Assembly (NCBI GenBank): GCA_020633515.1
Contig: JACKDM010000012.1
Span: forward strand, 34,446 to 98,445
DNA from: Myxococcales bacterium
GTDB taxonomy: Bacteria; Myxococcota; Bradymonadia; UBA7976; UBA1532
Direction of reading: 5' to 3'
Length of the DNA: 64,000 nt
Below are positions 1-64,000 of the stretch, in pieces. Position numbers and translations under genes: made by a program. How positions within the stretch are numbered: position 1 is the first letter of the stretch; every line of letters begins with the position of its first letter. Under the pieces are notes generated by a model. The model saw only the letters and a list, made by a program, of their open reading frames with translations. It ran no database searches and was not told the DNA's origin.

Positions 1-110
1 GGCGCGATCGGCGCCGGGTGGGGCGCGGCGGGCGGTGGCGGCACGGTAAGTGCTCCGAAGGCGGGCGTTCGTCCGCGCCGCGGACCCCACCGCCCCGAAG
101 GAGGAGAGCC

Positions 111-707
111 TTGAGCGACCCGAAGTTCGACGACCAGAACGAGCCCCACGACGTCTTCGCCCGCCAGGTCGCGGATCACCCGATCGAAGACGCCGACGAC
201 GAGCGCCTCCTCGCCCGCGCGCTCGCCGAGGTCCTCGCCGGCAACGCCCGCACCCCGACCGACGATGACCGCTATCGCTACGACCACTTCACCGACCAGA
301 CCGACGACGCGCTGCTCGCGCTCGCCGAGGAGCCGCTCTCGCGCGACGACGTCGAAGACCTCGATGTCGGCCAGCGGCGCACGATCTTCCTCATCGCGCA
401 GTCGCTCGCCCACGGCGGCGGCGGCGCCGAGCCCTCGCAGCAGCAGGCGCTCTCGCGCTTGCAGGCGGTGCTCGACCTCTCGTCGGGCGACGCGATGCTG
501 CTCGAAGACGCCGGCCGTCGCCACGCGCTCGCGACCGGCGGCACGACCCCGATCCGGCCCGGCGAGGGCGAGGAGGTCGTCGACCGGCGGCACGAGAACT
601 TCCGCGAGGAGCAGGTGCGCCGGGTACACGCCCGCCACGCGCCCGAGCGGGCGAGCCATCAGGTCGGCGTCTTCGGTTCGACGACGTCGAGCCGCCTCGA
701 TCGCTGA
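111..707 (+). CDS. hypothetical acidic protein, 198 aa
   Basis: I do not recognise this protein. It is soluble, with no signal peptide or membrane segment, and is rich in Asp, Glu and Arg. The middle part (about residues 60-150) is predicted mostly helical, with Leu/Ala-rich stretches such as IFLIAQSLAH and ALSRLQAVLDL. I placed the start at the TTG at 111 because a strong Shine-Dalgarno (AAGGAGGAG) ends a few bases before it. The open frame runs further upstream to the window edge but has no better site. It is followed by a separate transcription unit, so the context gives no function. Confidence 0.6.
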   Translation: MSDPKFDDQNEPHDVFARQVADHPIEDADDERLLARALAEVLAGNARTPTDDDRYRYDHFTDQTDDALLALAEEPLSRDDVEDLDVGQRRTIFLIAQSLAHGGGGAEPSQQQALSRLQAVLDLSSGDAMLLEDAGRRHALATGGTTPIRPGEGEEVVDRRHENFREEQVRRVHARHAPERASHQVGVFGSTTSSRLDR

Positions 708-758
708 TCGCGGTCGGATGGGCTAGACTCCGGGTGCATCACCGCGTCGGGGGAAGCC

Positions 759-1667
759 TTGCCCGAGCCGCTCGAAGTCCTCGCCCGCCTGCTCGAAGCC
801 GGCCACCCGCCCGCGGCGGCGCTCGCGCTGCTCGGCCGGACCGGGTGCGCGTGGGCCGCTGTCGCCGCCGCCGCGGTCGAGGCGGGCGCCGATCCGGCGG
901 GCGCGGTCGCCCGTGGCGGCGCGCTCACGGCGGCGGAGCTCGGCGCGATCGGCGGCGCGCTCGCGGCGCTCGATCCGGCGGCGCTGCGCCTCGTCGCGTC
1001 GCGGCGCGCGCATCGGCGGCTCATCCGCCGCGCGGTGCTGCGCGCGCTCGCGCTCCCGCTCGTGGCGGCGCTGTTCACGCTGCCGGGCGGCTGGTTCCTG
1101 CCCCGTTCGTTCGGGGCGCGGCTCGTCGACGCGCTCCCGCTGCTCGCGGTGCTCGGCGTCGTCGCGCTCGCCTTCACCGGCCGCCTCGCGCCGTTGCTCC
1201 ATCGCCTCGGGCGGCGCTTCGTGCCCGAAGACACGACCGCCGCGCTCGCCGCCGCCGCGCCGCTCGACGCGCAGGGCTTCGAACGCGCCGCGCGGCTGTT
1301 GCCCGCCGGTCGCCTCGCCCGCGCCTGCGAGCGCGCTGGTCGTCGCCTCGCCGCCGGGGAGCCGCTCACCGCCGCCCTGCCGTCGGCCGCCGAGGTCGGC
1401 GCTTCGGCCGCGCAGCGCCTGCTGCTCGGCGCGACCGATCCGGCCGCGCTCGCCGCCGCCGCCGACGCCGACGCGCGCGCGCTCGCCGCCGCCGCCGCGC
1501 TCGCCGCCCGCCTCGCCGCCTGGGCCGCGGTCTTCTTCGCCACGCTCCGCCTCACGATGGCGCTGCTCGACACCGATCTCGGCGCGCTCGATGGCCTCCC
1601 CGGGTTGATGCCGGGCGTCGATCCCGCCGCGATCGACGAGCTGCTGCGCGAGGTCGAGGGACGGTGA
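759..1667 (+). CDS. GspF/PilC-like (type II secretion F domain) membrane protein
   Basis: This 302-residue protein resembles the inner-membrane platform proteins of type II secretion and type IV pili. Its N-terminus (LEVLARLLEAGHPPAAALALL) matches the helical opening of a GspF domain. A hydrophobic segment near residues 100-140 and a second helical repeat (ACERAGRRLAAGEPLTAAL) around residue 190, followed by a C-terminal hydrophobic helix, fit the two-lobed fold. It is shorter than a full GspF (about 400 aa), and no secretion ATPase or pilin gene is nearby. It may therefore be a stand-alone relative. The start is a TTG preceded by GGGGAAG, and a TAGACT -10-like box lies at 724-729. The family call is by pattern only. 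Confidence 0.5.
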   Translation: MPEPLEVLARLLEAGHPPAAALALLGRTGCAWAAVAAAAVEAGADPAGAVARGGALTAAELGAIGGALAALDPAALRLVASRRAHRRLIRRAVLRALALPLVAALFTLPGGWFLPRSFGARLVDALPLLAVLGVVALAFTGRLAPLLHRLGRRFVPEDTTAALAAAAPLDAQGFERAARLLPAGRLARACERAGRRLAAGEPLTAALPSAAEVGASAAQRLLLGATDPAALAAAADADARALAAAAALAARLAAWAAVFFATLRLTMALLDTDLGALDGLPGLMPGVDPAAIDELLREVEGR

Positions 1668-1693
1668 CACGGGCGGCGCGGACGGCGTAGGCT
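1664..1693 (+). promoter_or_regulatory. candidate sigma70-type promoter
   Basis: GTGACA (1664-1669) and TAGGCT (1688-1693) are separated by 18 bases. They lie about 26 bases before the hydrolase start at 1719, which has its own GGAGGG ribosome site. The -10 keeps the TA...T pattern seen before several other genes in this window. Confidence 0.4.
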
Positions 1694-1718
1694 CTGGCGT
1701 CCACTGCGGAGGGAAGCG

Positions 1719-2351
1719 ATGCACTGCCTGTTCGCCCATGGCTTCGAAGGCGTCCCGAGCGGGCGCAAGGCGCGCTATCTGCGCGAGGTGCTCGGCTTCG
1801 AGGTGACCGCGCCGCTGATGAACCGCACCGGCTGGTCGTTCGAGGATCAGATCGAGGCGGTGCTCGAGGCGGTCGACGCCGATCCGTCGATCGAGCTGCT
1901 CGTCGGGTCGAGCATGGGCGCGTTCGCGATCGCGGCGGCGGCGGCGCGGCGGCGGAGCCGGGCTTTCAAGCTGCTGTTGATGGCGCCGGCGGTGGGCATC
2001 CACGCCTGCTGGGTCGATCAGCTCGGCGAGGACGGCATGAAGCTGTGGGCCGAGATGGGCGCGTTGCAGTACCACCACCAGGGCGTGGGTGAGCAGGTCG
2101 AGCTGCCGTACCGGCTGTGGACGCAGTGCCGCGACGAGGCCGAGGTGGTCGCGACGCACCCGACGGTGATCGTGCACGGGCTGCGCGACGACGTGATCCC
2201 GATCCAACACGCGGTGGCGTTCGCGGTGCGCTCGCCGGGGGTGAAGCGGCTGTACGGTGTCGACGACGGGCATCGGCTCCTCGACCACCTGCCGCTGATC
2301 GGCGAGGCGGTGGAGGTGCTGGGGATCGGCCGCGGCGCGGAGGCGCGATGA
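1719..2351 (+). CDS. YqiA-like alpha/beta hydrolase
   Basis: The 210-residue protein is a small alpha/beta hydrolase of the YqiA/UPF0227 esterase type. The N-terminal HGF motif marks the oxyanion strand. GSSMGA near residue 68 is the nucleophile elbow carrying the catalytic Ser. HGLRDDVIP near residue 150 supplies the acid and DDGH near residue 185 the catalytic His, so the triad looks complete. The substrate is unknown; relatives are short-acyl esterases. It is cytoplasmic, with no signal peptide. The stop overlaps the next ATG (ATGA at 2348), so it is translationally coupled to the downstream lipoprotein. Confidence 0.75.
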   Translation: MHCLFAHGFEGVPSGRKARYLREVLGFEVTAPLMNRTGWSFEDQIEAVLEAVDADPSIELLVGSSMGAFAIAAAAARRRSRAFKLLLMAPAVGIHACWVDQLGEDGMKLWAEMGALQYHHQGVGEQVELPYRLWTQCRDEAEVVATHPTVIVHGLRDDVIPIQHAVAFAVRSPGVKRLYGVDDGHRLLDHLPLIGEAVEVLGIGRGAEAR

Positions 2352-3283
2352 GGGAGGTCGCGGTCGAGGTCGTCGTCGCCGGGGCGCTGATGAGCGGCTG
2401 CGGCGGCGCGCCGGCTGCGTTGCCCGACGTGCCGATCGACGCGGTGCGGATCATCGCGCCGGCGGGGATCGAGCGCTGGGAGCCGAGCGGGGGCGTGGTG
2501 CGGGGTGATCGGCTGTGGGTGGTCAACGATCGCGACGGCTGGATCGCGGCGTACGCGCTGCCGCTGGCGCCGGGGCGCAACGCGCCGGTCGCGGCGCATC
2601 GGCTGCCGGTGCAGGACGGGCCGATCAAGTTCGAGGCGGTGGCGCCGGCGGGCAAGGCGGGGCTGTTCCTGCTCGAGACGCTCGGCCGCTCGGTGTGGCG
2701 CTGCGCCGATCCCGACGCGGGCTGCCCGGCGGTGCAGCGCGTGGAGGTGCAGGGCGCGCTCGCGGCGATCGAGGCGGCGGCGCCGGCGCCGGTGAAGTAC
2801 GTGACCTACGAGGCGCTCGCCGCCGAGGGCGAGCGGCTGTGGATCGGGGCGCGGGGCTACGAGACGCTCGATGGCGTCTTCAACCCGTGGCCGATGGTCG
2901 CCGAGCCGGGCGGGCGGCTGACGGGGGACGGGTCGCCGTGGGTGGTCGACGGGCGCGCCTACGGGCTCAGTGATCTGGCGCGCGACGGCGGGGGCTTCTG
3001 GATGACGTGGAGCTACGAGGGCGAGGGCGACGGTCGCGACGATGTCGCCGGGCTGCTCGCGTGGGCGCCGCTGACCCGCGACGGGCGGCCGGGCGCGCCG
3101 AAGCTCTGTCGGCGGCTGCCGGGCAAGGCCGAGGGCGTCGCGCGGCACGGGGACGCGCTCCTGGTGATCTTCGACGAGGACCGCGATCGCAAGGATCCGG
3201 CCGATCCGCGCAAGTTCGCGCTCGCGCCCGACGAGGACGTGGTGCTGCGGGTGCCGGCCGTGTGCCCGGGAGGCGAGCGATGA
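2348..3283 (+). CDS. putative lipoprotein with beta-propeller-like repeats
   Basis: This protein has 311 residues. The N-terminus is a short hydrophobic segment ending in LMSGC, an approximate lipobox, so it is probably exported and lipidated. The body holds recurring beta-strand motifs (RLWVVNDRDGWIAAY, GLFLLETLGRSVWRC, RLWIGARGYETLDGV, FWMTWSYEG) typical of six-bladed propellers such as the phytase-like esterase or SMP-30 families. I cannot identify a catalytic centre. Four cysteines in the mature part could form disulphides. The gene overlaps both neighbours by ATGA junctions, so the three genes from 1719 to 3615 form one coupled operon. The exact family is uncertain. Confidence 0.55.
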   Translation: MREVAVEVVVAGALMSGCGGAPAALPDVPIDAVRIIAPAGIERWEPSGGVVRGDRLWVVNDRDGWIAAYALPLAPGRNAPVAAHRLPVQDGPIKFEAVAPAGKAGLFLLETLGRSVWRCADPDAGCPAVQRVEVQGALAAIEAAAPAPVKYVTYEALAAEGERLWIGARGYETLDGVFNPWPMVAEPGGRLTGDGSPWVVDGRAYGLSDLARDGGGFWMTWSYEGEGDGRDDVAGLLAWAPLTRDGRPGAPKLCRRLPGKAEGVARHGDALLVIFDEDRDRKDPADPRKFALAPDEDVVLRVPAVCPGGER

Positions 3284-3615
3284 GCGATGGGATCACCGCC
3301 GGCACGGTCTTTCGGGTGCCGCTCGGCGACGGCACGACCGGGATGGGGCAGGCGGTCGCGGTCGAGGGCGCGGTGGTCGCGATCGCGCTCGGCGATGTGA
3401 TCTGGGACTGCGATCCGGGCTTGCTCGACTGGCAGCAGTGCGGGCGGGCGCTGACCCACCTGCCGCTGCGGGCCGACGCGCTCGCGGGGGTGGTGCCGGT
3501 CGGTGAGGCGGTGGTCGAGCCGGCGTCGGTGGCCGATCACGCGCGCTGGCAGGCGGGTGATCGGGCGGTGGTGGGCGCGCCGCCGGCGGTGGTGCTGCGG
3601 GCGTTGTTGAGCTGA
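3280..3615 (+). CDS. small hypothetical protein, Imm26-like opening motif
   Basis: This 111-residue protein starts at an ATG overlapping the previous stop. The opening TVFRVPLGDGTTGMGQAV resembles the beta-hairpin that begins Imm26-type immunity proteins (G-D-V-F-x-I-P-L-x-D-G...G-Q-V), but the rest is not diagnostic. It has no signal peptide or membrane span. Toxins of the kind such proteins neutralise are not visible next to it. It could equally be a small SH3-like beta protein of other function, so I leave the function open. Confidence 0.5.
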   Translation: MSDGITAGTVFRVPLGDGTTGMGQAVAVEGAVVAIALGDVIWDCDPGLLDWQQCGRALTHLPLRADALAGVVPVGEAVVEPASVADHARWQAGDRAVVGAPPAVVLRALLS

Positions 3616-3623
3616 GGCCCGGA

Positions 3624-4349
3624 TCAGCGGCCGGGGAGGAGCGCGGGCCAGTCGGTGTCGGGGTGGAGGGTGAGTTCGAAGGCGGGCACGGCCTCGGCGA
3701 GGTCGCAGGCGGCGGCGAAGGCGGCTTCGCGGGCGGGGTCGAAGTAGAGGGCGGTGGATTCGACGAGGCGGGCGGCGGCGGCGTCGGGGTTGATGGGGCG
3801 GATGGCGGGGGGGCCGTGGCGGAGGAGGAGGAGGCCGGCGATGGGGGCGGAGCCGGCGTCGAGGGGGCGGGTTCGGCCGGTGGACCACCAGGGGGTGCCG
3901 TGGGCGCGCCAGCCGTGGGCGTCGGGGCGGGCGGCGACGCGCTCGTCGGAGAGGGCGCGGTGGTGGGGGATGGCGCGGATGGCGGTGCTCTTGCCGGCGC
4001 CGGAGGGGCCGGGGAGGAGCCAGGCGCGGTCGTCGATGACGGCGGCGGCGGCGTGGAGGAGGAGGCCGTCGGGGAGCGCGGCGGCGAGGGCGAGCTCGAG
4101 GAGCGCGGGGAGGGCGTGGCCGTCGTGGCAGGCGTGGGCGCGGTCGGCGGTGGCGGCGAAGGTGAGGTCGTGGCGGCGGTGGGTGAGCGGGCCGGGGGGC
4201 GGGCCGGGGGCGGCGAGGGTGGTGTCGAGGGTGAGGGTGAAGTCGGGCTCGGCGTGGGGCACGAGGAACGGGCCGAGGCCGCGGGACCAGTCGTCGACGC
4301 CGGGGCCGCGCAGGCGCACCACGCCGCCGGCGAGGTGGATGTCGACCAA
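3624..4349 (-). CDS. HPr kinase-like P-loop protein next to a RiPP precursor
   Basis: This 241-residue protein has the C-terminal catalytic fold of HPr kinase/phosphorylase without the usual N-terminal domain. Walker A is GPSGAGKST at residues 114-122. It is followed by LSDE (133-136), where HPr kinases carry a conserved acidic pair, and by the HGTPWW strand. Enzymes of this reduced type occur in RiPP clusters, and some (the ThcoK/PadeK group) phosphorylate the C-terminal Ser of lasso peptides. The TTG start is one base after the stop of the 54-residue precursor, so the two genes are almost certainly co-translated. That precursor ends in Ser, which makes it an attractive substrate; this is inference. 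No HPr (PtsH) gene is in the window. Confidence 0.75.
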   Translation of the reverse strand: MVDIHLAGGVVRLRGPGVDDWSRGLGPFLVPHAEPDFTLTLDTTLAAPGPPPGPLTHRRHDLTFAATADRAHACHDGHALPALLELALAAALPDGLLLHAAAAVIDDRAWLLPGPSGAGKSTAIRAIPHHRALSDERVAARPDAHGWRAHGTPWWSTGRTRPLDAGSAPIAGLLLLRHGPPAIRPINPDAAAARLVESTALYFDPAREAAFAAACDLAEAVPAFELTLHPDTDWPALLPGR

Positions 4350-4350
4350 G

Positions 4351-4515
4351 CTACGATTGCATCGTGCAGTTGCCGACCGGGAAGCCGGCGGTGTTCTTGA
4401 CGCCGGCGCAGGCGAGGGCGGTGCGTTCGAAGGCGAGCGAGCGGATGAAGCCGGGCTTCTCGTAGGGGCGCTTCTCGCGCCGGGGCGGGTCGGGGGGCGG
4501 CGTGGGCTCGTTCAT
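4351..4515 (-). CDS. RiPP-like precursor peptide, 54 aa
   Basis: The small ORF has an AGGAG ribosome site 7-8 bases before its ATG and sits 20 bp after the giant lipoprotein gene and 1 bp before the HPr-kinase-like gene. Its layout is that of a leader-core peptide. Residues 1-17 form a Pro/Arg-rich charged start. The segment YEKPGFIRSLAFERTA (18-33) looks like a recognition leader of the Y-x-x-P type. The tail from about residue 34 is small and neutral, with Cys36 and Cys50, several Thr and Gly residues, and a C-terminal Ser54. There is no Asp or Glu after residue 30, so a lasso macrolactam is unlikely. Cysteine thioethers made by a radical SAM enzyme plus tail phosphorylation are possible. 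No signal peptide is present. Confidence 0.7.
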   Translation of the reverse strand: MNEPTPPPDPPRREKRPYEKPGFIRSLAFERTALACAGVKNTAGFPVGNCTMQS

Positions 4516-4535
4516 GGGCGGCTCCTGTGGTGGGC

Positions 4536-7500
4536 TCAACGATACACGACCCAGGTCATCTCGCCAGCGATGAGGACGAGCGCGGCGAGATCGGCGCGGC
4601 CGTCGCCGTCGAAGTCGCCGGCGCCGGCGACGCCGAGCTTGCGGCGGGCGGGGCGGTCGAGGCGGACGTGGGCGAGGCGGGGCGAGACCTGGGCGCCGAC
4701 GCCGAAGCGGCCGAGGCCGTCGTTGTAGAAGACCGATGCTTCGGTGACGGCGGGGTCGCCGTGGGTGGCGACGAGGTCGATGGCGCCGTCGCCGTCGATG
4801 TCGCCGGCGAGGTCGAAGACGCGGCCGAACTGGGCGGGGGTGCGGCCGAAGCAGTCGAGGGGGGTGAGGTCGGCGGAGAAGACGACGAGGCGTTTGTTGG
4901 CGCGGTTGCCGACGACGAGGTCGGGGCGGAGGTCGCCGTCGAGGTCGGCGCCGCCGGCGAGGGCGCTGCCGAAGGTGGCGCCGGGCTGGGGGCAGGGGTC
5001 GGTGAGGCGGACGGTGCGGGGGTCTCGGGGGTCGTAGGTGGCGGCGTCGGCGAAGCCGCCGGCGAAGACGAAGACGGCGTTGATGTCGGGGCCGGCGCTG
5101 AGCGCGAGCTCGGCGAAGCCGTCGCCGTCCTGGTCGCCGAGGCCGGCGGCGTAGACGGCGGCGGGGCCGAGGGGGAGGGTGAGGAGCGCGACGGCCGGGC
5201 CGCGGTCGGCGGGGGCGGGGCCGACGGTGACGGCGGCGGGGAGCGGGGGCCAGTCGCGGCGGCCGGCGACGACGAAGGCGGTGGTCTCGCCGGCGAGGCC
5301 GCCGCCGACGAGGAGGTCGTCGTGGCCGGGGTCGCCGAGCGCGGTGGCGTCGCCGACGCCGGCGAGGGCGTTGGTGAAGCGGCCGCCGACGCTGTGGATG
5401 AGCGCGTCGGGGGTGGCGAGCGCGGCGCGGTCGCAGGGGGCCCGGGGGCAGCCGAAGTAGAGCGCGATGGCGGCGCCGGTGAAGCCTTCGCGGTAGCCCT
5501 GCACGGCGAGGTCGGGGGCGCCGTCGCCGTTGAGGTCGCCGGCGGCGGCGGCGGCGACGCCGAAGAAGGCGTCGGTCATGCCGGGGGCGAGCGCGAGGGG
5601 GCGGGTCTCGGGCGCGGGGCCGCCGAAGACGAGCGCGGCGGCGGTGGCGGTGGCGGATTGGGTGGCGGCGACGACGAGGTCGTCGTGGCCGTCGGCGTCG
5701 AGGTCGCCGAGGCCGATGACGGGGGCGGTGGTGTTGATGAGCTCGCCGGCTTCCCAGGCGCCGCCGCGGGCGGGGAGGGTGCCTTGGTCGAGGGTGAGGC
5801 GGAGGTCGACCTCGAGGGTGGTGAGCGGGCCGAGGCGGCCGGCGTCGTCGCGGGCGCGGATCGCGAGGTGGTGGAGGCGGTCGAGCGCGAGGCCGTCTTG
5901 CAGGGTGGGGCCGGGGCCGCGGATGACGAGCGCTTCGGGGGCGCCGGGGGGGGCGGCGGCGGGGAGCACGAGCTCGGTGGCGGCGGCGGCGATCCAGTCG
6001 GCTTCGGCGGCGAAGGGGGCGGCGGCGCTGCGGATGACGTAGGCGGCGACGGGGCCGCCGGCGAGGTCGTCGGCGGGGGCGGGGAAGCGGAGGACGACCT
6101 CGGTGGCGCGGGGGTCGGTGATCTCGGCGGCGGCGGTGACGGGGCCGGGGGCGTCGGGGTCGGCGTCGAGGGCGCGGGTGGCGCAGGCGCGGTGGCCGGC
6201 GAGGTCGGTGACGCAGGCTTGGAGCCGGTGGGGGCCGGGGGTGAGGGTGAGCTCGACGGTGAGGGTGGGGCCGGGCGCGGGGCGGGGGTCGAGTGAGACG
6301 CCGTCGAGGGTGAGGGTGACCTCGCGGGGGCTGTCGATGGTGGCCTCGGTGAGGGCGAGGGTGACGGCGAGCTGCTGCCCGGGGAGGTCGGGGCGGTCGT
6401 CGGTGAGGATGAGCGCGGGGTCGGCCTCGGGGCGGGTGATGGTGAGGGTGGGGCTCTCGAGGTCGACGGTGACGGCGACGGCGGGTGAGTCGAGGGTGGT
6501 GCCGCGGACGGGGCCGACGCGGAGCGTGAGGGTCTGGGGGCCGCGGGTGAGGGTGACGTCGTCGAAGCGGAGGGCGCCGTCGGGGGCGACGGTGGCTTCG
6601 GCGATGGGCGCGCCGTCGCGGAGGAGGGAGGCAGGAGCGCCGGCGCAGTCGAGGTCGGTGAGGTCGACGGCGCCGGTGACGGGCAGGGTGAGGGTGTCGC
6701 CGCGGACGAGGCCGGCGTCTTCGGCGAGGGCGCCGAGGGGGTTGATGACGCGGCTCGGGCAGCCGGGCAGGTCGAGGGTGAGCGCGAGGGGGGCGGAGGT
6801 GCCTTCGTTGCCGCAGGCGTCGACGGCGCGGGCGATGAGCGTGCGCGGGCCGCCGGCGAGGGTGAGGCGGGCGGGGAGCGGGCCGTCGTCGAAGACGAGC
6901 GCCGGGGGCTCGGTGCGGAGCGGGGCGGGCGGGTCCCGAGCTTCGAGGGTGACCGCGAGGCCGGGCTCGGGCACGGCGAGCTCGAGCGCGAGGTCGAGCT
7001 GGAAGCCGGGCGCGGGGTCGGCGTCGTCGGCGGGGCCGAGGACGGCGCCGTCGTCGAGGCCGAGGATGCGGGGCTCCGGGGCGAGGGTGTCGACGGTGAG
7101 GGCGCGGTCGAGGGTGGCGGCGTTGCCGCAGGCGTCGGCGACGGTGACCTGGAGCGCGTGGGGCCCTTCGGGCAGGTCGAGCGGGAGGCGGAGCGCGTCG
7201 GCGCCCTGGGCTTCGGCGATGACGGCGCCGTCGAGGCGCACGGTCGCGGTGACGGGCTCGCCGGGCTCGGCGCCGGCGGTGACGGCGAGCTCGACGCGGG
7301 CGCCGGGGGCGGCGGGGTCGAGGTCGTCGGCGGCGGCGAGGCAGCTCCCGTCGGCGAGGCCGAGGAGCGCGGGCGCGGGCACGCCGGTGTCGACGCGCAC
7401 GGTCGCGGTGAGCGCGGGCGGCTCGGGCAGCGGGTTGCCGGCGGCGTCCTGGCCGCGGAGCGCGAGGCGGTGCAGCCCGGGGGGCAGGGTGACGGTGGCC

Positions 7501-10016
7501 TCGCCGGCGCCGGCGAGCGCGCCGCCGAGGTCGAGGCCGGCGTCGGTGCGGAGGCGGATCGGGGTCTCGGGCGCGAGGCCCTCGGTGGTCCAGGTGACGC
7601 GGATCCGGGCGCTCTGGCTGGCCTCGGCGGCGTTCTGGCGCTCGGCGCGGTTGACGCAGCCGTCGCCGTTGTTGTCGTCGGCGATGGCGAGCGCGGTGAC
7701 GGCGGGGGGGGAGCAGTCGGCGAGGAGCGCGACGGGGGGCGAGACGAGCGCGCCGGCGTCGACGGTGAGCACGAGCTCGTGCGCGGCGTCGGCGAGGTCG
7801 ACGGGGCAGCGCAGCGTGGCGCCGGCGCCGACGACGCCGGTGACGACGCAGCGTGGCGCGGCGCAGGCGGGGTCGGCGGCGGGGCAGACGCGGATGACGG
7901 CGTCGGGGCCGGGGCCGTCGACGCGGGCGTCGAGCTCGAGCTGGCAGCCGGGCGCCGCGGGGTCCGCGTCGAGCGCGGCGCCGATCGTGGGCGGGGCGAT
8001 GAGGGTGGCGGTGACGGCGTCGATCGCGGCGGTGCGCTCGGCGCGGGCCTCGGCGCAGGCGTCGGCGACGGTGGCGGTGAGGCGCAGCGGGGTGAGCGGG
8101 GCGGTGAGCGGGGGGAGCGCGACGACGGGGCAGTCGCCGGGCGGGACGGGGACTTCGAAGGGGCCGGCGAGGGGCGGGTCGAGCGCGACGCGCAGGGTGG
8201 CGCCCGAAGCGCCGCAGACCTCGATCCGGGGCGTGAGCTGGTAGCCGGGGGTCGCGGGGTCGGCGTCGGTGATCGGGTCTTCGGGCGCGAGGACGCGGAG
8301 CGCGGGCGGGCTGCGGTCGATGGTGAGCGCGACGCTCGCGGGCGTGACCTCGATCGGGACCTCGCCGAAGACGGTGCCCTCGACGGTGAGGGTCCAGGCG
8401 CCCTCGGCGAGCCCGGCGATCTCGACGCTCTGCGTGTCGCCGTCGCCCGCGAGCGGCGCTTGTACCACCTCGCCGCCATCGGCCGGGGTCAGCACCGCGA
8501 CGAGCGCCGGGTCGTTGCCGGCGAGCGACGCCCCGCGCCCGGCGACGCGCAGCGGAAGGGCGCTCGTGCAGCCGGGCGCGGGCGCGGCGAGGACGAGGCG
8601 CGGGCGGTCGAAGAAGAGGCGGTAGCGCTCCGCCTCGGCCGTCGGCGGGTTGGGCGACGGCGCGGCGGTGGGCAGGCAGGTGATCTCGCCGGTCTCGTGT
8701 GCTTCGAAGGTGACGATGACCGGCGCCTCGCCGAGCGCGCTGCGCAGCGGGGCGTCGCCGGGTCCGACGGCGCGGTCGGTGGGCGGGGCGCCGGCGGGGC
8801 CGCAGGCGACCGAGACGCGATAGTCGACGTCGGGGCGGGGATCGGCGGCGGCGACGGTGAACGCGACCTGCACGCCGGGGCGCGCCGGGTCGAGGTCGAG
8901 CGCGGCGGTGAGCAGACCGGCGGGCGGCGCGACGATGCGCAGCGCGGGCGTGACCGCGTCGAGCCGCAGCGCGTGGCGGGCGGCGGGGCTCGCGGTGCCG
9001 CAGGCGTCGGTGGCGCTCGCGCCGAGCTCGCCCGCCCACGCCTCGCCGAGCGGGACCGACACCTCGATCACGAAGCGCCCGTCGTCGTCGACCCGCGCGG
9101 TGGCCGGCGCGGCGGGCAGCGGCGGCGCGTAGGTCAGCGCCACCATCGCCCCGGGCTCGAGGCCGTCGCTGTCGCCGGTGATCGTCCAGTAGGCGCGCCC
9201 CTCGGCGACCACGGCGGGGGTGAGGCCGAGCACGGTCGCCCGGCCGGCGTTGAGGTCGAGCCGCACGTCGGGCGCGGCGGCGCGGGCGCGGTAGCGGAGC
9301 GGGCCGAGCGCGGCGGGCCAGGCGCCGGTCGCGCGCGCGGTGACGTGCACCTCGGTGTCGCCGTCGGCGAGGGTCACCGGGACGCGGGCGAGGCCGCCTT
9401 CGACCGCGGCGCTGCGGGGCACGCCGCCGGCGACGACCTCGACCCGCGCACAGTCGGTCTGCGCGACGAGCTCGACCTGCACCCCCGGCCGCGCCGGGTC
9501 GAGGTCGGCGTCCGGTCCGGCGTCGCAGGCGCCCCCGCCGGGGAGCGGCTCGACGGCGAGCGCGCAGGTGCGCACCCGCACCGTGACGTCGATCTCGTCG
9601 GCGACGAGGCGCCCGCCGCTCTCGATCTCGGCGGTGAGCCGCACGGCGCCGTCGGCGAGCGCGGGCAGGGTCAGCACCGCGACCGCGCGCCCGTCGACGA
9701 GCGGCGCCGCGCTCGCCCGGTCGCCGACGCGGAAGACCACCCGCCCGTCATCGGCGCCCTCGGCCTCGGCGCGCGCCTCGATCTGGATGCCGGTCGCGAG
9801 CTCGCCGTCGAGGTCGGCCTCGCCGCCGATCACCGCGCCGGCGAGCGGCTCGGTGAAGCGCACCGCGCCGAGCGGGGCGGCGTCGGGGCTCGCGTCGATC
9901 GCCGCGTCGACCGCGGCGTCGGCGCCCGCGTCGACCGCCGCCGGCTTGTCGCCCTCGTCGCACGCCGCCGCCCACACCGCGCACCCGAGCACCCACACCG
10001 TCCCGCGCCACTTCAT
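4536..10016 (-). CDS. giant surface lipoprotein: Ig-like array plus FG-GAP propeller
   Basis: The protein is about 1826 aa. The N-terminus has a signal sequence with a lipobox-like VWAAAC (Cys19), then an Asp/Ala-rich linker (AAVDAGADAAVDAAIDA). Residues about 60-1350 contain roughly ten beta-sandwich units. Each is introduced by a variant of D-x-D-P-x-x-P-G-x-Q (for example DLDPARPGVQV, DADPATPGYQL, DDADPAPGFQL) and ends with paired cysteines such as DACGN. The C-terminal 450 residues hold about seven FG-GAP/VCBS calcium motifs (GDLDADGHDD, GDLNGDGAPD, GDQDGDGFAE, GADLDGDLRPD, GDIDGDGAID, GDFDGDGRAD), enough for one seven-bladed integrin-type propeller. The likely role is adhesion or surface display. 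It is the first gene of a three-gene minus-strand run with the RiPP-like precursor and the HPr-kinase-like gene. Confidence 0.85.
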   Translation of the reverse strand: MKWRGTVWVLGCAVWAAACDEGDKPAAVDAGADAAVDAAIDASPDAAPLGAVRFTEPLAGAVIGGEADLDGELATGIQIEARAEAEGADDGRVVFRVGDRASAAPLVDGRAVAVLTLPALADGAVRLTAEIESGGRLVADEIDVTVRVRTCALAVEPLPGGGACDAGPDADLDPARPGVQVELVAQTDCARVEVVAGGVPRSAAVEGGLARVPVTLADGDTEVHVTARATGAWPAALGPLRYRARAAAPDVRLDLNAGRATVLGLTPAVVAEGRAYWTITGDSDGLEPGAMVALTYAPPLPAAPATARVDDDGRFVIEVSVPLGEAWAGELGASATDACGTASPAARHALRLDAVTPALRIVAPPAGLLTAALDLDPARPGVQVAFTVAAADPRPDVDYRVSVACGPAGAPPTDRAVGPGDAPLRSALGEAPVIVTFEAHETGEITCLPTAAPSPNPPTAEAERYRLFFDRPRLVLAAPAPGCTSALPLRVAGRGASLAGNDPALVAVLTPADGGEVVQAPLAGDGDTQSVEIAGLAEGAWTLTVEGTVFGEVPIEVTPASVALTIDRSPPALRVLAPEDPITDADPATPGYQLTPRIEVCGASGATLRVALDPPLAGPFEVPVPPGDCPVVALPPLTAPLTPLRLTATVADACAEARAERTAAIDAVTATLIAPPTIGAALDADPAAPGCQLELDARVDGPGPDAVIRVCPAADPACAAPRCVVTGVVGAGATLRCPVDLADAAHELVLTVDAGALVSPPVALLADCSPPAVTALAIADDNNGDGCVNRAERQNAAEASQSARIRVTWTTEGLAPETPIRLRTDAGLDLGGALAGAGEATVTLPPGLHRLALRGQDAAGNPLPEPPALTATVRVDTGVPAPALLGLADGSCLAAADDLDPAAPGARVELAVTAGAEPGEPVTATVRLDGAVIAEAQGADALRLPLDLPEGPHALQVTVADACGNAATLDRALTVDTLAPEPRILGLDDGAVLGPADDADPAPGFQLDLALELAVPEPGLAVTLEARDPPAPLRTEPPALVFDDGPLPARLTLAGGPRTLIARAVDACGNEGTSAPLALTLDLPGCPSRVINPLGALAEDAGLVRGDTLTLPVTGAVDLTDLDCAGAPASLLRDGAPIAEATVAPDGALRFDDVTLTRGPQTLTLRVGPVRGTTLDSPAVAVTVDLESPTLTITRPEADPALILTDDRPDLPGQQLAVTLALTEATIDSPREVTLTLDGVSLDPRPAPGPTLTVELTLTPGPHRLQACVTDLAGHRACATRALDADPDAPGPVTAAAEITDPRATEVVLRFPAPADDLAGGPVAAYVIRSAAAPFAAEADWIAAAATELVLPAAAPPGAPEALVIRGPGPTLQDGLALDRLHHLAIRARDDAGRLGPLTTLEVDLRLTLDQGTLPARGGAWEAGELINTTAPVIGLGDLDADGHDDLVVAATQSATATAAALVFGGPAPETRPLALAPGMTDAFFGVAAAAAGDLNGDGAPDLAVQGYREGFTGAAIALYFGCPRAPCDRAALATPDALIHSVGGRFTNALAGVGDATALGDPGHDDLLVGGGLAGETTAFVVAGRRDWPPLPAAVTVGPAPADRGPAVALLTLPLGPAAVYAAGLGDQDGDGFAELALSAGPDINAVFVFAGGFADAATYDPRDPRTVRLTDPCPQPGATFGSALAGGADLDGDLRPDLVVGNRANKRLVVFSADLTPLDCFGRTPAQFGRVFDLAGDIDGDGAIDLVATHGDPAVTEASVFYNDGLGRFGVGAQVSPRLAHVRLDRPARRKLGVAGAGDFDGDGRADLAALVLIAGEMTWVVYR

Positions 10017-10136
10017 GACCGGCCCCGCTCGCCGTGGACATCGTCTCGAACCGTCGCCCGAATCATGCCCGCGCCCCCGACTCCGGTGCGAATCGGCGGC
10101 GTGCATCACCCGCCGGCCTCCGCTACCCTGCGCGCC

Positions 10137-10910
10137 ATGCAACCGCTCATCGACAGCCACGCCCACCTCACCTTCGACCGCTACGACGCCGACCGCGCCG
10201 CCGTGCTCGACCGCGCGACCGCGGCCGGCGTCGAGGCGGTGATCACCATCGGCACCGACCTCGCGAGCTCCCGCGCCGCGCTCGCGCTCGCCGAGGGCGA
10301 CGACCGCCTCTTCGCCTCGGCCGGGGTTCACCCCCACGACGCCGACGCGCTCGCCGACGTCGACTGGCCGGCGTTCGAGGCGCTGTGGCGCCACCCCAAG
10401 GTGCGCGCAGTGGGTGAATGTGGGCTGGACTACTACTACGATCACAGCGATCGCGGCCGGCAGCGCGAGGTCTTCCGCCGCCACCTCGAAGCGGCCGGCG
10501 TCGTCGGGCTCCCGGTGGTGATCCACATCCGCGACGCCTTCGACGACGCCTACGCCGACATCGCCGCGGTCGGGCTCCCGGCCGGCGGCGTCGTGCACTG
10601 CTTCACCGGCGGCCCCGCCGAGTGCGAGCAGGCGCTCGCGATGGGGCTCTTCGTCTCGATCTCGGGCATCGTCACCTTCAACAACGCCAAGGACCTGCGC
10701 GCCGCGGTGCCGTTGATCCCGGCCGACCGGCTCCTCGTCGAGACCGACAGCCCGTTCCTCGCGCCGGTGCCGCATCGGGGCAAGCGCAACGAGCCGGCGA
10801 ACGTGGTGCACACCGCGCGCGAGGTCGCGAAGCTGCGCGGCGAGGACTTCGCGGCGGTCTGCGCGACCGCGCGGGCGAACACGATCCGGTTGTTCAAGCT
10901 CCCGCTGTGA
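10137..10910 (+). CDS. tatD: TatD family metal-dependent hydrolase (DNase)
   Basis: The 257-residue protein is a TIM-barrel amidohydrolase of the TatD type. The metal-binding pieces are in order: DSHAHL at the N-terminus, the Glu of AVGECGLDYYY, the His of PVVIHIRDA, the His of VVHCFTGG, and the Asp of ETDSPFLAP. Family members remove nucleotides 3' to 5' from DNA or act in RNA quality control. A TACCCT box lies only 7 bases before the ATG, so the transcript may be nearly leaderless. It is divergent from the giant lipoprotein gene, with about 120 bp between them. Confidence 0.9.
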   Translation: MQPLIDSHAHLTFDRYDADRAAVLDRATAAGVEAVITIGTDLASSRAALALAEGDDRLFASAGVHPHDADALADVDWPAFEALWRHPKVRAVGECGLDYYYDHSDRGRQREVFRRHLEAAGVVGLPVVIHIRDAFDDAYADIAAVGLPAGGVVHCFTGGPAECEQALAMGLFVSISGIVTFNNAKDLRAAVPLIPADRLLVETDSPFLAPVPHRGKRNEPANVVHTAREVAKLRGEDFAAVCATARANTIRLFKLPL

Positions 10911-10944
10911 TCGGGCGGCCGGATGAGCACGGCAGGCGGACACT

Positions 10945-11715
10945 GTGACCCCAACCGGCTGGACGGTCGAGGCCGAGCTGACCCGCGACCCGGCGCAGAG
11001 CCGGGTGTGGGCGCTGCGGCGGGGGACGGTGCGCGCGGTCTTCAAGCAGCACCAGAGCGCCGGCAAGTTCCACCGTGAGCGGGCGGCGCTCGAGGCGCTC
11101 GCCGGCTTCGACTGGTGCCCGGCGCTGATCGCGGCCTCACCCGACGATCGCGCGCTGTTGATCGAGCACCGCCCCGGCGTGCCCCGCGCCGACGCCGCCG
11201 CCGGCCGCCGCGCCGGGGAGGTGCTCGCGGCGCTGCACGCGACCCCGGTCGCCGACCCCGACCCGCTCCCGCTCGCCGACGCGCTCCGCCGCCGCCTCAC
11301 CGGCTGGATCGAGCGCGCGACCGGCCTCCTGCCACCGGCCACCCTCGCCGCCCTCACCGCCCGCTTCGGCGACGGCGCCGCGTTCGCCGGCGACCGCCGG
11401 GTCCGCTGCCACCGCGACTTCGCGCCCCGCAACTGGCTCGTCGACGGCGCGCGCTTCACCCTGATCGACTACGAGCACACCGCGCCCGACCACCCGCTCG
11501 TCGACGTCGTGCGGCTCGCCGAGGAGCGCTTCGACGATCCGGCGTTCGAAGCCGCGTTCGCCGAGGGCTACGGCGCCCCGATCGACCGCGACCGCCTCGA
11601 CCGCCTCCTCGCGCTGCACGCGCTCGCGACCGCCGCCTGGGGCCGCCGCCACCACGACGCCGACTACACCCGCCGCGGCGACCGGCTCCTCGCCCGGCTC
11701 GGGCTCACCCCATGA
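10945..11715 (+). CDS. aminoglycoside-phosphotransferase-fold kinase
   Basis: This 256-residue protein has the APH/choline-kinase fold. The N-lobe has AVFKQH with the probable ATP-binding Lys. The catalytic loop is CHRDFAPRNWLVDG, matching H-x-D-x-x-x-x-N, and LIDYEHTAPDHPLVD supplies the metal-binding Asp. Such proteins phosphorylate small hydroxylated substrates; antibiotic resistance is only one of several possibilities. It starts at a GTG 34 bp after tatD, so the two may be co-transcribed. Its 3' end overlaps the convergent acetyltransferase gene by 11 bp. Substrate unknown. Confidence 0.75.
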   Translation: MTPTGWTVEAELTRDPAQSRVWALRRGTVRAVFKQHQSAGKFHRERAALEALAGFDWCPALIAASPDDRALLIEHRPGVPRADAAAGRRAGEVLAALHATPVADPDPLPLADALRRRLTGWIERATGLLPPATLAALTARFGDGAAFAGDRRVRCHRDFAPRNWLVDGARFTLIDYEHTAPDHPLVDVVRLAEERFDDPAFEAAFAEGYGAPIDRDRLDRLLALHALATAAWGRRHHDADYTRRGDRLLARLGLTP

Positions 11716-12706
11716 ACAGCCGCTCGTCGGGGCTGCCCCGCGGCACGACCGCGATCGTCGCCGTCTCGGCCATGTCCTCGGCCCAGCGCCGCTTGTAGGC
11801 CATGTCCGTCCCGAGGTCATAGCGCGCGATCCCCTCGTCGCACAGCGCCTCGATCATCCAGTACTGCGCGAGGTTGCCCGGCGCCGCCGCCGCGACCGCG
11901 TCGTCGAAGCTCACCTGCAGGCCGCGGTAGGTGTCGCCGAAGAGCCCGCCGAGCACATAGGCCACGTCGCGCCCGTCGCGCTGCACGAACAACAGCCGCA
12001 GCGCGCCCCGCATCAACAGCCGCTCGACGATCATCGCGTAGAAGTGCATCGGCGGCCCGCTGTCGATCCCGTCGCCCTGCCGGCCCTTCCAGCTCCGCCG
12101 CTCGACGGCGATCACCCGCTCGAACAGCGGCTCGACTTCGCCCGCGCGGCACATCACCGGCGCGAAGCCCTCCTCGCGCGCCCGCCGCACGCCCCGCCGC
12201 AGGTTGGCGCGGAACTTCGCCGACCGCCGCCCGAGAAAGCCGTCGACCCCGCCCGCCAGATCCGCGATCCGCCGCACGCAGCGGGTCCCGATCCCGATCC
12301 GGTGCGCCGGCTCGAAGCGCCGCCGGATCGCGCGCAGCCACGGGCCGGCGAGCGGCAGCCCCGACATGAACAGCGCATCCACCGGCGTCGGCGGATCGGC
12401 CCACAGCTCGGCGAGCAGGTCGACGACCGCCTCGGGCTCGGGCCCGGCGAACGGCGCCGCGAGCCCCCAGCCCGCTTCGAGCGGCAGCGCCCCGAACCGC
12501 CCGAGCCCGATCGGCAGCGTCATCATCGCGACCGCGCCCCGCGCGTCGCGCGCGACGAACGGCGCCGCGTCGGGGCAGAAGGCCGCCTGCGCCGGCACGA
12601 TCCAGGCGCTCGACGTGCAGAAGCGGTCGACGGCGGGGGTCACCGCGACGAGCGCGTCCCACTCGTCGGCGAGCGCGGCGAGCGCGGCGAAATCCAGGCG
12701 TTGCAA
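11705..12706 (-). CDS. FemAB/BioF2-like GNAT acetyltransferase
   Basis: The protein has the double-GNAT (Acetyltransf_6 or BioF2-like) architecture used for acyl or aminoacyl transfer in envelope and capsule modification. The diagnostic helix is [17 protein letters not shown] near the middle. It is followed by the C-terminal GNAT half with [18 protein letters not shown] and the [13 protein letters not shown] segment that closes the fold. It appears cytoplasmic. The start is uncertain. I use a TTG at 12706 preceded by GAGG, giving 333 aa and beginning near the conserved domain. The frame remains open to 12802, but the added residues are Cys/Pro-rich and not family-like. It is divergent from pntA. 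Confidence 0.7.
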
Positions 12707-12834
12707 CGAGCCTCGCAGGCCGGGTTTGCGGTTTGTCGGCCCGGGGGTCTCCCGTCCGCACGCCGGGCATGTTAGGACACTGCGCGAACACGTGCACGGC
12801 ACGGCAGCATCGTCAGCCGGGAGCGAGGTCTGGT

Positions 12835-14421
12835 TTGAAGGTCGGCATCCCCAAGGAGAGCCACCCGGGGGAGCGTCGGGTGGCCGGAACCCCGGGCACC
12901 GTGCGCACCCTGCGGGAGCAGGGCTTCACGGTGGTCGTCGAGCGCGGGGCGGGCGCGCTGGCGGCATACCCCGATTCACTCTACGAAGAGGCCGGCGCGA
13001 CCCTCGTCGACTCCGCCGGCGTCTGGCAGGACTGCGAGCTCATCCTCAAGGTCCGCCCGCCCAATGACCTCGAAGCCGCCGCGATCCGCGAGGGCGCCTG
13101 CCTCATCGGCTTCGTCTACCCCGCGCAGAACACCGCGCTCGTCGAGCGCCTCGCCAAGAAGCGCGTCACCCTCATCGCGATGGACTGCGTGCCCCGCATC
13201 TCGCGCGCGCAGAAGCTCGACGCGCTCTCGTCGATGGCCAACGCCGCCGGCTACCGCGCCGTCGTCGAGGCCGCGCAGCACTTCGGCAGCTTCTTCACCG
13301 GCCAGATCACCGCCGCCGGGCGGGTGCCGCCGGCCAAGGTGCTCGTCATCGGCGCCGGCGTCGCCGGCCTCGCCGCGATCGCCGCCGCCCGCGGGCTCGG
13401 CGCGATCGTGCGCGCCTTCGACACCCGCGAGGCGGTGCGCGACCAGGTGCGCAGCCTCGGCGCCGAGTTCCTCGAGCTCGACTTCGACGAGTCGGGCGAG
13501 GGCGCCGGCGGCTACGCCAAGGTGATGAGCGAGGCCTTCATCGAGGCCGAGATGAACCTCTTCGCCGAGCAGGCCGCCGAGGTCGACATCGTCATCACCA
13601 CCGCGCTCATCCCCGGCCGCCCCGCGCCCAAGCTCTGGCAGGCGCGCGCGGTCGAGCGCATGAAGCCGGGCTCGGTCGTCGTCGACCTCGCCGCCGAGCA
13701 GGGCGGCAACTGCGAGCTCTGCGTGCCCGGCGAGGTCGTGATGCGCCACGGCGTCACCATCATGGGGCTCACCGATCTGCCGAGCCGGATGGCGACGGTC
13801 ACCTCGAACCTCTACGGCACCAACCTCACCCACCTCCTCGCCGACATGGGCAAGGCCGAGGGCTTCCGGGTCGACCTCGACGACGAGGTCGTGCGCGGCG
13901 CGCTCGTGCTGCACGAGGGCGCGCTGATGTGGCCGCCGCCGCAGCGCGAGCCCGAGCCCGAGCCGCAGAAGGACCCCGCGCCCGAGCCCGCCGTCGCGAG
14001 CCCCGCGCCGCAGCTCGAGTTCGCCGCGACCGCGCCCAAGGCCCCCGCGCCGAAGAAGGGCCTCGGCGCCGGCGCGATCGTCGGCCTCGCGCTCGCCGCG
14101 CTCTGGGTCGGGCTGCGCTTCTTCTACCCCGGCGACATCACCCCGCCGCTCGCCTTCCTGCAACACCTCACCGTCTTCGTGCTCGCCTGCTTCGTCGGCT
14201 GGCAGGTCATCTGGAGCGTCACCGCCGCGCTGCACACCCCGCTCATGGCGGTCACCAACGCCATCAGCGGCATCATCATCGTCGGCGGGCTCCTGCAAGC
14301 GAACGGATCGGCGACCGACCCCAAGGTGCTCCTCGGGGCGGCGGCGGTGCTGCTCGCCACCATCAACATCGCGGGTGGCTTCCTCGTCACCCAGCGCATG
14401 CTCAGAATGTTTCGGAAGTAG
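12835..14421 (+). CDS. pntA: NAD(P) transhydrogenase subunit alpha
   Basis: PntA is the NAD(H)-binding half of the proton-translocating transhydrogenase, which transfers hydride between NADH and NADP using the proton gradient. Domain I (residues 1-380) starts with [19 protein letters not shown] and carries the Rossmann motif [15 protein letters not shown] near residue 175. A Pro/Glu/Lys-rich linker (about 370-410) leads to four C-terminal membrane helices. At 528 aa it is close to the fused E. coli type, so no separate PntAB subunit is needed. The start is a TTG at 12835 after GAGCGAGG. pntB follows after 9 bp. Confidence 0.95.
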
Positions 14422-14430
14422 GGGGCAACG

Positions 14431-15858
14431 GTGGAGCTCACACTGCTGATCGTCGCCTACCTCGTCTCGAGCGTGCTCTTCATCCTGAGCCTGCGCGGCC
14501 TCTCCAGCCAGGAGACGGCGCGGCGGGGCAACGTCTACGGCATCATCGGCATGGCGATCGCGGTCGGCGCGACGCTGACCATGTCGAGCGTCACCCTCTA
14601 CGCGGTGCTCGCGCCCGCGCTCGTCATCGGCGCCGGCATCGGCTACCTGATGGCCGCCCGCGTCGCGATGACCGCCATGCCCGAGCTCGTCGCGCTCCTG
14701 CACAGCTTCGTCGGCGCCGCCGCGGTGCTCGTCGGCTTCGCGACCTGGCTCGACCCCCGGATGCACGTCGGCGGCGCGGTCTTCCTCGTCGAGGTCTTCA
14801 TCGACGTCTTCATCGGCGCCATCACCTTCACCGGCTCGGTCGTCGCCTTCCTCAAGCTCAAGGGCCAGGTCTCGGGCAGCCCGCTGCTGTTGCCCGGCCG
14901 CCACCTCATCAACCTCGCGATGCTCGCCGCCGCGATCGTGCTCGGCGTGCTCTACGTGCGCGCCGGCAACCCCTTCGAAGGCGGCGCCGAGCTCGCGTCG
15001 AGCGGCCTCGTCTGGCTCGTCGCGATGGCGGTGATCGCGGGCGTGCTCGGGGTGCACCTCGTCATGGCGATCGGCGGCGCCGACATGCCCGTCGTCGTCT
15101 CGATGCTCAACAGCTACTCCGGCTGGACCGCCTCGGCCGCCGGCTTCATGCTCTCGAACGACCTCCTCATCGTCACCGGCGCGCTCGTCGGGTCGAGCGG
15201 CGCGATCCTCAGCTACATCATGTGCCGCGCGATGAACCGCTCGATCTGGAACGTGATCTTCGGCGGCTTCGGCACGACGAGCGGCGCCGCGCCCAAGGCC
15301 GCCGCCGAGGGCGAGCCGGGCGAGGTTCAGGAGATCACCGTCGAGGGCACCGTCGCCGAGCTGCTCGCCGCCAAGGAGGTCGTGATCGTGCCCGGCTACG
15401 GCATGGCGGTCGCCCGCGCGCAGCACCAGGTCTGCGAGCTCACCCAGCTCCTGCGCGAGCGCGGCAAGACGGTGCGCTTCGCGATCCACCCCGTCGCGGG
15501 GCGGCTGCCGGGGCACATGAACGTGCTGCTCGCCGAGGCCAACGTGCCCTACGACATCGTGCTCGAGATGGACGAGATCAACGACGACCTCCCCAAGACC
15601 GACGTCGTCCTCGTCATCGGCGCCAACGACATCGTCAACCCGATCGCGCTCGAAGAGGGCAGCCCGATCTCGGGCATGCCGGTCCTCGAGGTGTGGGAGG
15701 CGCGGCGCACGATCATCTCGAAGCGCAGCCGGGCGAGCGGCTATGCGGGCGTCGACAACCCGCTCTTCTACCACGAGCGCAGCCGGATGCTCTTCGGCGA
15801 CGCCGGCCAGACCGTCGGCGAGCTCGTCGGCGCGCTCCGGGCCCGCGGCAAGGCGTGA
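14431..15858 (+). CDS. pntB: NAD(P) transhydrogenase subunit beta
   Basis: PntB is the partner of PntA: an N-terminal membrane domain (residues 1-285, about eight to nine helices, including the conserved [14 protein letters not shown] and [16 protein letters not shown] segments) and a C-terminal NADP(H)-binding domain. The latter shows [13 protein letters not shown] near residue 325, [18 protein letters not shown], and the IGANDIVNP loop near residue 390. The length (475 aa) fits the family. It starts at GTG 14431 behind GGGGGC and forms a two-gene operon with pntA. The usual role is supply of NADPH. Confidence 0.95.
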
Positions 15859-15874
15859 GCCGGTCTCCGGCCGG

Positions 15875-16759
15875 ATGAGCGCCCGCAGCTTCCCCGTCGT
15901 CGAGGTCGATCTCACCCCGCCGCTGGACGCGGCCGCCGCCGCATCACTCGCCGAGGCGCTCCGGGCCGGCGCGCTCGTCGACGCCGCCGTGCTCACCCCC
16001 GCCGGCTGCGCCGCCGTCATCGCCGAGATCACCGCGCTGCAAGCCGCGCGCTTCGACCCCCGCGCCCGCCACTTCACCGAGATCCTGTGGACCGAGACCG
16101 AGGCGAGCCTCGGCTGGGGCACCGAGCAGGCCCACGGCAACGAGCGCCTCGACCGCGCCGCGCTCCCCGTGCTCGCCGCCGTCGCCGCCCGCGTCGACGC
16201 GATGTGCCGCCCCCTCCGCGCCCCCGGCGAGCGCCTGCTGTTGTCGATCACGCCCTCGATCGACAAGGACCGCTCGTTCCCCCGCTTCTACCACCAGGAC
16301 TCGCCCACCCGCCCCCACTGCTACCGCCTCGTGTGGGACCTCGGCCTCGCCCGCCCCGGCGAGATCCTCGACGTGCACTTCATGCCCCGCGCCCGGGTCG
16401 AAGACGCCGCCGGCCGGATCCGCCCCGCCTACGCCCACCTCTTCCAGCAGGTCGCGTTCGACGACCACTACGCGCTCGACGACGCCGCCATCGACGCCCG
16501 CCAGCCGCAGGTGCGCGAGGAGACGCTGCCCACGCCCGCCGATCGCTGGGAGCTGCGCCGCGGCCACGCGCTGTGCTGGATCGACCCGCTCTTCTACCAC
16601 TCGACCTACCTGCGCGCCGGCCGCGCCCTCGCCGAGCTCCGCCCGGACGGCCGCTCGATCGTCATCATCCGCGAGGTCGTCGGGCACACCGCGCTTGACC
16701 TGCCCACGCCGGACGCGCTCGCGCGGATGATGGGGTTCGACCGCCCGGTCGGCGGCTGA
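15875..16759 (+). CDS. hypothetical protein with possible HxD...H iron-binding pattern
   Basis: This 294-residue soluble protein is not one I recognise. FYHQDSPTRPHCYRLVWDLG near residue 140 and GHALCWIDPLFYHSTY near residue 235 could give a His-x-Asp...His metal triad on a double-stranded beta-helix, as in 2-oxoglutarate/Fe(II) or phytanoyl-CoA-type dioxygenases. That reading is tentative. The start is the ATG at 15875, 16 bp after pntB, so it may ride on the pntAB transcript. A convergent unknown gene ends 9 bp downstream. Confidence 0.5.
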   Translation: MSARSFPVVEVDLTPPLDAAAAASLAEALRAGALVDAAVLTPAGCAAVIAEITALQAARFDPRARHFTEILWTETEASLGWGTEQAHGNERLDRAALPVLAAVAARVDAMCRPLRAPGERLLLSITPSIDKDRSFPRFYHQDSPTRPHCYRLVWDLGLARPGEILDVHFMPRARVEDAAGRIRPAYAHLFQQVAFDDHYALDDAAIDARQPQVREETLPTPADRWELRRGHALCWIDPLFYHSTYLRAGRALAELRPDGRSIVIIREVVGHTALDLPTPDALARMMGFDRPVGG

Positions 16760-16768
16760 CGGCCCGGA

Positions 16769-17485
16769 TCAGGCCGCGCCGTCCTTGCGCCGCAGCCACT
16801 CGGGGAGCGCGCCGCCGAGCGTCGGGCGCACCTGCGCGACGACCGCCTCGACCTCGGCGACCGCGTCGACGTCGAGCGCCTCGGCCGGCCGCCCGCGCCG
16901 GGCGAGCGCGGTCTGGTAGAGCACCTCGCACAAGACCTGCCCCGGCGGCTCGCTCAGCGACACCGCCACCACCTGCGCGCCCTCGGCCGTCGCCGCGCGC
17001 CCGTGCCGCCCGAGCGCCGGCACGTCGACGAGCACCAGCGTCGGCGCGTCGCCGAGCGCCGCGCGGCAGGCGGTCAGATCGTCGGAGACCTCGCCGAAGA
17101 AGCAGTCGAGCCGCTGCGCGTAGCCGTCGTCCGACTGCCAGTCGGCGGCGACCCGGTCGTACTCGGCGCACCACGCCGAGCGCAGCCGCTCGGCGAGCGG
17201 GTCGGGGCCGGCGGCGCGGTACATCGCCTCTTCGTCGGGCACGTCGAGCGGGAGGCGCTGCGCCCGGCGCCGGTGCTCACCCTCGGCGAGCGCGTGCATC
17301 AGCGGCTGAACCCAGCGGCGGGGCGGGCGGCGGGGGTCGTAGAGCGAGCCGCCATCGCGGCCGAGGTCGAGGTGGCTGAGGACGTGGTAGTGCAGCCACG
17401 CGTGGAAGGGACGGGTGATACGCACCTCGGGGAGCCATCTCTCGACGGCCGGGGGGGTGCGCTGACAGTGGATGGTCGTGTTCAC
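16769..17485 (-). CDS. hypothetical protein, 238 aa
   Basis: This is an unrecognised soluble protein. Its first third is His/Trp/Arg-rich (RPFHAWLHYHVLSHLDLG), with helices in the middle. The last third has an alternating hydrophobic pattern (TLVLVDVPALGRHGRAA, QVVAVSLSEPPGQVLCEVLYQ) like an alpha/beta fold. I chose the GTG at 17485 rather than an ATG at 17680 because a good promoter (17607-17635) lies between them and the intervening sequence is unusually AT-rich and not protein-like. No function can be assigned from its neighbours. Confidence 0.5.
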   Translation of the reverse strand: MNTTIHCQRTPPAVERWLPEVRITRPFHAWLHYHVLSHLDLGRDGGSLYDPRRPPRRWVQPLMHALAEGEHRRRAQRLPLDVPDEEAMYRAAGPDPLAERLRSAWCAEYDRVAADWQSDDGYAQRLDCFFGEVSDDLTACRAALGDAPTLVLVDVPALGRHGRAATAEGAQVVAVSLSEPPGQVLCEVLYQTALARRGRPAEALDVDAVAEVEAVVAQVRPTLGGALPEWLRRKDGAA

Positions 17486-17606
17486 GGGCGGGCTCTCGTC
17501 GCGCGATTCGCCCGGTTTCGACGGTCCCTCTCCCGTCTGGGCCGGTCGGACGCTGGCAGTGGGCCTTTCGGCCAGTCTCTCCAGGTGCCGTGCCTCTAGC
17601 CCACCC

Positions 17607-17635
17607 AATATATGTATCTGATATCGCTGAGGAAA
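17607..17635 (-). promoter_or_regulatory. sigma70-type promoter for the 16.8-17.5 kb gene
   Basis: Reading the minus strand, TTTCCT (17635-17630) is followed after 17 bases by TATATT (17612-17607), a five-of-six match to the -10 consensus. It sits in one of the most AT-rich spots of the window. Transcription would begin near 17600, giving a leader of about 115 nt before the GTG at 17485. Confidence 0.55.
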
Positions 17636-17692
17636 GATGAACGCCCATTGCTCGTGGGCGCGCAAGGATGACACAGACATGTGGCAGGCATT

Positions 17693-17738
17693 GCCCGCGG
17701 CCCGACAAACCCTCGACAGCGCAGCGTGATCCGCGGGC
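17693..17738 (-). terminator. possible hairpin after the cysteine-repeat lipoprotein gene
   Basis: GCCCGCGG (17693-17700) and CCGCGGGC (17731-17738) can pair as an 8-bp GC stem just beyond the stop of the lipoprotein gene. The loop is long (30 nt) and there is no T-run, so this is a weak terminator candidate. Confidence 0.25.
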
Positions 17739-17740
17739 CT

Positions 17741-20700
17741 TTACAGCGGCGTCAGCGTGATCCGCACCGTCACCGCGCCCGCGCGGCCCTGCGCGTAGCC
17801 ATCGACGAAGAGCGTGTAGGCGCCCGGGTCGAGGTCGGTCTCGATCAACGAGAGGCTGCCTTCGCCGCCGTCGTCGTCGCAGGCGATCTCGTCGGCGGCC
17901 AACTCGCAGCCGCGGCGCAGGTGCAGCACCGTGTCGAACGCCGCCGCCGTCGTCTCTGCGCGCAGCCGCGAGCGCACCGCGACCGGGATCGCGATCGGCA
18001 GGTCGGGCGAGCGCGCCTGCCCGCCGCAGAGCGCCTGGTAGTGGTCGAGGGCGAGGGTCGTGTCGAGCATCAGCGTCGCGTCGCGCAGATCGGGCACGAC
18101 GAGCGCCTGCTCGGCGACGCAGGCGAGGTCCTCGGCGCCCTGACCGGCGAAGAGGCACTCGGGATCGGCCGGGTAGTCGGTGCGCCCGTCGCCGTCGTCG
18201 TCGAGCCCGTTGCTGCACGCCGGCCGCACGGCGGGATCGGCCTCGTCGGTGTCGGCGGCGTTGACGCAGCCCGGATCGGCCGCGTCGATCCGCCCGTCGC
18301 GGTCGTCGTCGAGGCCGTTGTTGCACTGCGCCGCCGCGAACGCGAGCTGCGCCTCGTAGCCGCAGGCCCCCGACGTGAGCTGCACCCGGATGTAGACCGT
18401 GCGCGCCCGGTCGATGCGCCAGGTGTAGCGCCCGTTGAGCCCCGGCTGACCGACGATCGAGACCCCGTTCTCGTCGAGCAGGAACGGCTGCACGAAGCCG
18501 CTGCCGTAACACAGCCCCTGGGTGACGGTGACCACGAACTCGCCCTGCGAGGGCAGGTCGACGCGGTAGTAGTCGGCGTCGTTGAACTCGTTGCCGCACG
18601 CCCCGGCGCGGATGAGCGCGTTCGAGGCGACGAGGCGGGCGGTCTGGCGGGTCTCGTTGGGTTCGTAGGCGTCGTTGCACGGCACGCAGTCGGCGCGGTA
18701 CTGCCCGGCGGGGCACACCGTCATCGCGCGGCGGGTCACGGTCAGGTCGTAGTCGAAGCTCGCCCCGTCCCCGAACGCGCGCACCACCGCCCAGGTCTCG
18801 ACGCCGGCGCGGGCGACGAAGCGCGCCGTCTGGTTGCCGAGCCCGCCGCTCGACCCCGAGCCGCCATTGCCATCGGCCCGCATCCCGCCGTTGACGAGCA
18901 GCGGGATGTCGCCGTCGGCCGGCGGCGCGTAGTCGACGCGCACGGTGTACTCGCTGTCGACCGGCGGCAGGAACGAGAACCAGTCCTGGTCCTGCCGCTC
19001 GACGCACAGGATCTGCTCGCTGTAGACGCCCGGCTCGATCCGCGCCGCGTCGGCCTGCACGTCGTTGCGCTCGAACGGGTCGAGGCACGCCTCGCAGACC
19101 AGATCACCCGGCGCGCACGCCTGCTCGACGCACGCGCCCCACGCCCGCCACTGCCCCTGCGCACAGCTCCGCTCGCGGAAGGCGAGCGCCGCCCCGGCGC
19201 ACTGCTCGCTCTGCACCGCGCCGTCGACGCAGACGTCGAAGTCGACGCACTGCTCCCACGCCCCGAACATGCCGCCCACGCAGCGCCGCAGCGTCAGCCC
19301 GCGCCCGTTGAGCCCGCACGCGCCCTCCTCCACCGCGCCGTCGACGCACTGCCGCATGTCGCTGCACGGCCCCCACGCGCCCCACCGCCCCTGCGCGCAG
19401 CTCCGCCGCTCCTCGCCCTGCCCCGTCGGCCCGCAGGCCCGGCCCTCGCTCGCGCCGTCGCGGCACACGTCGGGATCGGCGCAGACCCCATAAGCGCCCC
19501 AGCGGCCGTTCTGGCAGCTCCGGGTGCGGGTGCCGCGCCCGTTGAGCCCGCAGACGCCGTTCTCGCTCGCCCCGTCGCGGCAGACGTCGGGGTCCTGACA
19601 GCCGCCCCACGCGCCCCACGCGCCCAGCGTACAGCTCCGCGTCTCGCGCCCGCGCCCGTTGAGCCCGCACGCGCGCTCCTCGACCGCCGCGTCGCGGCAG
19701 ACGTCCTCGTCGAGGCAGGGCCCGAACTGCCCGTAGCGCCCGAGCACGCAGGTGCGGATCCGCTCCCCGCGCCCGTTCTGCCCGCAGACCTGGGTGTCGC
19801 GGCCGCCGTCGACGCACTCGTCGGGATCCTCGCAGACGCTCCACGCGCCGAAGCGCCCCGCCATGCAGGCCCGCGCCTGCCGGCCGCGCCCGTTCTGCCC
19901 GCAGGCCCGCTCCTCGGTCGCGCCGTCCACGCAGTCGTCGACGTCGACGCACTCGCCGAACGCGCCCCACTGCCCCTCGGCGCACGACCGCTCCTCCTCG
20001 CCGCGCAGGTTCACCCCGCACGCCCGCGCCTCGACGCTGCCGTCGGTGCAGGTGTCGGGGTCGTCGCAGACGCCAAAGCCCGCCCAGCGCCCCTCGACGC
20101 AGCTCTGCGCCTGCACGCCCCGACCGTTGAGCCCGCACGCGCCCTCGTCTTCCGCGCCGTCGAGGCACTCGTCGGGATCGGTGCACGGCTGCCACTCGCC
20201 GAACTGCCCCTCGGCGCACGTCCGCTCCTCGAAGCCGCGCCCGTTGAGCCCGCACGCGCGCTCCTCGCGGCTCTCGTCGACGCAGACGTCGGGGTCGTCA
20301 CACGGCGCGAACGGCCCCCACGCGCCGGCCGTGCAGCCGCGGAGCTGGAGGCCGCGGTCGTTCTGCCCGCAGCGCATCTGCTCCATCGAGTCGTCGATAC
20401 ATTCATCGGGATCGGCGCACTCGCCGAAGGCGCCATAGCGGCCGTCGACGCAGGTGCGCGCTTCGAAGCCGCGCCGGTTGAGCCCGCACGGCCGCTGCTC
20501 GATCGAGCCGTCCTCGCAGGGCGGGCCCTCGCCCTCGCCTTCCCCTTCGCCCTCGCCTTCCCCTTCGCCCTCGCCCTCGGCGCCCGCGTCGCTGTCGGCG
20601 CAGCGACAGGCGCCATAACCGTCGTCGCCGCACACCCGCTCGCCCCGCGTCCCATCGGCGCAGGCGCAGTCGTCGACCTCACCCGGCTCGCAGTCTCCGC

Positions 20701-20779
20701 CCCCGCCCCCGCCGGCGGGCACGCAGCCCACCGTCACCACCACGCTCAGGCCCAGCCACCGCACCCACGCGCTCGCCAT
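17741..20779 (-). CDS. secreted lipoprotein with 12 tandem cysteine repeats and MopE-like motifs
   Basis: The protein is 1012 aa. A signal sequence ends in TVGC (Cys19, probable lipidation). A Cys-rich start is followed by nine Glu-Gly pairs (residues 68-85). Residues about 86-545 contain 12 repeats of roughly 38 residues, of the form C-x-D-G-x-x-E-x-x-A-C-G-x-N-x-R-G...C...G-x-W/F-G...C-x-D-P-D. Two beta-sandwich regions follow (FERNDVQADAARIEPG and YEPNETRQTARLV, typical pre-peptidase-C-like openings). Between the second and the C-terminal beta domain lie two MopE-type Asp motifs, CNNGLDDDRDGRIDAADPGC and CSNGLDDDGDGRTDYPADPEC. It is likely an extracellular calcium-stabilised, disulphide-rich surface protein. 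I see no enzymatic site. Confidence 0.8.
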   Translation of the reverse strand: MASAWVRWLGLSVVVTVGCVPAGGGGGGDCEPGEVDDCACADGTRGERVCGDDGYGACRCADSDAGAEGEGEGEGEGEGEGEGEGPPCEDGSIEQRPCGLNRRGFEARTCVDGRYGAFGECADPDECIDDSMEQMRCGQNDRGLQLRGCTAGAWGPFAPCDDPDVCVDESREERACGLNGRGFEERTCAEGQFGEWQPCTDPDECLDGAEDEGACGLNGRGVQAQSCVEGRWAGFGVCDDPDTCTDGSVEARACGVNLRGEEERSCAEGQWGAFGECVDVDDCVDGATEERACGQNGRGRQARACMAGRFGAWSVCEDPDECVDGGRDTQVCGQNGRGERIRTCVLGRYGQFGPCLDEDVCRDAAVEERACGLNGRGRETRSCTLGAWGAWGGCQDPDVCRDGASENGVCGLNGRGTRTRSCQNGRWGAYGVCADPDVCRDGASEGRACGPTGQGEERRSCAQGRWGAWGPCSDMRQCVDGAVEEGACGLNGRGLTLRRCVGGMFGAWEQCVDFDVCVDGAVQSEQCAGAALAFRERSCAQGQWRAWGACVEQACAPGDLVCEACLDPFERNDVQADAARIEPGVYSEQILCVERQDQDWFSFLPPVDSEYTVRVDYAPPADGDIPLLVNGGMRADGNGGSGSSGGLGNQTARFVARAGVETWAVVRAFGDGASFDYDLTVTRRAMTVCPAGQYRADCVPCNDAYEPNETRQTARLVASNALIRAGACGNEFNDADYYRVDLPSQGEFVVTVTQGLCYGSGFVQPFLLDENGVSIVGQPGLNGRYTWRIDRARTVYIRVQLTSGACGYEAQLAFAAAQCNNGLDDDRDGRIDAADPGCVNAADTDEADPAVRPACSNGLDDDGDGRTDYPADPECLFAGQGAEDLACVAEQALVVPDLRDATLMLDTTLALDHYQALCGGQARSPDLPIAIPVAVRSRLRAETTAAAFDTVLHLRRGCELAADEIACDDDGGEGSLSLIETDLDPGAYTLFVDGYAQGRAGAVTVRITLTPL
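19130..20524 (-). repeat. 12 coding tandem repeats of about 38 codons
   Basis: This is the DNA encoding the 12 cysteine repeats of the lipoprotein. Each unit is close to 114 bp and keeps the codons for C-G-x-N-G-R-G and W-G. Copies differ at many positions, so the array is old rather than freshly expanded. The last copy has lost the N-G-R-G core (CAGAALAF). Confidence 0.8.
20525..20578 (-). repeat. Glu-Gly microsatellite in the lipoprotein gene
   Basis: Nine consecutive Glu-Gly codon pairs appear on the plus strand as a 6-bp repeat alternating ccctcg and ccttcg-like units. It makes a flexible acidic spacer between the lipid anchor and the cysteine repeats. Repeats of this sort can change copy number between strains. 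Confidence 0.75.
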
Positions 20780-20834
20780 GCAAAACCCCCTCTGCTTCGG
20801 AAGATTTCGCTTGTGCCAGAGCGCTCGGCGCCAA

Positions 20835-22424
20835 TCAACCGCGAGCCCACCGCTTCGGCGCGGACGGGTGCCGATGCGGCCGCCGCCACGCCGCCCGCAG
20901 CGCCACCGCCTCGATCAGCTCCCGCCCGACGAGCGGCGCGTCGAGCCGCGGCGAGGCCGGGCGGTAGTTCGGATCGGGCATGCGCCGCTCGTCCGCCGCG
21001 AGGATCGCGTCCCGCAGCGCCCGCGAGAGCCGCGGGCCGAAGCCGCCCAGACGATCGGCCGCCACGATCGCGGCGGCGACCGCGACGCGCGGGTCGTCGT
21101 GGAAGCGCTGCCCGCCGACGAGCGCCTCGACCCGCCGCCGCACCCGCGCCCAGCGACCGGGGCCCATCTCGAAGCCGGGCATCGCCGAGAGCGGCCGCCC
21201 GCCGAGCGCGTCGTGGCGGCCGGCGCGGAGGCGGTCGACCACCGGCGCGAGGCGCTCGACCGCGCGCGCGACCGGCAGCCGCACCGACTCGCCGAAGAGG
21301 CTCGGCAGCCGCAGCGCCTCGGGGTGGTCGTGGGTGCGCCGCCACTGCGCGAGCAGCTTCTCGGCGCGGCCGGTGGCGCCCATCTTCGCGAGCGTGTGCG
21401 CCATCAGCTCGACCCGCAGGTGCGGCGGCGGCGTCTCGTCGACGAGGCGTGGATCGGCGGCCGCCTCGACCCGCGTCACCACGTCGGGGTCGTCGGGCGA
21501 CGCGAGCCGCCGCATCGCGCCGCGCAGCGCGGCGGGGCCCATCATCATCACCGCGAGCGTGTCGGCGGCGAGCGTCGGCAGCCAGACGCGCCCGGCGGCG
21601 TCGAGGTCGAAGACCGCCACCCGCCCCTGCAAGCGCGGCAGCCACGCGCGCTCCTCGCCCGGCAAGAGCGAGCGCGGCCCGGCGAGCAGCCCCGGCCGCA
21701 CGCGCAGGATCGTGCGCGCGACCGCGTCGACGAGCGCCGGCCAGCGGCGCGCCTCGTCGGCGAACGCGGGCGGCAGCAGCACCACCGGGCGGTCGGGGAA
21801 GAGCGCGCCGACGTCGAGGTCGTCGCGCGGCGCGGGCAGGCAGATCGGGGGCGCTTGCGGCCAGCGGTGGTCGCCGGCGGCGAGCGGCGCGAGCAGCGCG
21901 CCCGCGACGGCCTCGGCCTCGCGCACGAGCCGGGTCAGCTCGGCGTCGCCGAGCCAGCGCGCGGCGCCGTCGAGCAGCACGAAGCGGCCCTCGAGCGCAG
22001 CGAGCGCGCCAAAGGTCTCGCCGAGCTCGGCGCTGCGGTCGAACCACTGCGCGACGCGCTCGGGGCGCTCGTCGACGTCGTCGAGGTGGGCGGAGAGATC
22101 GGCGAGGCGCTCGCGGAGGCGGTCGATCGGCGGCAGCAGGTGGCGCTCGACCGCCGCGCGGAGCGGGGCGAGCGCGGGCAGGCCGAGGCGGTCGCGCAGC
22201 CGCGCCGCCCGCTCGCGCAGCCGCGCCGCCCCGTCTTCGGCGCGATCGATCTGGTCGCGGGCGCGGTCGAGCATCACCGCCCAGGTCTCGCGGTCGTCCG
22301 GCGCGGGCGGCGCCTCGAGCGTGGCGGCCTCCTCGGCCTGCCGGCCGCCGGTCACCCGCTGGTAGAGGCTGTAGATCGCCTGGAGGACGAAGACGAGGAT
22401 GATGAGCTCGTCGGCGAATTCCAT
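20835..22424 (-). CDS. hypothetical membrane-anchored protein, 529 aa
   Basis: I do not recognise this family. Residues 6-22 (ELIILVFVLQAIYSLYQ) form one membrane helix. Residues 45-150 are a long Arg/Leu/Asp-rich helical, probably coiled-coil region. The rest is an alpha/beta mixture with a fairly conserved-looking core (LPTLAADTLAVMMMGPAALRGAMRRLASPDD, about 275-310) and a C-terminal helical part ending in NYRPASPRLDAPLVGRELIEAVALR. No metal or P-loop motif is evident. It follows nfeD, floA and a 63-residue ORF on the same strand, which suggests a membrane-microdomain-associated role; that is inference. Confidence 0.65.
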   Translation of the reverse strand: MEFADELIILVFVLQAIYSLYQRVTGGRQAEEAATLEAPPAPDDRETWAVMLDRARDQIDRAEDGAARLRERAARLRDRLGLPALAPLRAAVERHLLPPIDRLRERLADLSAHLDDVDERPERVAQWFDRSAELGETFGALAALEGRFVLLDGAARWLGDAELTRLVREAEAVAGALLAPLAAGDHRWPQAPPICLPAPRDDLDVGALFPDRPVVLLPPAFADEARRWPALVDAVARTILRVRPGLLAGPRSLLPGEERAWLPRLQGRVAVFDLDAAGRVWLPTLAADTLAVMMMGPAALRGAMRRLASPDDPDVVTRVEAAADPRLVDETPPPHLRVELMAHTLAKMGATGRAEKLLAQWRRTHDHPEALRLPSLFGESVRLPVARAVERLAPVVDRLRAGRHDALGGRPLSAMPGFEMGPGRWARVRRRVEALVGGQRFHDDPRVAVAAAIVAADRLGGFGPRLSRALRDAILAADERRMPDPNYRPASPRLDAPLVGRELIEAVALRAAWRRPHRHPSAPKRWARG

Positions 22425-22425
22425 G

Positions 22426-22617
22426 TCATTCCGACGGCTTGGGGGTCATCGGCGGCAGCGGGCGCGCGCCGCGGCGCGGCGGGCGGCGGAGCCCCGGCGG
22501 CGGGCCGAGCAGCTCGGCGAGGATGTACCGGCGCACCCACCCCGGGTCGCGCGGCACGAGCCCGAGCGGGTCATCGGGCGGCCGCGGGCCGGGCGCCGGT
22601 AGCGAAGGGCCGCGCAC
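22426..22617 (-). CDS. small Pro/Arg-rich hypothetical protein, 63 aa
   Basis: The frame fills the space between floA (stop 22619) and the 529-residue gene (start 22424) almost exactly. It starts at a GTG immediately after the floA stop. The sequence is Pro/Arg-rich with a short amphipathic helix (GWVRRYILAELLG). I do not recognise it. An overlapping ATG frame at 22619 is open but looks less protein-like. Confidence 0.45.
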   Translation of the reverse strand: MRGPSLPAPGPRPPDDPLGLVPRDPGWVRRYILAELLGPPPGLRRPPRRGARPLPPMTPKPSE

Positions 22618-22618
22618 A

Positions 22619-23623
22619 TCAACCCCCGATCGGCCCGGGCGTCGAGCCGCCGCCGCCCTCGCTCAGATCGGAGATGTGCCGCCGCATGTCGGTGTCGGCC
22701 TCGATGTTGCGCATCTGCAGGTAGTCCATGTACCCGAAGTTGCCCTGGCGCAGCGCCTCGGCGATCGCGAGCGGGACCTCGGCCTCGGCCTCGGCGACCT
22801 TGGCGCGGGCCTCTTGATAGCGGGCCTTCATCTCCTGCTCCTCGGCGACCGCCATCGCGCGCCGGCTCTCGGCCTGCGCCTGCGCGATGTTCTTGTCGGC
22901 CTCGGCCTGGTCGATCTGGAGCTTGGCGCCGATGTTGGAGCCGACGTCGATGTCGGCGATGTCGATCGAGAGGATTTCGAAGGCGGTGCCGGCGTCGAGG
23001 CCCTTGTCGATGACCTGCTTGGAGATGCGGTCGGGGTTCTCGAGCACCGCCTTGTGGCTCGACGAGCTGCCGATGGTGGTGACGATGCCCTCGCCCACGC
23101 GGGCGAGGATGGTCTCTTCGCCGGCGCCGCCGACGAGGCGGTCGATGTTGGCGCGCAGCGTGATGCGGCTGACGGCGATGAGCTGGATGCCGTCGGCGGC
23201 GACCGCCGAGACCTTGGGCGTCTCGATGACCTTGGGGTTGACGCTCATCTTGACCGCGTCGAGCACGTCGCGGCCGGCGAGGTCGATCGCGGCGGCGCGC
23301 TCGAAGGTGAGGCTGATGCCGGCCTTCTGCGCCGAGATGAGCGCGAAGACGACGCGCTCGACATTGCCGCCGGCGAGGTAGTGGCTCTCGAGCTGGTCGA
23401 TGCTGAGGTTGAGCCCGGCCTTGACGGCGCTGATCCGGGGGTTGACGACCGAGGTGGGGCGCACCCGGCGCAGCCGCATCGCGATGAGCTGGCCGATGCC
23501 GACCGCGGCGCCGGTGAGGCGGGCGGCGATGTAGAGGCCGACGGGCACGAAGTAGAAGAAGAGGAAGACGACGACGAGGCCGAGGGCCGCGATCGCGATC
23601 AACAGTCCGGTGGAGTCGGGCAC
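22619..23623 (-). CDS. floA: flotillin-like protein FloA (SPFH domain)
   Basis: This 334-residue protein is a bacterial flotillin of the YqfA/FloA type, a scaffold of functional membrane microdomains. An N-terminal hydrophobic hairpin (residues 7-45) precedes the SPFH/band-7 domain (about 50-220, with [21 protein letters not shown]). An Ala/Glu-rich coiled coil follows (about 225-290, [24 protein letters not shown]). The start is GTG 23623 with AAGGAG six bases upstream. Its neighbour is NfeD, the usual operon partner of this family; the floA start is 16 bp from the nfeD stop. Confidence 0.92.
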
Positions 23624-23639
23624 GGTTGCTCCTTGCTGT

Positions 23640-25217
23640 TCAGTCCACGCTCTCGTCTTCGATGACCACCACCCGCACGCCCTCGACCTTGACGACCTTG
23701 ACCGGCGTGCCGCGTGGGATCCAGCGGTCGCGGCTGACGACGTCGACGACGTCGTCGCCGATGCGGACCCGACCGGCGGGGCGCAGCTCGGTGGTGGCGA
23801 CACCCTTGCGGCCGAGGTAGCCGCGCTGGTCGGCGGGGGCCGCGCCCCACTCTTCGCCCGGCAGCGGGACCTCGCCGGTCGGGCTGCCGCCGAGGGTGTG
23901 TTCGAGCACGAGCCAGCGGCCGAGGAAGCTGCCGGGCAGGTAGCGGATGACGAAGACCATCACCACCGCGCTGACGAAGAGCGCGAGCAGCACGACGGTC
24001 ATGGCGTCGCCGAGCGCGCCGATCTCCCACGAGGTCGAGAGCGGCATGTCGATCATGCCCATGACGAGCGCGACGACGATCAACGCGATGCCGGCGACCC
24101 CGGCGACGCCGAAGCCGGGGATGATGAAGATCTCGGCGGCGAGCAGCCCGGCGCCGAGCGCGAAGACGAGCAGCTCCTCCCAGCCGGCGAGGCCGGCGAT
24201 CGAGGAGCCGCCGAAGAAGAGGAGCAGGCAGAGCAGCCCGATGGCGCCGACGACGCCGAAGCCGGGGGTGTAGAACTCCATGAGCAGGCCGAGCATGCCG
24301 AGCGACATGAGCAGGCCGGCGACGACCGGATCGGTGAGGAAGCGGGCGACCTTCTCGGCCCAGTTGGCGGCGGGGCGCACGCGCTCGGCGGCGGAGAGCC
24401 CGAGCGCGTCGATGAGGGCGTCGAGGTCTTTGTGCTTGGCGGTGGCGAGCCCGAGGCGGATGGCCTCGTCGGTGGTGACGGTGAGGAGCTTGCCCTTGGC
24501 GATGACGCCCTCGACGGCGACGTCGGCGTCGACCATGGCCTCGGCGAGCACGGCGGGGCGGCCGTTGGCCTCGGCGGTGGCGCGCATCTCGGAGCGCATG
24601 TAGCTGACCATCTTCTCGCCGACCGCCTCGGCCTGCCCGCCCTGCATCTGCACCGGGGTCGCGGCGCCCATGCTCGCGCCGGGCGCGAAGACGATGTGGT
24701 CGGCGGCGAGGCTGATGAGCGCGCCGGCGCTGATGGCGCGGTTGTCGACGTAGGCGATGATCGGGGTCTCGGTGCGGAGCAGCGCGTCGCGGATGCGGAC
24801 GGCGGCGTCGACGCGGCCGCCGAAGGTGTCGACGTCGAGGATGACGGCGGCGGCGCCCTTGGCGTCTTCGAGGACGCGATCGACGAAGGGCGCGAGGCCC
24901 ATGTCGATGGTGCCGTCGATGGGGAGCACGACGACCCGCCGGCCGCGGCCGCCGTCGGCGTCGAGCACCGGGAGCGGCGGGGCGGGCTCGGGGGTGAAGG
25001 GGATGACGGTGGCGTCGGCCTTGGCGGCCTTGTCGTCTGCGGCCTCGGCGGCCTTGTCGGCCTTCTCGGGCTGTTCGGCGGCCGGGGCGGAGTTTTCGGC
25101 GGCGGCGTCGGCGGGGCCGGCGTCGAGCGCCTCGGCGCGGGCGGCGAGCGCGGCGACGAGGCCGAGCAGGAGCACGGCGAGCGGCGCGGCGCGGCGATCG
25201 GCGGGTGCGGTCGACAT
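23640..25217 (-). CDS. nfeD: NfeD-like membrane serine protease (ClpP-class/NfeD1b)
   Basis: The long NfeD form, 525 aa. A signal peptide ([26 protein letters not shown] region) is followed by an Ala/Asp/Lys-rich linker. A ClpP-like domain spans about 100-290 ([47 protein letters not shown]). In this class the Ser of the SAGA motif and a downstream Lys form the catalytic dyad. Four to six membrane helices follow (about 310-450), then a C-terminal OB domain ([30 protein letters not shown]). It acts with the adjacent FloA in membrane quality control. The ATG at 25217 has AGGGAG upstream. Confidence 0.92.
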
Positions 25218-25335
25218 CACTCCCTCGCTGTACACCGCCCTCCGCCGCGGGGCAACGCGGTTCTCGGCGGGGTCGACGGGCCGGCGGTTGGCGACGCCGG
25301 TGGCCCGTGTTGAAATACCGACCCGATGCTCCCGG

Positions 25336-25365
25336 TTGCACCCCACGAAACAAATCGCGTACCCA
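25336..25365 (+). promoter_or_regulatory. candidate promoter in the nfeD/secreted-protein divergent region
   Basis: TTGCAC (25336-25341) and TACCCA (25360-25365) are 18 bases apart in a locally A-rich patch (cacgaaacaaatcg). They are upstream of the exported protein starting at 25424. Confidence 0.4.
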
Positions 25366-25423
25366 CTCCCCGACCGGCCGCGCTTCACGGCGCGCGCCGG
25401 CCTCTTCGGCACCTTCGCCTGCG

Positions 25424-26287
25424 ATGTCCATGATCCGACTCATCGCCGTCATCGGCCTCGTCACCCTGCCGCACCTCGGCCACGCCGGCGACCCCGCCGA
25501 CGCCGACGACGAGAGCCCCTGTCGCGGCCGGCACAAGCGCGTCGAGCTGGTGCTGACCGCCGACGAGTTCCGCATCCCCGCCTACGACGCCCGCCGTGGC
25601 CTCGTCCTCGTCCGCCCCGAGACCGATCTGCTGCCCGGCGTGGAGCGCGCGTTCTCGGTGCGGCTGCGCATGGCCTCGCCCGAGGTGCTGATGCCGCTCG
25701 GGCCGACGGGGCTGTTCTTCGGGCTGGAGTCGGGGACCCATGAGCTGGAGATGGTGGTCGAGGCCGAGCCGTTCGGCCCGGAGTGCGACGCCGAGGCGCG
25801 GCCGGCGTGTGATGAGCTCAAGGTGCGCGCGGTCCACCTCAAGCGGGGCGAGATGGTGATCTCGTCGCGGCGGCTCGACGAGCCGATCGGGCCGGTGACG
25901 CGCTTCGAGACGCGGGTCTTCGGGCGGCTGAACGTCGAGCGGGGCCAGCTCGACGCGGCGGCGCTCGACACGCGGGCGCGGGCGATCGGCGAGGCGTGCC
26001 TGCGGCGGGCGCTGGCGCGGACGCGCATGATCCAGGGCGCGCTGTCGGTGCAGCTCGGCGCCGACGTGGTCGGGCAGCCCGAGCCGCCGGTGGTGGTGGT
26101 CGACGGGCTCGTCGACCCGGAGCTGACCCGGTGCCTGATCGATCGCTTCGGCCGGGACGCGGCGGTCGCCGAGCTGCTGCCGCCGGCCGCGCGGGCCTAC
26201 CTGACGCTCTACTTCCGCGGCGAGGCGGTGGTCTCGACGCCCGATCCGGCCTCGGCGGAGCTGGCGATCGAGCGCAGCCACCCGTAG
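25424..26287 (+). CDS. exported protein, AgmX/PglI C-terminal-like domain suspected
   Basis: The protein is 287 aa with a clear signal peptide (MSMIRLIAVIGLVTLPHLGHAG, cleavage after GHA). Mature residues 30-180 are beta-rich with two Cys pairs. The last third (IGEACLRRALARTRMIQGALSVQLGADVV, then DGLVDPELTRCLIDRFGR) resembles the AgmX/PglI C-terminal domain, which pairs a helix containing Cys with a TonB-like strand and a second Cys. Myxobacteria have many such proteins; their functions are mostly unknown. The 3' end overlaps the convergent signal-peptidase-like gene by 79 bp. Confidence 0.55.
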   Translation: MSMIRLIAVIGLVTLPHLGHAGDPADADDESPCRGRHKRVELVLTADEFRIPAYDARRGLVLVRPETDLLPGVERAFSVRLRMASPEVLMPLGPTGLFFGLESGTHELEMVVEAEPFGPECDAEARPACDELKVRAVHLKRGEMVISSRRLDEPIGPVTRFETRVFGRLNVERGQLDAAALDTRARAIGEACLRRALARTRMIQGALSVQLGADVVGQPEPPVVVVDGLVDPELTRCLIDRFGRDAAVAELLPPAARAYLTLYFRGEAVVSTPDPASAELAIERSHP

Positions 26288-26898
26288 CGGCCGCCCTCGC
26301 CGACCGCGCCGAGCACGACGCCGGCGACCTCGTCGGCCGGGACGACGCCGGCGAGCTCGTCGAGCGGGCAGGTGCGGCGGTTGTCGCAGATCACGAAGAG
26401 CTGGCCCGCGCCGACCTCCATCTCCGGGACATCGAGCCGCCAGGGGCGCGCGGCGCCGTCGTGGTCGCCGAGGATCATGTGGGCGCGGCCGTCGGGGAGG
26501 GCTTCGCTCGCCTGTCGCTGCCCGATCGCGCGCGCGCCGCGGCCGGCGTAGAGCCCGGTCTCGTGGGTGGTGAGCGGCGCGCCGTCGATGAGGAGCACGC
26601 CGTCTTCGGCGCCGATCCGCTCGCCGGGGAGCCCGATGACCCGGCGCAGCACCGCGCGGCCGCCGGCTTCGAGGAGCACGACGTCCCCGCGCTCGGGATC
26701 GGCGAGCGAGGCGACGAGCAGCACCGCGCTGTCGGCGGCGGCGGGCGCCATCGTGTCGCCGCGGACGCGGACGAGTTCGAAGAAGACGAGGCGGACGAGC
26801 GCGAGCGCGATGATCGCGAGGGTGACGAGCACGACCGCCGCCCGCCGGATCGGGAGCCGCCGGCGGGGCGCGGCGCCGATGACGAGCCGTTCGCTCAT
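26209..26898 (-). CDS. signal peptidase I homologue lacking the catalytic dyad
   Basis: This 229-residue protein has the S26A layout: a membrane helix (residues 18-40), box B at GDTMAP (47-52), box D at LRRVIGLPGE (84-93), and box E at CDNRRTCPLDELAGVV. The catalytic Ser of box B (S-M-x-P) is Thr49, and the general-base Lys of box D (K-R-x-x-G-L-P-G) is Arg85. Box E is also altered (GDN to CDN, S-x-D to C-x-L-D). The DNA codes are ACG and CGC, so these are not ambiguities in translation. It is either inactive or a changed enzyme. It is the last gene of the fatty-acid/riboflavin array. Confidence 0.75.
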   Translation of the reverse strand: MSERLVIGAAPRRRLPIRRAAVVLVTLAIIALALVRLVFFELVRVRGDTMAPAAADSAVLLVASLADPERGDVVLLEAGGRAVLRRVIGLPGERIGAEDGVLLIDGAPLTTHETGLYAGRGARAIGQRQASEALPDGRAHMILGDHDGAARPWRLDVPEMEVGAGQLFVICDNRRTCPLDELAGVVPADEVAGVVLGAVGEGGRYGWLRSIASSAEAGSGVETTASPRK

Positions 26899-26911
26899 GA
26901 CCGATACTTGA

Positions 26912-27301
26912 TCATCGCGCTGCGGCGTCGCCGTAGAGCACGACCGCGCCGGCGAAGGCGCGGCGCAGCTCGTCGGGCACGAAGCGGAAGTCTTCGGGGC
27001 ACAGCCCCGGTCGCTCGGCGCCCATCGCGCGGGCGAGGCGGGCGAGGTCGGCGGGGGTGGCGGCGCCGAGGCGCCAGAGCACGAGGCGGGGGACGGGGAA
27101 GAAGTCGGGCGCGGGCCACATGAGCGGGCCGTCGTGGGGGATCTCGCCGCGGGCGACGAGCGCGGAGAGGCGGCCGCCGAGGCGCCAGTCGACGCGGCCG
27201 GTGAGGCCGGTGAGCGGGCGGTCGTCGAGGCGGACGGCGAGCATGAGCGGGTCGCAGGGCGCGGCGCGGAGGCCGTCGATGGTCGCCGCTGCGTCGATCA
27301 C
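26912..27301 (-). CDS. stand-alone M17 leucyl aminopeptidase N-domain-like protein
   Basis: This 129-residue protein contains RPLTGLTGRVDWRLGGRLSAL, a pattern typical of the N-terminal (non-catalytic) domain of M17 leucyl aminopeptidases, followed by helices and strands consistent with that macrodomain-like fold. The peptidase domain is absent, so it is not a protease by itself. Its ATG overlaps the nusB stop (ATGA), and 13 bp separate it from the signal-peptidase-like gene. Function unknown; a binding role is possible. Confidence 0.5.
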   Translation of the reverse strand: MIDAAATIDGLRAAPCDPLMLAVRLDDRPLTGLTGRVDWRLGGRLSALVARGEIPHDGPLMWPAPDFFPVPRLVLWRLGAATPADLARLARAMGAERPGLCPEDFRFVPDELRRAFAGAVVLYGDAAAR

Positions 27302-27813
27302 ACCCGCTCCAGGTCCTGCGCGATGCGGTCGAGGATGCCGTTGACGAACTTGCCGCTGTCTTCCGTGCCGTAGCGCTTGGCGATCTCGATCGCCTCGTTG
27401 AGCGTCGCCTTGCTCGGGACGTCGCTCTCGAACGCGAGCTCGTAGACGGCGAGCCGCAGGACCGAGCGGTCGACGCGGCCCATGCGGGCGACCTTCCAGT
27501 TGAGCGAGCTCTTGCCGATCAGCTCGTCGATGGCGCGGGCGTGGGCGGCGACGCCGCGGACGAGGCGCTCGACGAAGGGCCAGTGCTCGCCCTGGGGGTC
27601 GAGGATCTTGCGGGCGCGGCGGATGAGGCCGGCGGGGGGCTCGTCGCCGCCGTCGGCGAAGAGGTCGCCGAGCAGCTCCTCGTCGGCGTTGAAGTGGGCG
27701 GCGAAGTCTTTGAGCGCGCCCTCGACGTCGTCGACGCGGCGGTGGTGGCGGGCGTCGACGGCGAAGAGCACGAGGAGCGCGGCCTCGCGCGCGGCGCGGC
27801 GGGCGGTGATCAC
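27298..27813 (-). CDS. nusB: transcription antitermination factor NusB
   Basis: NusB binds boxA RNA with S10 and prevents premature termination of rRNA transcription. The 171-residue protein starts with the family's [17 protein letters not shown] helix. It ends with the conserved [53 protein letters not shown] block. A longer linker between helices (about residues 45-75) makes it bigger than E. coli NusB (139 aa). The GTG start overlaps the ribH stop (GTGA), so it is coupled to riboflavin genes, as in many proteobacteria. Confidence 0.95.
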
Positions 27814-28298
27814 GCGCTCTCTCCCCCGTCGATGCGGGCGAAGAGGTCGACGACCTCGAGCGCGGCCAGCGCGGCCTCGCCGCCCTTGTTGCCGGCCTTG
27901 GTGCCGGCGCGCTCGATCGCCTGCTCGATGGTGTCGACGGTGAGCACGCCGAACGAGACGGGGAGCTTGTACTGCATCCCCACCTGCGCGAGCCCCTTGG
28001 TCGCCTCGCCGGCGACGTACTCGAAGTGCGGCGTCGAGCCGCGGATCACCGCGCCGAGCGCGATGATCGCGTCGTAGCGGCCGGTCGCGGCGACGCGCTG
28101 CGCGACGATGGGCAGCTCCCAGCCGCCGGGGACCTTGTAGATCGTGATGTCGTCCATCGAGGCGCCGTGGCGGACGAGGGTGTCGATCGCGCCGCCGACG
28201 AGCTGGTCGACGATGAAGCTGTTGAAGCGGCCGGCGAGCAGCGCGAAGCGGCGGCCTTCGGCGCGCAGGTGGCCTTCGATGACGCGGGGGGTCTTCAT
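27810..28298 (-). CDS. ribH: 6,7-dimethyl-8-ribityllumazine synthase
   Basis: RibH condenses the RibA/D pathway product with 3,4-dihydroxy-2-butanone 4-phosphate in riboflavin synthesis, forming an icosahedral or pentameric complex in the cytoplasm. Seen here: [14 protein letters not shown] near the N-terminus, [27 protein letters not shown] with the substrate-binding loop and His, and [26 protein letters not shown]. Length 162 aa is normal. Its ATG overlaps the ribBX stop. Confidence 0.95.
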
Positions 28299-29458
28299 GC
28301 CTTCTCCTCCGCCGCGGTGGACGGGATGGTGATGTGCTCGACGACCTCGAGGCCGTAGCCCTCGATGCCCTTGATGCGGCTCGGGGTGCCGGTGATCAGG
28401 CGCAGCTTGCGCGCGCCCTGGTCGAGCAGGATCTGGGCGCCGATGCCGAACTCGCGCAGATCGGCGGGCAGGCCGATGGCGCCGCGGTCGACGGGGGCCT
28501 CGCGGGGCGCGCGGCCCTGGCTGCGCAGGAGCTCGTGTTCGAGGCGGGGCGCGGGCTTCTGCAGGTAGACGAGCACGCCGGCGCCCTCGCTCTCCATGAG
28601 GCGGAGCGCGGCTTCGAGCTTGCTGCGGCTGTCTTCGGCGCCGCAGCGGAAGACGTCGCCGAGCACGTTCTCCTGGTGCACGCGGCCGAGCACGGGCACG
28701 TCTTCGAGGGGCTGGCCCTTGACGAACGCGAGGTGTTCGAGGTCGTCGACCGCGGTGCGGTAGGTGACGACCTTGAAGCGGCCGATCTCGGCGATCTCCA
28801 TCTCGGCCTCGGCGGTCGCCTCGACCATGCGCTCGCGCAACAGGCGGTACCGGATCAGATCGGCGATCGAGAGGATGAGGAGCCCGTGCTCGGCGGCGAA
28901 GACCTCGAGCTCGGGGCGACGGGCCATGGTGCCGTCGTCGTTCATGATCTCGCAGATGACGCCGGCGGGCGCGAGGCCGGCGAGGCGGGCGAGGTCGACG
29001 CTGCCCTCGGTCTGGCCGGTGCGGACGAGCACGCCGCCGGCCTTGGCGCGGAGCGGGAAGACGTGGCCGGGGCGGCTGAGGTGCTCGGGGCGGGCGTCGG
29101 GCGCGACGGCGACGCGGATGGTGTGGGCGCGGTCGGCGGCGCTGATCCCGGTGGTGACGCCGGTGGCGGCCTCGACGCTGACGGTGAACGCGGTGCCGAA
29201 GCCGCTGCGGTTGTCCTGGACCATCATCGGGAGCGCGAGCTGGTCGCAGCGCTCGGCGGTCAGCGACAGGCAGATGAGCCCGCGGCCGTGGCGGGCCATG
29301 AAGTTGATCGCGGCGGGGGTGACGAGCTCGGCGGCCATGACGAGGTCGCCCTCGTTCTCGCGGTCCTCGTCGTCGACGAGGATGACCATGCGGCCGTTCT
29401 TGATCTCGTCGATGGCCTGCTCGACGCGCTGGATGCTCTCGCTGTCGGCGCTCTTCAT
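28295..29458 (-). CDS. ribB: DHBP synthase with degenerate GTP cyclohydrolase II domain (RibBX)
   Basis: Residues 1-205 are an intact 3,4-dihydroxy-2-butanone 4-phosphate synthase ([12 protein letters not shown] acidic loop, [42 protein letters not shown]). Residues 210-380 align with GTP cyclohydrolase II but have lost its zinc site. Where RibA reads E-C-L-T-G-D...R-C-D-C-G, this protein reads E-N-V-L-G-D...A-E-D-S-R, so all three Cys are missing, and the Q-E-G-R-G-I-G-L block is also absent. This is the RibBX type described in Shewanella and relatives. A separate RibA/FolE-type cyclohydrolase must exist elsewhere in the genome. It overlaps ribE and ribH. Confidence 0.9.
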
Positions 29459-30114
29459 CGGATGAAACCGCTCTTGGTGAGGAGGGCCAGATCGACGCCG
29501 CTCGGGGTCGCGGGGTCGCCGTCGCGCCAGGTCAAGAGGCGCTCGACGTACTTGCCGATGAGGTCGGCTTCGAGGTTGACCCGGTCGCCGGGGCGCTTGT
29601 GGTGCAGGTGCACGACGGTCTGGGTGTGGGGCACGAGCACGACGTCGAAGCCGGTTGCGTCGACGGTGTTGACGGTGAGGCTGACGCCGTCGATGGCGAT
29701 GGAGCCCTTGGCGACGAGGTAGCGGCGGACCTCGGGCGGGGCGTCGAACTCGACGCGGAGCGCTTCGCCGAGCGGCATGACGGCGCGGATCCGGCCGGTG
29801 GCGTCGACGTGGCCGGCGACGAGGTGGCCGCCGAGGCGGTCTTGGAGCCGGAGCGCGCGCTCGAGGTGCAGCGCGTCGCCGGGGCGGCGGTCGCCGAGGG
29901 TGGTGCGCTGCATGGTCTCGGCGGAGGCGTCGACGGCGAAGGTGTCGCCGCTCGTCGCGATGACGGTGAGGCAGGCGCCGTCGACGGCGACGCTCTCGCC
30001 GAGGGTCAGCTCGGCGACCATCGCGGTCGTCGCGGCGATGGTGAGCCGGGTGCCGGGGCCGCGGGGTTCGACCCGGCGCAGGCGGCCGCTCATCTCGACG
30101 AGGCCGGTGAACAC
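29455..30114 (-). CDS. ribE: riboflavin synthase alpha chain
   Basis: This 219-residue enzyme dismutates two lumazines to riboflavin. The two homologous halves are visible: [16 protein letters not shown] with [11 protein letters not shown] in the first, and GHVDATGRI with [14 protein letters not shown] in the second. The first half also contains [13 protein letters not shown]. The start is GTG 30114 with AGGAG upstream. It lies between ribD (12 bp apart) and ribB (overlap). Confidence 0.95.
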
Positions 30115-30125
30115 GCGCGCTCCTG

Positions 30126-31223
30126 TCAGCCTGCGCTCGGCGGGGGGCCCCCGAGCGGCGCGGCAGGATACCGGATCGGGCCCCGGATGCGCACGTCGTC
30201 TTGCAGGCGTTCGACCTCGACGGGGTCGAGGCGCCAGCCGGCGGCGATGGTGGGGGTCGAGGGCAGGTCGAAGAGCGGGCGGCCGCGGCCGATGACGGTG
30301 GGCGCGAGGTAGAGGCAGGCTTCGTCGGCGAGGCGGGCGGCGAGGAGCGCGCCGTGCAGCTTGCCGCCGCCTTCGACCATGAGCTTGACGACGCCGCGGG
30401 CGGCGAGGTCGGCGACGAGGGTGGCGAGGTCGAGGCGGCCGTCGTCGCCGTGGGGCACCGGGAGCGTCTCGACGCCGACGTCGCGGAGCGCTTCGAGGCG
30501 GGCGGGGTCGGCGTCGGGCGCGTGGCAGATGAGCGCGCCGGGGCCGGCGAGCGCGGCGTCGGGGCGGGTCTCGGCGCGGGTGTCGACGACGACGCGGAGC
30601 GGGTCCTCGCCCGCGACGTGGCGCACGGTGAGGCGCGGGTCGTCGGCGGCGACGGTCGCGGCGCCGACCATCACCGCGTCGCTCCAGACCCGCAGCCGGT
30701 GCGCGTCGCGGCGGGCGGCCGGGCCGGTGATCCACTTCGAGTCGCCGGCGGCGGTCGCGATGCGGCCGTCGAGGGTGACCGCGGCCTTGAGCAGCACCCA
30801 GGGGCGGCGGGCGGTGATGTAGCGGAAGAACGGCGCGTGGAGCCGCGCGCACGCTTCGGCGAGGAGGCCGACCTCGACCTCGATCCCGGCGGCGCGGAGC
30901 TGCTGCACGCCGCGGCCGTGCACGAGCGGGTTGGGGTCGACGGCGCCGATGTGCACGCGGGCGACGCCGGCGGCGATGAGCGCCTCGGTGCAGGGCGGGG
31001 TGCGGCCGGTGTGGGAGCACGGCTCGAGCGTGCAGTAGACGTCGGCGCCGCGGGCGCGGCCGGCGGCGGCGCGGAGCGCTTCGACCTCGGCGTGGGCCTG
31101 TCCGGCGGGGCGGGAGACACCCTCGCCGACGATCGCGCCGTCGCGCACGATGACGCAGCCGACGGTGGGGTTGGGGCTCGTGCGGTGCGGCGGGTCGGCG
31201 GCGAGCGCGACGGCGCGCGCCAT
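30126..31223 (-). CDS. ribD: bifunctional pyrimidine deaminase/reductase RibD
   Basis: RibD carries out deamination and then reduction in riboflavin synthesis. The deaminase half shows HAEVEAL and CTLEPCSHTGRTPPC zinc ligands (residues 40-80). The reductase half (about 145-350) has KAAVTLDGRIA, DSKWITG, VMVGAATVAADDPRLTVR and MVEGGGKLHGAL. The ATG used at 31223 cuts close to the domain edge. The residues upstream in frame (T-A-A-D-Y before M-A-R-A) match the usual RibD N-terminus, so a CTG at 31241, overlapping the nrdR stop, could be the true start. Confidence 0.93.
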   Translation of the reverse strand: MARAVALAADPPHRTSPNPTVGCVIVRDGAIVGEGVSRPAGQAHAEVEALRAAAGRARGADVYCTLEPCSHTGRTPPCTEALIAAGVARVHIGAVDPNPLVHGRGVQQLRAAGIEVEVGLLAEACARLHAPFFRYITARRPWVLLKAAVTLDGRIATAAGDSKWITGPAARRDAHRLRVWSDAVMVGAATVAADDPRLTVRHVAGEDPLRVVVDTRAETRPDAALAGPGALICHAPDADPARLEALRDVGVETLPVPHGDDGRLDLATLVADLAARGVVKLMVEGGGKLHGALLAARLADEACLYLAPTVIGRGRPLFDLPSTPTIAAGWRLDPVEVERLQDDVRIRGPIRYPAAPLGGPPPSAG

Positions 31224-31237
31224 GTAGTCGGCGGCGG

Positions 31238-31747
31238 TCAGGGCTCGTCCTCGCCGGGCTCGGGCGGCGGCGGCGGCGCGGGCTCGGCGGGCATCGGCTC
31301 GCTGCCGTCGAGGCGGCGCAGCTCGGTGACGAACTGCCGCACGTCGCTGAAGTCGCGGTAGACCGAGGCGAAGCGCACGTAGGCGACCTGGTCGATGTCG
31401 CGCAGGAAGCGGAGCACGCGGTCGCCGATCACCTGGGAGCTGATCTCGCGCTCGGCGGCGTCGGCGAAGTGGCGCTCGATCTGGGCGAGCAGGGTGTCGA
31501 GGGTGCCGGCGGGCACCGGGCGCTTGTGGCAGGCGTGCTGGATGCCGGCGCGGATCTTGTCGATGTTGAACGCCTCGCGGTGGCCGTCGCGCTTGACGAC
31601 GATGGGCAGCACCCGCTCGACGCGCTCATAGGTGGTGAAGCGGCGGTTGCAGACGTTGCAGCAGCGGCGGCGGCGGATGGCCTGCTGGTCGCGGGCGAAC
31701 CGGGAGTCGATGACCCGGGTGTCCTCGGATTTGCAGAACGGGCACAC
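31238..31747 (-). CDS. nrdR: transcriptional repressor NrdR
   Basis: NrdR represses ribonucleotide reductase genes in response to dATP/ATP. The N-terminal zinc ribbon has Cys2, Cys5, Cys30 and Cys33 with RRRRCCNVCNRRFTTYER. The ATP-cone follows (about 48-140, VVKRDGHREAFNIDKIRAGI). A Pro/Glu-rich tail from residue 152 extends it beyond the usual 150 residues. Starting GTG. It is placed directly before ribD, a common proteobacterial order. Confidence 0.95.
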   Translation of the reverse strand: MCPFCKSEDTRVIDSRFARDQQAIRRRRCCNVCNRRFTTYERVERVLPIVVKRDGHREAFNIDKIRAGIQHACHKRPVPAGTLDTLLAQIERHFADAAEREISSQVIGDRVLRFLRDIDQVAYVRFASVYRDFSDVRQFVTELRRLDGSEPMPAEPAPPPPPEPGEDEP

Positions 31748-31775
31748 GGCGCGAGACCTGGACCTTACCCGGCGT

Positions 31776-33029
31776 TCACGCCTCGGCGTAGCGGCGCACG
31801 ACGAGGCTGACGTTGGTGCCGCCGAAGCCGAAGCTGTTGGACAACGCGACGTCGATCCGCCCTTCGCGCGCGGTGTTGGGCACGTAGTCGAGGCGGCACT
31901 CGGGGTCGGGCGTGACCTGGTTGATGGTGGGCGGCACGAGCCCGCGGCTGACGACGAGCGCGGCGACGCCGGCCTCGACGGCGCCGGCGGCGCCGAGCAT
32001 GTGGCCGGTCATCGACTTGGTGCTGCTGATCCAGAGCTTGTGGGCGTGGGCGCCGAAGACGCGCTCGATCGCGTGCGACTCGGTGCGGTCGTTGATCGGG
32101 GTCGAGGTGCCGTGCGCGTTGATGTAGTCGACGGCCTCGGGTGCGATCTCGGCGTCCTGGAGCGCGCGCTGCATCGAGAGGCGGGCGCCGGTGCCGTCGG
32201 GGTCGGGCTGGGTGATGTGGTACGCGTCGGATGACTGCCCGTAGCCGGCGATCTCGGCGATGATCCGGGCGCCGCGGGCGCGGGCGTGGTCGAGCGCTTC
32301 GAGGATGAGCACGCCGGCGCCCTCGGCGGCGACGAAGCCGTCGCGGCCGGCGTCGAACGGGCGGCTGGCGCCCTGCGGGTCGTCGTTGCGGGTCGAGAGC
32401 GCCTTCATCGCGGCGAAGCCGCCGATGCCGAGCGGGGTGATCGTCGCCTCGGCGCCGCCGGCGACGGCGACGTCGATGTCGCCGAGCGCGACCATGCGGG
32501 CGGCCTCGCCGACGCCGTGGGCGCCGGTGGCGCAGGCGCTGACCGGGCTGAAGTTGGGGCCGCGGGCCCCGATGAGGATCGAGACCTGGCCGGGGGCGAG
32601 GTTGGCGAGCAGGCGGGGCAGCATGAACGGCGAGAGGCGCCGCGGGCCCTTGTCGCGCAGCACCTCGGCGGCCTCTTCGATCGTGCCGAGGCCGCCCATG
32701 CCGACGCCGATGATGACGCCGGTCCGGTCGGGGTCGGGCACCGGGATCGGCAGGTCGGCGTCGGCCATCGCCATCCGCGTCGCGGCGATCGCGAAGTGGA
32801 TGAAGCGATCCATCTTCTTGGCATCTTTGCGGCCGACGTAGGCCTCGGCGTCGAAGTCGCGGACCTCGCCGGCGATGCGGACGGTGTGCTCGGAGGCGTC
32901 GAAGGCGGTGATGGGCCCCAGGCCGCTCTGGCCCGCGAGCAGGCCCTGCCAGTTCTCTTCGGTGCCGACCGCCACCGGCGTGACGAGGCCGATGCCGGTC
33001 ACCACCACCCTGCGGGTGCCGGTGCGCAT
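31776..33029 (-). CDS. fabF: beta-ketoacyl-ACP synthase II
   Basis: FabF elongates fatty acyl-ACP with malonyl-ACP. The thiolase-fold active site is complete: Cys166 in [10 protein letters not shown], His in [14 protein letters not shown], Lys in [18 protein letters not shown] followed by the second His, and the [12 protein letters not shown]-terminus. 417 aa is the usual length. It lies 24 bp after acpP, its substrate carrier. Confidence 0.97.
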
Positions 33030-33053
33030 GGGGTCTCCCGACGGCGGGGAGGC

Positions 33054-33317
33054 TCAGCCGTCGATGTGCTGCTGCACGTAGTTGATGGCGTCCTGGACGG
33101 TGCGGATGTTCTCCGCGTCCTCGTCGGGGATCTCCACGTCGAACTCGTCTTCCATCTGCATGACGAGCTCGACGAGGTCGAGGGAGTCGGCGCCGAGATC
33201 TTCGACGAAGAGCGCCTCGGGCACGACCTCTTCGGCGTTTGCGTCGAGCTGCTCGACGATGATCGCGCGGACCTTCTCCTCGATGCTCAACTCGCCGGTG
33301 GTCTTCTCAGTGGCCAT
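33054..33317 (-). CDS. acpP: acyl carrier protein
   Basis: This 87-residue acidic helical carrier has the phosphopantetheine Ser45 in [13 protein letters not shown] short N-terminal extension ([10 protein letters not shown]) precedes the typical [13 protein letters not shown] helix. It starts at ATG 33317 and has its own strong promoter (33373-33401). The usual fabH-fabD-fabG genes between plsX and acpP are not here. Confidence 0.97.
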
Positions 33318-33372
33318 GGTGCCGCCTCGTCGGCTGTGGAGTCTGTGGGGCCTTCGGTCGCCCCGAACGGGT

Positions 33373-33401
33373 CTGGTACTCTGCCGGGCTCTCGCTGTCA
33401 A
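33373..33401 (-). promoter_or_regulatory. sigma70-type promoter for acpP-fabF
   Basis: On the minus strand a perfect TTGACA (33401-33396) is followed by 17 bases and TACCAG (33378-33373). It lies in the gap between plsX and acpP and would give a leader of about 50 nt. It allows acpP and fabF to be expressed separately from the upstream plsX genes. Confidence 0.65.
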
Positions 33402-33440
33402 GCGGGGTCGGTCTCTCCCATCGGGGATGCGCCGGATGGG

Positions 33441-34559
33441 CTACTCGTCGCCGGGTCGATGCGGGCCGCTCGCCCGGGTCAGGGGCAGCTCGGAGGTGGA
33501 GGTCATGTCGTCGAAGGCGCTCTGCTCGAGCGCGACGCGGAGCGCGTCGACGAGGCCGACGGCGTGGTACTCGCGGGCGCGGCGGATGGCGCTCGCGATC
33601 GCGCGGGGGGTGGCGGCGCCGTGGGCGACGAGGCCGATGCCGTCGAGGCCGAGGAGCGGGGCGCCGCCGACGTTCTCCCAGTCGAGCTCGTCGCGGAGGC
33701 GGCGGAGCTGGCGCTTGAAGAGGGGCGCGCCGACCATGCCGAGCCAGTCGTCGGCGAGCTGGCCGCGGACCCGGTCGATGAGCGCGAGCGCGATCCCTTC
33801 ACTGAGCTTCAAGACCACGTTGCCGACAAAACCGTCGGTGACGACGACGTCGACCTCGCCCATGGGCACGCCGCGGCCCTCGACGAAGCCGACGTACTTG
33901 AGGTCGGTCTGGGTGAGGAGCCGGTGGGCCTCGCGCAGCGTCTCGGTGCCCTTGGTGGGCTCGGCGCCGTTGCTGAGCAGACCGACGGTGGGGCGGGGGC
34001 GGTCGAGCTTGATCGCGGCGTAGGCGGCGCCCATGAGCGCGAACTGCACGAGGTGGCTCGCGCGGCACTCGACGTTGGCGCCGAGGTCGAGGAGCACGGT
34101 GTGGCCGTCGCGGGTGGGGAGGCTGCCGGCGATCGCGGGGCGGTCGCAGCGGGGGATGCGGCGGAGGGTGAGGAGGCCGACGGCCATCATCGCGCCGCTG
34201 TTGCCGGCGGAGACGAAGGCGCAGGCCTCGCCGCGCTGCACGAGGCCGAAGCCGTGGTGCATCGAGCTGTCGCGCTTGGTGCGGGCGGCGCGGCCGGGGT
34301 TCTCGGCCATGCCGATCGCTTCGGGCGCGTGCACGATCGAGATCGGGTGGTCGCCGCCGTGGCGGGCGAGCTCGGCCAGGACGCGCTCGCGGTCGCCGAC
34401 GAGGATCACCGGGCCGTCGCCGTTCTGGCAGGCGAGCACGGCGCCGTCGACGATCTCGGCGGGCGCGCGGTCGCCGCCCATCGCGTCGAGCGCGACCGGC
34501 GGCGGCTCGGCGGCCTTGCCGTCACCCTCGCGGGCGCCGACCTCTGCGGTGCGGCTCAC
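33441..34559 (-). CDS. plsX: phosphate acyltransferase PlsX
   Basis: PlsX makes acyl-phosphate from acyl-ACP for phospholipid synthesis at the membrane. Conserved blocks are visible: VALDAMGGDRAP, SSMHHGFGLVQRGEACAFVSAGNSGAMMA, LDLGANVECRASHLVQFA, GLLSNGAEPTKG, and DVVVTDGFVGNVVLK. The 372-residue length includes a charged 20-residue N-terminal extension. It follows rpmF, as in most bacteria. Confidence 0.96.
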   Translation of the reverse strand: MSRTAEVGAREGDGKAAEPPPVALDAMGGDRAPAEIVDGAVLACQNGDGPVILVGDRERVLAELARHGGDHPISIVHAPEAIGMAENPGRAARTKRDSSMHHGFGLVQRGEACAFVSAGNSGAMMAVGLLTLRRIPRCDRPAIAGSLPTRDGHTVLLDLGANVECRASHLVQFALMGAAYAAIKLDRPRPTVGLLSNGAEPTKGTETLREAHRLLTQTDLKYVGFVEGRGVPMGEVDVVVTDGFVGNVVLKLSEGIALALIDRVRGQLADDWLGMVGAPLFKRQLRRLRDELDWENVGGAPLLGLDGIGLVAHGAATPRAIASAIRRAREYHAVGLVDALRVALEQSAFDDMTSTSELPLTRASGPHRPGDE

Positions 34560-34602
34560 CGATGACCCGGCCCCGTGGCGACTCCCCCCGAGTCGGCCAC
34601 GG

Positions 34603-34791
34603 TCAGACCTCGACCTCGACCACCTCGATCACGTACCGGTTCTTGTACCAGCCGCAGTTGCCGCAGACCCGGTGGGGCTCCTTGGGCGCGCCGCAGTTCT
34701 GGCACTCGTTGAACACCGGGGCGCTGATCTTGTGGTTCGCGCGCCGCATGTCGCGCTTGGAGCGCGACTTTCTCTTCTTTGGGACCGCCAT
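34603..34791 (-). CDS. rpmF: 50S ribosomal protein L32
   Basis: This 62-residue basic protein starts MAVPKKRKSRSKRDMRRA and carries a zinc ribbon, Cys30-x-x-Cys33 and Cys43-x-x-Cys46. It belongs to the zinc-binding C+ form of L32. The order yceD-rpmF-plsX is the classic arrangement. Confidence 0.97.
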   Translation of the reverse strand: MAVPKKRKSRSKRDMRRANHKISAPVFNECQNCGAPKEPHRVCGNCGWYKNRYVIEVVEVEV

Positions 34792-34828
34792 CGCGTCCTC
34801 GTGTGCAGGGAGAGACCGGGCGGGTCTC

Positions 34829-35404
34829 TCAGGTCAGTTTCTTCTTCAGCTCGAGCAGGGGCGCCCAGCGGGGGTCGACCTCGGGCTCGTCGGCCCGGGC
34901 CTCGGGGGCGAGCGCGTGGCACTCGCCGCCCCGACCGGCCGTCTCGCAGCTCGGGTTCATCGGGAGCGCGAGGAGGAGGTCCTGCCGGAAGAGATCGGTG
35001 AGGTCGATCTCGTCGCCGGTGAAGGACTCGACGTCGGGCTCTTCGAGCGCGTCTTCGGAGAGGGTCATCTCGCCGGCGCCGTCGAGCTTCTCGCGGCGGA
35101 CGAGGACGTGGTCCTCTCGGATCTTCGCGTCGAGGGTGCGGGCTTGCAGGCAGCGTACGCAGTCGAAGCCGACGGTCGCGGTGAGGGTGCCGTCGACGAC
35201 GAGCTCGCTCTTGGCCGAGCGATAGACGGTGCCTTCGATGCGGGCGGGCGCCTCGGGTCGGTAGCCGAGGTCGCCGACGAGGCCGGGGAGGTCGCCTTGC
35301 AGGGTGGCGACGGGCAGCTCACCCACGAAGCGCCGCCCCTCGGGGGGGACTTCGTCGAGCCGGAACTTGAGCTCCAGCGGGCGGGTGGAGGTGCTGCTGC
35401 TCAT
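34829..35404 (-). CDS. yceD: YceD/DUF177 family protein
   Basis: This 191-residue protein is the usual partner upstream of rpmF and is linked to 23S rRNA metabolism in relatives. It has the conserved DCVRCLQ motif near residue 85, and the D-E-I-D-L-T-D-L-F-R-Q-D-L-L-L-A-L-P-M block followed by a Cys pair. I chose ATG 35404 over an upstream in-frame start at 35449, because the promoter at 35461-35489 would put the transcription start within a few bases of the longer start. Confidence 0.88.
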   Translation of the reverse strand: MSSSTSTRPLELKFRLDEVPPEGRRFVGELPVATLQGDLPGLVGDLGYRPEAPARIEGTVYRSAKSELVVDGTLTATVGFDCVRCLQARTLDAKIREDHVLVRREKLDGAGEMTLSEDALEEPDVESFTGDEIDLTDLFRQDLLLALPMNPSCETAGRGGECHALAPEARADEPEVDPRWAPLLELKKKLT

Positions 35405-35460
35405 GCGTCTGATGGACCTCGCAGGTGGCCGGCGCCGGGGGTCGGCCATTGGGACGCGGG

Positions 35461-35489
35461 AGGGTAGCGGCGCGTCCTGGGCTTGTCAA
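35461..35489 (-). promoter_or_regulatory. strong sigma70-type promoter for yceD-rpmF-plsX
   Basis: On the minus strand, TTGACA (35489-35484), 17-base spacer, TACCCT (35466-35461). The -35 is perfect and the arrangement is nearly identical to the acpP promoter. It sits in the short gap after mlaD and sets the yceD start at 35404. Confidence 0.7.
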
Positions 35490-35514
35490 TCGGCGTGCAC
35501 ATTTTGCCGGCGTC

Positions 35515-37002
35515 TCACAGCGACGGGGTCGGGGCGGTGGTGAGGATGGCCTTGAGGTCCTGGTCGTTGAAGGTCAGGCCGACGCCGAAGTAGACGTCGG
35601 TGAGCTCGTCGTTGAGGACCTCGTCGACGCCGGCGGCGATGTAGAGGTGGGTGAAGAAGGTGTAGAGCGCGTCGATGCGGAAGCGGGGCCAGACGTTGGC
35701 GTCGAACGAGAAGAGGTCGGCGGAGATCTTGAGCGCGTCGCCGGCGAGGTGGAGGTCGAGGCCGACGCCGCCGGAGTTCTCGATGATGCCGATGCGGCCG
35801 GTGAACATGTAGAGGCGCTTGGCGAACTGGAGCGAGAGGCGGAAGCGGTCTTCGGTGACCGTCTGCTGCTCGCGGATGACCGGGTCTTCGTCCGATTCGC
35901 TGGTGAGGGTGACGCGCTCGGTGACCGTGGTGTTGCCGCGCGGGTCGTCGACGAGCGAGAGCATGTAGTACTTGTCGGGCCGGGGCTGGAGCTTGAGGTC
36001 GACCGCGGTGCGCATCGAGCCCTGCGAGATGTAGTAGTCGGCGCGCATGGCGACGATGGTCTGCAAGCGCGTGATCTGCTTGACGAATGAGCCGGACTCG
36101 TCGACGAGCTCGTTGACGCTCTCGATCAAGCGGTCGTCGTTGACGAGCTTGCCGATGGTGCCTTCGCCTTCGTCGATCTTGGTGGCGATCGAGCGGGTGC
36201 GGTCGAGGGTGTCGTCGAGCTTGTCGAGCGCGTCCTGGAGGCGGCGGACGGCGCCCTTGACGCCGTCGAAGCCTTCTTGCACGACCTCGGTGTTGTCGCC
36301 GACGATCGAGCGCACGTTCTGGGTGACGGCCTCGGCGTCGTCGAGGATGCGGTTGGCGCTGCGGCGGAACTCGGCGGTGAGCGCGCGGGCCTCGGCGGTG
36401 ACCTTGACGACGTTGTCGACGACGATGTCGACCTTGGGCGCGTTCTGGGCGACGGCGACCTGCACGTCGGCGACGGTCTTGTTGATGTTCTCGAGGATGT
36501 CGATGAGCTTCTGCTCGCCGCCCTGGCCGCTGACGACGCGCTTGAGGCTGTCGGTGATCTCGGTGACGTTCTGCGTGATCTGCTTGAGGTCGACGAGGAG
36601 GTCGGCGGGGCTGACGTCGACCTGGATGTTGCGGATCTGGTCGCCGTCGCCGAGCGGTTCGCCGGTGTAGCCGGGGGAGAGCTGGAGCGCGTACTCGCCG
36701 AGGAGGCTGGTCTGCTTCTTGGCGATGCGGGCGTCGCTGCGGAGCGGGGTGTTGACCCGGATCCAGATCTTGGCCTTGTCGCCGACGAGCTCGATGTCGT
36801 CGAGCTCGCCGACGCTGATGCCGGCGATGGTGATGCGCGACTTCTCGGTGAGGCCGGCGGCGTCGTCGAAGATGGCATACACACGGTAGCCGGCGGCGTC
36901 GTCGCCGATGCCTTCTTCGATGCGGCCGAACATCCAGACGAACGCGATGACGGCCCCGACGACGACGAGGCCGACCTTGAAGGGGGTGATGATGTCCTTC
37001 AC
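35515..37002 (-). CDS. mlaD: MlaD-type MCE domain lipid-transport protein
   Basis: This 495-residue protein has one N-terminal membrane helix (KVGLVVVGAVIAFVWMF) and an MCE domain (about 38-125, with VYAIFDDAAGLTEKSRITIAGISVGEL). A long helical or coiled region (130-340) follows, and then a beta-strand-rich C-terminal part (345-490, SLQFAKRLYMFTGRIGIIENSGG) that looks like outer-membrane beta-barrel repeats. Such proteins move phospholipids between inner and outer membranes. It is downstream of mlaE by 7 bp. The long C-terminal extension is unlike E. coli MlaD (183 aa). Confidence 0.88.
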   Translation of the reverse strand: MKDIITPFKVGLVVVGAVIAFVWMFGRIEEGIGDDAAGYRVYAIFDDAAGLTEKSRITIAGISVGELDDIELVGDKAKIWIRVNTPLRSDARIAKKQTSLLGEYALQLSPGYTGEPLGDGDQIRNIQVDVSPADLLVDLKQITQNVTEITDSLKRVVSGQGGEQKLIDILENINKTVADVQVAVAQNAPKVDIVVDNVVKVTAEARALTAEFRRSANRILDDAEAVTQNVRSIVGDNTEVVQEGFDGVKGAVRRLQDALDKLDDTLDRTRSIATKIDEGEGTIGKLVNDDRLIESVNELVDESGSFVKQITRLQTIVAMRADYYISQGSMRTAVDLKLQPRPDKYYMLSLVDDPRGNTTVTERVTLTSESDEDPVIREQQTVTEDRFRLSLQFAKRLYMFTGRIGIIENSGGVGLDLHLAGDALKISADLFSFDANVWPRFRIDALYTFFTHLYIAAGVDEVLNDELTDVYFGVGLTFNDQDLKAILTTAPTPSL

Positions 37003-37009
37003 CGGGGCC

Positions 37010-37792
37010 TCACTCGAACATCAGGGCGGTCAGGAAGTAGTCGCTGATGAGGATCATCACGCTGGAGACGACGACCGACTGCGTGGTCGCGAGCCCGACG
37101 CCGCGGGCGCCGCCGCTGGCATAGAAGCCTTTGTAGCAGCCGACCATGGTCAGGATCCCACCGAAGACGCAGGCTTTGATGATGCCGCTCGTGAGGTCGT
37201 CGGGGTCGACGTACCAGTAGACCTGCGACAGGAAGATGCCGCGGTCGATGTCGAGCAGCACGACGGCGACGATGTAGCAGCCGATCATGCCGACGAGGGT
37301 GAAGAGCGCCGAGAGCACCGGGACCATGATCAACCCGGCGATGAAGCGGGGCACGACGAGGTACTGCACGGGGTTGACGGCCATGGTGGCGAGCGCGTCG
37401 ATCTGCTCGGTGACGCGCATGGTGCCGAGCTCGGTGGCGATGCCGCTGCCGGCGCGGCCGGCGACCATGAGGCCGGTGAGCACGGGGCTGAGCTCGCGGG
37501 CGAGCGAGATGCCGACGGTGGAGCCGACGAGGCTCTCGGCGTTGAACATGCGGAACGCGCTCGCGCCCTGGAGCGAGAAGACGGCGCCGGTGAAGATGCC
37601 GGTGAGCAGCACGATGAAGAGGCTGCCGACGCCGATGAACTCCATCGCCTGGAAGAGCTGGCGCAGCCGGTAGGGCGGGCGCGGGATCCAGGCGAGGGTG
37701 CGCGCGAGGAGGATGGCCGCCTGGCCGACGCCTTCGACGCCGTCGATGACCCCCCGGCCGATCGCCTCGATGAAACGCTTGATCGCCTTCAC
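37010..37792 (-). CDS. mlaE: MlaE family ABC transporter permease
   Basis: This 260-residue MlaE/YrbE permease has five to six membrane helices. It includes the conserved RELSPVLTGLMVAGRAGSGIATELGTMRVTEQIDAL coupling region and CYKGFYASGGARGVGLATTQSVV near the C-terminus. It works with MlaD in lipid transport. The expected MlaF ATPase is not next to it: the gene before it on this strand is absent and the opposite strand carries trkA. Confidence 0.92.
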   Translation of the reverse strand: MKAIKRFIEAIGRGVIDGVEGVGQAAILLARTLAWIPRPPYRLRQLFQAMEFIGVGSLFIVLLTGIFTGAVFSLQGASAFRMFNAESLVGSTVGISLARELSPVLTGLMVAGRAGSGIATELGTMRVTEQIDALATMAVNPVQYLVVPRFIAGLIMVPVLSALFTLVGMIGCYIVAVVLLDIDRGIFLSQVYWYVDPDDLTSGIIKACVFGGILTMVGCYKGFYASGGARGVGLATTQSVVVSSVMILISDYFLTALMFE

Positions 37793-37817
37793 GCACGCTC
37801 CCCGGCCGTCGACACGC

Positions 37818-37845
37818 TGTAGACCGACGACCGGACGCCTGTCAA
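37818..37845 (-). promoter_or_regulatory. promoter for mlaE-mlaD
   Basis: On the minus strand TTGACA (37845-37840) is 16 bases from TCTACA (37823-37818), about 25 bases before the mlaE ATG. A perfect -35 again. It is back to back with the trkA promoter. Confidence 0.55.
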
Positions 37846-37893
37846 CGTCACGCCGCGCCCGTCGCCGTCGTCGATGCCCGGGGGGCGGCGGTC

Positions 37894-37922
37894 TTGTCCT
37901 GGGCGCGGGGGTGCGTTAGATC
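37894..37922 (+). promoter_or_regulatory. candidate promoter for trkA-trkH
   Basis: TTGTCC (37894-37899), 17 bases, TAGATC (37917-37922), about 33 bases before the TTG start of trkA. Confidence 0.45.
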
Positions 37923-37955
37923 GGGCGTGTTTTCGCCAGCCGGCGGGGGAGTCGC

Positions 37956-39323
37956 TTGAAGATCGTGGTCGTCGGGGCCGGGGAGGTCGGCTTCAACATC
38001 GCCGCGCGGCTCGTGGGCGAGGGGCACGACGTGGTGCTCGTCGAGCGCGACGAGGGCATCCTCAACCGGGCGACCGAGGGGCTCGACATCCAGGGTTTGC
38101 GCGGGCACGGGGCGCGGCCGCGGGTGCTCGAAGAGGCGGGCATCAAGGACGCCGACATGCTCGTGGCGGTGACCGACAGCGACGAGGTCAACATGGTCGC
38201 CTGCCTCAACGCGGCGATCCTCGGGCGGCCGAGCATCATCAAGATCGCCCGCGTGCGCGACCAGAGCTATCTCGACCCCCGCATCTTCGGCGACGAGCGG
38301 GTCGCGATCGACCTCGCGATCAACCCCGAGCGGGTCTCGGCCGACAAGATCCTGAGCCTGTTGCGCTATCCCGAGGTCATCGAGATGGCGGAGTTCGCCG
38401 GCGGCAAGGTGCTGCTCGCCGGGATCGAGATCGGCCCGACCTCGCCGCTCGCGGGGCTGCGGTTGATCGATCTGCCGGAGCGCGACTTCGCCGCCGATCT
38501 GCTCATCGCCGCCATCCGCCGCGAGGATCGGGTGATCATCCCGCGGGGGACGGATGTGATCCTGCCGGGGGACGATCTCTACCTCGCGATGCCGGCGGAC
38601 GAGATCGAGGCGGTGCTCGCGACGGTCGGGATCAAGGTGCAGCCGGTCACCCGGGTCGCGATCTTCGGGGGCACCAAGATCGGGCGCTTCCTCGCGGGTG
38701 ATCTGGCCGAGCGGGGGATCAAGGCGAAGCTCTTCGAGCCCGATCCGCGGCTGGCGCGCTGGCTCTCCGAGCAGCTGCCCAACGCCATCATCGTGCAGGG
38801 CAACCCGACCGACGCGGCGCTCCTCAAGGAGGAGAACGTCGGCGAGATGCAGGCGGTGGTGGCGTGCGGGCGCGACGAGGAGGTCAACGTGATGTCGGCG
38901 CTGCTCGCCCGCCGCATGGGCGCGCGCCGGATCATCGCGACGACGAACCGCAGCGACTATCAGCCGCTCATCAAGGCGATCGGCTTCGACGTGTGCATCA
39001 GCCCGCGGCTGGTCGCGGTCAGCTCGATCATGCACTTCATCCGGCACGGGCGGGTGGTCGCGGTGCGCGCGCTCGGCGACGATCAGCAGGCCGAGGCGCT
39101 CGAGTTCGAGGCGCAGCTCACCTCGGACGCGGTGGGCACGGCGCTGCGCGACCTGAAGCTGCCGGCGGGGGTGGTGATCGCGGCGCTGTTGCGGGGCGAG
39201 ACGGTGCTGATCCCGCGGGGGCAGACGGTGATCGAGGAGGGTGATCACGTGCTCGTCGTGGCGCGCACGTCGGCGATCGCCGAGGTCGAGCGCATGCTCC
39301 AGCGCCGCGTCGATCGGGTCTGA
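37956..39323 (+). CDS. trkA: Trk potassium uptake regulator TrkA
   Basis: TrkA is the cytoplasmic NAD(H)-binding gate of the Trk K+ channel. The 455-residue protein has the duplicated RCK layout. The first RCK_N has VVGAGEVGFNIAARL at residue 4, the first RCK_C lies near 140-220, and the second RCK_N has VAIFGGTKIGRFLAGDL near 230. The second RCK_C runs near 370-450. The start is a TTG with GGGGGA upstream. trkH, the channel, starts 3 bp after its stop. Confidence 0.96.
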   Translation: MKIVVVGAGEVGFNIAARLVGEGHDVVLVERDEGILNRATEGLDIQGLRGHGARPRVLEEAGIKDADMLVAVTDSDEVNMVACLNAAILGRPSIIKIARVRDQSYLDPRIFGDERVAIDLAINPERVSADKILSLLRYPEVIEMAEFAGGKVLLAGIEIGPTSPLAGLRLIDLPERDFAADLLIAAIRREDRVIIPRGTDVILPGDDLYLAMPADEIEAVLATVGIKVQPVTRVAIFGGTKIGRFLAGDLAERGIKAKLFEPDPRLARWLSEQLPNAIIVQGNPTDAALLKEENVGEMQAVVACGRDEEVNVMSALLARRMGARRIIATTNRSDYQPLIKAIGFDVCISPRLVAVSSIMHFIRHGRVVAVRALGDDQQAEALEFEAQLTSDAVGTALRDLKLPAGVVIAALLRGETVLIPRGQTVIEEGDHVLVVARTSAIAEVERMLQRRVDRV

Positions 39324-39326
39324 GCG

Positions 39327-40898
39327 ATGCCCCGTCGCGGTTCCTGGCTGCTGCGCCTCGGGTTGATCGGGCACCTGACCGCGGTGCTGATGGTGCTGCT
39401 CGCGGCGGCGATGGTGCCCTCGGTGCTGCTCGCGGCCTGGGATCACGCGCCGGACTTCGCGGGGCACGCGTGGGCGGCGGGGGGCACGGCGGGGTTCGGC
39501 GGGCTGCTCTTCGTGGTGACGCGGGCCTTTCCGCGGCGGATCGCGATCGGGCACCGCGAGGGGTTTTTGATCGTGGCGGTGGGCTGGTGGGTCGCGGGGC
39601 TGGTGGGCGCGCTGCCGTATTGGCTGTATGCGCACCTCGCGCCGGGGAGCCTGTGTGTGGGTGATCCGGCGGTGGGCAGCGACTTCTGCGCGTTCACCTC
39701 GGCGGCGTTCGAGTCGATCAGCGGCTTCACGACGACGGGGGCGAGCATCGTCACCGACGGGCTGTGGGGGCAGACGCCGATGCTGACGCCGGCGGGGGTG
39801 CCGGGGCTGCCGCGGGGGATCCTGCTGTGGCGCTCGATCACGCACTACCTCGGCGGGATGGGGATCATCGTGCTCGGCGTCGCGATCCTGCCGCTGCTCG
39901 GCGTGGGCGGGATGCAGTTGATGAAGGCCGAGGTGCCGGGGCCGACGACCGACAAGCTCGCGCCGCGGGTGGGCGAGACCGCGAAGCTGTTGTGGAAGGT
40001 CTACCTGCTGCTGTCGTTGATCCTGTTCGTGCTGCTCTCGGCGGGTGGCATGACCGCGTTCGAGTCGATCTGCCACACGATGGCGACGATGGCGACGGGC
40101 GGGTTCTCGACGCGGGCGGCGAGCGTGGCGGGCTTCGACAATGGGTATGTGGAGTGGGTCATCACGCTGTTCATGTGGCTGGCGGGCATGAACTTCACGC
40201 TGCACTTCATCGCGCTGCGGGGGCGGCCGCGGGCCTATCGCAAGGACCCGGAGTGGCGGGCGTACACCGCGATCTGCCTGGTGGCGACGGTGGCGGTGAC
40301 GGTGGCGCTGATGCGGGCGGGTCAGGGGTTCGCGTTCGTCGACGCGCTGCGGATCGCGGCGTTCCAGGTGCTGTCGATCGTGACGACGACGGGCTACGCG
40401 AGCTTCGACTTCGAGCTGTGGACCTACGCGCCGGTGGCGTTGCTCGCGATGGTGGCGCTGATGCTGGTGGGCGGCTGCGCGGGGAGCACGGGGGGCGGGT
40501 TCAAGGTGGTGCGGCACGTGCTCGTCGCGAAGGTGTGGCTGCGGGAGCTGTTCCTGCTGAGCCACCCGCACGCGGTGCGGCCGGTGCGGCTGGGGGGCAA
40601 GGTGGTGAGCCCCGACGTGCTGCGGGCGATGTTCGGCTTCGCGGGCGCCTACGCGGCGCTGCTCATCTTCGGGACGGCGTGGTTCTGCGTCGACGGGCAG
40701 GACGTGCTGACCGCGTTCACCGCGGCGGCGAGCACGCTCGGCAACATCGGCCCCGGCCTCGGCGCGGTCGGGCCGCTCGACAACTACGCGGGCTTCTCGC
40801 CGGCGTCGATGTGGGTGAGCATGGCGCTGATGATCCTCGGGCGGCTCGAGATCTACACGCTGCTGGTGCTGCTGAGCCCGGCGTTCTGGCGGCGCTGA
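39327..40898 (+). CDS. trkH: Trk potassium uptake channel TrkH
   Basis: This 523-residue K+ translocating subunit has about ten to twelve membrane helices and the four pore loops of the TrkH/KtrB superfamily. The selectivity-filter segments are SISGFTTTGASI, TMATMATGGFST, SIVTTTGYASFDF and TAAASTLGNIGPG, and the intramembrane loop near GGCAGSTGGGFKVVR is also clear. It is paired with TrkA. Confidence 0.96.
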   Translation: MPRRGSWLLRLGLIGHLTAVLMVLLAAAMVPSVLLAAWDHAPDFAGHAWAAGGTAGFGGLLFVVTRAFPRRIAIGHREGFLIVAVGWWVAGLVGALPYWLYAHLAPGSLCVGDPAVGSDFCAFTSAAFESISGFTTTGASIVTDGLWGQTPMLTPAGVPGLPRGILLWRSITHYLGGMGIIVLGVAILPLLGVGGMQLMKAEVPGPTTDKLAPRVGETAKLLWKVYLLLSLILFVLLSAGGMTAFESICHTMATMATGGFSTRAASVAGFDNGYVEWVITLFMWLAGMNFTLHFIALRGRPRAYRKDPEWRAYTAICLVATVAVTVALMRAGQGFAFVDALRIAAFQVLSIVTTTGYASFDFELWTYAPVALLAMVALMLVGGCAGSTGGGFKVVRHVLVAKVWLRELFLLSHPHAVRPVRLGGKVVSPDVLRAMFGFAGAYAALLIFGTAWFCVDGQDVLTAFTAAASTLGNIGPGLGAVGPLDNYAGFSPASMWVSMALMILGRLEIYTLLVLLSPAFWRR

Positions 40899-40901
40899 GG
40901 C

Positions 40902-40921
40902 GGGCGTTCGAGGCCCTTTTT
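40902..40921 (+). terminator. weak terminator after trkH
   Basis: GGGC (40902-40905) can pair with GCCC (40913-40916), and five T bases follow directly. The stem is only four base pairs, so termination would be inefficient at best. Confidence 0.3.
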
Positions 40922-40952
40922 CGGGCGACGGCGGCGTGCCAGGATGGCGCCG

Positions 40953-41777
40953 ATGCATCGCCTCCTCGCCGCTTCGATCACGCTCCTGCCCGCCTCGGCG
41001 CTCGCGGCGACGCCCGATGAGGAGGGGCGGATCGAGCTGGTGACCTACGCGGCGCTGTATGGGGCGGCGCTGGGGGTGTGGAGCGCGGTGGAGCTCGATC
41101 TGAGCGCGCGCCCGGCGGCGTGGCTGGCGGCGGGGCTCGCGGGCGGGGCGCTGTGGGGGACGTGGGAGGCGGCGGAGGCGCGGGGGCTCGACGCGGGGCA
41201 GTCGGCGCTGGTGGCGAGCGCGGGGGCGTGGGCGGCGGCCGATGCGCTGGCGCTGGGTTTGATCGGGGGCGCGAAGGAGCAGTCGCTGTGGCTCGCGTTC
41301 GGCGCGGGCGCGCTCGGGGCGGGGGCGGCGTTCGCGGCGGCGCCGTACTTCACGGGCGGGCCGGGGGATGTCTCGCTGGTCAACTCGGGCGGGATCTGGG
41401 TGCCGGTCGCGGGCTCGATCCTGGCGGCGACGTTGGACTTCGATGCGTTCGATGACGTGGCGATCGAGGTTGTGCTGGCGATGAACCTGCTCGGGCTCGC
41501 GGGCGGGGTGGCGCTGGCGACGCAGTACGATCCGAGTCGGGAGCAGGTGCTCTACCTCGACCTGGGGATCCTGGCCGGCGGGCTCGGCGGGGGGCTGTTG
41601 GGGGTGATGGGCGCGGTGATGACCGAGAGCGTCGAGGTGGGCGGGCTGCTGGCGGTGGGGGGCATGGTGGCGGGCGGGGTGATCGCGGTGCAGACGGTGG
41701 GCTTCGACGGCGGGCGGGCGAAGGCGGCGAGGCCGGCGGCGCCGGTGGTGATGCCGCTGTGGGCGGGGTCGTGGTGA
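40953..41777 (+). CDS. exported or membrane hypothetical protein, paralogue A
   Basis: This is an unrecognised protein with a signal peptide (MHRLLAASITLLPASALAA) followed by six to eight Gly/Ala-rich hydrophobic segments. I chose ATG 40953 because AGGATGG lies just upstream and the residue sequence begins a clean signal peptide; an ATG at 40944 is also in frame. It shares its plan with the next gene: a conserved S-L-V/M-N...W-x-x-x-A segment in the middle (SLVNSGGIWVPVAGSI) and a Y/L-L-D-L-G near residue 195. The GTGA overlap with the next gene shows coupling. Confidence 0.6.
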   Translation: MHRLLAASITLLPASALAATPDEEGRIELVTYAALYGAALGVWSAVELDLSARPAAWLAAGLAGGALWGTWEAAEARGLDAGQSALVASAGAWAAADALALGLIGGAKEQSLWLAFGAGALGAGAAFAAAPYFTGGPGDVSLVNSGGIWVPVAGSILAATLDFDAFDDVAIEVVLAMNLLGLAGGVALATQYDPSREQVLYLDLGILAGGLGGGLLGVMGAVMTESVEVGGLLAVGGMVAGGVIAVQTVGFDGGRAKAARPAAPVVMPLWAGSW

Positions 41778-42625
41778 GGCGGGCGCTGGTGGCGGCGCTC
41801 GCGCTCGCGGCGCCGGCGCGGGCGGCCGACACCTCGGGGCGGCCGGAGGCGCTGATCCTCACGACGGCGTTCGGCTTCTATGAGGGCGTCGCGATCTCGA
41901 TCCTGCTCGACGACCACGACCTGCTGCCGAGCGGTGACGACGGGCTCGTCGCGGCGTCGGCGCTGACGCTGGCGACGACCGGGCTCGGCTTCGGGCTCGG
42001 CTGGTGGGTGACCGAGGAGTACGGGGTCAATCAGGCGCAGGCGGGGCTGTTCACGAGCGGGTTCTTCTGGACGACGCTCAACGGGCTCTCGGGCGGGCTC
42101 GGGGTCGGGCTCGACAGCGGCGACGATCTGCTGATCAACAGCCTGGTCTCGGGCTGGACGGGGCAGGCGCTCGGGGTGCTGCTGGCGGCGAACGTGGATC
42201 GCACGGCGGGGCAGGTCTCGCTGATGAACACGGTCGCGACGTGGACCGGCGCCGAGGTGGCGCTGTGGCAGGGCGTCTTCGGGGTCGAGGCGGGGTCGAG
42301 CTACTTCACCTGGTCGACGCTCGCGGCCGACGTGGGGCTGCTCGTCGGGGCCTATCTGGCGCGCGACCTCGACATCAGCCGCTCGCGGGCGCGGCTGCTC
42401 GACCTCGGCGCCTTCACCGGCGCGCTCGCGGGGCCGGCGGCGCTGTTCATGCTGTGGGGGCCGGAGGAGGACCTGCGCGCGTGGTACCTCTCGGCGGTCG
42501 CGATCGGGATCCCGATCGGGATCGGCGTCGCGTGGCACCTGACGCGTGATCTGGACGACGACGGGGAGGAGGCGGGCGAGGGCGGCGGCGCGCTGGTGGT
42601 GCCGCTGGCGCTCGGGGTGTTCTAG
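41774..42625 (+). CDS. exported or membrane hypothetical protein, paralogue B
   Basis: Starts at a GTG overlapping the stop of paralogue A. It begins with a signal peptide (VRRALVAALALAAPARAAD) and has several Gly-rich hydrophobic segments. SLMNTVATWTGAEVALW and LLDLGAFTGALAG correspond to SLVNSGGIWVPV and YLDLGILAGGLGG of paralogue A. The shared spacing of an Asp-containing loop between helices suggests a Gly-zipper membrane or beta-barrel-like protein. Function unknown. It converges with rsmA, overlapping by 4 bp. Confidence 0.6.
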   Translation: MRRALVAALALAAPARAADTSGRPEALILTTAFGFYEGVAISILLDDHDLLPSGDDGLVAASALTLATTGLGFGLGWWVTEEYGVNQAQAGLFTSGFFWTTLNGLSGGLGVGLDSGDDLLINSLVSGWTGQALGVLLAANVDRTAGQVSLMNTVATWTGAEVALWQGVFGVEAGSSYFTWSTLAADVGLLVGAYLARDLDISRSRARLLDLGAFTGALAGPAALFMLWGPEEDLRAWYLSAVAIGIPIGIGVAWHLTRDLDDDGEEAGEGGGALVVPLALGVF

Positions 42626-43437
42626 CCGAGCGCGCGGCTGAGCGCGGCGAGCTGGTCGAGGGTGAGCTGCTCGCCGCGCAGCGTCGGATCGATCCCGGCG
42701 GCGGCGAGCAGCGCCTCGGGGTCGGGCACCGCGCCCTTGAGCGCGCGCCGGGCCATCTTGCGGCGCTGGGCGAAGAGCGCGCGCACGACCCGCCGGTAGG
42801 CCGCGGGGTCGCCGACGTCGACCGCGGGCCGGTCGAGGCGCTCCATCACGAGCACGGCGCTGTCGACCTTGGGCGGCGGGTGGAAGCTCTGCGGGCCGAC
42901 TTCGAAGACGAGCGTGGAGATCGCCCACAGCGCGGCGGCGGCGGAGAGCGCGCTGGTGCCGCGGTCGCCGGGCGGGGCGGCGAGGCGGGCGGCGAACTCG
43001 CGCTGCAGGAGGAAACACGCCCGGCGCCACGCCTGCGGCGCGTCGAGGAGCCCGATGACGATCGACGAGCTGAGGTGGTAGGGCAGGTTGCCGTAGATGA
43101 GCAGCGGCCCGCTGGCGGCGGCGGCCTCGGCGGTCCAGTCGACGTCGAGCACGTTGCCTTCGCGCAGCTCGACGTTATCGGCGCCGGCGAGCTCGGCGCG
43201 CAGCACCGGGATGAGCTCCGGGTCGCGCTCGAGCGCGATGACCCGGCCGGCGCGGGCGGCGAGCGCGGCGGTGAGGGTGCCGACGCCGGCGCCGATCTCG
43301 AAGACGGTGTCGCCGGGCCCGGCGCCGCCGGCGGCGGCGATCTGGTCGGGCACGCCGGGCGCGACGAGGAAGTTCTGGCCGAAGTGCTTCTTGGTCCACA
43401 GCCCGTGGCGGCGGAGGATCTCGCGCGGGTCGGTCAC
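42622..43437 (-). CDS. rsmA: 16S rRNA dimethyladenosine transferase RsmA/KsgA
   Basis: This 271-residue enzyme dimethylates the two adenosines in 16S helix 45. KKHFGQNFLV opens the protein, EIGAGVGTLTAAL is the SAM-binding motif I, and NLPYHLSSSI is the catalytic N-x-P-Y motif. The C-terminal helical domain is FAQRRKMARRALKG. Start GTG at 43437. Confidence 0.96.
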   Translation of the reverse strand: MTDPREILRRHGLWTKKHFGQNFLVAPGVPDQIAAAGGAGPGDTVFEIGAGVGTLTAALAARAGRVIALERDPELIPVLRAELAGADNVELREGNVLDVDWTAEAAAASGPLLIYGNLPYHLSSSIVIGLLDAPQAWRRACFLLQREFAARLAAPPGDRGTSALSAAAALWAISTLVFEVGPQSFHPPPKVDSAVLVMERLDRPAVDVGDPAAYRRVVRALFAQRRKMARRALKGAVPDPEALLAAAGIDPTLRGEQLTLDQLAALSRALG

Positions 43438-43552
43438 TCTTCCCCCTGGCCGTGCTCATCCGGCCGCCCTGCGGGCGGGATCTCCGCTCGGTCGTCGGGC
43501 AGAGCCCTCCTCCTCGCGCCGACCCGTCCTCCCGCTCGGCTGTTCGCTTCGC

Positions 43553-44605
43553 TCACGCGACCACGTCGCGGTGCAGGCGCCAGGAGGCGACGGCGTTGAG
43601 GCGGCGGTCGGCGGCGGCGTGACCCTTGCCGGATCGCGGCTCGGCGAGCGCGTAGGCGGCGCCGGCGATCATCGCGGCGTTGTCGGTGCACCAGCGGGGG
43701 CGGGGGACGTGGAGCGCGGCGCCGATCTCGGCGAGCGCGTCGCGCATGCGCTCGCGGAGCGGGGTGTTGCAGGCGACGCCGCCGGAGAGCACGACGTCGC
43801 GGGCGCCGGTCTCGCGGACGGCGTGCACGGTGCGGTCGACGAGCTGGTCGACGGCGGCGCGCTGGAAGCTCGCGAGCAGGTCGGCGCGGGCCTGGCCCTC
43901 GGGGAGCTCGCCGCTGCGCTGCACCTGGGTGAGCACCGCGGTCTTGAGCCCGCTGAAGCTGAAGTCGAGCGCGCCGCTCTTGAAGCGGGGCATGGTGAAC
44001 CGGATCGCCTCGGGGTCGCCGCCGCGGGCGAGCTTCTCGACGATCGGGCCGCCGGGGTAGCCGAGGCCGAGCATGCGGCTGACCTTGTCGAACGCCTCGC
44101 CGGCGGCGTCGTCGCGGGTGTTGCTGAGCTGCTCGACGGTGACCGGGTCGATGACCTTGTAGAGCGCGGTGTGGCCGCCGCTGACCGCGAGCGCGACGTG
44201 GGGGTAGGCGGGGCCCGCCGGGCGCTCCTCGCCGGGGCGGTGCAGGAAGACGGCGTGCAGGTGGCCGGCGAGGTGGTGTACGCCGACGAGGGGCTTGTCG
44301 TGGGCGTAGGCGAGCGCCTTGGCGACCTGTAGCCCGACGAGGAGCGCGCCGACGAGGCCGGGGCCGCGGGTGACGGCGACCGCGTCGAGGTCGGCGAAGC
44401 CGAGGCCGGCGACGTCGAGCGCCTCGCGCACGACCGGGACGATGTCGACGACGTGGTTGCGGCTCGCGAGCTCGGGCACGACGCCGCCGTAGCGGCGGTG
44501 GATCTCGATCTGGGTCGCGACGGGATCGGCGAGGACGAGGTGGCCGTCTTCGACCACCGCGGCGGCGGTCTCGTCACAGCTCGTCTCGATGGCGAGGATC
44601 TTCAT
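43553..44605 (-). CDS. tsaD: tRNA N6-threonylcarbamoyladenosine synthase subunit TsaD
   Basis: TsaD transfers threonylcarbamoyl to A37 of ANN-decoding tRNAs with TsaB and TsaE. AIETSCDETAAAVV starts the ASKHA fold, HHLAGHLHAV holds the two metal His residues, and VSGGHT, GLGYPGGP and LSGGVACNTPLRERM are also conserved. Length 350 aa is normal. TsaB and TsaE are not in the window. It lies 23 bp after the response regulator gene. Confidence 0.96.
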   Translation of the reverse strand: MKILAIETSCDETAAAVVEDGHLVLADPVATQIEIHRRYGGVVPELASRNHVVDIVPVVREALDVAGLGFADLDAVAVTRGPGLVGALLVGLQVAKALAYAHDKPLVGVHHLAGHLHAVFLHRPGEERPAGPAYPHVALAVSGGHTALYKVIDPVTVEQLSNTRDDAAGEAFDKVSRMLGLGYPGGPIVEKLARGGDPEAIRFTMPRFKSGALDFSFSGLKTAVLTQVQRSGELPEGQARADLLASFQRAAVDQLVDRTVHAVRETGARDVVLSGGVACNTPLRERMRDALAEIGAALHVPRPRWCTDNAAMIAGAAYALAEPRSGKGHAAADRRLNAVASWRLHRDVVA

Positions 44606-44628
44606 GGCGGCGTGATGGATGCCTCAGG

Positions 44629-46839
44629 TCAGAACGCGTCGCGCTTGAGGCCCTTGATGATCTCGCGGACCTCGGCGGCATAGGCGCCGTCGGGGGCGAG
44701 CTTGAGGTAGCGCTCGTAGGCCTTGATCGCGGCGTCGTTCTGCCCGACCTCCTGGCGGCTGTTGCCGAGGAGGAGCTGGATCTCGGCGTCGTCGCGGTCG
44801 AGGCGCTCGGCGCGGACGGCGGCGTCGAGCGCGTCGCGGCTGCGGCCGCCGACCTCGATGAGCGCCTTGACGTAGCTGACGAGCGCGGCCTTGTTGTTGG
44901 GCGCGAGCGCGAGGGCCTTCTCGTAGCGTTCGACGGCGGCCTTGTACTTGCCGCCCTTGTGCAGCGCCTGCCCCTCGGCGATGAGCGCGCGGGCGTCGGC
45001 GCCGGTCTCGGCGGCGGGCGCGGCGGGCGCGGCCGGGGCGGTGGGCGCAGCGGGGCGGGGGCTCGGCGGCGCGGGCGACCGGCGGCGGCGCGGGGGCGGC
45101 TCGGCGGGCGTCGGTGTCGGCTCGGCGGCGTCGGCTCGGCGGGCGGCTCGGCGGGCGGCGGCTCGGCGGCGACCGCGGGCGGCGCGTCGAAGACCGGCAC
45201 CTCGGGCGTCGGCCCGCCGCCCGGCTCGGACGGGATCCGCCACTCGGCCTCGATCGGCTTGACCCCCGCGATCGGCGCCTGCGCTCGAGCTTCTCGCGGT
45301 GCCAGCCGGCGTGCAGCGCGTCGGACGGCAGCGGGCGGGGCTCGACGGTGTCGCGCAGGGTGAACCACAGCACGGCGGTGACGACGGCGGCGCCGAAGAG
45401 GCCGAGCGCGATCCAGGCGGCGCGGGGCACGCCGGCGCGGGCGGGCTCTTCGAAGACCCAGCCCTCGGCGGCGGCGTCGTCGGCCGCGCGGGGGCGCGGT
45501 GTCGAAGAAGGCGCCCTCGTGCTCGGCGTCGGCGACGCGCTCGCTGTAGGCGAGCGGCGGGAACTCCTCGACCACGGCGGCGGCGGCGGGGCGGCTCCGG
45601 GCGGCACGACGCGGCCAGGGGGGCGGCTGCGGGCGTCGAGGTCGCCCCAGGTCGACGGGCTCCGGGCGGCGGCGCGGCGGCGAGCGCGGGCGGCAGCTGG
45701 CGGCGGCGCGGGGGCAGCGCGGCGGCCGGCGGCGGCGCGAAGGCGCGGGGCGGCGGGGTGCGCACCGCGGGGCGCGGCCTGGTCGCGCTCTCGATCAGCG
45801 CGTCGGCGAGGCTCGGCGGCGCGGGCGCGCGCGGCTCGACGAACGCCCGGGCAGGCGCGCGCGCCGGCTCGCGCGGCGCCTCGGGCGCGGGCTCGACCGG
45901 GCCGTCGAGGCGGCGGATGACCCCTTCGAAGTACAGCCGCGAGAGCAGCGCGAGCGCGGCGAGGTCGGGCAGCGCGGCGTCGTCGATCGCGTCGAGCGCG
46001 GTGCGGCGGCCGTCGAAGAGCCGCAGCAGCGCGTTGGCCTCGTCGGGCAGCTCGGCGAGCCGCTCGGAGAGCTCGGCGTAGTCGACCTCGAAGACGGTGT
46101 CGAGCGGCGGGAGCTGCTCGCCGATCCGGTTCCACTCGTCGACGCGGCGCAGGCCCTCCATCAACAGATCGGCGGTCGGGGTCGCGATCGCGGCGGGGCG
46201 CTGCGGCGGGCGGAAGTCGACGTCGAACTCGCCCGACTCCCAGCAGAGCGCGCGGTAGACGGCCTCTTCGCCTTGCAGCGCGCCGGTGCTCGCGTCGATG
46301 AGCGCGCCGTCGCGGAACCACAAGGTCGCGTGGTGGCCGGGGCGCTCGATGTGGATGGTGCCGCTCTTGTGGCCGAGCGAGAGCGTCTGGATGAGGTCGA
46401 CGACGCCCATGTCGCCGAGGGTGCCGTAGAAGCGGCGCTTGCCGCCGGCCTCGGCGCGGGCGCGCTCGCGCTTGTGCAGCACGGCGCGGACCCGGGCGAC
46501 GAGCTCGCGGGTGTAGATCGGGTGGGTGAGGTAGTCCTCGGCGCCGAGCTCGAGGCCGCGGACCTTGCTCTCGACGCTGTCGTCGTCGCTCTGGAAGATG
46601 AAGGGCACCGCCTCGAGGCGGGGGTGCTGCTTCATGCGGAGGCAGAGCGCGAAGCCGTCGAGGCCGGGCAGGCCGGTGTCGGCGATGACGAGGTCGGGGG
46701 TGATCGCCTCGGCGCTCGCGAGCGCGGCCTGGCCGTCGGCGGCGGGGGTGACCGCGTAGCCGGCGTTGCGCAGCGCGACCTCCATGACCCGGAGGTGGCG
46801 GGGGTCGTCGTCGACGAGCAGGATGTTGCGCTTCGCCAT
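44629..46839 (-). pseudogene. response regulator-DUF4388-TPR protein, broken by several frame changes
   Basis: From ATG 46839 (AGGAG upstream) the protein reads as a CheY-like receiver (residues 1-120, ILLVDDDPRHLRVM, Asp at VIADTGLPGLDGF). A DUF4388/PATAN domain follows (about 140-300, FYGTLGDMGVVDLIQTLSLGHKSGTIHI). A Pro/Ala linker, a membrane helix (AAWIALGLFGAAVVTAVLWF) and a C-terminal TPR (ALHKGGKYKAAVERYEKALALAPNNKAAL) then complete the protein. The linker-membrane part, about 45110-45660, moves through three frames with roughly five changes. Several fall at G or C runs, for example 45577-45592 and 45487-45500. Domain pieces on both sides are intact. Indel errors in the assembly are more likely than five natural lesions, but this cannot be settled here. 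Confidence 0.75.
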
Positions 46840-46909
46840 CGGTCTCCTCGGCAGTGTCACCGACCGGGGCCCGGGCCATCATGGGGCCACGTAGCCACCG
46901 CCGCAAACT

Positions 46910-48919
46910 TCAACCGCCCGCGTCGTCTCCGCGCCCGAGCAGCGACGTCATCGCCGAGAACGCCGCGCGCCCCTTCTGCTGCAAGGCGTCGCCGGTCAGC
47001 TCGCGCACCTTGCCGGTGCGGCCGCCGTCGAAGAGCGCGTCGGGGATCTCGCCGATGAAGCGGCTCGGCTTGCGGTCGACGACGCGGCCGAACTTGAGGC
47101 GCTTCCGGGCGCCGGTGAGCGTCAGCCAGCGCTTGGCGCGGGTGATGCCGACGTACATCAGCCGCCGCTCCTCGGCGATCTCGGCCGGGCTCGGCGCGAT
47201 GTCCTTCTCGCCGGGCGGGCGGCGGATGCCGGGCAGGAACCCCTCTTCGCAGCCGACGAGGTAGACCGCGCCGAACTCGAGGCCCTTGCTGCCGTGCAGG
47301 GTCATGAGGCTGACCTCGTCGTGCTCGGCGTCGGCGTCGTCTTCCTTGCGGGTGTCGAGGCTGAGCTTGCCGAGGTAGTCGGCGAGCGTCGCTTGCGGGT
47401 TGCGCTCGCGGAAGCCGGAGAGCGCGTCGGCGACCTCGTCGAGGTTCTCCATGCGGCGCAGCACCCGGCGCGCGTCGTCGTCGATCCGGGTGAGGTGGTT
47501 GCGAAACGCGAGCTCCTTGACGAGCGCGCGGCAGAGCTCGCCGAGGTCGCTGCCCGGCGCGTCGAACTGCCGGCGGTAGCGCTCGACGAGCGCCGCGAGC
47601 TCGGTGAGCGCCTCGGCGATCTTGCCGCGCACGTTGGCCGGCGGGTGCTCGATCAACCGGAAGAACGGCACGTCGCGGCTCTGCGCGGTCTCGCCGAGCG
47701 CGGTGATGGTCTGGTCGCCGATCCCGCGCGGCGGGTAGTTGACGATGCGGCGCCACGCCGACTCGTCGTAGGGGTTGGCGATCACCCGCAGGTAGCCGAC
47801 GAGGTCGCGCACCTCCTTGCGGTCGTAGAAGCGCGTCCCGCCGATGATCCGGTAGGGGATGTCGGCGCCGCGGATCGCCTCTTCGATCAGCCGGCTCTGG
47901 GCGTTGGTGCGGTAGAGGATCGCGAAGTCGCGCCAGGCGAGTTGATGCTGGTTCTTCGCGCGCAGGAGATCGGTCGCCACCCAGTGCGCCTCGGCGTCTC
48001 CGTCGTCGGCGAGCAGGTAGCGGAGCTGCATCCCGTCGCCGTTCTGGCTCCACAGCTCCTTCTGGTGTCGCTGGCTGTTGTTGCGGATCACCGCGTTGGC
48101 GGCGCGCAGGATGTTGTTGGTCGATCGGTAGTTGCGGGTGAGCGCGACGACGCGGGCGCCGGGGAAGTGTTTGTCGAAGCCGAGGATGTTGGCGGCGACG
48201 GCGCCGCGGAAGGCATAGATCGACTGGTCGTCGTCGCCGACGGCGCAGATGTTGGGCCGGGCGATGCCGCGGGTGAGCGCCTTGAGCAGCCCGAGCTGGG
48301 CGAGGTTGGTGTCCTGGTACTCGTCGACCATGACGTAGCGGAAGCGGCCGACCCAGCGGCTCGCGACCTCGTCGTTTTTCATCAGGTGCCACCACGGCAG
48401 CACGATGAGGTCGTCGAAGTCGACCGCGTTCATCGCCTTGAGCCGCGCGGCGTAGGCGCCGGCGACCTGGGCGGCGACCGCGTCGATGCCGCCGCGTTTG
48501 TTGTCGGGCGCCGAGAGGCGGCCCTTGAACCACGAGAGCCGCGCGAGCACGAGCTTGGGCTCGTAGCGCTCGAGGTCGAAGCCCTTGGCCTTGAGCGCGT
48601 CGCGCACCGCGTGGAGCTGGTCGCCTTCGTCGAGGATGGTGAACCCCCGCCCGAGCCCGACCGCGGCGCCCTCTTCGCGCAGGAACCGCAGCCCGAGCGC
48701 GTGAAAGGTCGAGAGCGCCGCGCCTTCGGCCTTCTTGCCGCAGAGCCCCTCGACGCGCTCCTTCATCTCGCCGGCGGCCTTGTTGGTGAACGACAGCGCG
48801 AGGATGCGCTCGGGCGGCACGCCGCGGTCGAGCAGGTGCGCGATGCGCATCGTGATCACCCGCGTCTTGCCCGAGCCCGCGCCGGCGAGCACGAGCAGCG
48901 GGCCTTCGGTGGCGAGCAC
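46910..48919 (-). CDS. UvrD/PcrA/Rep-type DNA helicase
   Basis: This is a superfamily 1A 3'-5' helicase for repair or replication restart. Motifs in order are GAGSGKT, FTNKAAGEMKER, DEYQD, GDDDQSIYAFRGA, RNYRST, LHGSKGLEF and YVGITRAKRW. The C-terminal Tudor-like end typical of UvrD is short. No ATG, GTG or TTG exists before the GTG at 48919 used here. The frame nevertheless continues upstream to 49015 and encodes the conserved Q-motif (LDSLNPEQKQAV). The true start therefore appears to be missing: a start codon has been altered or an indel is present near 48950-49000. Confidence 0.9.
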   Translation of the reverse strand: MLATEGPLLVLAGAGSGKTRVITMRIAHLLDRGVPPERILALSFTNKAAGEMKERVEGLCGKKAEGAALSTFHALGLRFLREEGAAVGLGRGFTILDEGDQLHAVRDALKAKGFDLERYEPKLVLARLSWFKGRLSAPDNKRGGIDAVAAQVAGAYAARLKAMNAVDFDDLIVLPWWHLMKNDEVASRWVGRFRYVMVDEYQDTNLAQLGLLKALTRGIARPNICAVGDDDQSIYAFRGAVAANILGFDKHFPGARVVALTRNYRSTNNILRAANAVIRNNSQRHQKELWSQNGDGMQLRYLLADDGDAEAHWVATDLLRAKNQHQLAWRDFAILYRTNAQSRLIEEAIRGADIPYRIIGGTRFYDRKEVRDLVGYLRVIANPYDESAWRRIVNYPPRGIGDQTITALGETAQSRDVPFFRLIEHPPANVRGKIAEALTELAALVERYRRQFDAPGSDLGELCRALVKELAFRNHLTRIDDDARRVLRRMENLDEVADALSGFRERNPQATLADYLGKLSLDTRKEDDADAEHDEVSLMTLHGSKGLEFGAVYLVGCEEGFLPGIRRPPGEKDIAPSPAEIAEERRLMYVGITRAKRWLTLTGARKRLKFGRVVDRKPSRFIGEIPDALFDGGRTGKVRELTGDALQQKGRAAFSAMTSLLGRGDDAGG

Positions 48920-49120
48920 CGCCTGCTTCTGCTCGGGGTTGAGGCTGTCGAGAGTTCGCGCCGCGGGGCTCGAGGGGTCGCGCGGCGCGGATGATCGCGA
49001 GAGCCAGCGGCGTGGTCACGCACGTTCGCCACGCCGCGTCGCGCTCAGGGCCAGTCGCACGCGGCGCGATCGACCGCCCTCTCAACACCGCGACCTCTGC
49101 CTACACAGAGCATCCACCCC

Positions 49121-49140
49121 CTGAATGACGGTTCATTCAG
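49121..49140. promoter_or_regulatory. perfect palindrome, likely TetR operator
   Basis: CTGAATGA-CGGT-TCATTCAG is an 8-bp perfect inverted repeat around a 4-bp centre. The TGAATGA half-site is common for TetR/AcrR and FadR-like fatty-acid regulators. It lies right before the TetR reading frame and in the divergent gap to the helicase, so autoregulation is likely. Confidence 0.65.
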
Positions 49141-49159
49141 CGCCCCCGGAGGTGCCCCG

Positions 49160-49761
49160 ATCGGCCAGCCCGACCCGAGCGACAAGCGCGAGCGCATCCT
49201 CGACGCGGCGATCCAGGTCTTCGCCGAGCGTGGCTTCTACCACGCGCGGGTCAGCGAGGTCGCGGCGGCGGCGGGCGTGGCGGGGGGCACGATCTACAAC
49301 TACTTCAAGAGCAAGGACGACCTGCTCATCAGCCTCTTCGAAGACCGGATGGACGCGATCCTGCAAGGCTCTGATCCGAGCTCTCAGGGCTTTGGACCGT
49401 CGCCGACAAGCTGCGCCGCTTCATCGAGCTGCACCTCGAGATGGTCGCCGGCGACCCGGCGCTCGCCGAGGTGCTCACCGTCGAGCTGCGGCAGTCGTCG
49501 AAGTTCATGCGCGAGTACAAGGCGCTCAAGTTCGGCGAGTACCTGCTCGTCATCGAAGACATCATCGAGCGCGGCCGCGCCCGCGGTGAGTTCCGCGACG
49601 ACGTCGACGCCCGCATCCTCAAGCGGGTGATCTTCGGCGCGCTCGACGAGGTGAGCCTGTTCTGGGTCGACGCCCGACGTAACGACAACCTACAGCCCTA
49701 CGCCCTCGACCGGGCCGCCGAGCAGATCTGGCGGTGGCCGTCGCTGGGGCTTCCTGTCTGA
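49160..49761 (+). pseudogene. TetR family regulator, frameshifted and without a normal start
   Basis: The N-terminal HTH is complete in one frame ([48 protein letters not shown], given here as a single domain covering about 49184-49330). The ligand domain continues in another frame ([25 protein letters not shown] and onward to 49761). The frame change is near 49365-49395. No ATG, GTG or TTG opens the HTH frame. An ATC at 49160 lies 9-10 bases after GGAGG and would give the expected N-terminus (then [11 protein letters not shown]). Regulators of this group usually sit beside the fatty-acid or ETF genes they control, and etfBA follows. Confidence 0.65.
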
Positions 49762-50537
49762 TCGGCAGGGAAGAGGCGCCCCGGAAGATCCTGGTCTCGG
49801 CCAAGCGGGTCACCGACCCGTACTCGAAGATCACCGTTGCCAAGGACGGCAGCCTCAACACCGAGGATGTCGACTACAAGATGAACCCGTTCTGCGAGAT
49901 CGCCGTGGAAGAGGCGCTCCGCATCGCCGAGAACGCCGACGAGGCCGAGGTGATCGTCGTCGGCATCGGCGACGAAGAGGCGACCAAGGAGATCCGCACC
50001 GCGCTCGCGATGGGCGCCGATCGGGGCATCCTCGTCGAGCACGACGAGGCGAAGCTCGACTCGGATCTGACCGCGCGCATCTTCGTGAAGATCATCGACG
50101 ACGTCGAACCCGACCTCGTCCTGCTCGGCAAGCAGGCGGTCGACGGCGACAGCAGCCAGGTCGCGCAGCTCATCGCCGAGTACAAGGGCTGGCCGCAGGC
50201 GTGCTTCGCCTACAAGGTCGAGGTCAACGGCGCCGGCGACGGCGCGCGGGTGCAGCGTGAGGTCGACGGCGGCGTCGAGACCGTCGAGCTGTCGTTCCCC
50301 GCCGTGATCACCACCGATCTGCGCCTCAACGAGCCGCGCTACGCGAGCCTGCCCGGCATCATGAAGGCCAAGCGCAAGCCGCTCGAAGAGATGGATCTCG
50401 ACGACCTCGACCTCGAAGACGACCTCAAGGTCGAGGTGCTCGGGTTCGAGATGCCGCCCGAGCGCAAGGCCGGCGTCAAGGTCTCGTCGGTCGACGAGCT
50501 GATCCAGAAGCTGCGCACCGAAGCCAAGGTCCTCTGA
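49734..50537 (+). CDS. etfB: electron transfer flavoprotein beta subunit
   Basis: EtfB is the AMP-binding half of the electron carrier between acyl-CoA dehydrogenases and ETF-quinone oxidoreductase. Seen here are [16 protein letters not shown] at the N-terminus, [30 protein letters not shown] and the C-terminal [23 protein letters not shown] recognition loop. The conserved protein normally begins right at M-K-I-L-V, but here the codon before K is CGG. A GTG at 49734 in frame gives an 18-residue extension that overlaps the TetR tail. The natural start may therefore be damaged. Confidence 0.88.
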
Positions 50538-50554
50538 GGGTAGGGAGCAGAGCC

Positions 50555-51520
50555 ATGAGCAAGATCATCGTCCTCGCCGAGCAGCAGAACGGCAAGCTCG
50601 CCAACGCCACCCTCCACGCCATCGGGGCCGCCCGTCAGCTCGTCGCGGCGGTCGGCGGCGGCTTCGACGTCGCCGTCGCCGGCGCCGGGGTGCGCGGCGT
50701 CGCCGAGCAGCCCACCGGCTACGGCCGCCGGAGGTCTTCCTCGCCGAAGCACGCGGCTGCCCAGAACTACACCGCAGGCCCTGGCGCGGGCGTGGCACGC
50801 AGCAGCGAAGACGGCGGGCGCAGGCATCGTGGTCGCAGCGGCGACGAGCGTCGCAGCGAAGGACTGCCTGCCCCGCGTCGCCAGCAGCTCCGGCGCCGGT
50901 ACGGCGAGCGCGTGGGTCCGCATCGGCATGGAGGGCGGCAAGCCGCCTACACCCGCCCGATGTGGGCGGGCAGCGTGCTCGGGCGGGTGCGCATCAACAC
51001 CGACATCCAGGTGTTGAGCGTGCGCCCGACCGAGTTCGAAAAGGCCGAGCCGACCGGCGGCCAGAGCGCGATCGAGGCGATCGACGCCGGCGTCGACACG
51101 AAGTCGCTGCGCATGAAGTACGTCGGCCTCGACGCCGCCGAGTCGAACCGCCCGGCGCTCACCGACGCCGACGTGGTCGTCTCGGGTGGTCGTGGCCTCA
51201 AGGAGCCGAGCAACTTCAAGCTCGTCGAGAAGCTCGCCGACCTGCTCGGCGGCGCCGTCGGCGCGACCCGCGCGGTCGTCGACGCCGGCTGGGTCCCCAA
51301 CGACTGGCAGGTCGGCCAGACCGGCAAGGTCGTCGCGCCCAAGCTCTACATCGCCGTCGGCATCAGCGGGGCCATCCAGCACCTCGCCGGCATGAAGGGC
51401 AGCAAGACCATCGTCGCGATCAACAAGGACCCCGACGCGCCGATCTTCCAGGTCGCCGACTACGGGCTCGTCGCCGATCTCTTCGACGTCGTGCTGACGG
51501 CCGCGAGCTCGAAGCGTGTT
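50555..51520 (+). pseudogene. etfA: electron transfer flavoprotein alpha subunit, frameshifted
   Basis: The ATG at 50555 and the first 50 residues read well ([26 protein letters not shown]). Between about 50715 and 50950 the sequence moves through other frames; pieces such as [11 protein letters not shown] and [16 protein letters not shown] (50829 on) are recognisable. From 50960 the frame is right again: [14 protein letters not shown], then the FAD-binding domain [26 protein letters not shown] and [30 protein letters not shown]. The C-terminus is disturbed after FDVV (about 51490), where the gene should end. Core FAD motifs are intact, so assembly indels are the likely cause. Confidence 0.8.
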
Positions 51521-52199
51521 TGCGCTGGGCCGGGCGGCGGCGCGCTGTCATCGGCGCGCTGTCATCGGCGTAAAGCCGCACTCACGATCCTGTTCCCCCG
51601 CACGCCGAGCACCGGCCACCGGATGGTGCAGTGCTCCACGCTTCCGGACCGACTGCTACCTCGCCTGCGCCGCCGCCGACCTCCCGACCCGCGGCCGCGC
51701 GCTCGCCACCGCGCTCACCCGCGCGGTGGCGTCCTTCGCCGATAAGCGCTCGCGCCGGCGAGTTCCGACGACGCGCTCCCCGCCGCGCAGCGTGCAGCCG
51801 GATGACGGTGGCGTTGATCTCGCCAGGCGGGACCGACGACCTAAGCGCAGGTGAGGCGATCGCCGACAGGGTGCAGCTCGGGCGGCGAGCGGGCATCGCA
51901 TCAGGTGGTGCCGGTGCTGCTCGACAGCATCCGGCTGCCGTTCGCGCCATTCGTCGCGCAGGGTGATCGACGCCGAGCGCTTCGGGAGCGAGGCGGCCGA
52001 GCTGCGCGCGTTCGATACACTCGACCGCGAGGAGGCGAGCCAGCGGGCTGCTTCGCCGACGCTGCTGAAGGGCACGCTGCGCGCGGGCGGGCGCGCGGTG
52101 CCGCTCGTCCGGATCTCGTCAGCGCGACCACCGCGCAGTCAGGCCCAGCGACGCCGCCGAAGCCGGCGCGCGCGGCGGTCGTGGTCTTGCGCGCGCGCT
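51521..52199 (+). other. unresolved stretch after etfA
   Basis: I find no intact gene in these 680 bases. Short protein-like pieces occur in different plus-strand frames ([20 protein letters not shown] near 51650; DAERFGSEAAELRAFDTLDREEASQRA near 51965). They suggest the start of the W-repeat protein that follows, scrambled by indels. A 13-base near-duplication (gcgctgtcatcgg) occurs at about 51541-51567. Confidence 0.4.
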
Positions 52200-53450
52200 G
52201 CCGACCACGCCTGACCGCGGTGCGGCTCCTGCACGCTCGCCGAGGCGCGGCGGGATCACGCTTCGCCGCGCTCGACCAAAAGGTGCGACGGCTGCGTGGC
52301 GGCGTGGAGGCGGAGCCGGTCGACGACGCCGACGCCTGGACGAGCTGGGCGGCGTGGCAGGCGCGTGATCCGGCGGTGGGAGCCTGGCGACGATCCGATC
52401 GAGCGGGCGCGGGCGGTGATGCCGCGGGGCGACACGGCGTGGGCCGACATCTGGCGGCGGCTGTGGGCGATCTGACCCGGCGACGGCAGGCTCGCAGCCG
52501 GCGCGCGGCGGCGTGGCTGGGAGAGCGCGCGCCGCCCGCCGGCGCTGTGGGTGCAGGTGTGGGAGGAGCTTTGCTCGGCCTCAGCCAGTGGGGAACGCGG
52601 GTGCTCCTGCTGCTCGGCGCGCGCTGGCTCCGCGGTCGCGAGCTGCACCCGGCGTGGCCGGTGGTCTGGCGCACGCTGCTCACCGATCCGGCGGGGCTGC
52701 CGCTCGGGGTGCACCGCGGGCCGATGCTGCGCATCGGGCTCGACTGGCTCGCCGGCCCGTCGGCGCGACCGGAGTGGGTCGCGGTGTGGTCGACGCTCTT
52801 CGACGCCGCCGAGCGGGGCGCCGACCTCGACCGGCGGGCGTTGATCGCGGTCGGACGCACGGCGCTCGGGGACGGCGAGCTCGCGGCGGGCGACTGGGCG
52901 CGGCTGTGGCGGCGGCTGCTCCTGGCCGAAGGCGACGAGGCGCTCTACGACCTCGCGCACGCCTGGCTGTTGACCACCCAGTACGACGGGCGTGGGCCTC
53001 GGTGGCGAAACGCTGTCATTCAGGACTGCGCTGGGCGACCCTGAGCGGGGCGGCTGGTCGCGAGCGGGGCGTGGCTCGGCGGGCGCGAGGCGATGGGCAC
53101 CTGGCCGGTGGTGCTCGGGCGGCTGCTCGAAGAGGGCGTGCGAGAGCCCGAGGTGCCTGCGGCTCGCCGAGGCTTCATCGACGCCGCCAGGCACTGTGAC
53201 CATCCGGTGCTCGCGCGCGGCGCAGCTGCGCGCGCGACCGCCCGCGTGCCGGCGATCGGGTCGCCGCGCGCTCGCCGCGTGGCTGGCGCACACCCGACGA
53301 TCCGCGCTGGGGCGGATCGGTGCGCTCAGCGCGCTCGGCGAGGACGCGCTCGACCGCCTCGACTGGGGCCCGGCTGGCAGGCGTTGATGCGCACGAGGCG
53401 CTGGCGGCAGCCGAGGAGAGGGTGTCAGACCGGCTCTCGGTCGACGCGTG
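52200..53450 (+). pseudogene. W-x-x-V-W repeat protein fragment, several frame changes
   Basis: At least five helical repeats of about 38 residues are visible across frames, of the form W-L-x-G-R-x-x-x-P-x-W-x-x-V-W-x-x-L-L. Examples are PAWPVVWRTLLTDP, PEWVAVWSTLFDAA, GDWARLWRRLLLAE and GTWPVVLGRLLEEG. The cleanest run is in one frame from about 52550 to 52980. The frame then changes near 52990 and again near 53090 and 53200. I do not know the family name; the pattern is of a TPR-like solenoid. It runs directly into S1 RNA-binding domains, so the two probably formed one gene. Confidence 0.5.
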
Positions 53451-54381
53451 GCGAAAAGGCTGAAGGCGTTCGGGCGGGTGGTCGAGGTGGTGGCGGGCTC
53501 ACCCTCGACCTCGGGGTGCCGGCGTTCATGCCGGCGAGCCAGATCGAGCGCGGGGTGATGCACGACCGCGAGCCCTACGTCGGGCGCGAGCTGCGCTGCC
53601 GCATCATCCGCTTCGACCGCGCCGCGCGGCAGGTGGTGGTCTCGCGCACCGCGGTGCTTTCGACGAGCGCCGCGATCGGCTGCTCGCGACGCTCTCGCCC
53701 GGCGACTGGATCGGCGGCGCGGTCAAGCGCCTCGAACCCTACGGCGCCTTCGTCGACCTCGACGGCCTCGACGGGCTGGTGCACGTCGGCGAGATCACCT
53801 TCGGTCACGTGCGCCATCCGCGCGACCGGCTGCGGGTCGGGCAGCGGGTGCGGGTGCGGGTCATCGAGGTCGAGCGCGACCGCGGACGGGTGTCGCTGAG
53901 CCTGCGCGACCCGACCCGCGACCCCTGGCTCGCGCTGCCGGCGCGTCATCCGCCCGGGACCTGGGTCGAAGCCCGGGTGCAGCACATCACCCACTACGGC
54001 GCCTTCGTCGAGGTGGAGGAGGGCGTCGAGGGGCTGGTGCACCTCAGCGAGTCAGGCGCAGGAGCAGCGGCGCCCCAGCCCCGGTGGGGCGCGTCGGTGA
54101 GGTGTTTCGGTGCGTGGTGCTCATCGACCTCGCGCGCGCCGGCGGCGGCGCCTGCGCCTCGACCCGGCAGCCGATCCGTGGCGGCGCTTCGCGCGGCTGC
54201 ACCCAGTGGGCAGCACCGCGCAGGGGCAGGTGGTGGAGCGGGCAGCGGAGGGGCGCGTGGGTGGAGCTCGATGGCCCGGTGGTGGGCTGGCTGCCGGGCG
54301 CGGCGCTGAAGTGGGGGAGCGGTATCGCGCGGGTGGTGCAGCGAAAGGCCGAGCCGGGCCGAAGCGGCACTCAGCCTGCCT
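53451..54381 (+). pseudogene. S1 RNA-binding domain protein (ribosomal protein S1-like), frameshifted
   Basis: Up to four S1/OB domains can be traced. The first contains LGVPAFMPASQIERG; the second RLEPYGAFVDLDGLDGLVH and VRVRVIEVERDRGRVSLSLRDP; the third ARVQHITHYGAFVEVEEGVEGLVHLSE; the fourth GAWVELDGPVVGWLPGAALKWG. The second and third are in good frames from about 53690 to 54050. Changes occur near 53660, 54055-54100 and 54150-54200. The G-A-F-V-x-[VL]-x-x-G-x-x-G-L-V-H signature is strong, so the domain call is safe. The chain may begin upstream with the W-repeats. Confidence 0.7.
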
Positions 54382-54551
54382 GAGCCAGGCTTCCGAGCCG
54401 ATCAGCGGCGGGCGACCGGCGAGGGCGCGTCGTGCCAGGGCTGGCTGGCCCGCCCCGGCCGGGCGTCGCGCAGCGCCACCCACTCGGCGACGTCGTGCGC
54501 CTCGACCCGCACCCGCTCCTGCTCGATCACCCGCCCGCTCACGCTTCAGCG

Positions 54552-55442
54552 TCACCAGGTGCACCCGGGCTCGAGCCCGGCGATCAACCGCACGTCACCG
54601 TCGCGCAGCTCACCGTGGTCCTGCCCGTCGATGCTCACCCGCACCTTGATCCCGGTGCGGTTGCCGACCCGCAGATCACCGCGCCGCACGTCGACCGGCC
54701 GCCACGCCGCCTCGCCGCCGGGCGCGACCCGCACCACGTCGCTCGCGAGCAGCCGGCCGTTGCGCTTGAACTCCATGCGCAGCGCGCCCGGCACCTGCCG
54801 CGCGAACGTCCGGGTCTCGCCGGCGCGCAGCTCGGCGACGCGGTCACCGTCGATGGAGAGGCTCGTCGCGAACGGGAACGGGTTGTAGACGTCGACCCGG
54901 CCGAACCACGCCCCGAGCGGGATGCGGGGCTGCTCGCCGCGGGCGATGTGGAACCGCTGCACGAGCGTCGGGCCGTCGGCGTAGCGCCGGTCGGCCGGGC
55001 GGGCCTCGACGGTGTAGGTGCCGGGGGGCAGCGGCCAGCTCTCGATCGCCTGCCCTTCGCTCGCGACGCCGAGCTCGCGGCCGTCGAGCACGACCCGCAT
55101 GCGCACGCCGCTGTCGTTGATGATGTGGGCGCTGCCGAAGAGCGCCTCGACCCGGTAGACGGCGACGCCGTCGATGGGCACCGAGACCCGCACCCGGTCG
55201 TCGGCGTCGCGGCGGCCGTCGACCTCGACGAGGCGGATCCCGTTGGGCACGTCGCGGAACTCCCGCGCCTCGCCGGGGCCGAGGCGGGTGCGCCGCTCAC
55301 CGTCGATCGTGACGGTGACGGGTTGTGCGCGTTGGTTTTCGATGCGGAGTCTGCCGTCGAGGGCGTCACGGGCGTGGGCCATGCCGACGGTGAAGAGGGA
55401 GGTGAGGGCGGCGATCGCGAGGGGCGTCTTGTGAAGGCGGAT
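54552..55442 (-). CDS. secreted PEGA-like repeat protein, start codon irregular
   Basis: A signal peptide (KTPLAIAALTSLFTVGMAHA) leads into four repeated beta-domains, each built on V-x-V-x-I/L-D-G-x-x-x-x-x-L-x-x-G. Examples are QPVTVTIDGERRTRLGPGE, VRMRVVLDGRELG...LPPGTYTV, ATSLSIDGDRVAELRAGE and VRVSIDGQDHGELRDGD. This is like PEGA domains of surface proteins. The expected start is an ATC at 55442 placed 7 bases after GGAGAGGACC; an in-frame ATG at 55523 is possible but gives a poor leader. The C-terminus also seems cut: after LEPG the neighbouring frame continues in a protein-like way (HLVTLKRE). Function unknown. Confidence 0.6.
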   Translation of the reverse strand: MRLHKTPLAIAALTSLFTVGMAHARDALDGRLRIENQRAQPVTVTIDGERRTRLGPGEAREFRDVPNGIRLVEVDGRRDADDRVRVSVPIDGVAVYRVEALFGSAHIINDSGVRMRVVLDGRELGVASEGQAIESWPLPPGTYTVEARPADRRYADGPTLVQRFHIARGEQPRIPLGAWFGRVDVYNPFPFATSLSIDGDRVAELRAGETRTFARQVPGALRMEFKRNGRLLASDVVRVAPGGEAAWRPVDVRRGDLRVGNRTGIKVRVSIDGQDHGELRDGDVRLIAGLEPGCTW

Positions 55443-55464
55443 CGCGGCGGTCCTCTCCGTTTCG

Positions 55465-55483
55465 GATGCCAGAGCATGGCATC
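55465..55483. promoter_or_regulatory. inverted repeat upstream of the PEGA-like gene
   Basis: GATGCCA-GAGCA-TGGCATC, perfect 7-bp arms with a 5-bp centre, 23-41 bases before the probable start of the PEGA-like gene, in the only AT-richer stretch of this region. It fits an operator for a dimeric regulator; a third TGGCAT copy follows at 55486-55491. Confidence 0.45.
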
Positions 55484-55612
55484 TGTGGCATTTACCGAGG
55501 ATTGTGATGTCTTCCGATGTCATCGCATCAGGTTCGGCCGCGACGAGGCCCATCGGACTCATTCAGCGACCGCGATCTTTTTGCCTCGACCCCGGATCCG
55601 CGGGCCGCCAGC

Positions 55613-56179
55613 GGGCTGATCCTCGCCGCGCGTCAGGCCGCATGGGACGCCCCAGAGGCGCTGCGCCAACTCCGGCGCTGAGACCTTCGTCGCGCGGCTC
55701 GTCGACGCGCTGCCGCCGCCGGCTGCCGCAAGGTCGTCGCTCGTGCTGGCGCCCGCCAGCCGGATCCGCCCGCGATCCCCGGCCGCGCCCGCGTGATCCA
55801 CGCCGCCGAGTGGCGCCGCGGCATGCGCGCGAGCCTGCGCGCCGGCCTCGCCGCGCTGCCACCCGGCCCGGTGCTGCTCACCCACGTCGACCGCCCGCTC
55901 GTCGCGCCCGCCACCCTCGCCGCGCTCGTCGCCGCCCGCGGCCTCGTCATCCCGACCCATCACGGCGCGCCCGGCCACCCCGTCCGCCTCCCCGCGTCGC
56001 TGCGCCCCCGCCTGCTGTGCGGCGACGACACCCCGCTCCGCGACATCCTCGCCCGCGCCTGCCCGCGCCACCTCGAATGCGACGACCCCGGCGTCACCCA
56101 CAACGTCAACACCCCCGCCGATCTCGCGCGCCTGCGGATCCTCACCACCGCGCCTTGCATCTCGACGGCGCGCGCATAA
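55613..56179 (+). pseudogene. MobA-like nucleotidyltransferase, frameshifted N-terminus
   Basis: The NTP_transf_3 signature is present but split over frames: GLILAA at 55613, GRMGRP at about 55636-55653, TFVARLVDAL at about 55683, then one frame from GCRKVV (55721) to the stop at 56179. That part includes [35 protein letters not shown] and [13 protein letters not shown]. The family transfers GMP or CMP to molybdopterin, or activates sugars. At least two indels lie between 55630 and 55720. No molybdenum cofactor genes are nearby, so the substrate is open. Confidence 0.65.
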
Positions 56180-56261
56180 GATACGGCGTCTTTGCCCCCC
56201 GGGGAGGCCCGTCGCCCCCCGCCTCGCCCCGCCGAGGCTCTCGCCGCGTGGAGGTCTCCCC

Positions 56262-59138
<2,877 letters not shown>

Positions 59139-59140
59139 GC

Positions 59141-60319
59141 ATGGGCGACGTCATCGACGGCTTCCGCTTCGCCGGCCTCTCCTGCGGGATCAAGAAGACC
59201 GGCCGCCCCGACCTCGCGCTGATCGTCGCCGACCGCCCGGTCCCCGCCGCCGCGGTCTTCACCACCAACCGCGTCGTCGCCGCGCCGGTGATCACCAGCC
59301 GCGCCGCGATCGGCGAGCGCGCCGGCGTGCGCGCGGTGATCGTCAACAGCGGCAACGCCAACGCCTGCACCGGCGAGCAGGGCCTGGCCGACGCGCGCGC
59401 GACGGTCGCCGCGGTCGCGAACGCGCTCGACTGCCGCCCCGAGCAGGTGCTCGTGTGCAGCACCGGCGTCATCGGCGCCCCGCTCCCGGTCGATCGCATC
59501 ACCGGCGCCCTGCCGAAGGCGCTCGACGGGCTCCGCGCCGAAGGGCTCCCCGCGTTCGCCGAGGCGATCATGACCACCGACACCCGGCCGAAGCTGCGCC
59601 GGGCCGAGGCCGAGATCGGCGGCCGCCGGGTGCGCGTCGCCGGCGCGGCCAAGGGCGCGGGCATGATCCACCCCAACATGGCGACGATGCTCGCGTTCGT
59701 CGTCACCGACGCGCCCGTCGACCCCGACGCGCTCGACCTCGCGTGGCACCGCGTCTGCCACCGCACCTTCAACGCGATCACCATCGACGGCGACACGAGC
59801 ACCAACGACACCGCGATCGTGCTCGCGAGCGGCGCGGGCGAGCCCTTCACCGGCGGCGCGCTCGACGCGCTCACCGCGCTCTTGGAGTCCGTCGCCGGCG
59901 AGCTCGCCCGCGACATCGTGCGGGACGCCGAGGGCGGCACCAAGCTCGTCGCGCTCACCGTCGCCGCCGCCGCCTCGCACGCCGACGCCGCCGCCGCCGC
60001 CGAGGCGATCGCGACGAGCCCGCTCGTCAAGACCGCGCTGCACGGCGAGGATCCGAACTGGGGCCGCATCATCGCCGCCATCGGCCGCAGCGGCGCCGCG
60101 TTCGACGCCGAGAAGCTCGCGCTCTCCATCGGCGAGGTGCGGATCTACGGCGACGGCCGCTGGCAGGGCCCCGACGCCGAGGCGAAGGCCCACGCGATCA
60201 TGAAGGCGCCCGAGTTCGGCATCCGGGTCGAGCTCGGCGGCGGCGACGCCGAGCGCACGCTCTACACCTGCGACTTCGGCGTCGACTACGTGCGCATCAA
60301 CGCCGACTACCGAAGCTGA
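59141..60319 (+). CDS. argJ: ornithine acetyltransferase/N-acetylglutamate synthase ArgJ
   Basis: ArgJ recycles the acetyl group between acetylornithine and glutamate in arginine synthesis. It is made as a precursor that self-cleaves before the Thr of KGAGMIHPNMATML (Thr182). NSGNANACTG, STGVIG, TIDGDTSTND, GEDPNWGRII and the C-terminal Y-V-R-I-N-A-D-Y-R-S are all conserved. 392 aa is normal. It is coupled to secA. Confidence 0.97.
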   Translation: MGDVIDGFRFAGLSCGIKKTGRPDLALIVADRPVPAAAVFTTNRVVAAPVITSRAAIGERAGVRAVIVNSGNANACTGEQGLADARATVAAVANALDCRPEQVLVCSTGVIGAPLPVDRITGALPKALDGLRAEGLPAFAEAIMTTDTRPKLRRAEAEIGGRRVRVAGAAKGAGMIHPNMATMLAFVVTDAPVDPDALDLAWHRVCHRTFNAITIDGDTSTNDTAIVLASGAGEPFTGGALDALTALLESVAGELARDIVRDAEGGTKLVALTVAAAASHADAAAAAEAIATSPLVKTALHGEDPNWGRIIAAIGRSGAAFDAEKLALSIGEVRIYGDGRWQGPDAEAKAHAIMKAPEFGIRVELGGGDAERTLYTCDFGVDYVRINADYRS

Positions 60320-60340
60320 GCGCGGTAGAGTCGTCGAGCC

Positions 60341-60793
60341 ATGCTCATCCGCCTCATCCTCATCGGGCTGATCGTCGCCGCCGTGGTCTACGGCGTGCGC
60401 ACCGCGCTCGGCCCCAAGCGCCTGCGGGTGCCGTTGATCTGGCGCAGCGTCGCCGGCCGCCACCCCGAGGTCTCCCGCGCCGTCGCGCTGCGCACCGCGA
60501 TCGCGCGGCTGTTGCTCGACGCGCCCGAGGGCCGCTTCGGCTCGGTGATGGGCGAGGTCGACGCGCTCGTCGCGACCATCGTGCAGCTCGCCCGCGCCCG
60601 CGAGGAGAAGGGGCTGCCGGTCGACCCCGACGTCGGGCGCACGCTCGACGACCTCGACGCGCTGCGCGGGCAGATCGAGGCCGAGACCGCGGCCGAGGGC
60701 GCGGCGGCGGTCGACGAGCTGCGGGCGCGGCTCGCGGTGCGCTCGGAGTCGCTGCGCGAGACGCTCGCCGCGCGGCGCGAGCTGCAGGACTGA
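60341..60793 (+). CDS. small membrane-anchored hypothetical protein, 150 aa
   Basis: One N-terminal membrane helix (LIRLILIGLIVAAVVYGV) is followed by a basic loop and two long Ala/Glu/Arg-rich helices (about 45-150), probably a coiled coil. Unknown family. A TAGAGT box sits 9 bases before the ATG, so the transcript may be nearly leaderless. The 231 bp that follow, up to the radical SAM gene, are C-rich and contain no ORF I would support. Confidence 0.55.
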   Translation: MLIRLILIGLIVAAVVYGVRTALGPKRLRVPLIWRSVAGRHPEVSRAVALRTAIARLLLDAPEGRFGSVMGEVDALVATIVQLARAREEKGLPVDPDVGRTLDDLDALRGQIEAETAAEGAAAVDELRARLAVRSESLRETLAARRELQD

Positions 60794-61024
60794 CGCAGCT
60801 CGACGCGCTCGCGGGCGACCCGCTCCCTGACGCTCCGCTCCTGATCGGCGTCCCCGCCAGCCGCGACACATCGCGCGATCGACCGCCACCCGACCGCCTC
60901 GATCGCGCGCCCGACCGCGCGCCGACGCCCGCCCGGGCCCCGCCCCCGCCGCCGGCCCCCGCGACATCCCCCCGCCGCTTTCGCTCGCACCCTCCCCGCC
61001 GCGCGCGCATCATCACTCCGACCC

Positions 61025-62251
61025 ATGACCGAGCCCATCGACCACGACGGCGTCAGCGGCTTCCTCCGCGAAGCGATGGCCGAGGCCATCCCGCTCTCGA
61101 TCCACTGGGACCTCACCTGGCGCTGCGACCACCGCTGCGTGCACTGCTACCTCACCGAGCGCCGCCAGCCCGAGCTCACCCTCGCCGAGTGCGAAGCCAT
61201 CCTCGACCAGCTCGCCGCCGCCGGCACGCTCATGCTCCTCATCAGCGGCGGCGACCCCTTCCTCCGCCCCGACGCCGTCGACTTCATCCGCGCCGCCCGC
61301 GCCCGCACCTTCGACGTCCGCGTCAACAGCCACGGCAACCACATCGACGACCGCGTCGCCGACGCGCTCGCCGAGGCCGGCGTCAGCCGCGTCAGCCTCT
61401 CCGTCTACAGCGCGCTCGCCGCCGACCACGACGCCGTCACCCTCATCCCCGGCAGCCACGACAAGACCCTCGCCGCCGCCCGCCGCCTCGTCGATCGCGG
61501 CGTGCCCGTCAACTTCAAGACGCCCGTCATGGCCCACAACCGCCAGAGCTACCCCACCGTCGGCCCCCTCGCCCACGCCCTCGGCGCCACCTGGGAGCTC
61601 GACGCCCACATCGTGCCCGACGACCAGAGCGACTTCGGCCTCTGCAGCATCGGCGTGCACCCCACCGACCGCATGCTCGCCACCCTCACCGACCTCAACC
61701 GCAACCGCCAGCACGTCGTGCCCGTCGCCGAGCTGGCCGACGCCCCCTCCACCGCCCGCACCTGCTCCGCCGGCACCGCCAGCGGCTTCATCTCCCCCGA
61801 CGGCCGCCTCTTCCCCTGCATCAACTGGCGCGACGAGATCGGCAGCCTCCGCCGCACCCCCTTCGCCGCGCTCTGGGCCGACTCACCCGCCGTCCGCCGC
61901 CAGCGCCAGATCACCCGCCAGAGCTACCTCCGCGACTGCGACGGCTGCGCCTTCCACGGCAAATGCGGCTACTGCCCCGGCCTCTCCCACGCCGAGACCG
62001 GCGACCCCGGCCGCCGATCCGCCTACGTCTGCGAACGCACCCACCTCACCATGGCCGCCATCGAGCACATGCACCGCCTCAACCAGACCGGCGCTTCTGT
62101 GCCCGCCCCCGACAGCGACGCCGCGCTCACCCTCTTCGACCGCCCGAGCTTCGCCGAGCGCCAATGGGCCGCCCGCCAGAGCGGCCTCACCCGCGCCGCC
62201 GACCGCCTCCCCCTCGTCACCATCACCGAACCCCGCCCCCCTCAACCATGA
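61025..62251 (+). CDS. radical SAM/SPASM peptide-modifying enzyme
   Basis: The 408-residue protein belongs to the SPASM group that modifies ribosomal peptides. The SAM cluster motif is Cys34-x3-Cys38-x2-Cys41 in WDLTWRCDHRCVHCYL, and SGGDPFLRP is the GGE-like SAM-binding loop. The C-terminal SPASM region has C-x12-G-x4-C (TCSAG...GRLFPC), then C-x2-C-x5-C-x2-C (CDGCAFHGKCGYC) and a final Cys (YVCERT), seven ligands for two auxiliary clusters. There is no N-terminal RRE or PqqD domain, so peptide recognition needs another protein. The ATGA overlap couples it to an S26-like peptidase. No precursor is adjacent; the likely one is at 4.4 kb (inference). Confidence 0.85.
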   Translation: MTEPIDHDGVSGFLREAMAEAIPLSIHWDLTWRCDHRCVHCYLTERRQPELTLAECEAILDQLAAAGTLMLLISGGDPFLRPDAVDFIRAARARTFDVRVNSHGNHIDDRVADALAEAGVSRVSLSVYSALAADHDAVTLIPGSHDKTLAAARRLVDRGVPVNFKTPVMAHNRQSYPTVGPLAHALGATWELDAHIVPDDQSDFGLCSIGVHPTDRMLATLTDLNRNRQHVVPVAELADAPSTARTCSAGTASGFISPDGRLFPCINWRDEIGSLRRTPFAALWADSPAVRRQRQITRQSYLRDCDGCAFHGKCGYCPGLSHAETGDPGRRSAYVCERTHLTMAAIEHMHRLNQTGASVPAPDSDAALTLFDRPSFAERQWAARQSGLTRAADRLPLVTITEPRPPQP

Positions 62252-62655
62252 CCCACGCCGCCGTCGACCTCGCCCGCGAGCTCCTCAACCGCGGCCAGAC
62301 CATCCGCTTCATCGCCCGCGGCCAGTCCATGTGGCCCGCCATCCTCGACGGCGACCGCCTCACCCTCGCCCCCCGCCACGGCCCCGTCCGCCTCGGCGAG
62401 ATCGTCTTCCTCCCCACCGACGACTTCGGCGTCGCCCACCGCTGCGTCGCCCGCCTCGGACCCTGGTGCTGCCTCAAAGGCGACGCCGCCGTCGCCATCG
62501 ACGGCTGGTACCGCCCCGAGACCTTCACCGCCCGCGTCACCCGCATCGACCGCGACGGCCGCCCCATCCCCATCCGCGCCACCCTCGGCGCCGTCCTCGC
62601 GTCATGGACCCAAAGCGGCCTCCGGGCCCTGGCACGCCGGGTGCGCCCCCGCTGA
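62248..62655 (+). CDS. S24/S26 peptidase-like protein with intact Ser-Lys pair
   Basis: This 135-residue protein has no membrane helix. GQSMWPAI carries the catalytic Ser27, GDRLTLAP is the second strand, and CCLKGDA holds the base Lys77 after AHRCV. This small S24/S26 form is often encoded next to radical SAM, PqqD or HPr-kinase-like genes in RiPP clusters and is a candidate leader protease. Its start overlaps the radical SAM stop. In contrast to the 26.2-26.9 kb signal peptidase homologue, its active-site residues are all present. Confidence 0.75.
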   Translation: MTHAAVDLARELLNRGQTIRFIARGQSMWPAILDGDRLTLAPRHGPVRLGEIVFLPTDDFGVAHRCVARLGPWCCLKGDAAVAIDGWYRPETFTARVTRIDRDGRPIPIRATLGAVLASWTQSGLRALARRVRPR

Positions 62656-62712
62656 AGCCCCTCTCGCGTCAGGCACTTGGCACCGTGACCCGCATGGTCC
62701 ACCATGCGCCCC

Positions 62713-64000
62713 ATGCCCAATGCGCTCGTGATGAACTGTTCCCCCCACGAGATCCGGGTCGCCGCCCTCGAAGACCGGCGCCCCGTCGAGATCTACGTGG
62801 AGCGCCGCAAGGACCAGAGCCTCGTCGGCAACATCTACAAGGGCCGGGTGACCCGCGTACTGCCGGGCATGCAGGCCGCCTTCGTCGACATCGGCCTCGA
62901 ACGCGCCGCCTTCCTCTACGTCGCCGACGTCGTCGACCCCAAGAAGAAGGAGCGCGAGCGCGACAGCCGCGACTCCACCATCTCCGAGGCCCGCAGCGAC
63001 GTCTACCACCGCCCCATCCAGAGCTTGTTGCACGAAGGCCAGGAGATCATGGTCCAGGTCGCCAAGGAGCCCCTCGGCACCAAAGGCGCCCGCGTCACCA
63101 GCCACGTCAGCATCGCCGGCCGCCACCTCGTCTACATGCCCACCGTCGACCACGTCGGCATCAGCCGCCGCATCAGCGACGACGAAGAGCGCCGCCGCCT
63201 CAAGGACATCCTCGAAGAGCTCGTCCCCCAGGGCGGCGGCTTCGTCGCCCGCACGGCCGCCGAAGGCCGCGGCGCCGACGAGCTCCGCGCCGACCTCGAC
63301 TTCCTCCGCCAGGTCTGGAACGACATCCTCACCCGCATGGAGAGCGGCCCCGCGCCCGTCACCCTCTACGAAGACCTCGACCTCGTCCTCCGCACCGCCC
63401 GCGACATGATCACGCCCGAGATCGACGAGGTCCACGTCGACGACGAAGGCGAATACGACCGCCTCGTCCGCTTCATGCGCCGCTTCATGCCCCGCTACAT
63501 GGACCGCGTCCGCCGCTACGGCGGCCCCGACGCCATCTTCGACGCGTTCGGCGTCGAAGCCGAGCTCAACCGCGCCCTCGGCCGCAAGGTCTGGCTGCCC
63601 AGCGGCGGCTACCTCATCATCGACCAGACCGAAGCCCTCTGCGCGATCGACGTCAACACCGGCCGCTTCGTCGGCCGCCGCAACCTCGAAGACACGATCG
63701 TCCGCACCAACCTCGAAGCCATCGCCGAGATCGTGCACCAGCTCCGGCTCCGCAACATCGGCGGCATCATCATCATCGACTTCATCGACATGGACCAGGA
63801 GCACAACCGCAACCGGGTCTACACCGAGCTCTCCGAAGCCCTCGAAGCCGACCGCGCCAAGACCAACATCCTCAAGATCAGCGAGCTCGGCCTCGTCGAG
63901 ATGACCCGCAAGCGCGTCCGCGAGAGCCTCGCCCGCGCCATGTCCGAGCCCTGCTTCTATTGCGACGGCGCCGGCCTCCTCAAGAGCCGCACCACCGTCT
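62713..64000 (+). CDS. rng: ribonuclease E/G family protein, truncated by window end
   Basis: The 429 residues visible include the S1 domain (VGNIYKGRVTRVLPGMQAAFVDIGLERAAFLY), the 5'-sensor/RNase H-like region (VAKEPLGTKGARVTSH, GRHLVYMP) and the DNase-I-like catalytic part. In the catalytic part AIDVNTGRFVG and GIIIIDFIDM carry the two metal Asp residues. EPCFYCDGAG is the start of the zinc-link. It processes rRNA and mRNA. Two further in-frame ATGs exist (62704, 62731); I chose 62713, which gives the usual P-N-x-L-V-x-N opening. The gene continues beyond 64000. Confidence 0.93.
   Translation, partial: MPNALVMNCSPHEIRVAALEDRRPVEIYVERRKDQSLVGNIYKGRVTRVLPGMQAAFVDIGLERAAFLYVADVVDPKKKERERDSRDSTISEARSDVYHRPIQSLLHEGQEIMVQVAKEPLGTKGARVTSHVSIAGRHLVYMPTVDHVGISRRISDDEERRRLKDILEELVPQGGGFVARTAAEGRGADELRADLDFLRQVWNDILTRMESGPAPVTLYEDLDLVLRTARDMITPEIDEVHVDDEGEYDRLVRFMRRFMPRYMDRVRRYGGPDAIFDAFGVEAELNRALGRKVWLPSGGYLIIDQTEALCAIDVNTGRFVGRRNLEDTIVRTNLEAIAEIVHQLRLRNIGGIIIIDFIDMDQEHNRNRVYTELSEALEADRAKTNILKISELGLVEMTRKRVRESLARAMSEPCFYCDGAGLLKSRTTV

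Follow-up and report, generated by a model that had tools for sequence, protein, structure and literature searches.

Gene content of the window

The window, meaning the whole stretch of 64,000 nucleotides that was analysed, contained a small open reading frame on the minus strand (4515-4351) encoding the 54-residue peptide MNEPTPPPDPPRREKRPYEKPGFIRSLAFERTALACAGVKNTAGFPVGNCTMQS, with Cys36, Cys50 and Ser54 as the final residue. Its TAG stop codon (4353-4351) was separated by one base from the TTG start codon of a P-loop gene (4349). An earlier reading of this DNA, made from the letters only (the sequence-only reading), had described the same arrangement and residues. A Shine-Dalgarno-like AGGAG was located 6 bases 5' of the peptide ATG. 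The genes for a giant protein, the peptide and the kinase-like protein stood together on the minus strand (10016-3624), and a radical SAM and peptidase gene pair was found 57 kb from the peptide on the plus strand (61025-62655). The main features were:

3624..4349, minus strand: kinase-like P-loop protein of the HprK/PEPCK type, 241 aa; conserved residues His99, Lys120 (Walker A), Asp135 and Glu136
4351..4515, minus strand: precursor peptide gene, 54 aa; YEKP leader; presumed core TALACAGVKNTAGFPVGNCTMQS, with the cleavage site placed by analogy with linear polyphosphorylated peptides (LPP)
4536..10016, minus strand: giant lipoprotein (FG-GAP/Ig-like) of 1826 aa with a lipobox-like WAAAC; its gene immediately precedes that of the peptide
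61025..62251, plus strand: radical SAM/SPASM protein of 408 aa; scores over cut-off for PF04055 and PF13186; in the peptide operon of relatives
62248..62655, plus strand: SipW/ER-type signal-peptidase-like protein, 135 aa; SM.P, HR and GD motifs; presumed leader peptidase

PF13517, PF01839 and PF19077 scored over their cut-offs in the giant protein. A rough pattern for a lipoprotein signal was matched by 21 of the 25 giant frames judged complete, and one of the four frames without it was a fragment of a split gene (L062). The radical SAM protein of the window matched the enzyme of the L001 operon at 77%. The CxxxCxxC and SPASM Cys set of peptide maturases was present (PF04055, PF13186): across the 33 rows of alignment A4, the three Cys of CxxxCxxC and six more were invariant, and a seventh was kept in at least 90%. 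PF00717 matched the signal-peptidase-like protein below the cut-off (E 7.6e-4). The SM.P, HR and GD motifs were kept in 28 to 30 of 30 aligned peptidase rows, one of which is another protein of the window. We take this Ser-Met, His-Arg and Gly-Asp set to be of the ER/SipW type.

The contigs of loci L001 and L002 carried the full operon, comprising electron-transfer flavoprotein genes (assigned by eye; for one of them, an ETF domain was found in its window copy), a PqqD-like gene, the giant FG-GAP gene, the peptide, the kinase, the radical SAM/SPASM gene and the signal-peptidase-like gene. In relatives, the PqqD-like protein was PF05402, and the signal-peptidase-like gene came after the radical SAM gene. 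The flavoprotein genes, which lie 5' of PqqD in L001, were at 49785-51493 in the window with PqqD missing there, and no PqqD was found within the window. An RNase E/G gene (PF10150) came after the radical SAM and peptidase pair; judged by eye, five other loci also had a relative of this gene close to the cluster. Since the giant-peptide-kinase, flavoprotein and radical SAM-peptidase groups occupied separate positions, an ancestral cluster seems to have been split into three, and this three-way split may stem from misassembly of the contig. A candidate frameshift in the etfA of the window was discarded, as tblastn gave a single frame (71%).

A conserved family of precursor peptides

The 54-residue peptide had no Pfam or NCBIfam match at E ≤ 1. 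A protein search returned 14 relatives, none with an E value above 2e-15, in which the final 19 residues were nearly invariant and the N-terminus was variable (alignment A1). The nearest relatives (P0001-P0019) had the string C[AS]GVKNTAGFPVGNC[TS]MQS in common, the exception being one Ala-to-Ser change in P0019, and varied in their N-terminal ~15 residues. A near-invariant C-terminal part combined with a variable N-terminus is typical of a precursor with a strongly selected product, and the proposal in the sequence-only reading of a RiPP-like precursor was supported. Over the last 39 codons, dN/dS (NG86) was 0.154/0.765 for the window versus L001 and 0.169/0.441 for the window versus L002, indicating purifying selection on the peptide from three sequences only. 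The small gene at 4515-4351 is a real gene. Automatic callers had been expected to miss it; this agreed with the absence of the window peptide from the 14 relatives matched, with the window kinase present in the protein collection (P0127), but the peptides of relatives were annotated (e.g. KC620_00260, adjoining kinase KC620_00265). The viral collection yielded no relative, and the plasmid collection searched with the kinase-peptide DNA yielded one short Streptomyces match over 15% of the query.

A profile built from the 14 relatives was scored against a capped set of 7974 candidates; at least 352 proteins matched at E ≤ 10, of which the best 120 were considered. Two family members (P0005, P0039) were named Myxococcales at the source, which makes Myxococcota the likely home of the family. 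At E ≤ 1e-3, the peptide profile was positive in 42 of 377 genomes from the phylum of G001, with one match each. It had no match in 299 genomes sharing a phylum with the Schaedlerella genome G378, a set without a positive control. Locus L003 (Schaedlerella) was rejected as a member: its match covered 11 residues only and its genome had no family match.

Gene neighbourhood and co-inheritance

The open frames around the peptide were scanned in 43 loci (the 42 positive genomes and the window). The kinase was found in 39, the radical SAM gene in 34, and PqqD and the peptidase in 29 each. Some absences reflected contig ends (e.g. L037, L055, L070). L072, which is counted in the 43, spanned 19.5 kb with none of the partner genes, and it lacked the usual motif. 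By a loose frame-distance rule, the kinase came directly after the peptide in 28 of the 39 loci and elsewhere in the locus in 11, and the kinase linkage proposed earlier was thus upheld. The giant was present in 29 loci, each time ending no more than ~200 bases from the peptide frame (as tabulated for 26 loci and derived from coordinates for L002, L044 and the window), and it stayed beside the peptide even where the kinase and radical SAM genes lay on its far side. The peptide-kinase pair of the sequence-only reading is therefore real but incomplete, as the radical SAM/SPASM protein, PqqD, the signal-peptidase-like protein and the giant lipoprotein also belong to the set.

Co-inheritance was assessed in 57 genomes from the class of G001, 16 of which had the peptide. 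Radical SAM matches (E ≤ 1e-60) occurred in all 16 peptide-positive genomes versus 4 of the 41 others, kinase matches (E ≤ 1e-30) in 16 of 16 versus 5 of 41, and giant matches (E ≤ 1e-40) in 13 of 16 versus 1 of 41 (Fisher p 8e-11, 4e-10 and 3e-9, respectively, values that ignore shared descent). In the other three peptide-positive genomes of the class, no giant was found at E ≤ 1e-40 although the enzymes were there. The giant was on a different contig from the peptide in G127, G170, G203 and G241.

In L034, L036 and L040 (genomes G068, G039 and G256), PqqD was located immediately 5' of the peptide gene, and the giant FG-GAP gene was absent from these genomes at E ≤ 1e-40. Such loci indicate that the biosynthetic set may exist without the giant.

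The kinase-like protein

The predicted structure of the kinase-like protein (pLDDT 94.4) had the HprK/PEPCK fold and the superfamily features of a P-loop fold, Walker A and a preceding His. PEPCK was the best structural match in both programs, with HprK/P next in the Foldseek list. A single-sequence search of the kinase against the PDB gave no match at E ≤ 1, and PF27840 was carried by 62 of 65 kinase homologues among the matches listed. His99, Lys120 and Asp135 were invariant in the 40 rows of alignment A7. Among the 39 locus kinases, all had the His and the Walker Lys and 32 had Asp at the next conserved site; the residues around this Asp differed among subgroups (DE, DD, DR). The lasso peptide kinases PadeK and ThcoK need a His-Lys-Asp-Asp motif (PMC9266682). 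With positions matched by inference, the final acidic residue of the window kinase was Glu136 and not Asp. In the kinase tree, the window joined L001 and L002 (99/97) within a 17-row clade (100/100), and the precursors of this clade ended in Ser or Ser-Gly.

The C-terminal residue

Ser was the last residue in 117 of the best 120 of the 352 family proteins (Thr in 2, Cys in 1); the profile came from Ser-ending sequences, so a slight bias toward Ser-ending matches is possible. Exactly two Cys, the residue that forms Cys-to-carbon thioethers in sactipeptides and ranthipeptides, were present in 101 of these 120. The tail from the last Cys to the end was variable (CTMQS, CRAVKKNS, CIGVPPKS, CPGGNPQSS), and given these differing lengths and sequences the terminal Ser is not part of a conserved block. 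At L018-L020 and L022, which are also numbered L046-L048 and L050, the profile match ended early and the terminal Ser was still present. In the class of G001, 14 of the 16 peptide-bearing genomes had a precursor ending in Ser and two had one ending in Ser-Gly.

Across the 43 genome peptides, Ser was the last residue in 32. When the 47 precursors read from the genomes and the window were considered (L072 excluded), 12 ended otherwise, and these adjoined the kinase, or PqqD and the giant. In three genomes of one order the precursor ended in CAEL, CDEL and CLET; further endings were MCA, VPC, IQL, TPV, KST and, in L097, GKGC. Four diverged precursors (L075, L078, L080, L081) came from the kinase-positive genomes of the class that the peptide profile had not matched. 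Their loci were reached through the enzymes, and the precursor was chosen as a weakly profile-matching frame adjoining the kinase. These four ended in G, S, Y and Y, with Ser thus in one of four. They had one Cys and a leader of the form YxxP/WxxP...FH and adjoined the kinase, with the giant in three of the four loci; their sequences suggest a second precursor type. The fifth extra locus, L079 (G228), had no candidate precursor. The homologue search proposed in the sequence-only reading thus found relatives that keep both the C-terminal Ser and the kinase linkage. The C-terminal Ser that it had emphasized predominates among the best relatives but is not universal across the family.

Comparison with known systems

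The closest published system is that of the LPP of Bacillota (PMC13381572). In this system, the SipW-type peptidase LppS cleaves after FET, the RRE is required in vitro, and LppK phosphorylates core Ser3; hardly any processed peptide is detected when the kinase is missing (PMC13381572). Both systems have a YxxP leader with FE(T) before the core, a discrete RRE, an HprK-like kinase and a SipW-type leader peptidase, and the LPP-type leader order was present here, with YEKP followed by FE[RT] conserved. The spacing from Y to F is 13 in the published LPP consensus and 11 here. The term radical SAM is absent from the LPP text (PMC13381572), whereas a radical SAM/SPASM enzyme belongs to the present set. 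LPP features include an NTP transferase, an MsbA-like transporter and a patchy, mobile distribution. The present family usually has two Cys, a C-terminal Ser, a giant FG-GAP lipoprotein and one copy per positive genome. The LPP acceptor is core Ser3 (FETxxS), and membership in LPP was rejected since position +3 is here occupied by Leu34, which does not vary across the 72 rows of A2, and not by Ser. The functions of LPP and of paeninodins are stated as unknown in the same source (PMC13381572).

Paeninodin-type lasso peptides (PadeK/ThcoK) share with the present family an HprK-like kinase, a conserved C-terminal Ser, on which PadeK acts in the precursor (PMC9266682), and a related [Y/W]xxP leader motif. 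They differ in that the family studied here has a radical SAM enzyme instead of lasso enzymes, and no acidic core residue: Asp and Glu were absent after FER in the presumed core of the window peptide. PF13471 (B2-type peptidase) and PF00733 (Asn-synthase-type) had no match at the peptide locus in the 16 class genomes, several of whose peptide contigs are short. Elsewhere in these genomes, PF13471 matched in 11 and PF00733 in 16, the sole match on the same contig being PF13471 in G001, ~476 kb from the peptide. An ordinary lasso peptide was rejected on both grounds, as the sequence-only reading had concluded from the missing acidic residue.

A cassette of PqqD-like, radical SAM and kinase-similar proteins is already noted in NCBIfam as SynChlorMet (TIGR04248-04251), with ScmC, ScmD (PqqD-like) and the radical SAM proteins ScmE and ScmF; we call ScmC HprK-like by inference from its match to the kinase here. 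SynChlorMet differs in having two radical SAM models in the cassette. TIGR04249 (ScmC) scored 38.3 of 125 bits against the window kinase, and the SynChlorMet radical SAM models scored 64 and 55 of 400 bits against the radical SAM protein here. Membership in SynChlorMet was rejected on these scores, which are far below the cut-offs. The ScmC cut-off was passed in one of 356 genomes, the peptide-negative G062. At this locus (L096), the kinase and a signal-peptidase-like frame were present, with no radical SAM match of the peptide-operon family within 10 kb.

Phospeptin is comparable as a poly-phosphorylated linear RiPP from an uncultivated lineage, and its sole maturase is a phosphorylating domain of the lanthipeptide dehydratase type (PMC9259500). 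It differs from the present set in that the available part of that source mentions no radical SAM enzyme (PMC9259500). Within the literature searched, which covered few subscription papers, SynChlorMet was not mentioned and the matches listed gave no account of a system such as the one described here. Among these matches, three of the four components HprK, radical SAM, RRE and signal peptidase were named together in the LPP paper, which lacks radical SAM, and in a biphenomycin paper.

Proposed pathway and alternatives

That these genes are inherited together suggests that the peptide undergoes chemical modification, probably phosphorylation, and is of an as yet undescribed kind. From the genes we infer the following chemical steps and their order. 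The leader (KRPYEKP..FER) would be bound by the PqqD-type recognition domain through YxxP. The HprK-type kinase would phosphorylate the precursor, in the lineage of the window most likely at the C-terminal Ser54, and the radical SAM/SPASM enzyme would modify the core, probably at Cys36 and/or Cys50. The SipW/ER-type peptidase would then cleave after FER and free the core, which by analogy with LPP begins after FER31 and has ~23 residues. The giant FG-GAP lipoprotein may be the partner of the mature peptide, with the cell surface as the probable site of action; this role of the giant is suggested by gene order and co-inheritance. We consider this RiPP pathway, with a PqqD-bound leader, HprK-type phosphorylation, radical SAM modification, SipW/ER-type cleavage and the giant as partner, to be the probable one, with considerable room for error.

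The kinase might instead act inside the peptide, on a residue early in the core, the terminal Ser being kept for another purpose, for example docking or recognition by the radical SAM enzyme. LppK acting at Ser3 is a precedent (PMC13381572), and Ser or Thr occurred at position +5 after FE[RK] or FH in 9 (by script, with L070 mis-anchored) or 10 (by eye) of the 12 genome precursors without terminal Ser or Ser-Gly. By comparison, Cys occupied +5 in 110 of 113 anchored Ser-ending family proteins, in 30 of 35 such genome rows, and in 113 of 116 anchored family proteins overall, four others not being anchorable. This +5 pattern was noticed post hoc and is clumped by descent. In the window, however, +5 is Cys36 and +3 is Leu34, and by eye the terminal Ser was the only core hydroxyl kept throughout its class. 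The three family proteins without terminal Ser still had Cys at +5, which speaks against a strict acceptor switch, and L068 did likewise. An internal acceptor in place of Ser54 is thus unlikely for the peptide studied here, while the sequences suggest that the phospho-acceptor can move between sites across precursors.

It is also improbable that the HprK-like protein leaves the peptide unphosphorylated and serves as a nucleotide-dependent chaperone or has a different substrate, with the peptide being an ordinary radical SAM RiPP (thioether or carbon-carbon). That PEPCK and not HprK/P was the best structural match, and that the surroundings of the Asp vary by subgroup, would fit such a role, but the His, the Walker Lys and, in most cases, the Asp are conserved, and PadeK, ThcoK, SyanK and LppK all phosphorylate precursors (PMC9266682, PMC13381572). 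Although spurious frames are common in high G+C sequence, a chance frame beside the kinase was ruled out by the homologues, and the conserved family, the Shine-Dalgarno sequence, the recurrent gene order and the purifying selection leave it practically no probability.

One copy per positive genome and an almost invariant core in near relatives point to a function in the cell rather than in warfare. A tentative extension, which we regard as possible though doubtful, is that the peptides form a RiPP family that is new to science and probably belongs to Myxococcota. A phosphorylated and crosslinked, non-antibiotic peptide would then serve as a single-copy, ligand- or cofactor-like part of the giant, its acceptor moving by lineage between the C-terminus and the core start. 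Few kinase-modified RiPPs are known, and here this type of kinase is tied to radical chemistry and a fixed protein partner. The system offers a testable acceptor site (Ser54) and a testable partner (the lipoprotein), and the lineages with and without the terminal Ser provide a natural comparison.

Other features of the window

A second signal-peptidase-like frame (26212-27297, minus strand; RGDTMAP ... LRRVIGLPGE) was observed, with Thr and Arg apparently standing in place of the catalytic Ser and Lys usual in such enzymes; judging by these residues, its product is perhaps a non-catalytic relative of signal peptidases. In a frame that appeared TetR-like by eye (49145-49752, plus strand), the L001 relative matched in two frames, with the change at ~49363-49375, suggesting an assembly error or decay. 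The 150-aa frame 5' of the radical SAM gene (60341-60793, plus strand) had no Pfam match at E ≤ 0.01. A 1012-aa frame (17741-20779, minus strand) contained about a dozen CGLNGRG...C..G.WG.W-type repeats, and its product is possibly a secreted repeat protein.
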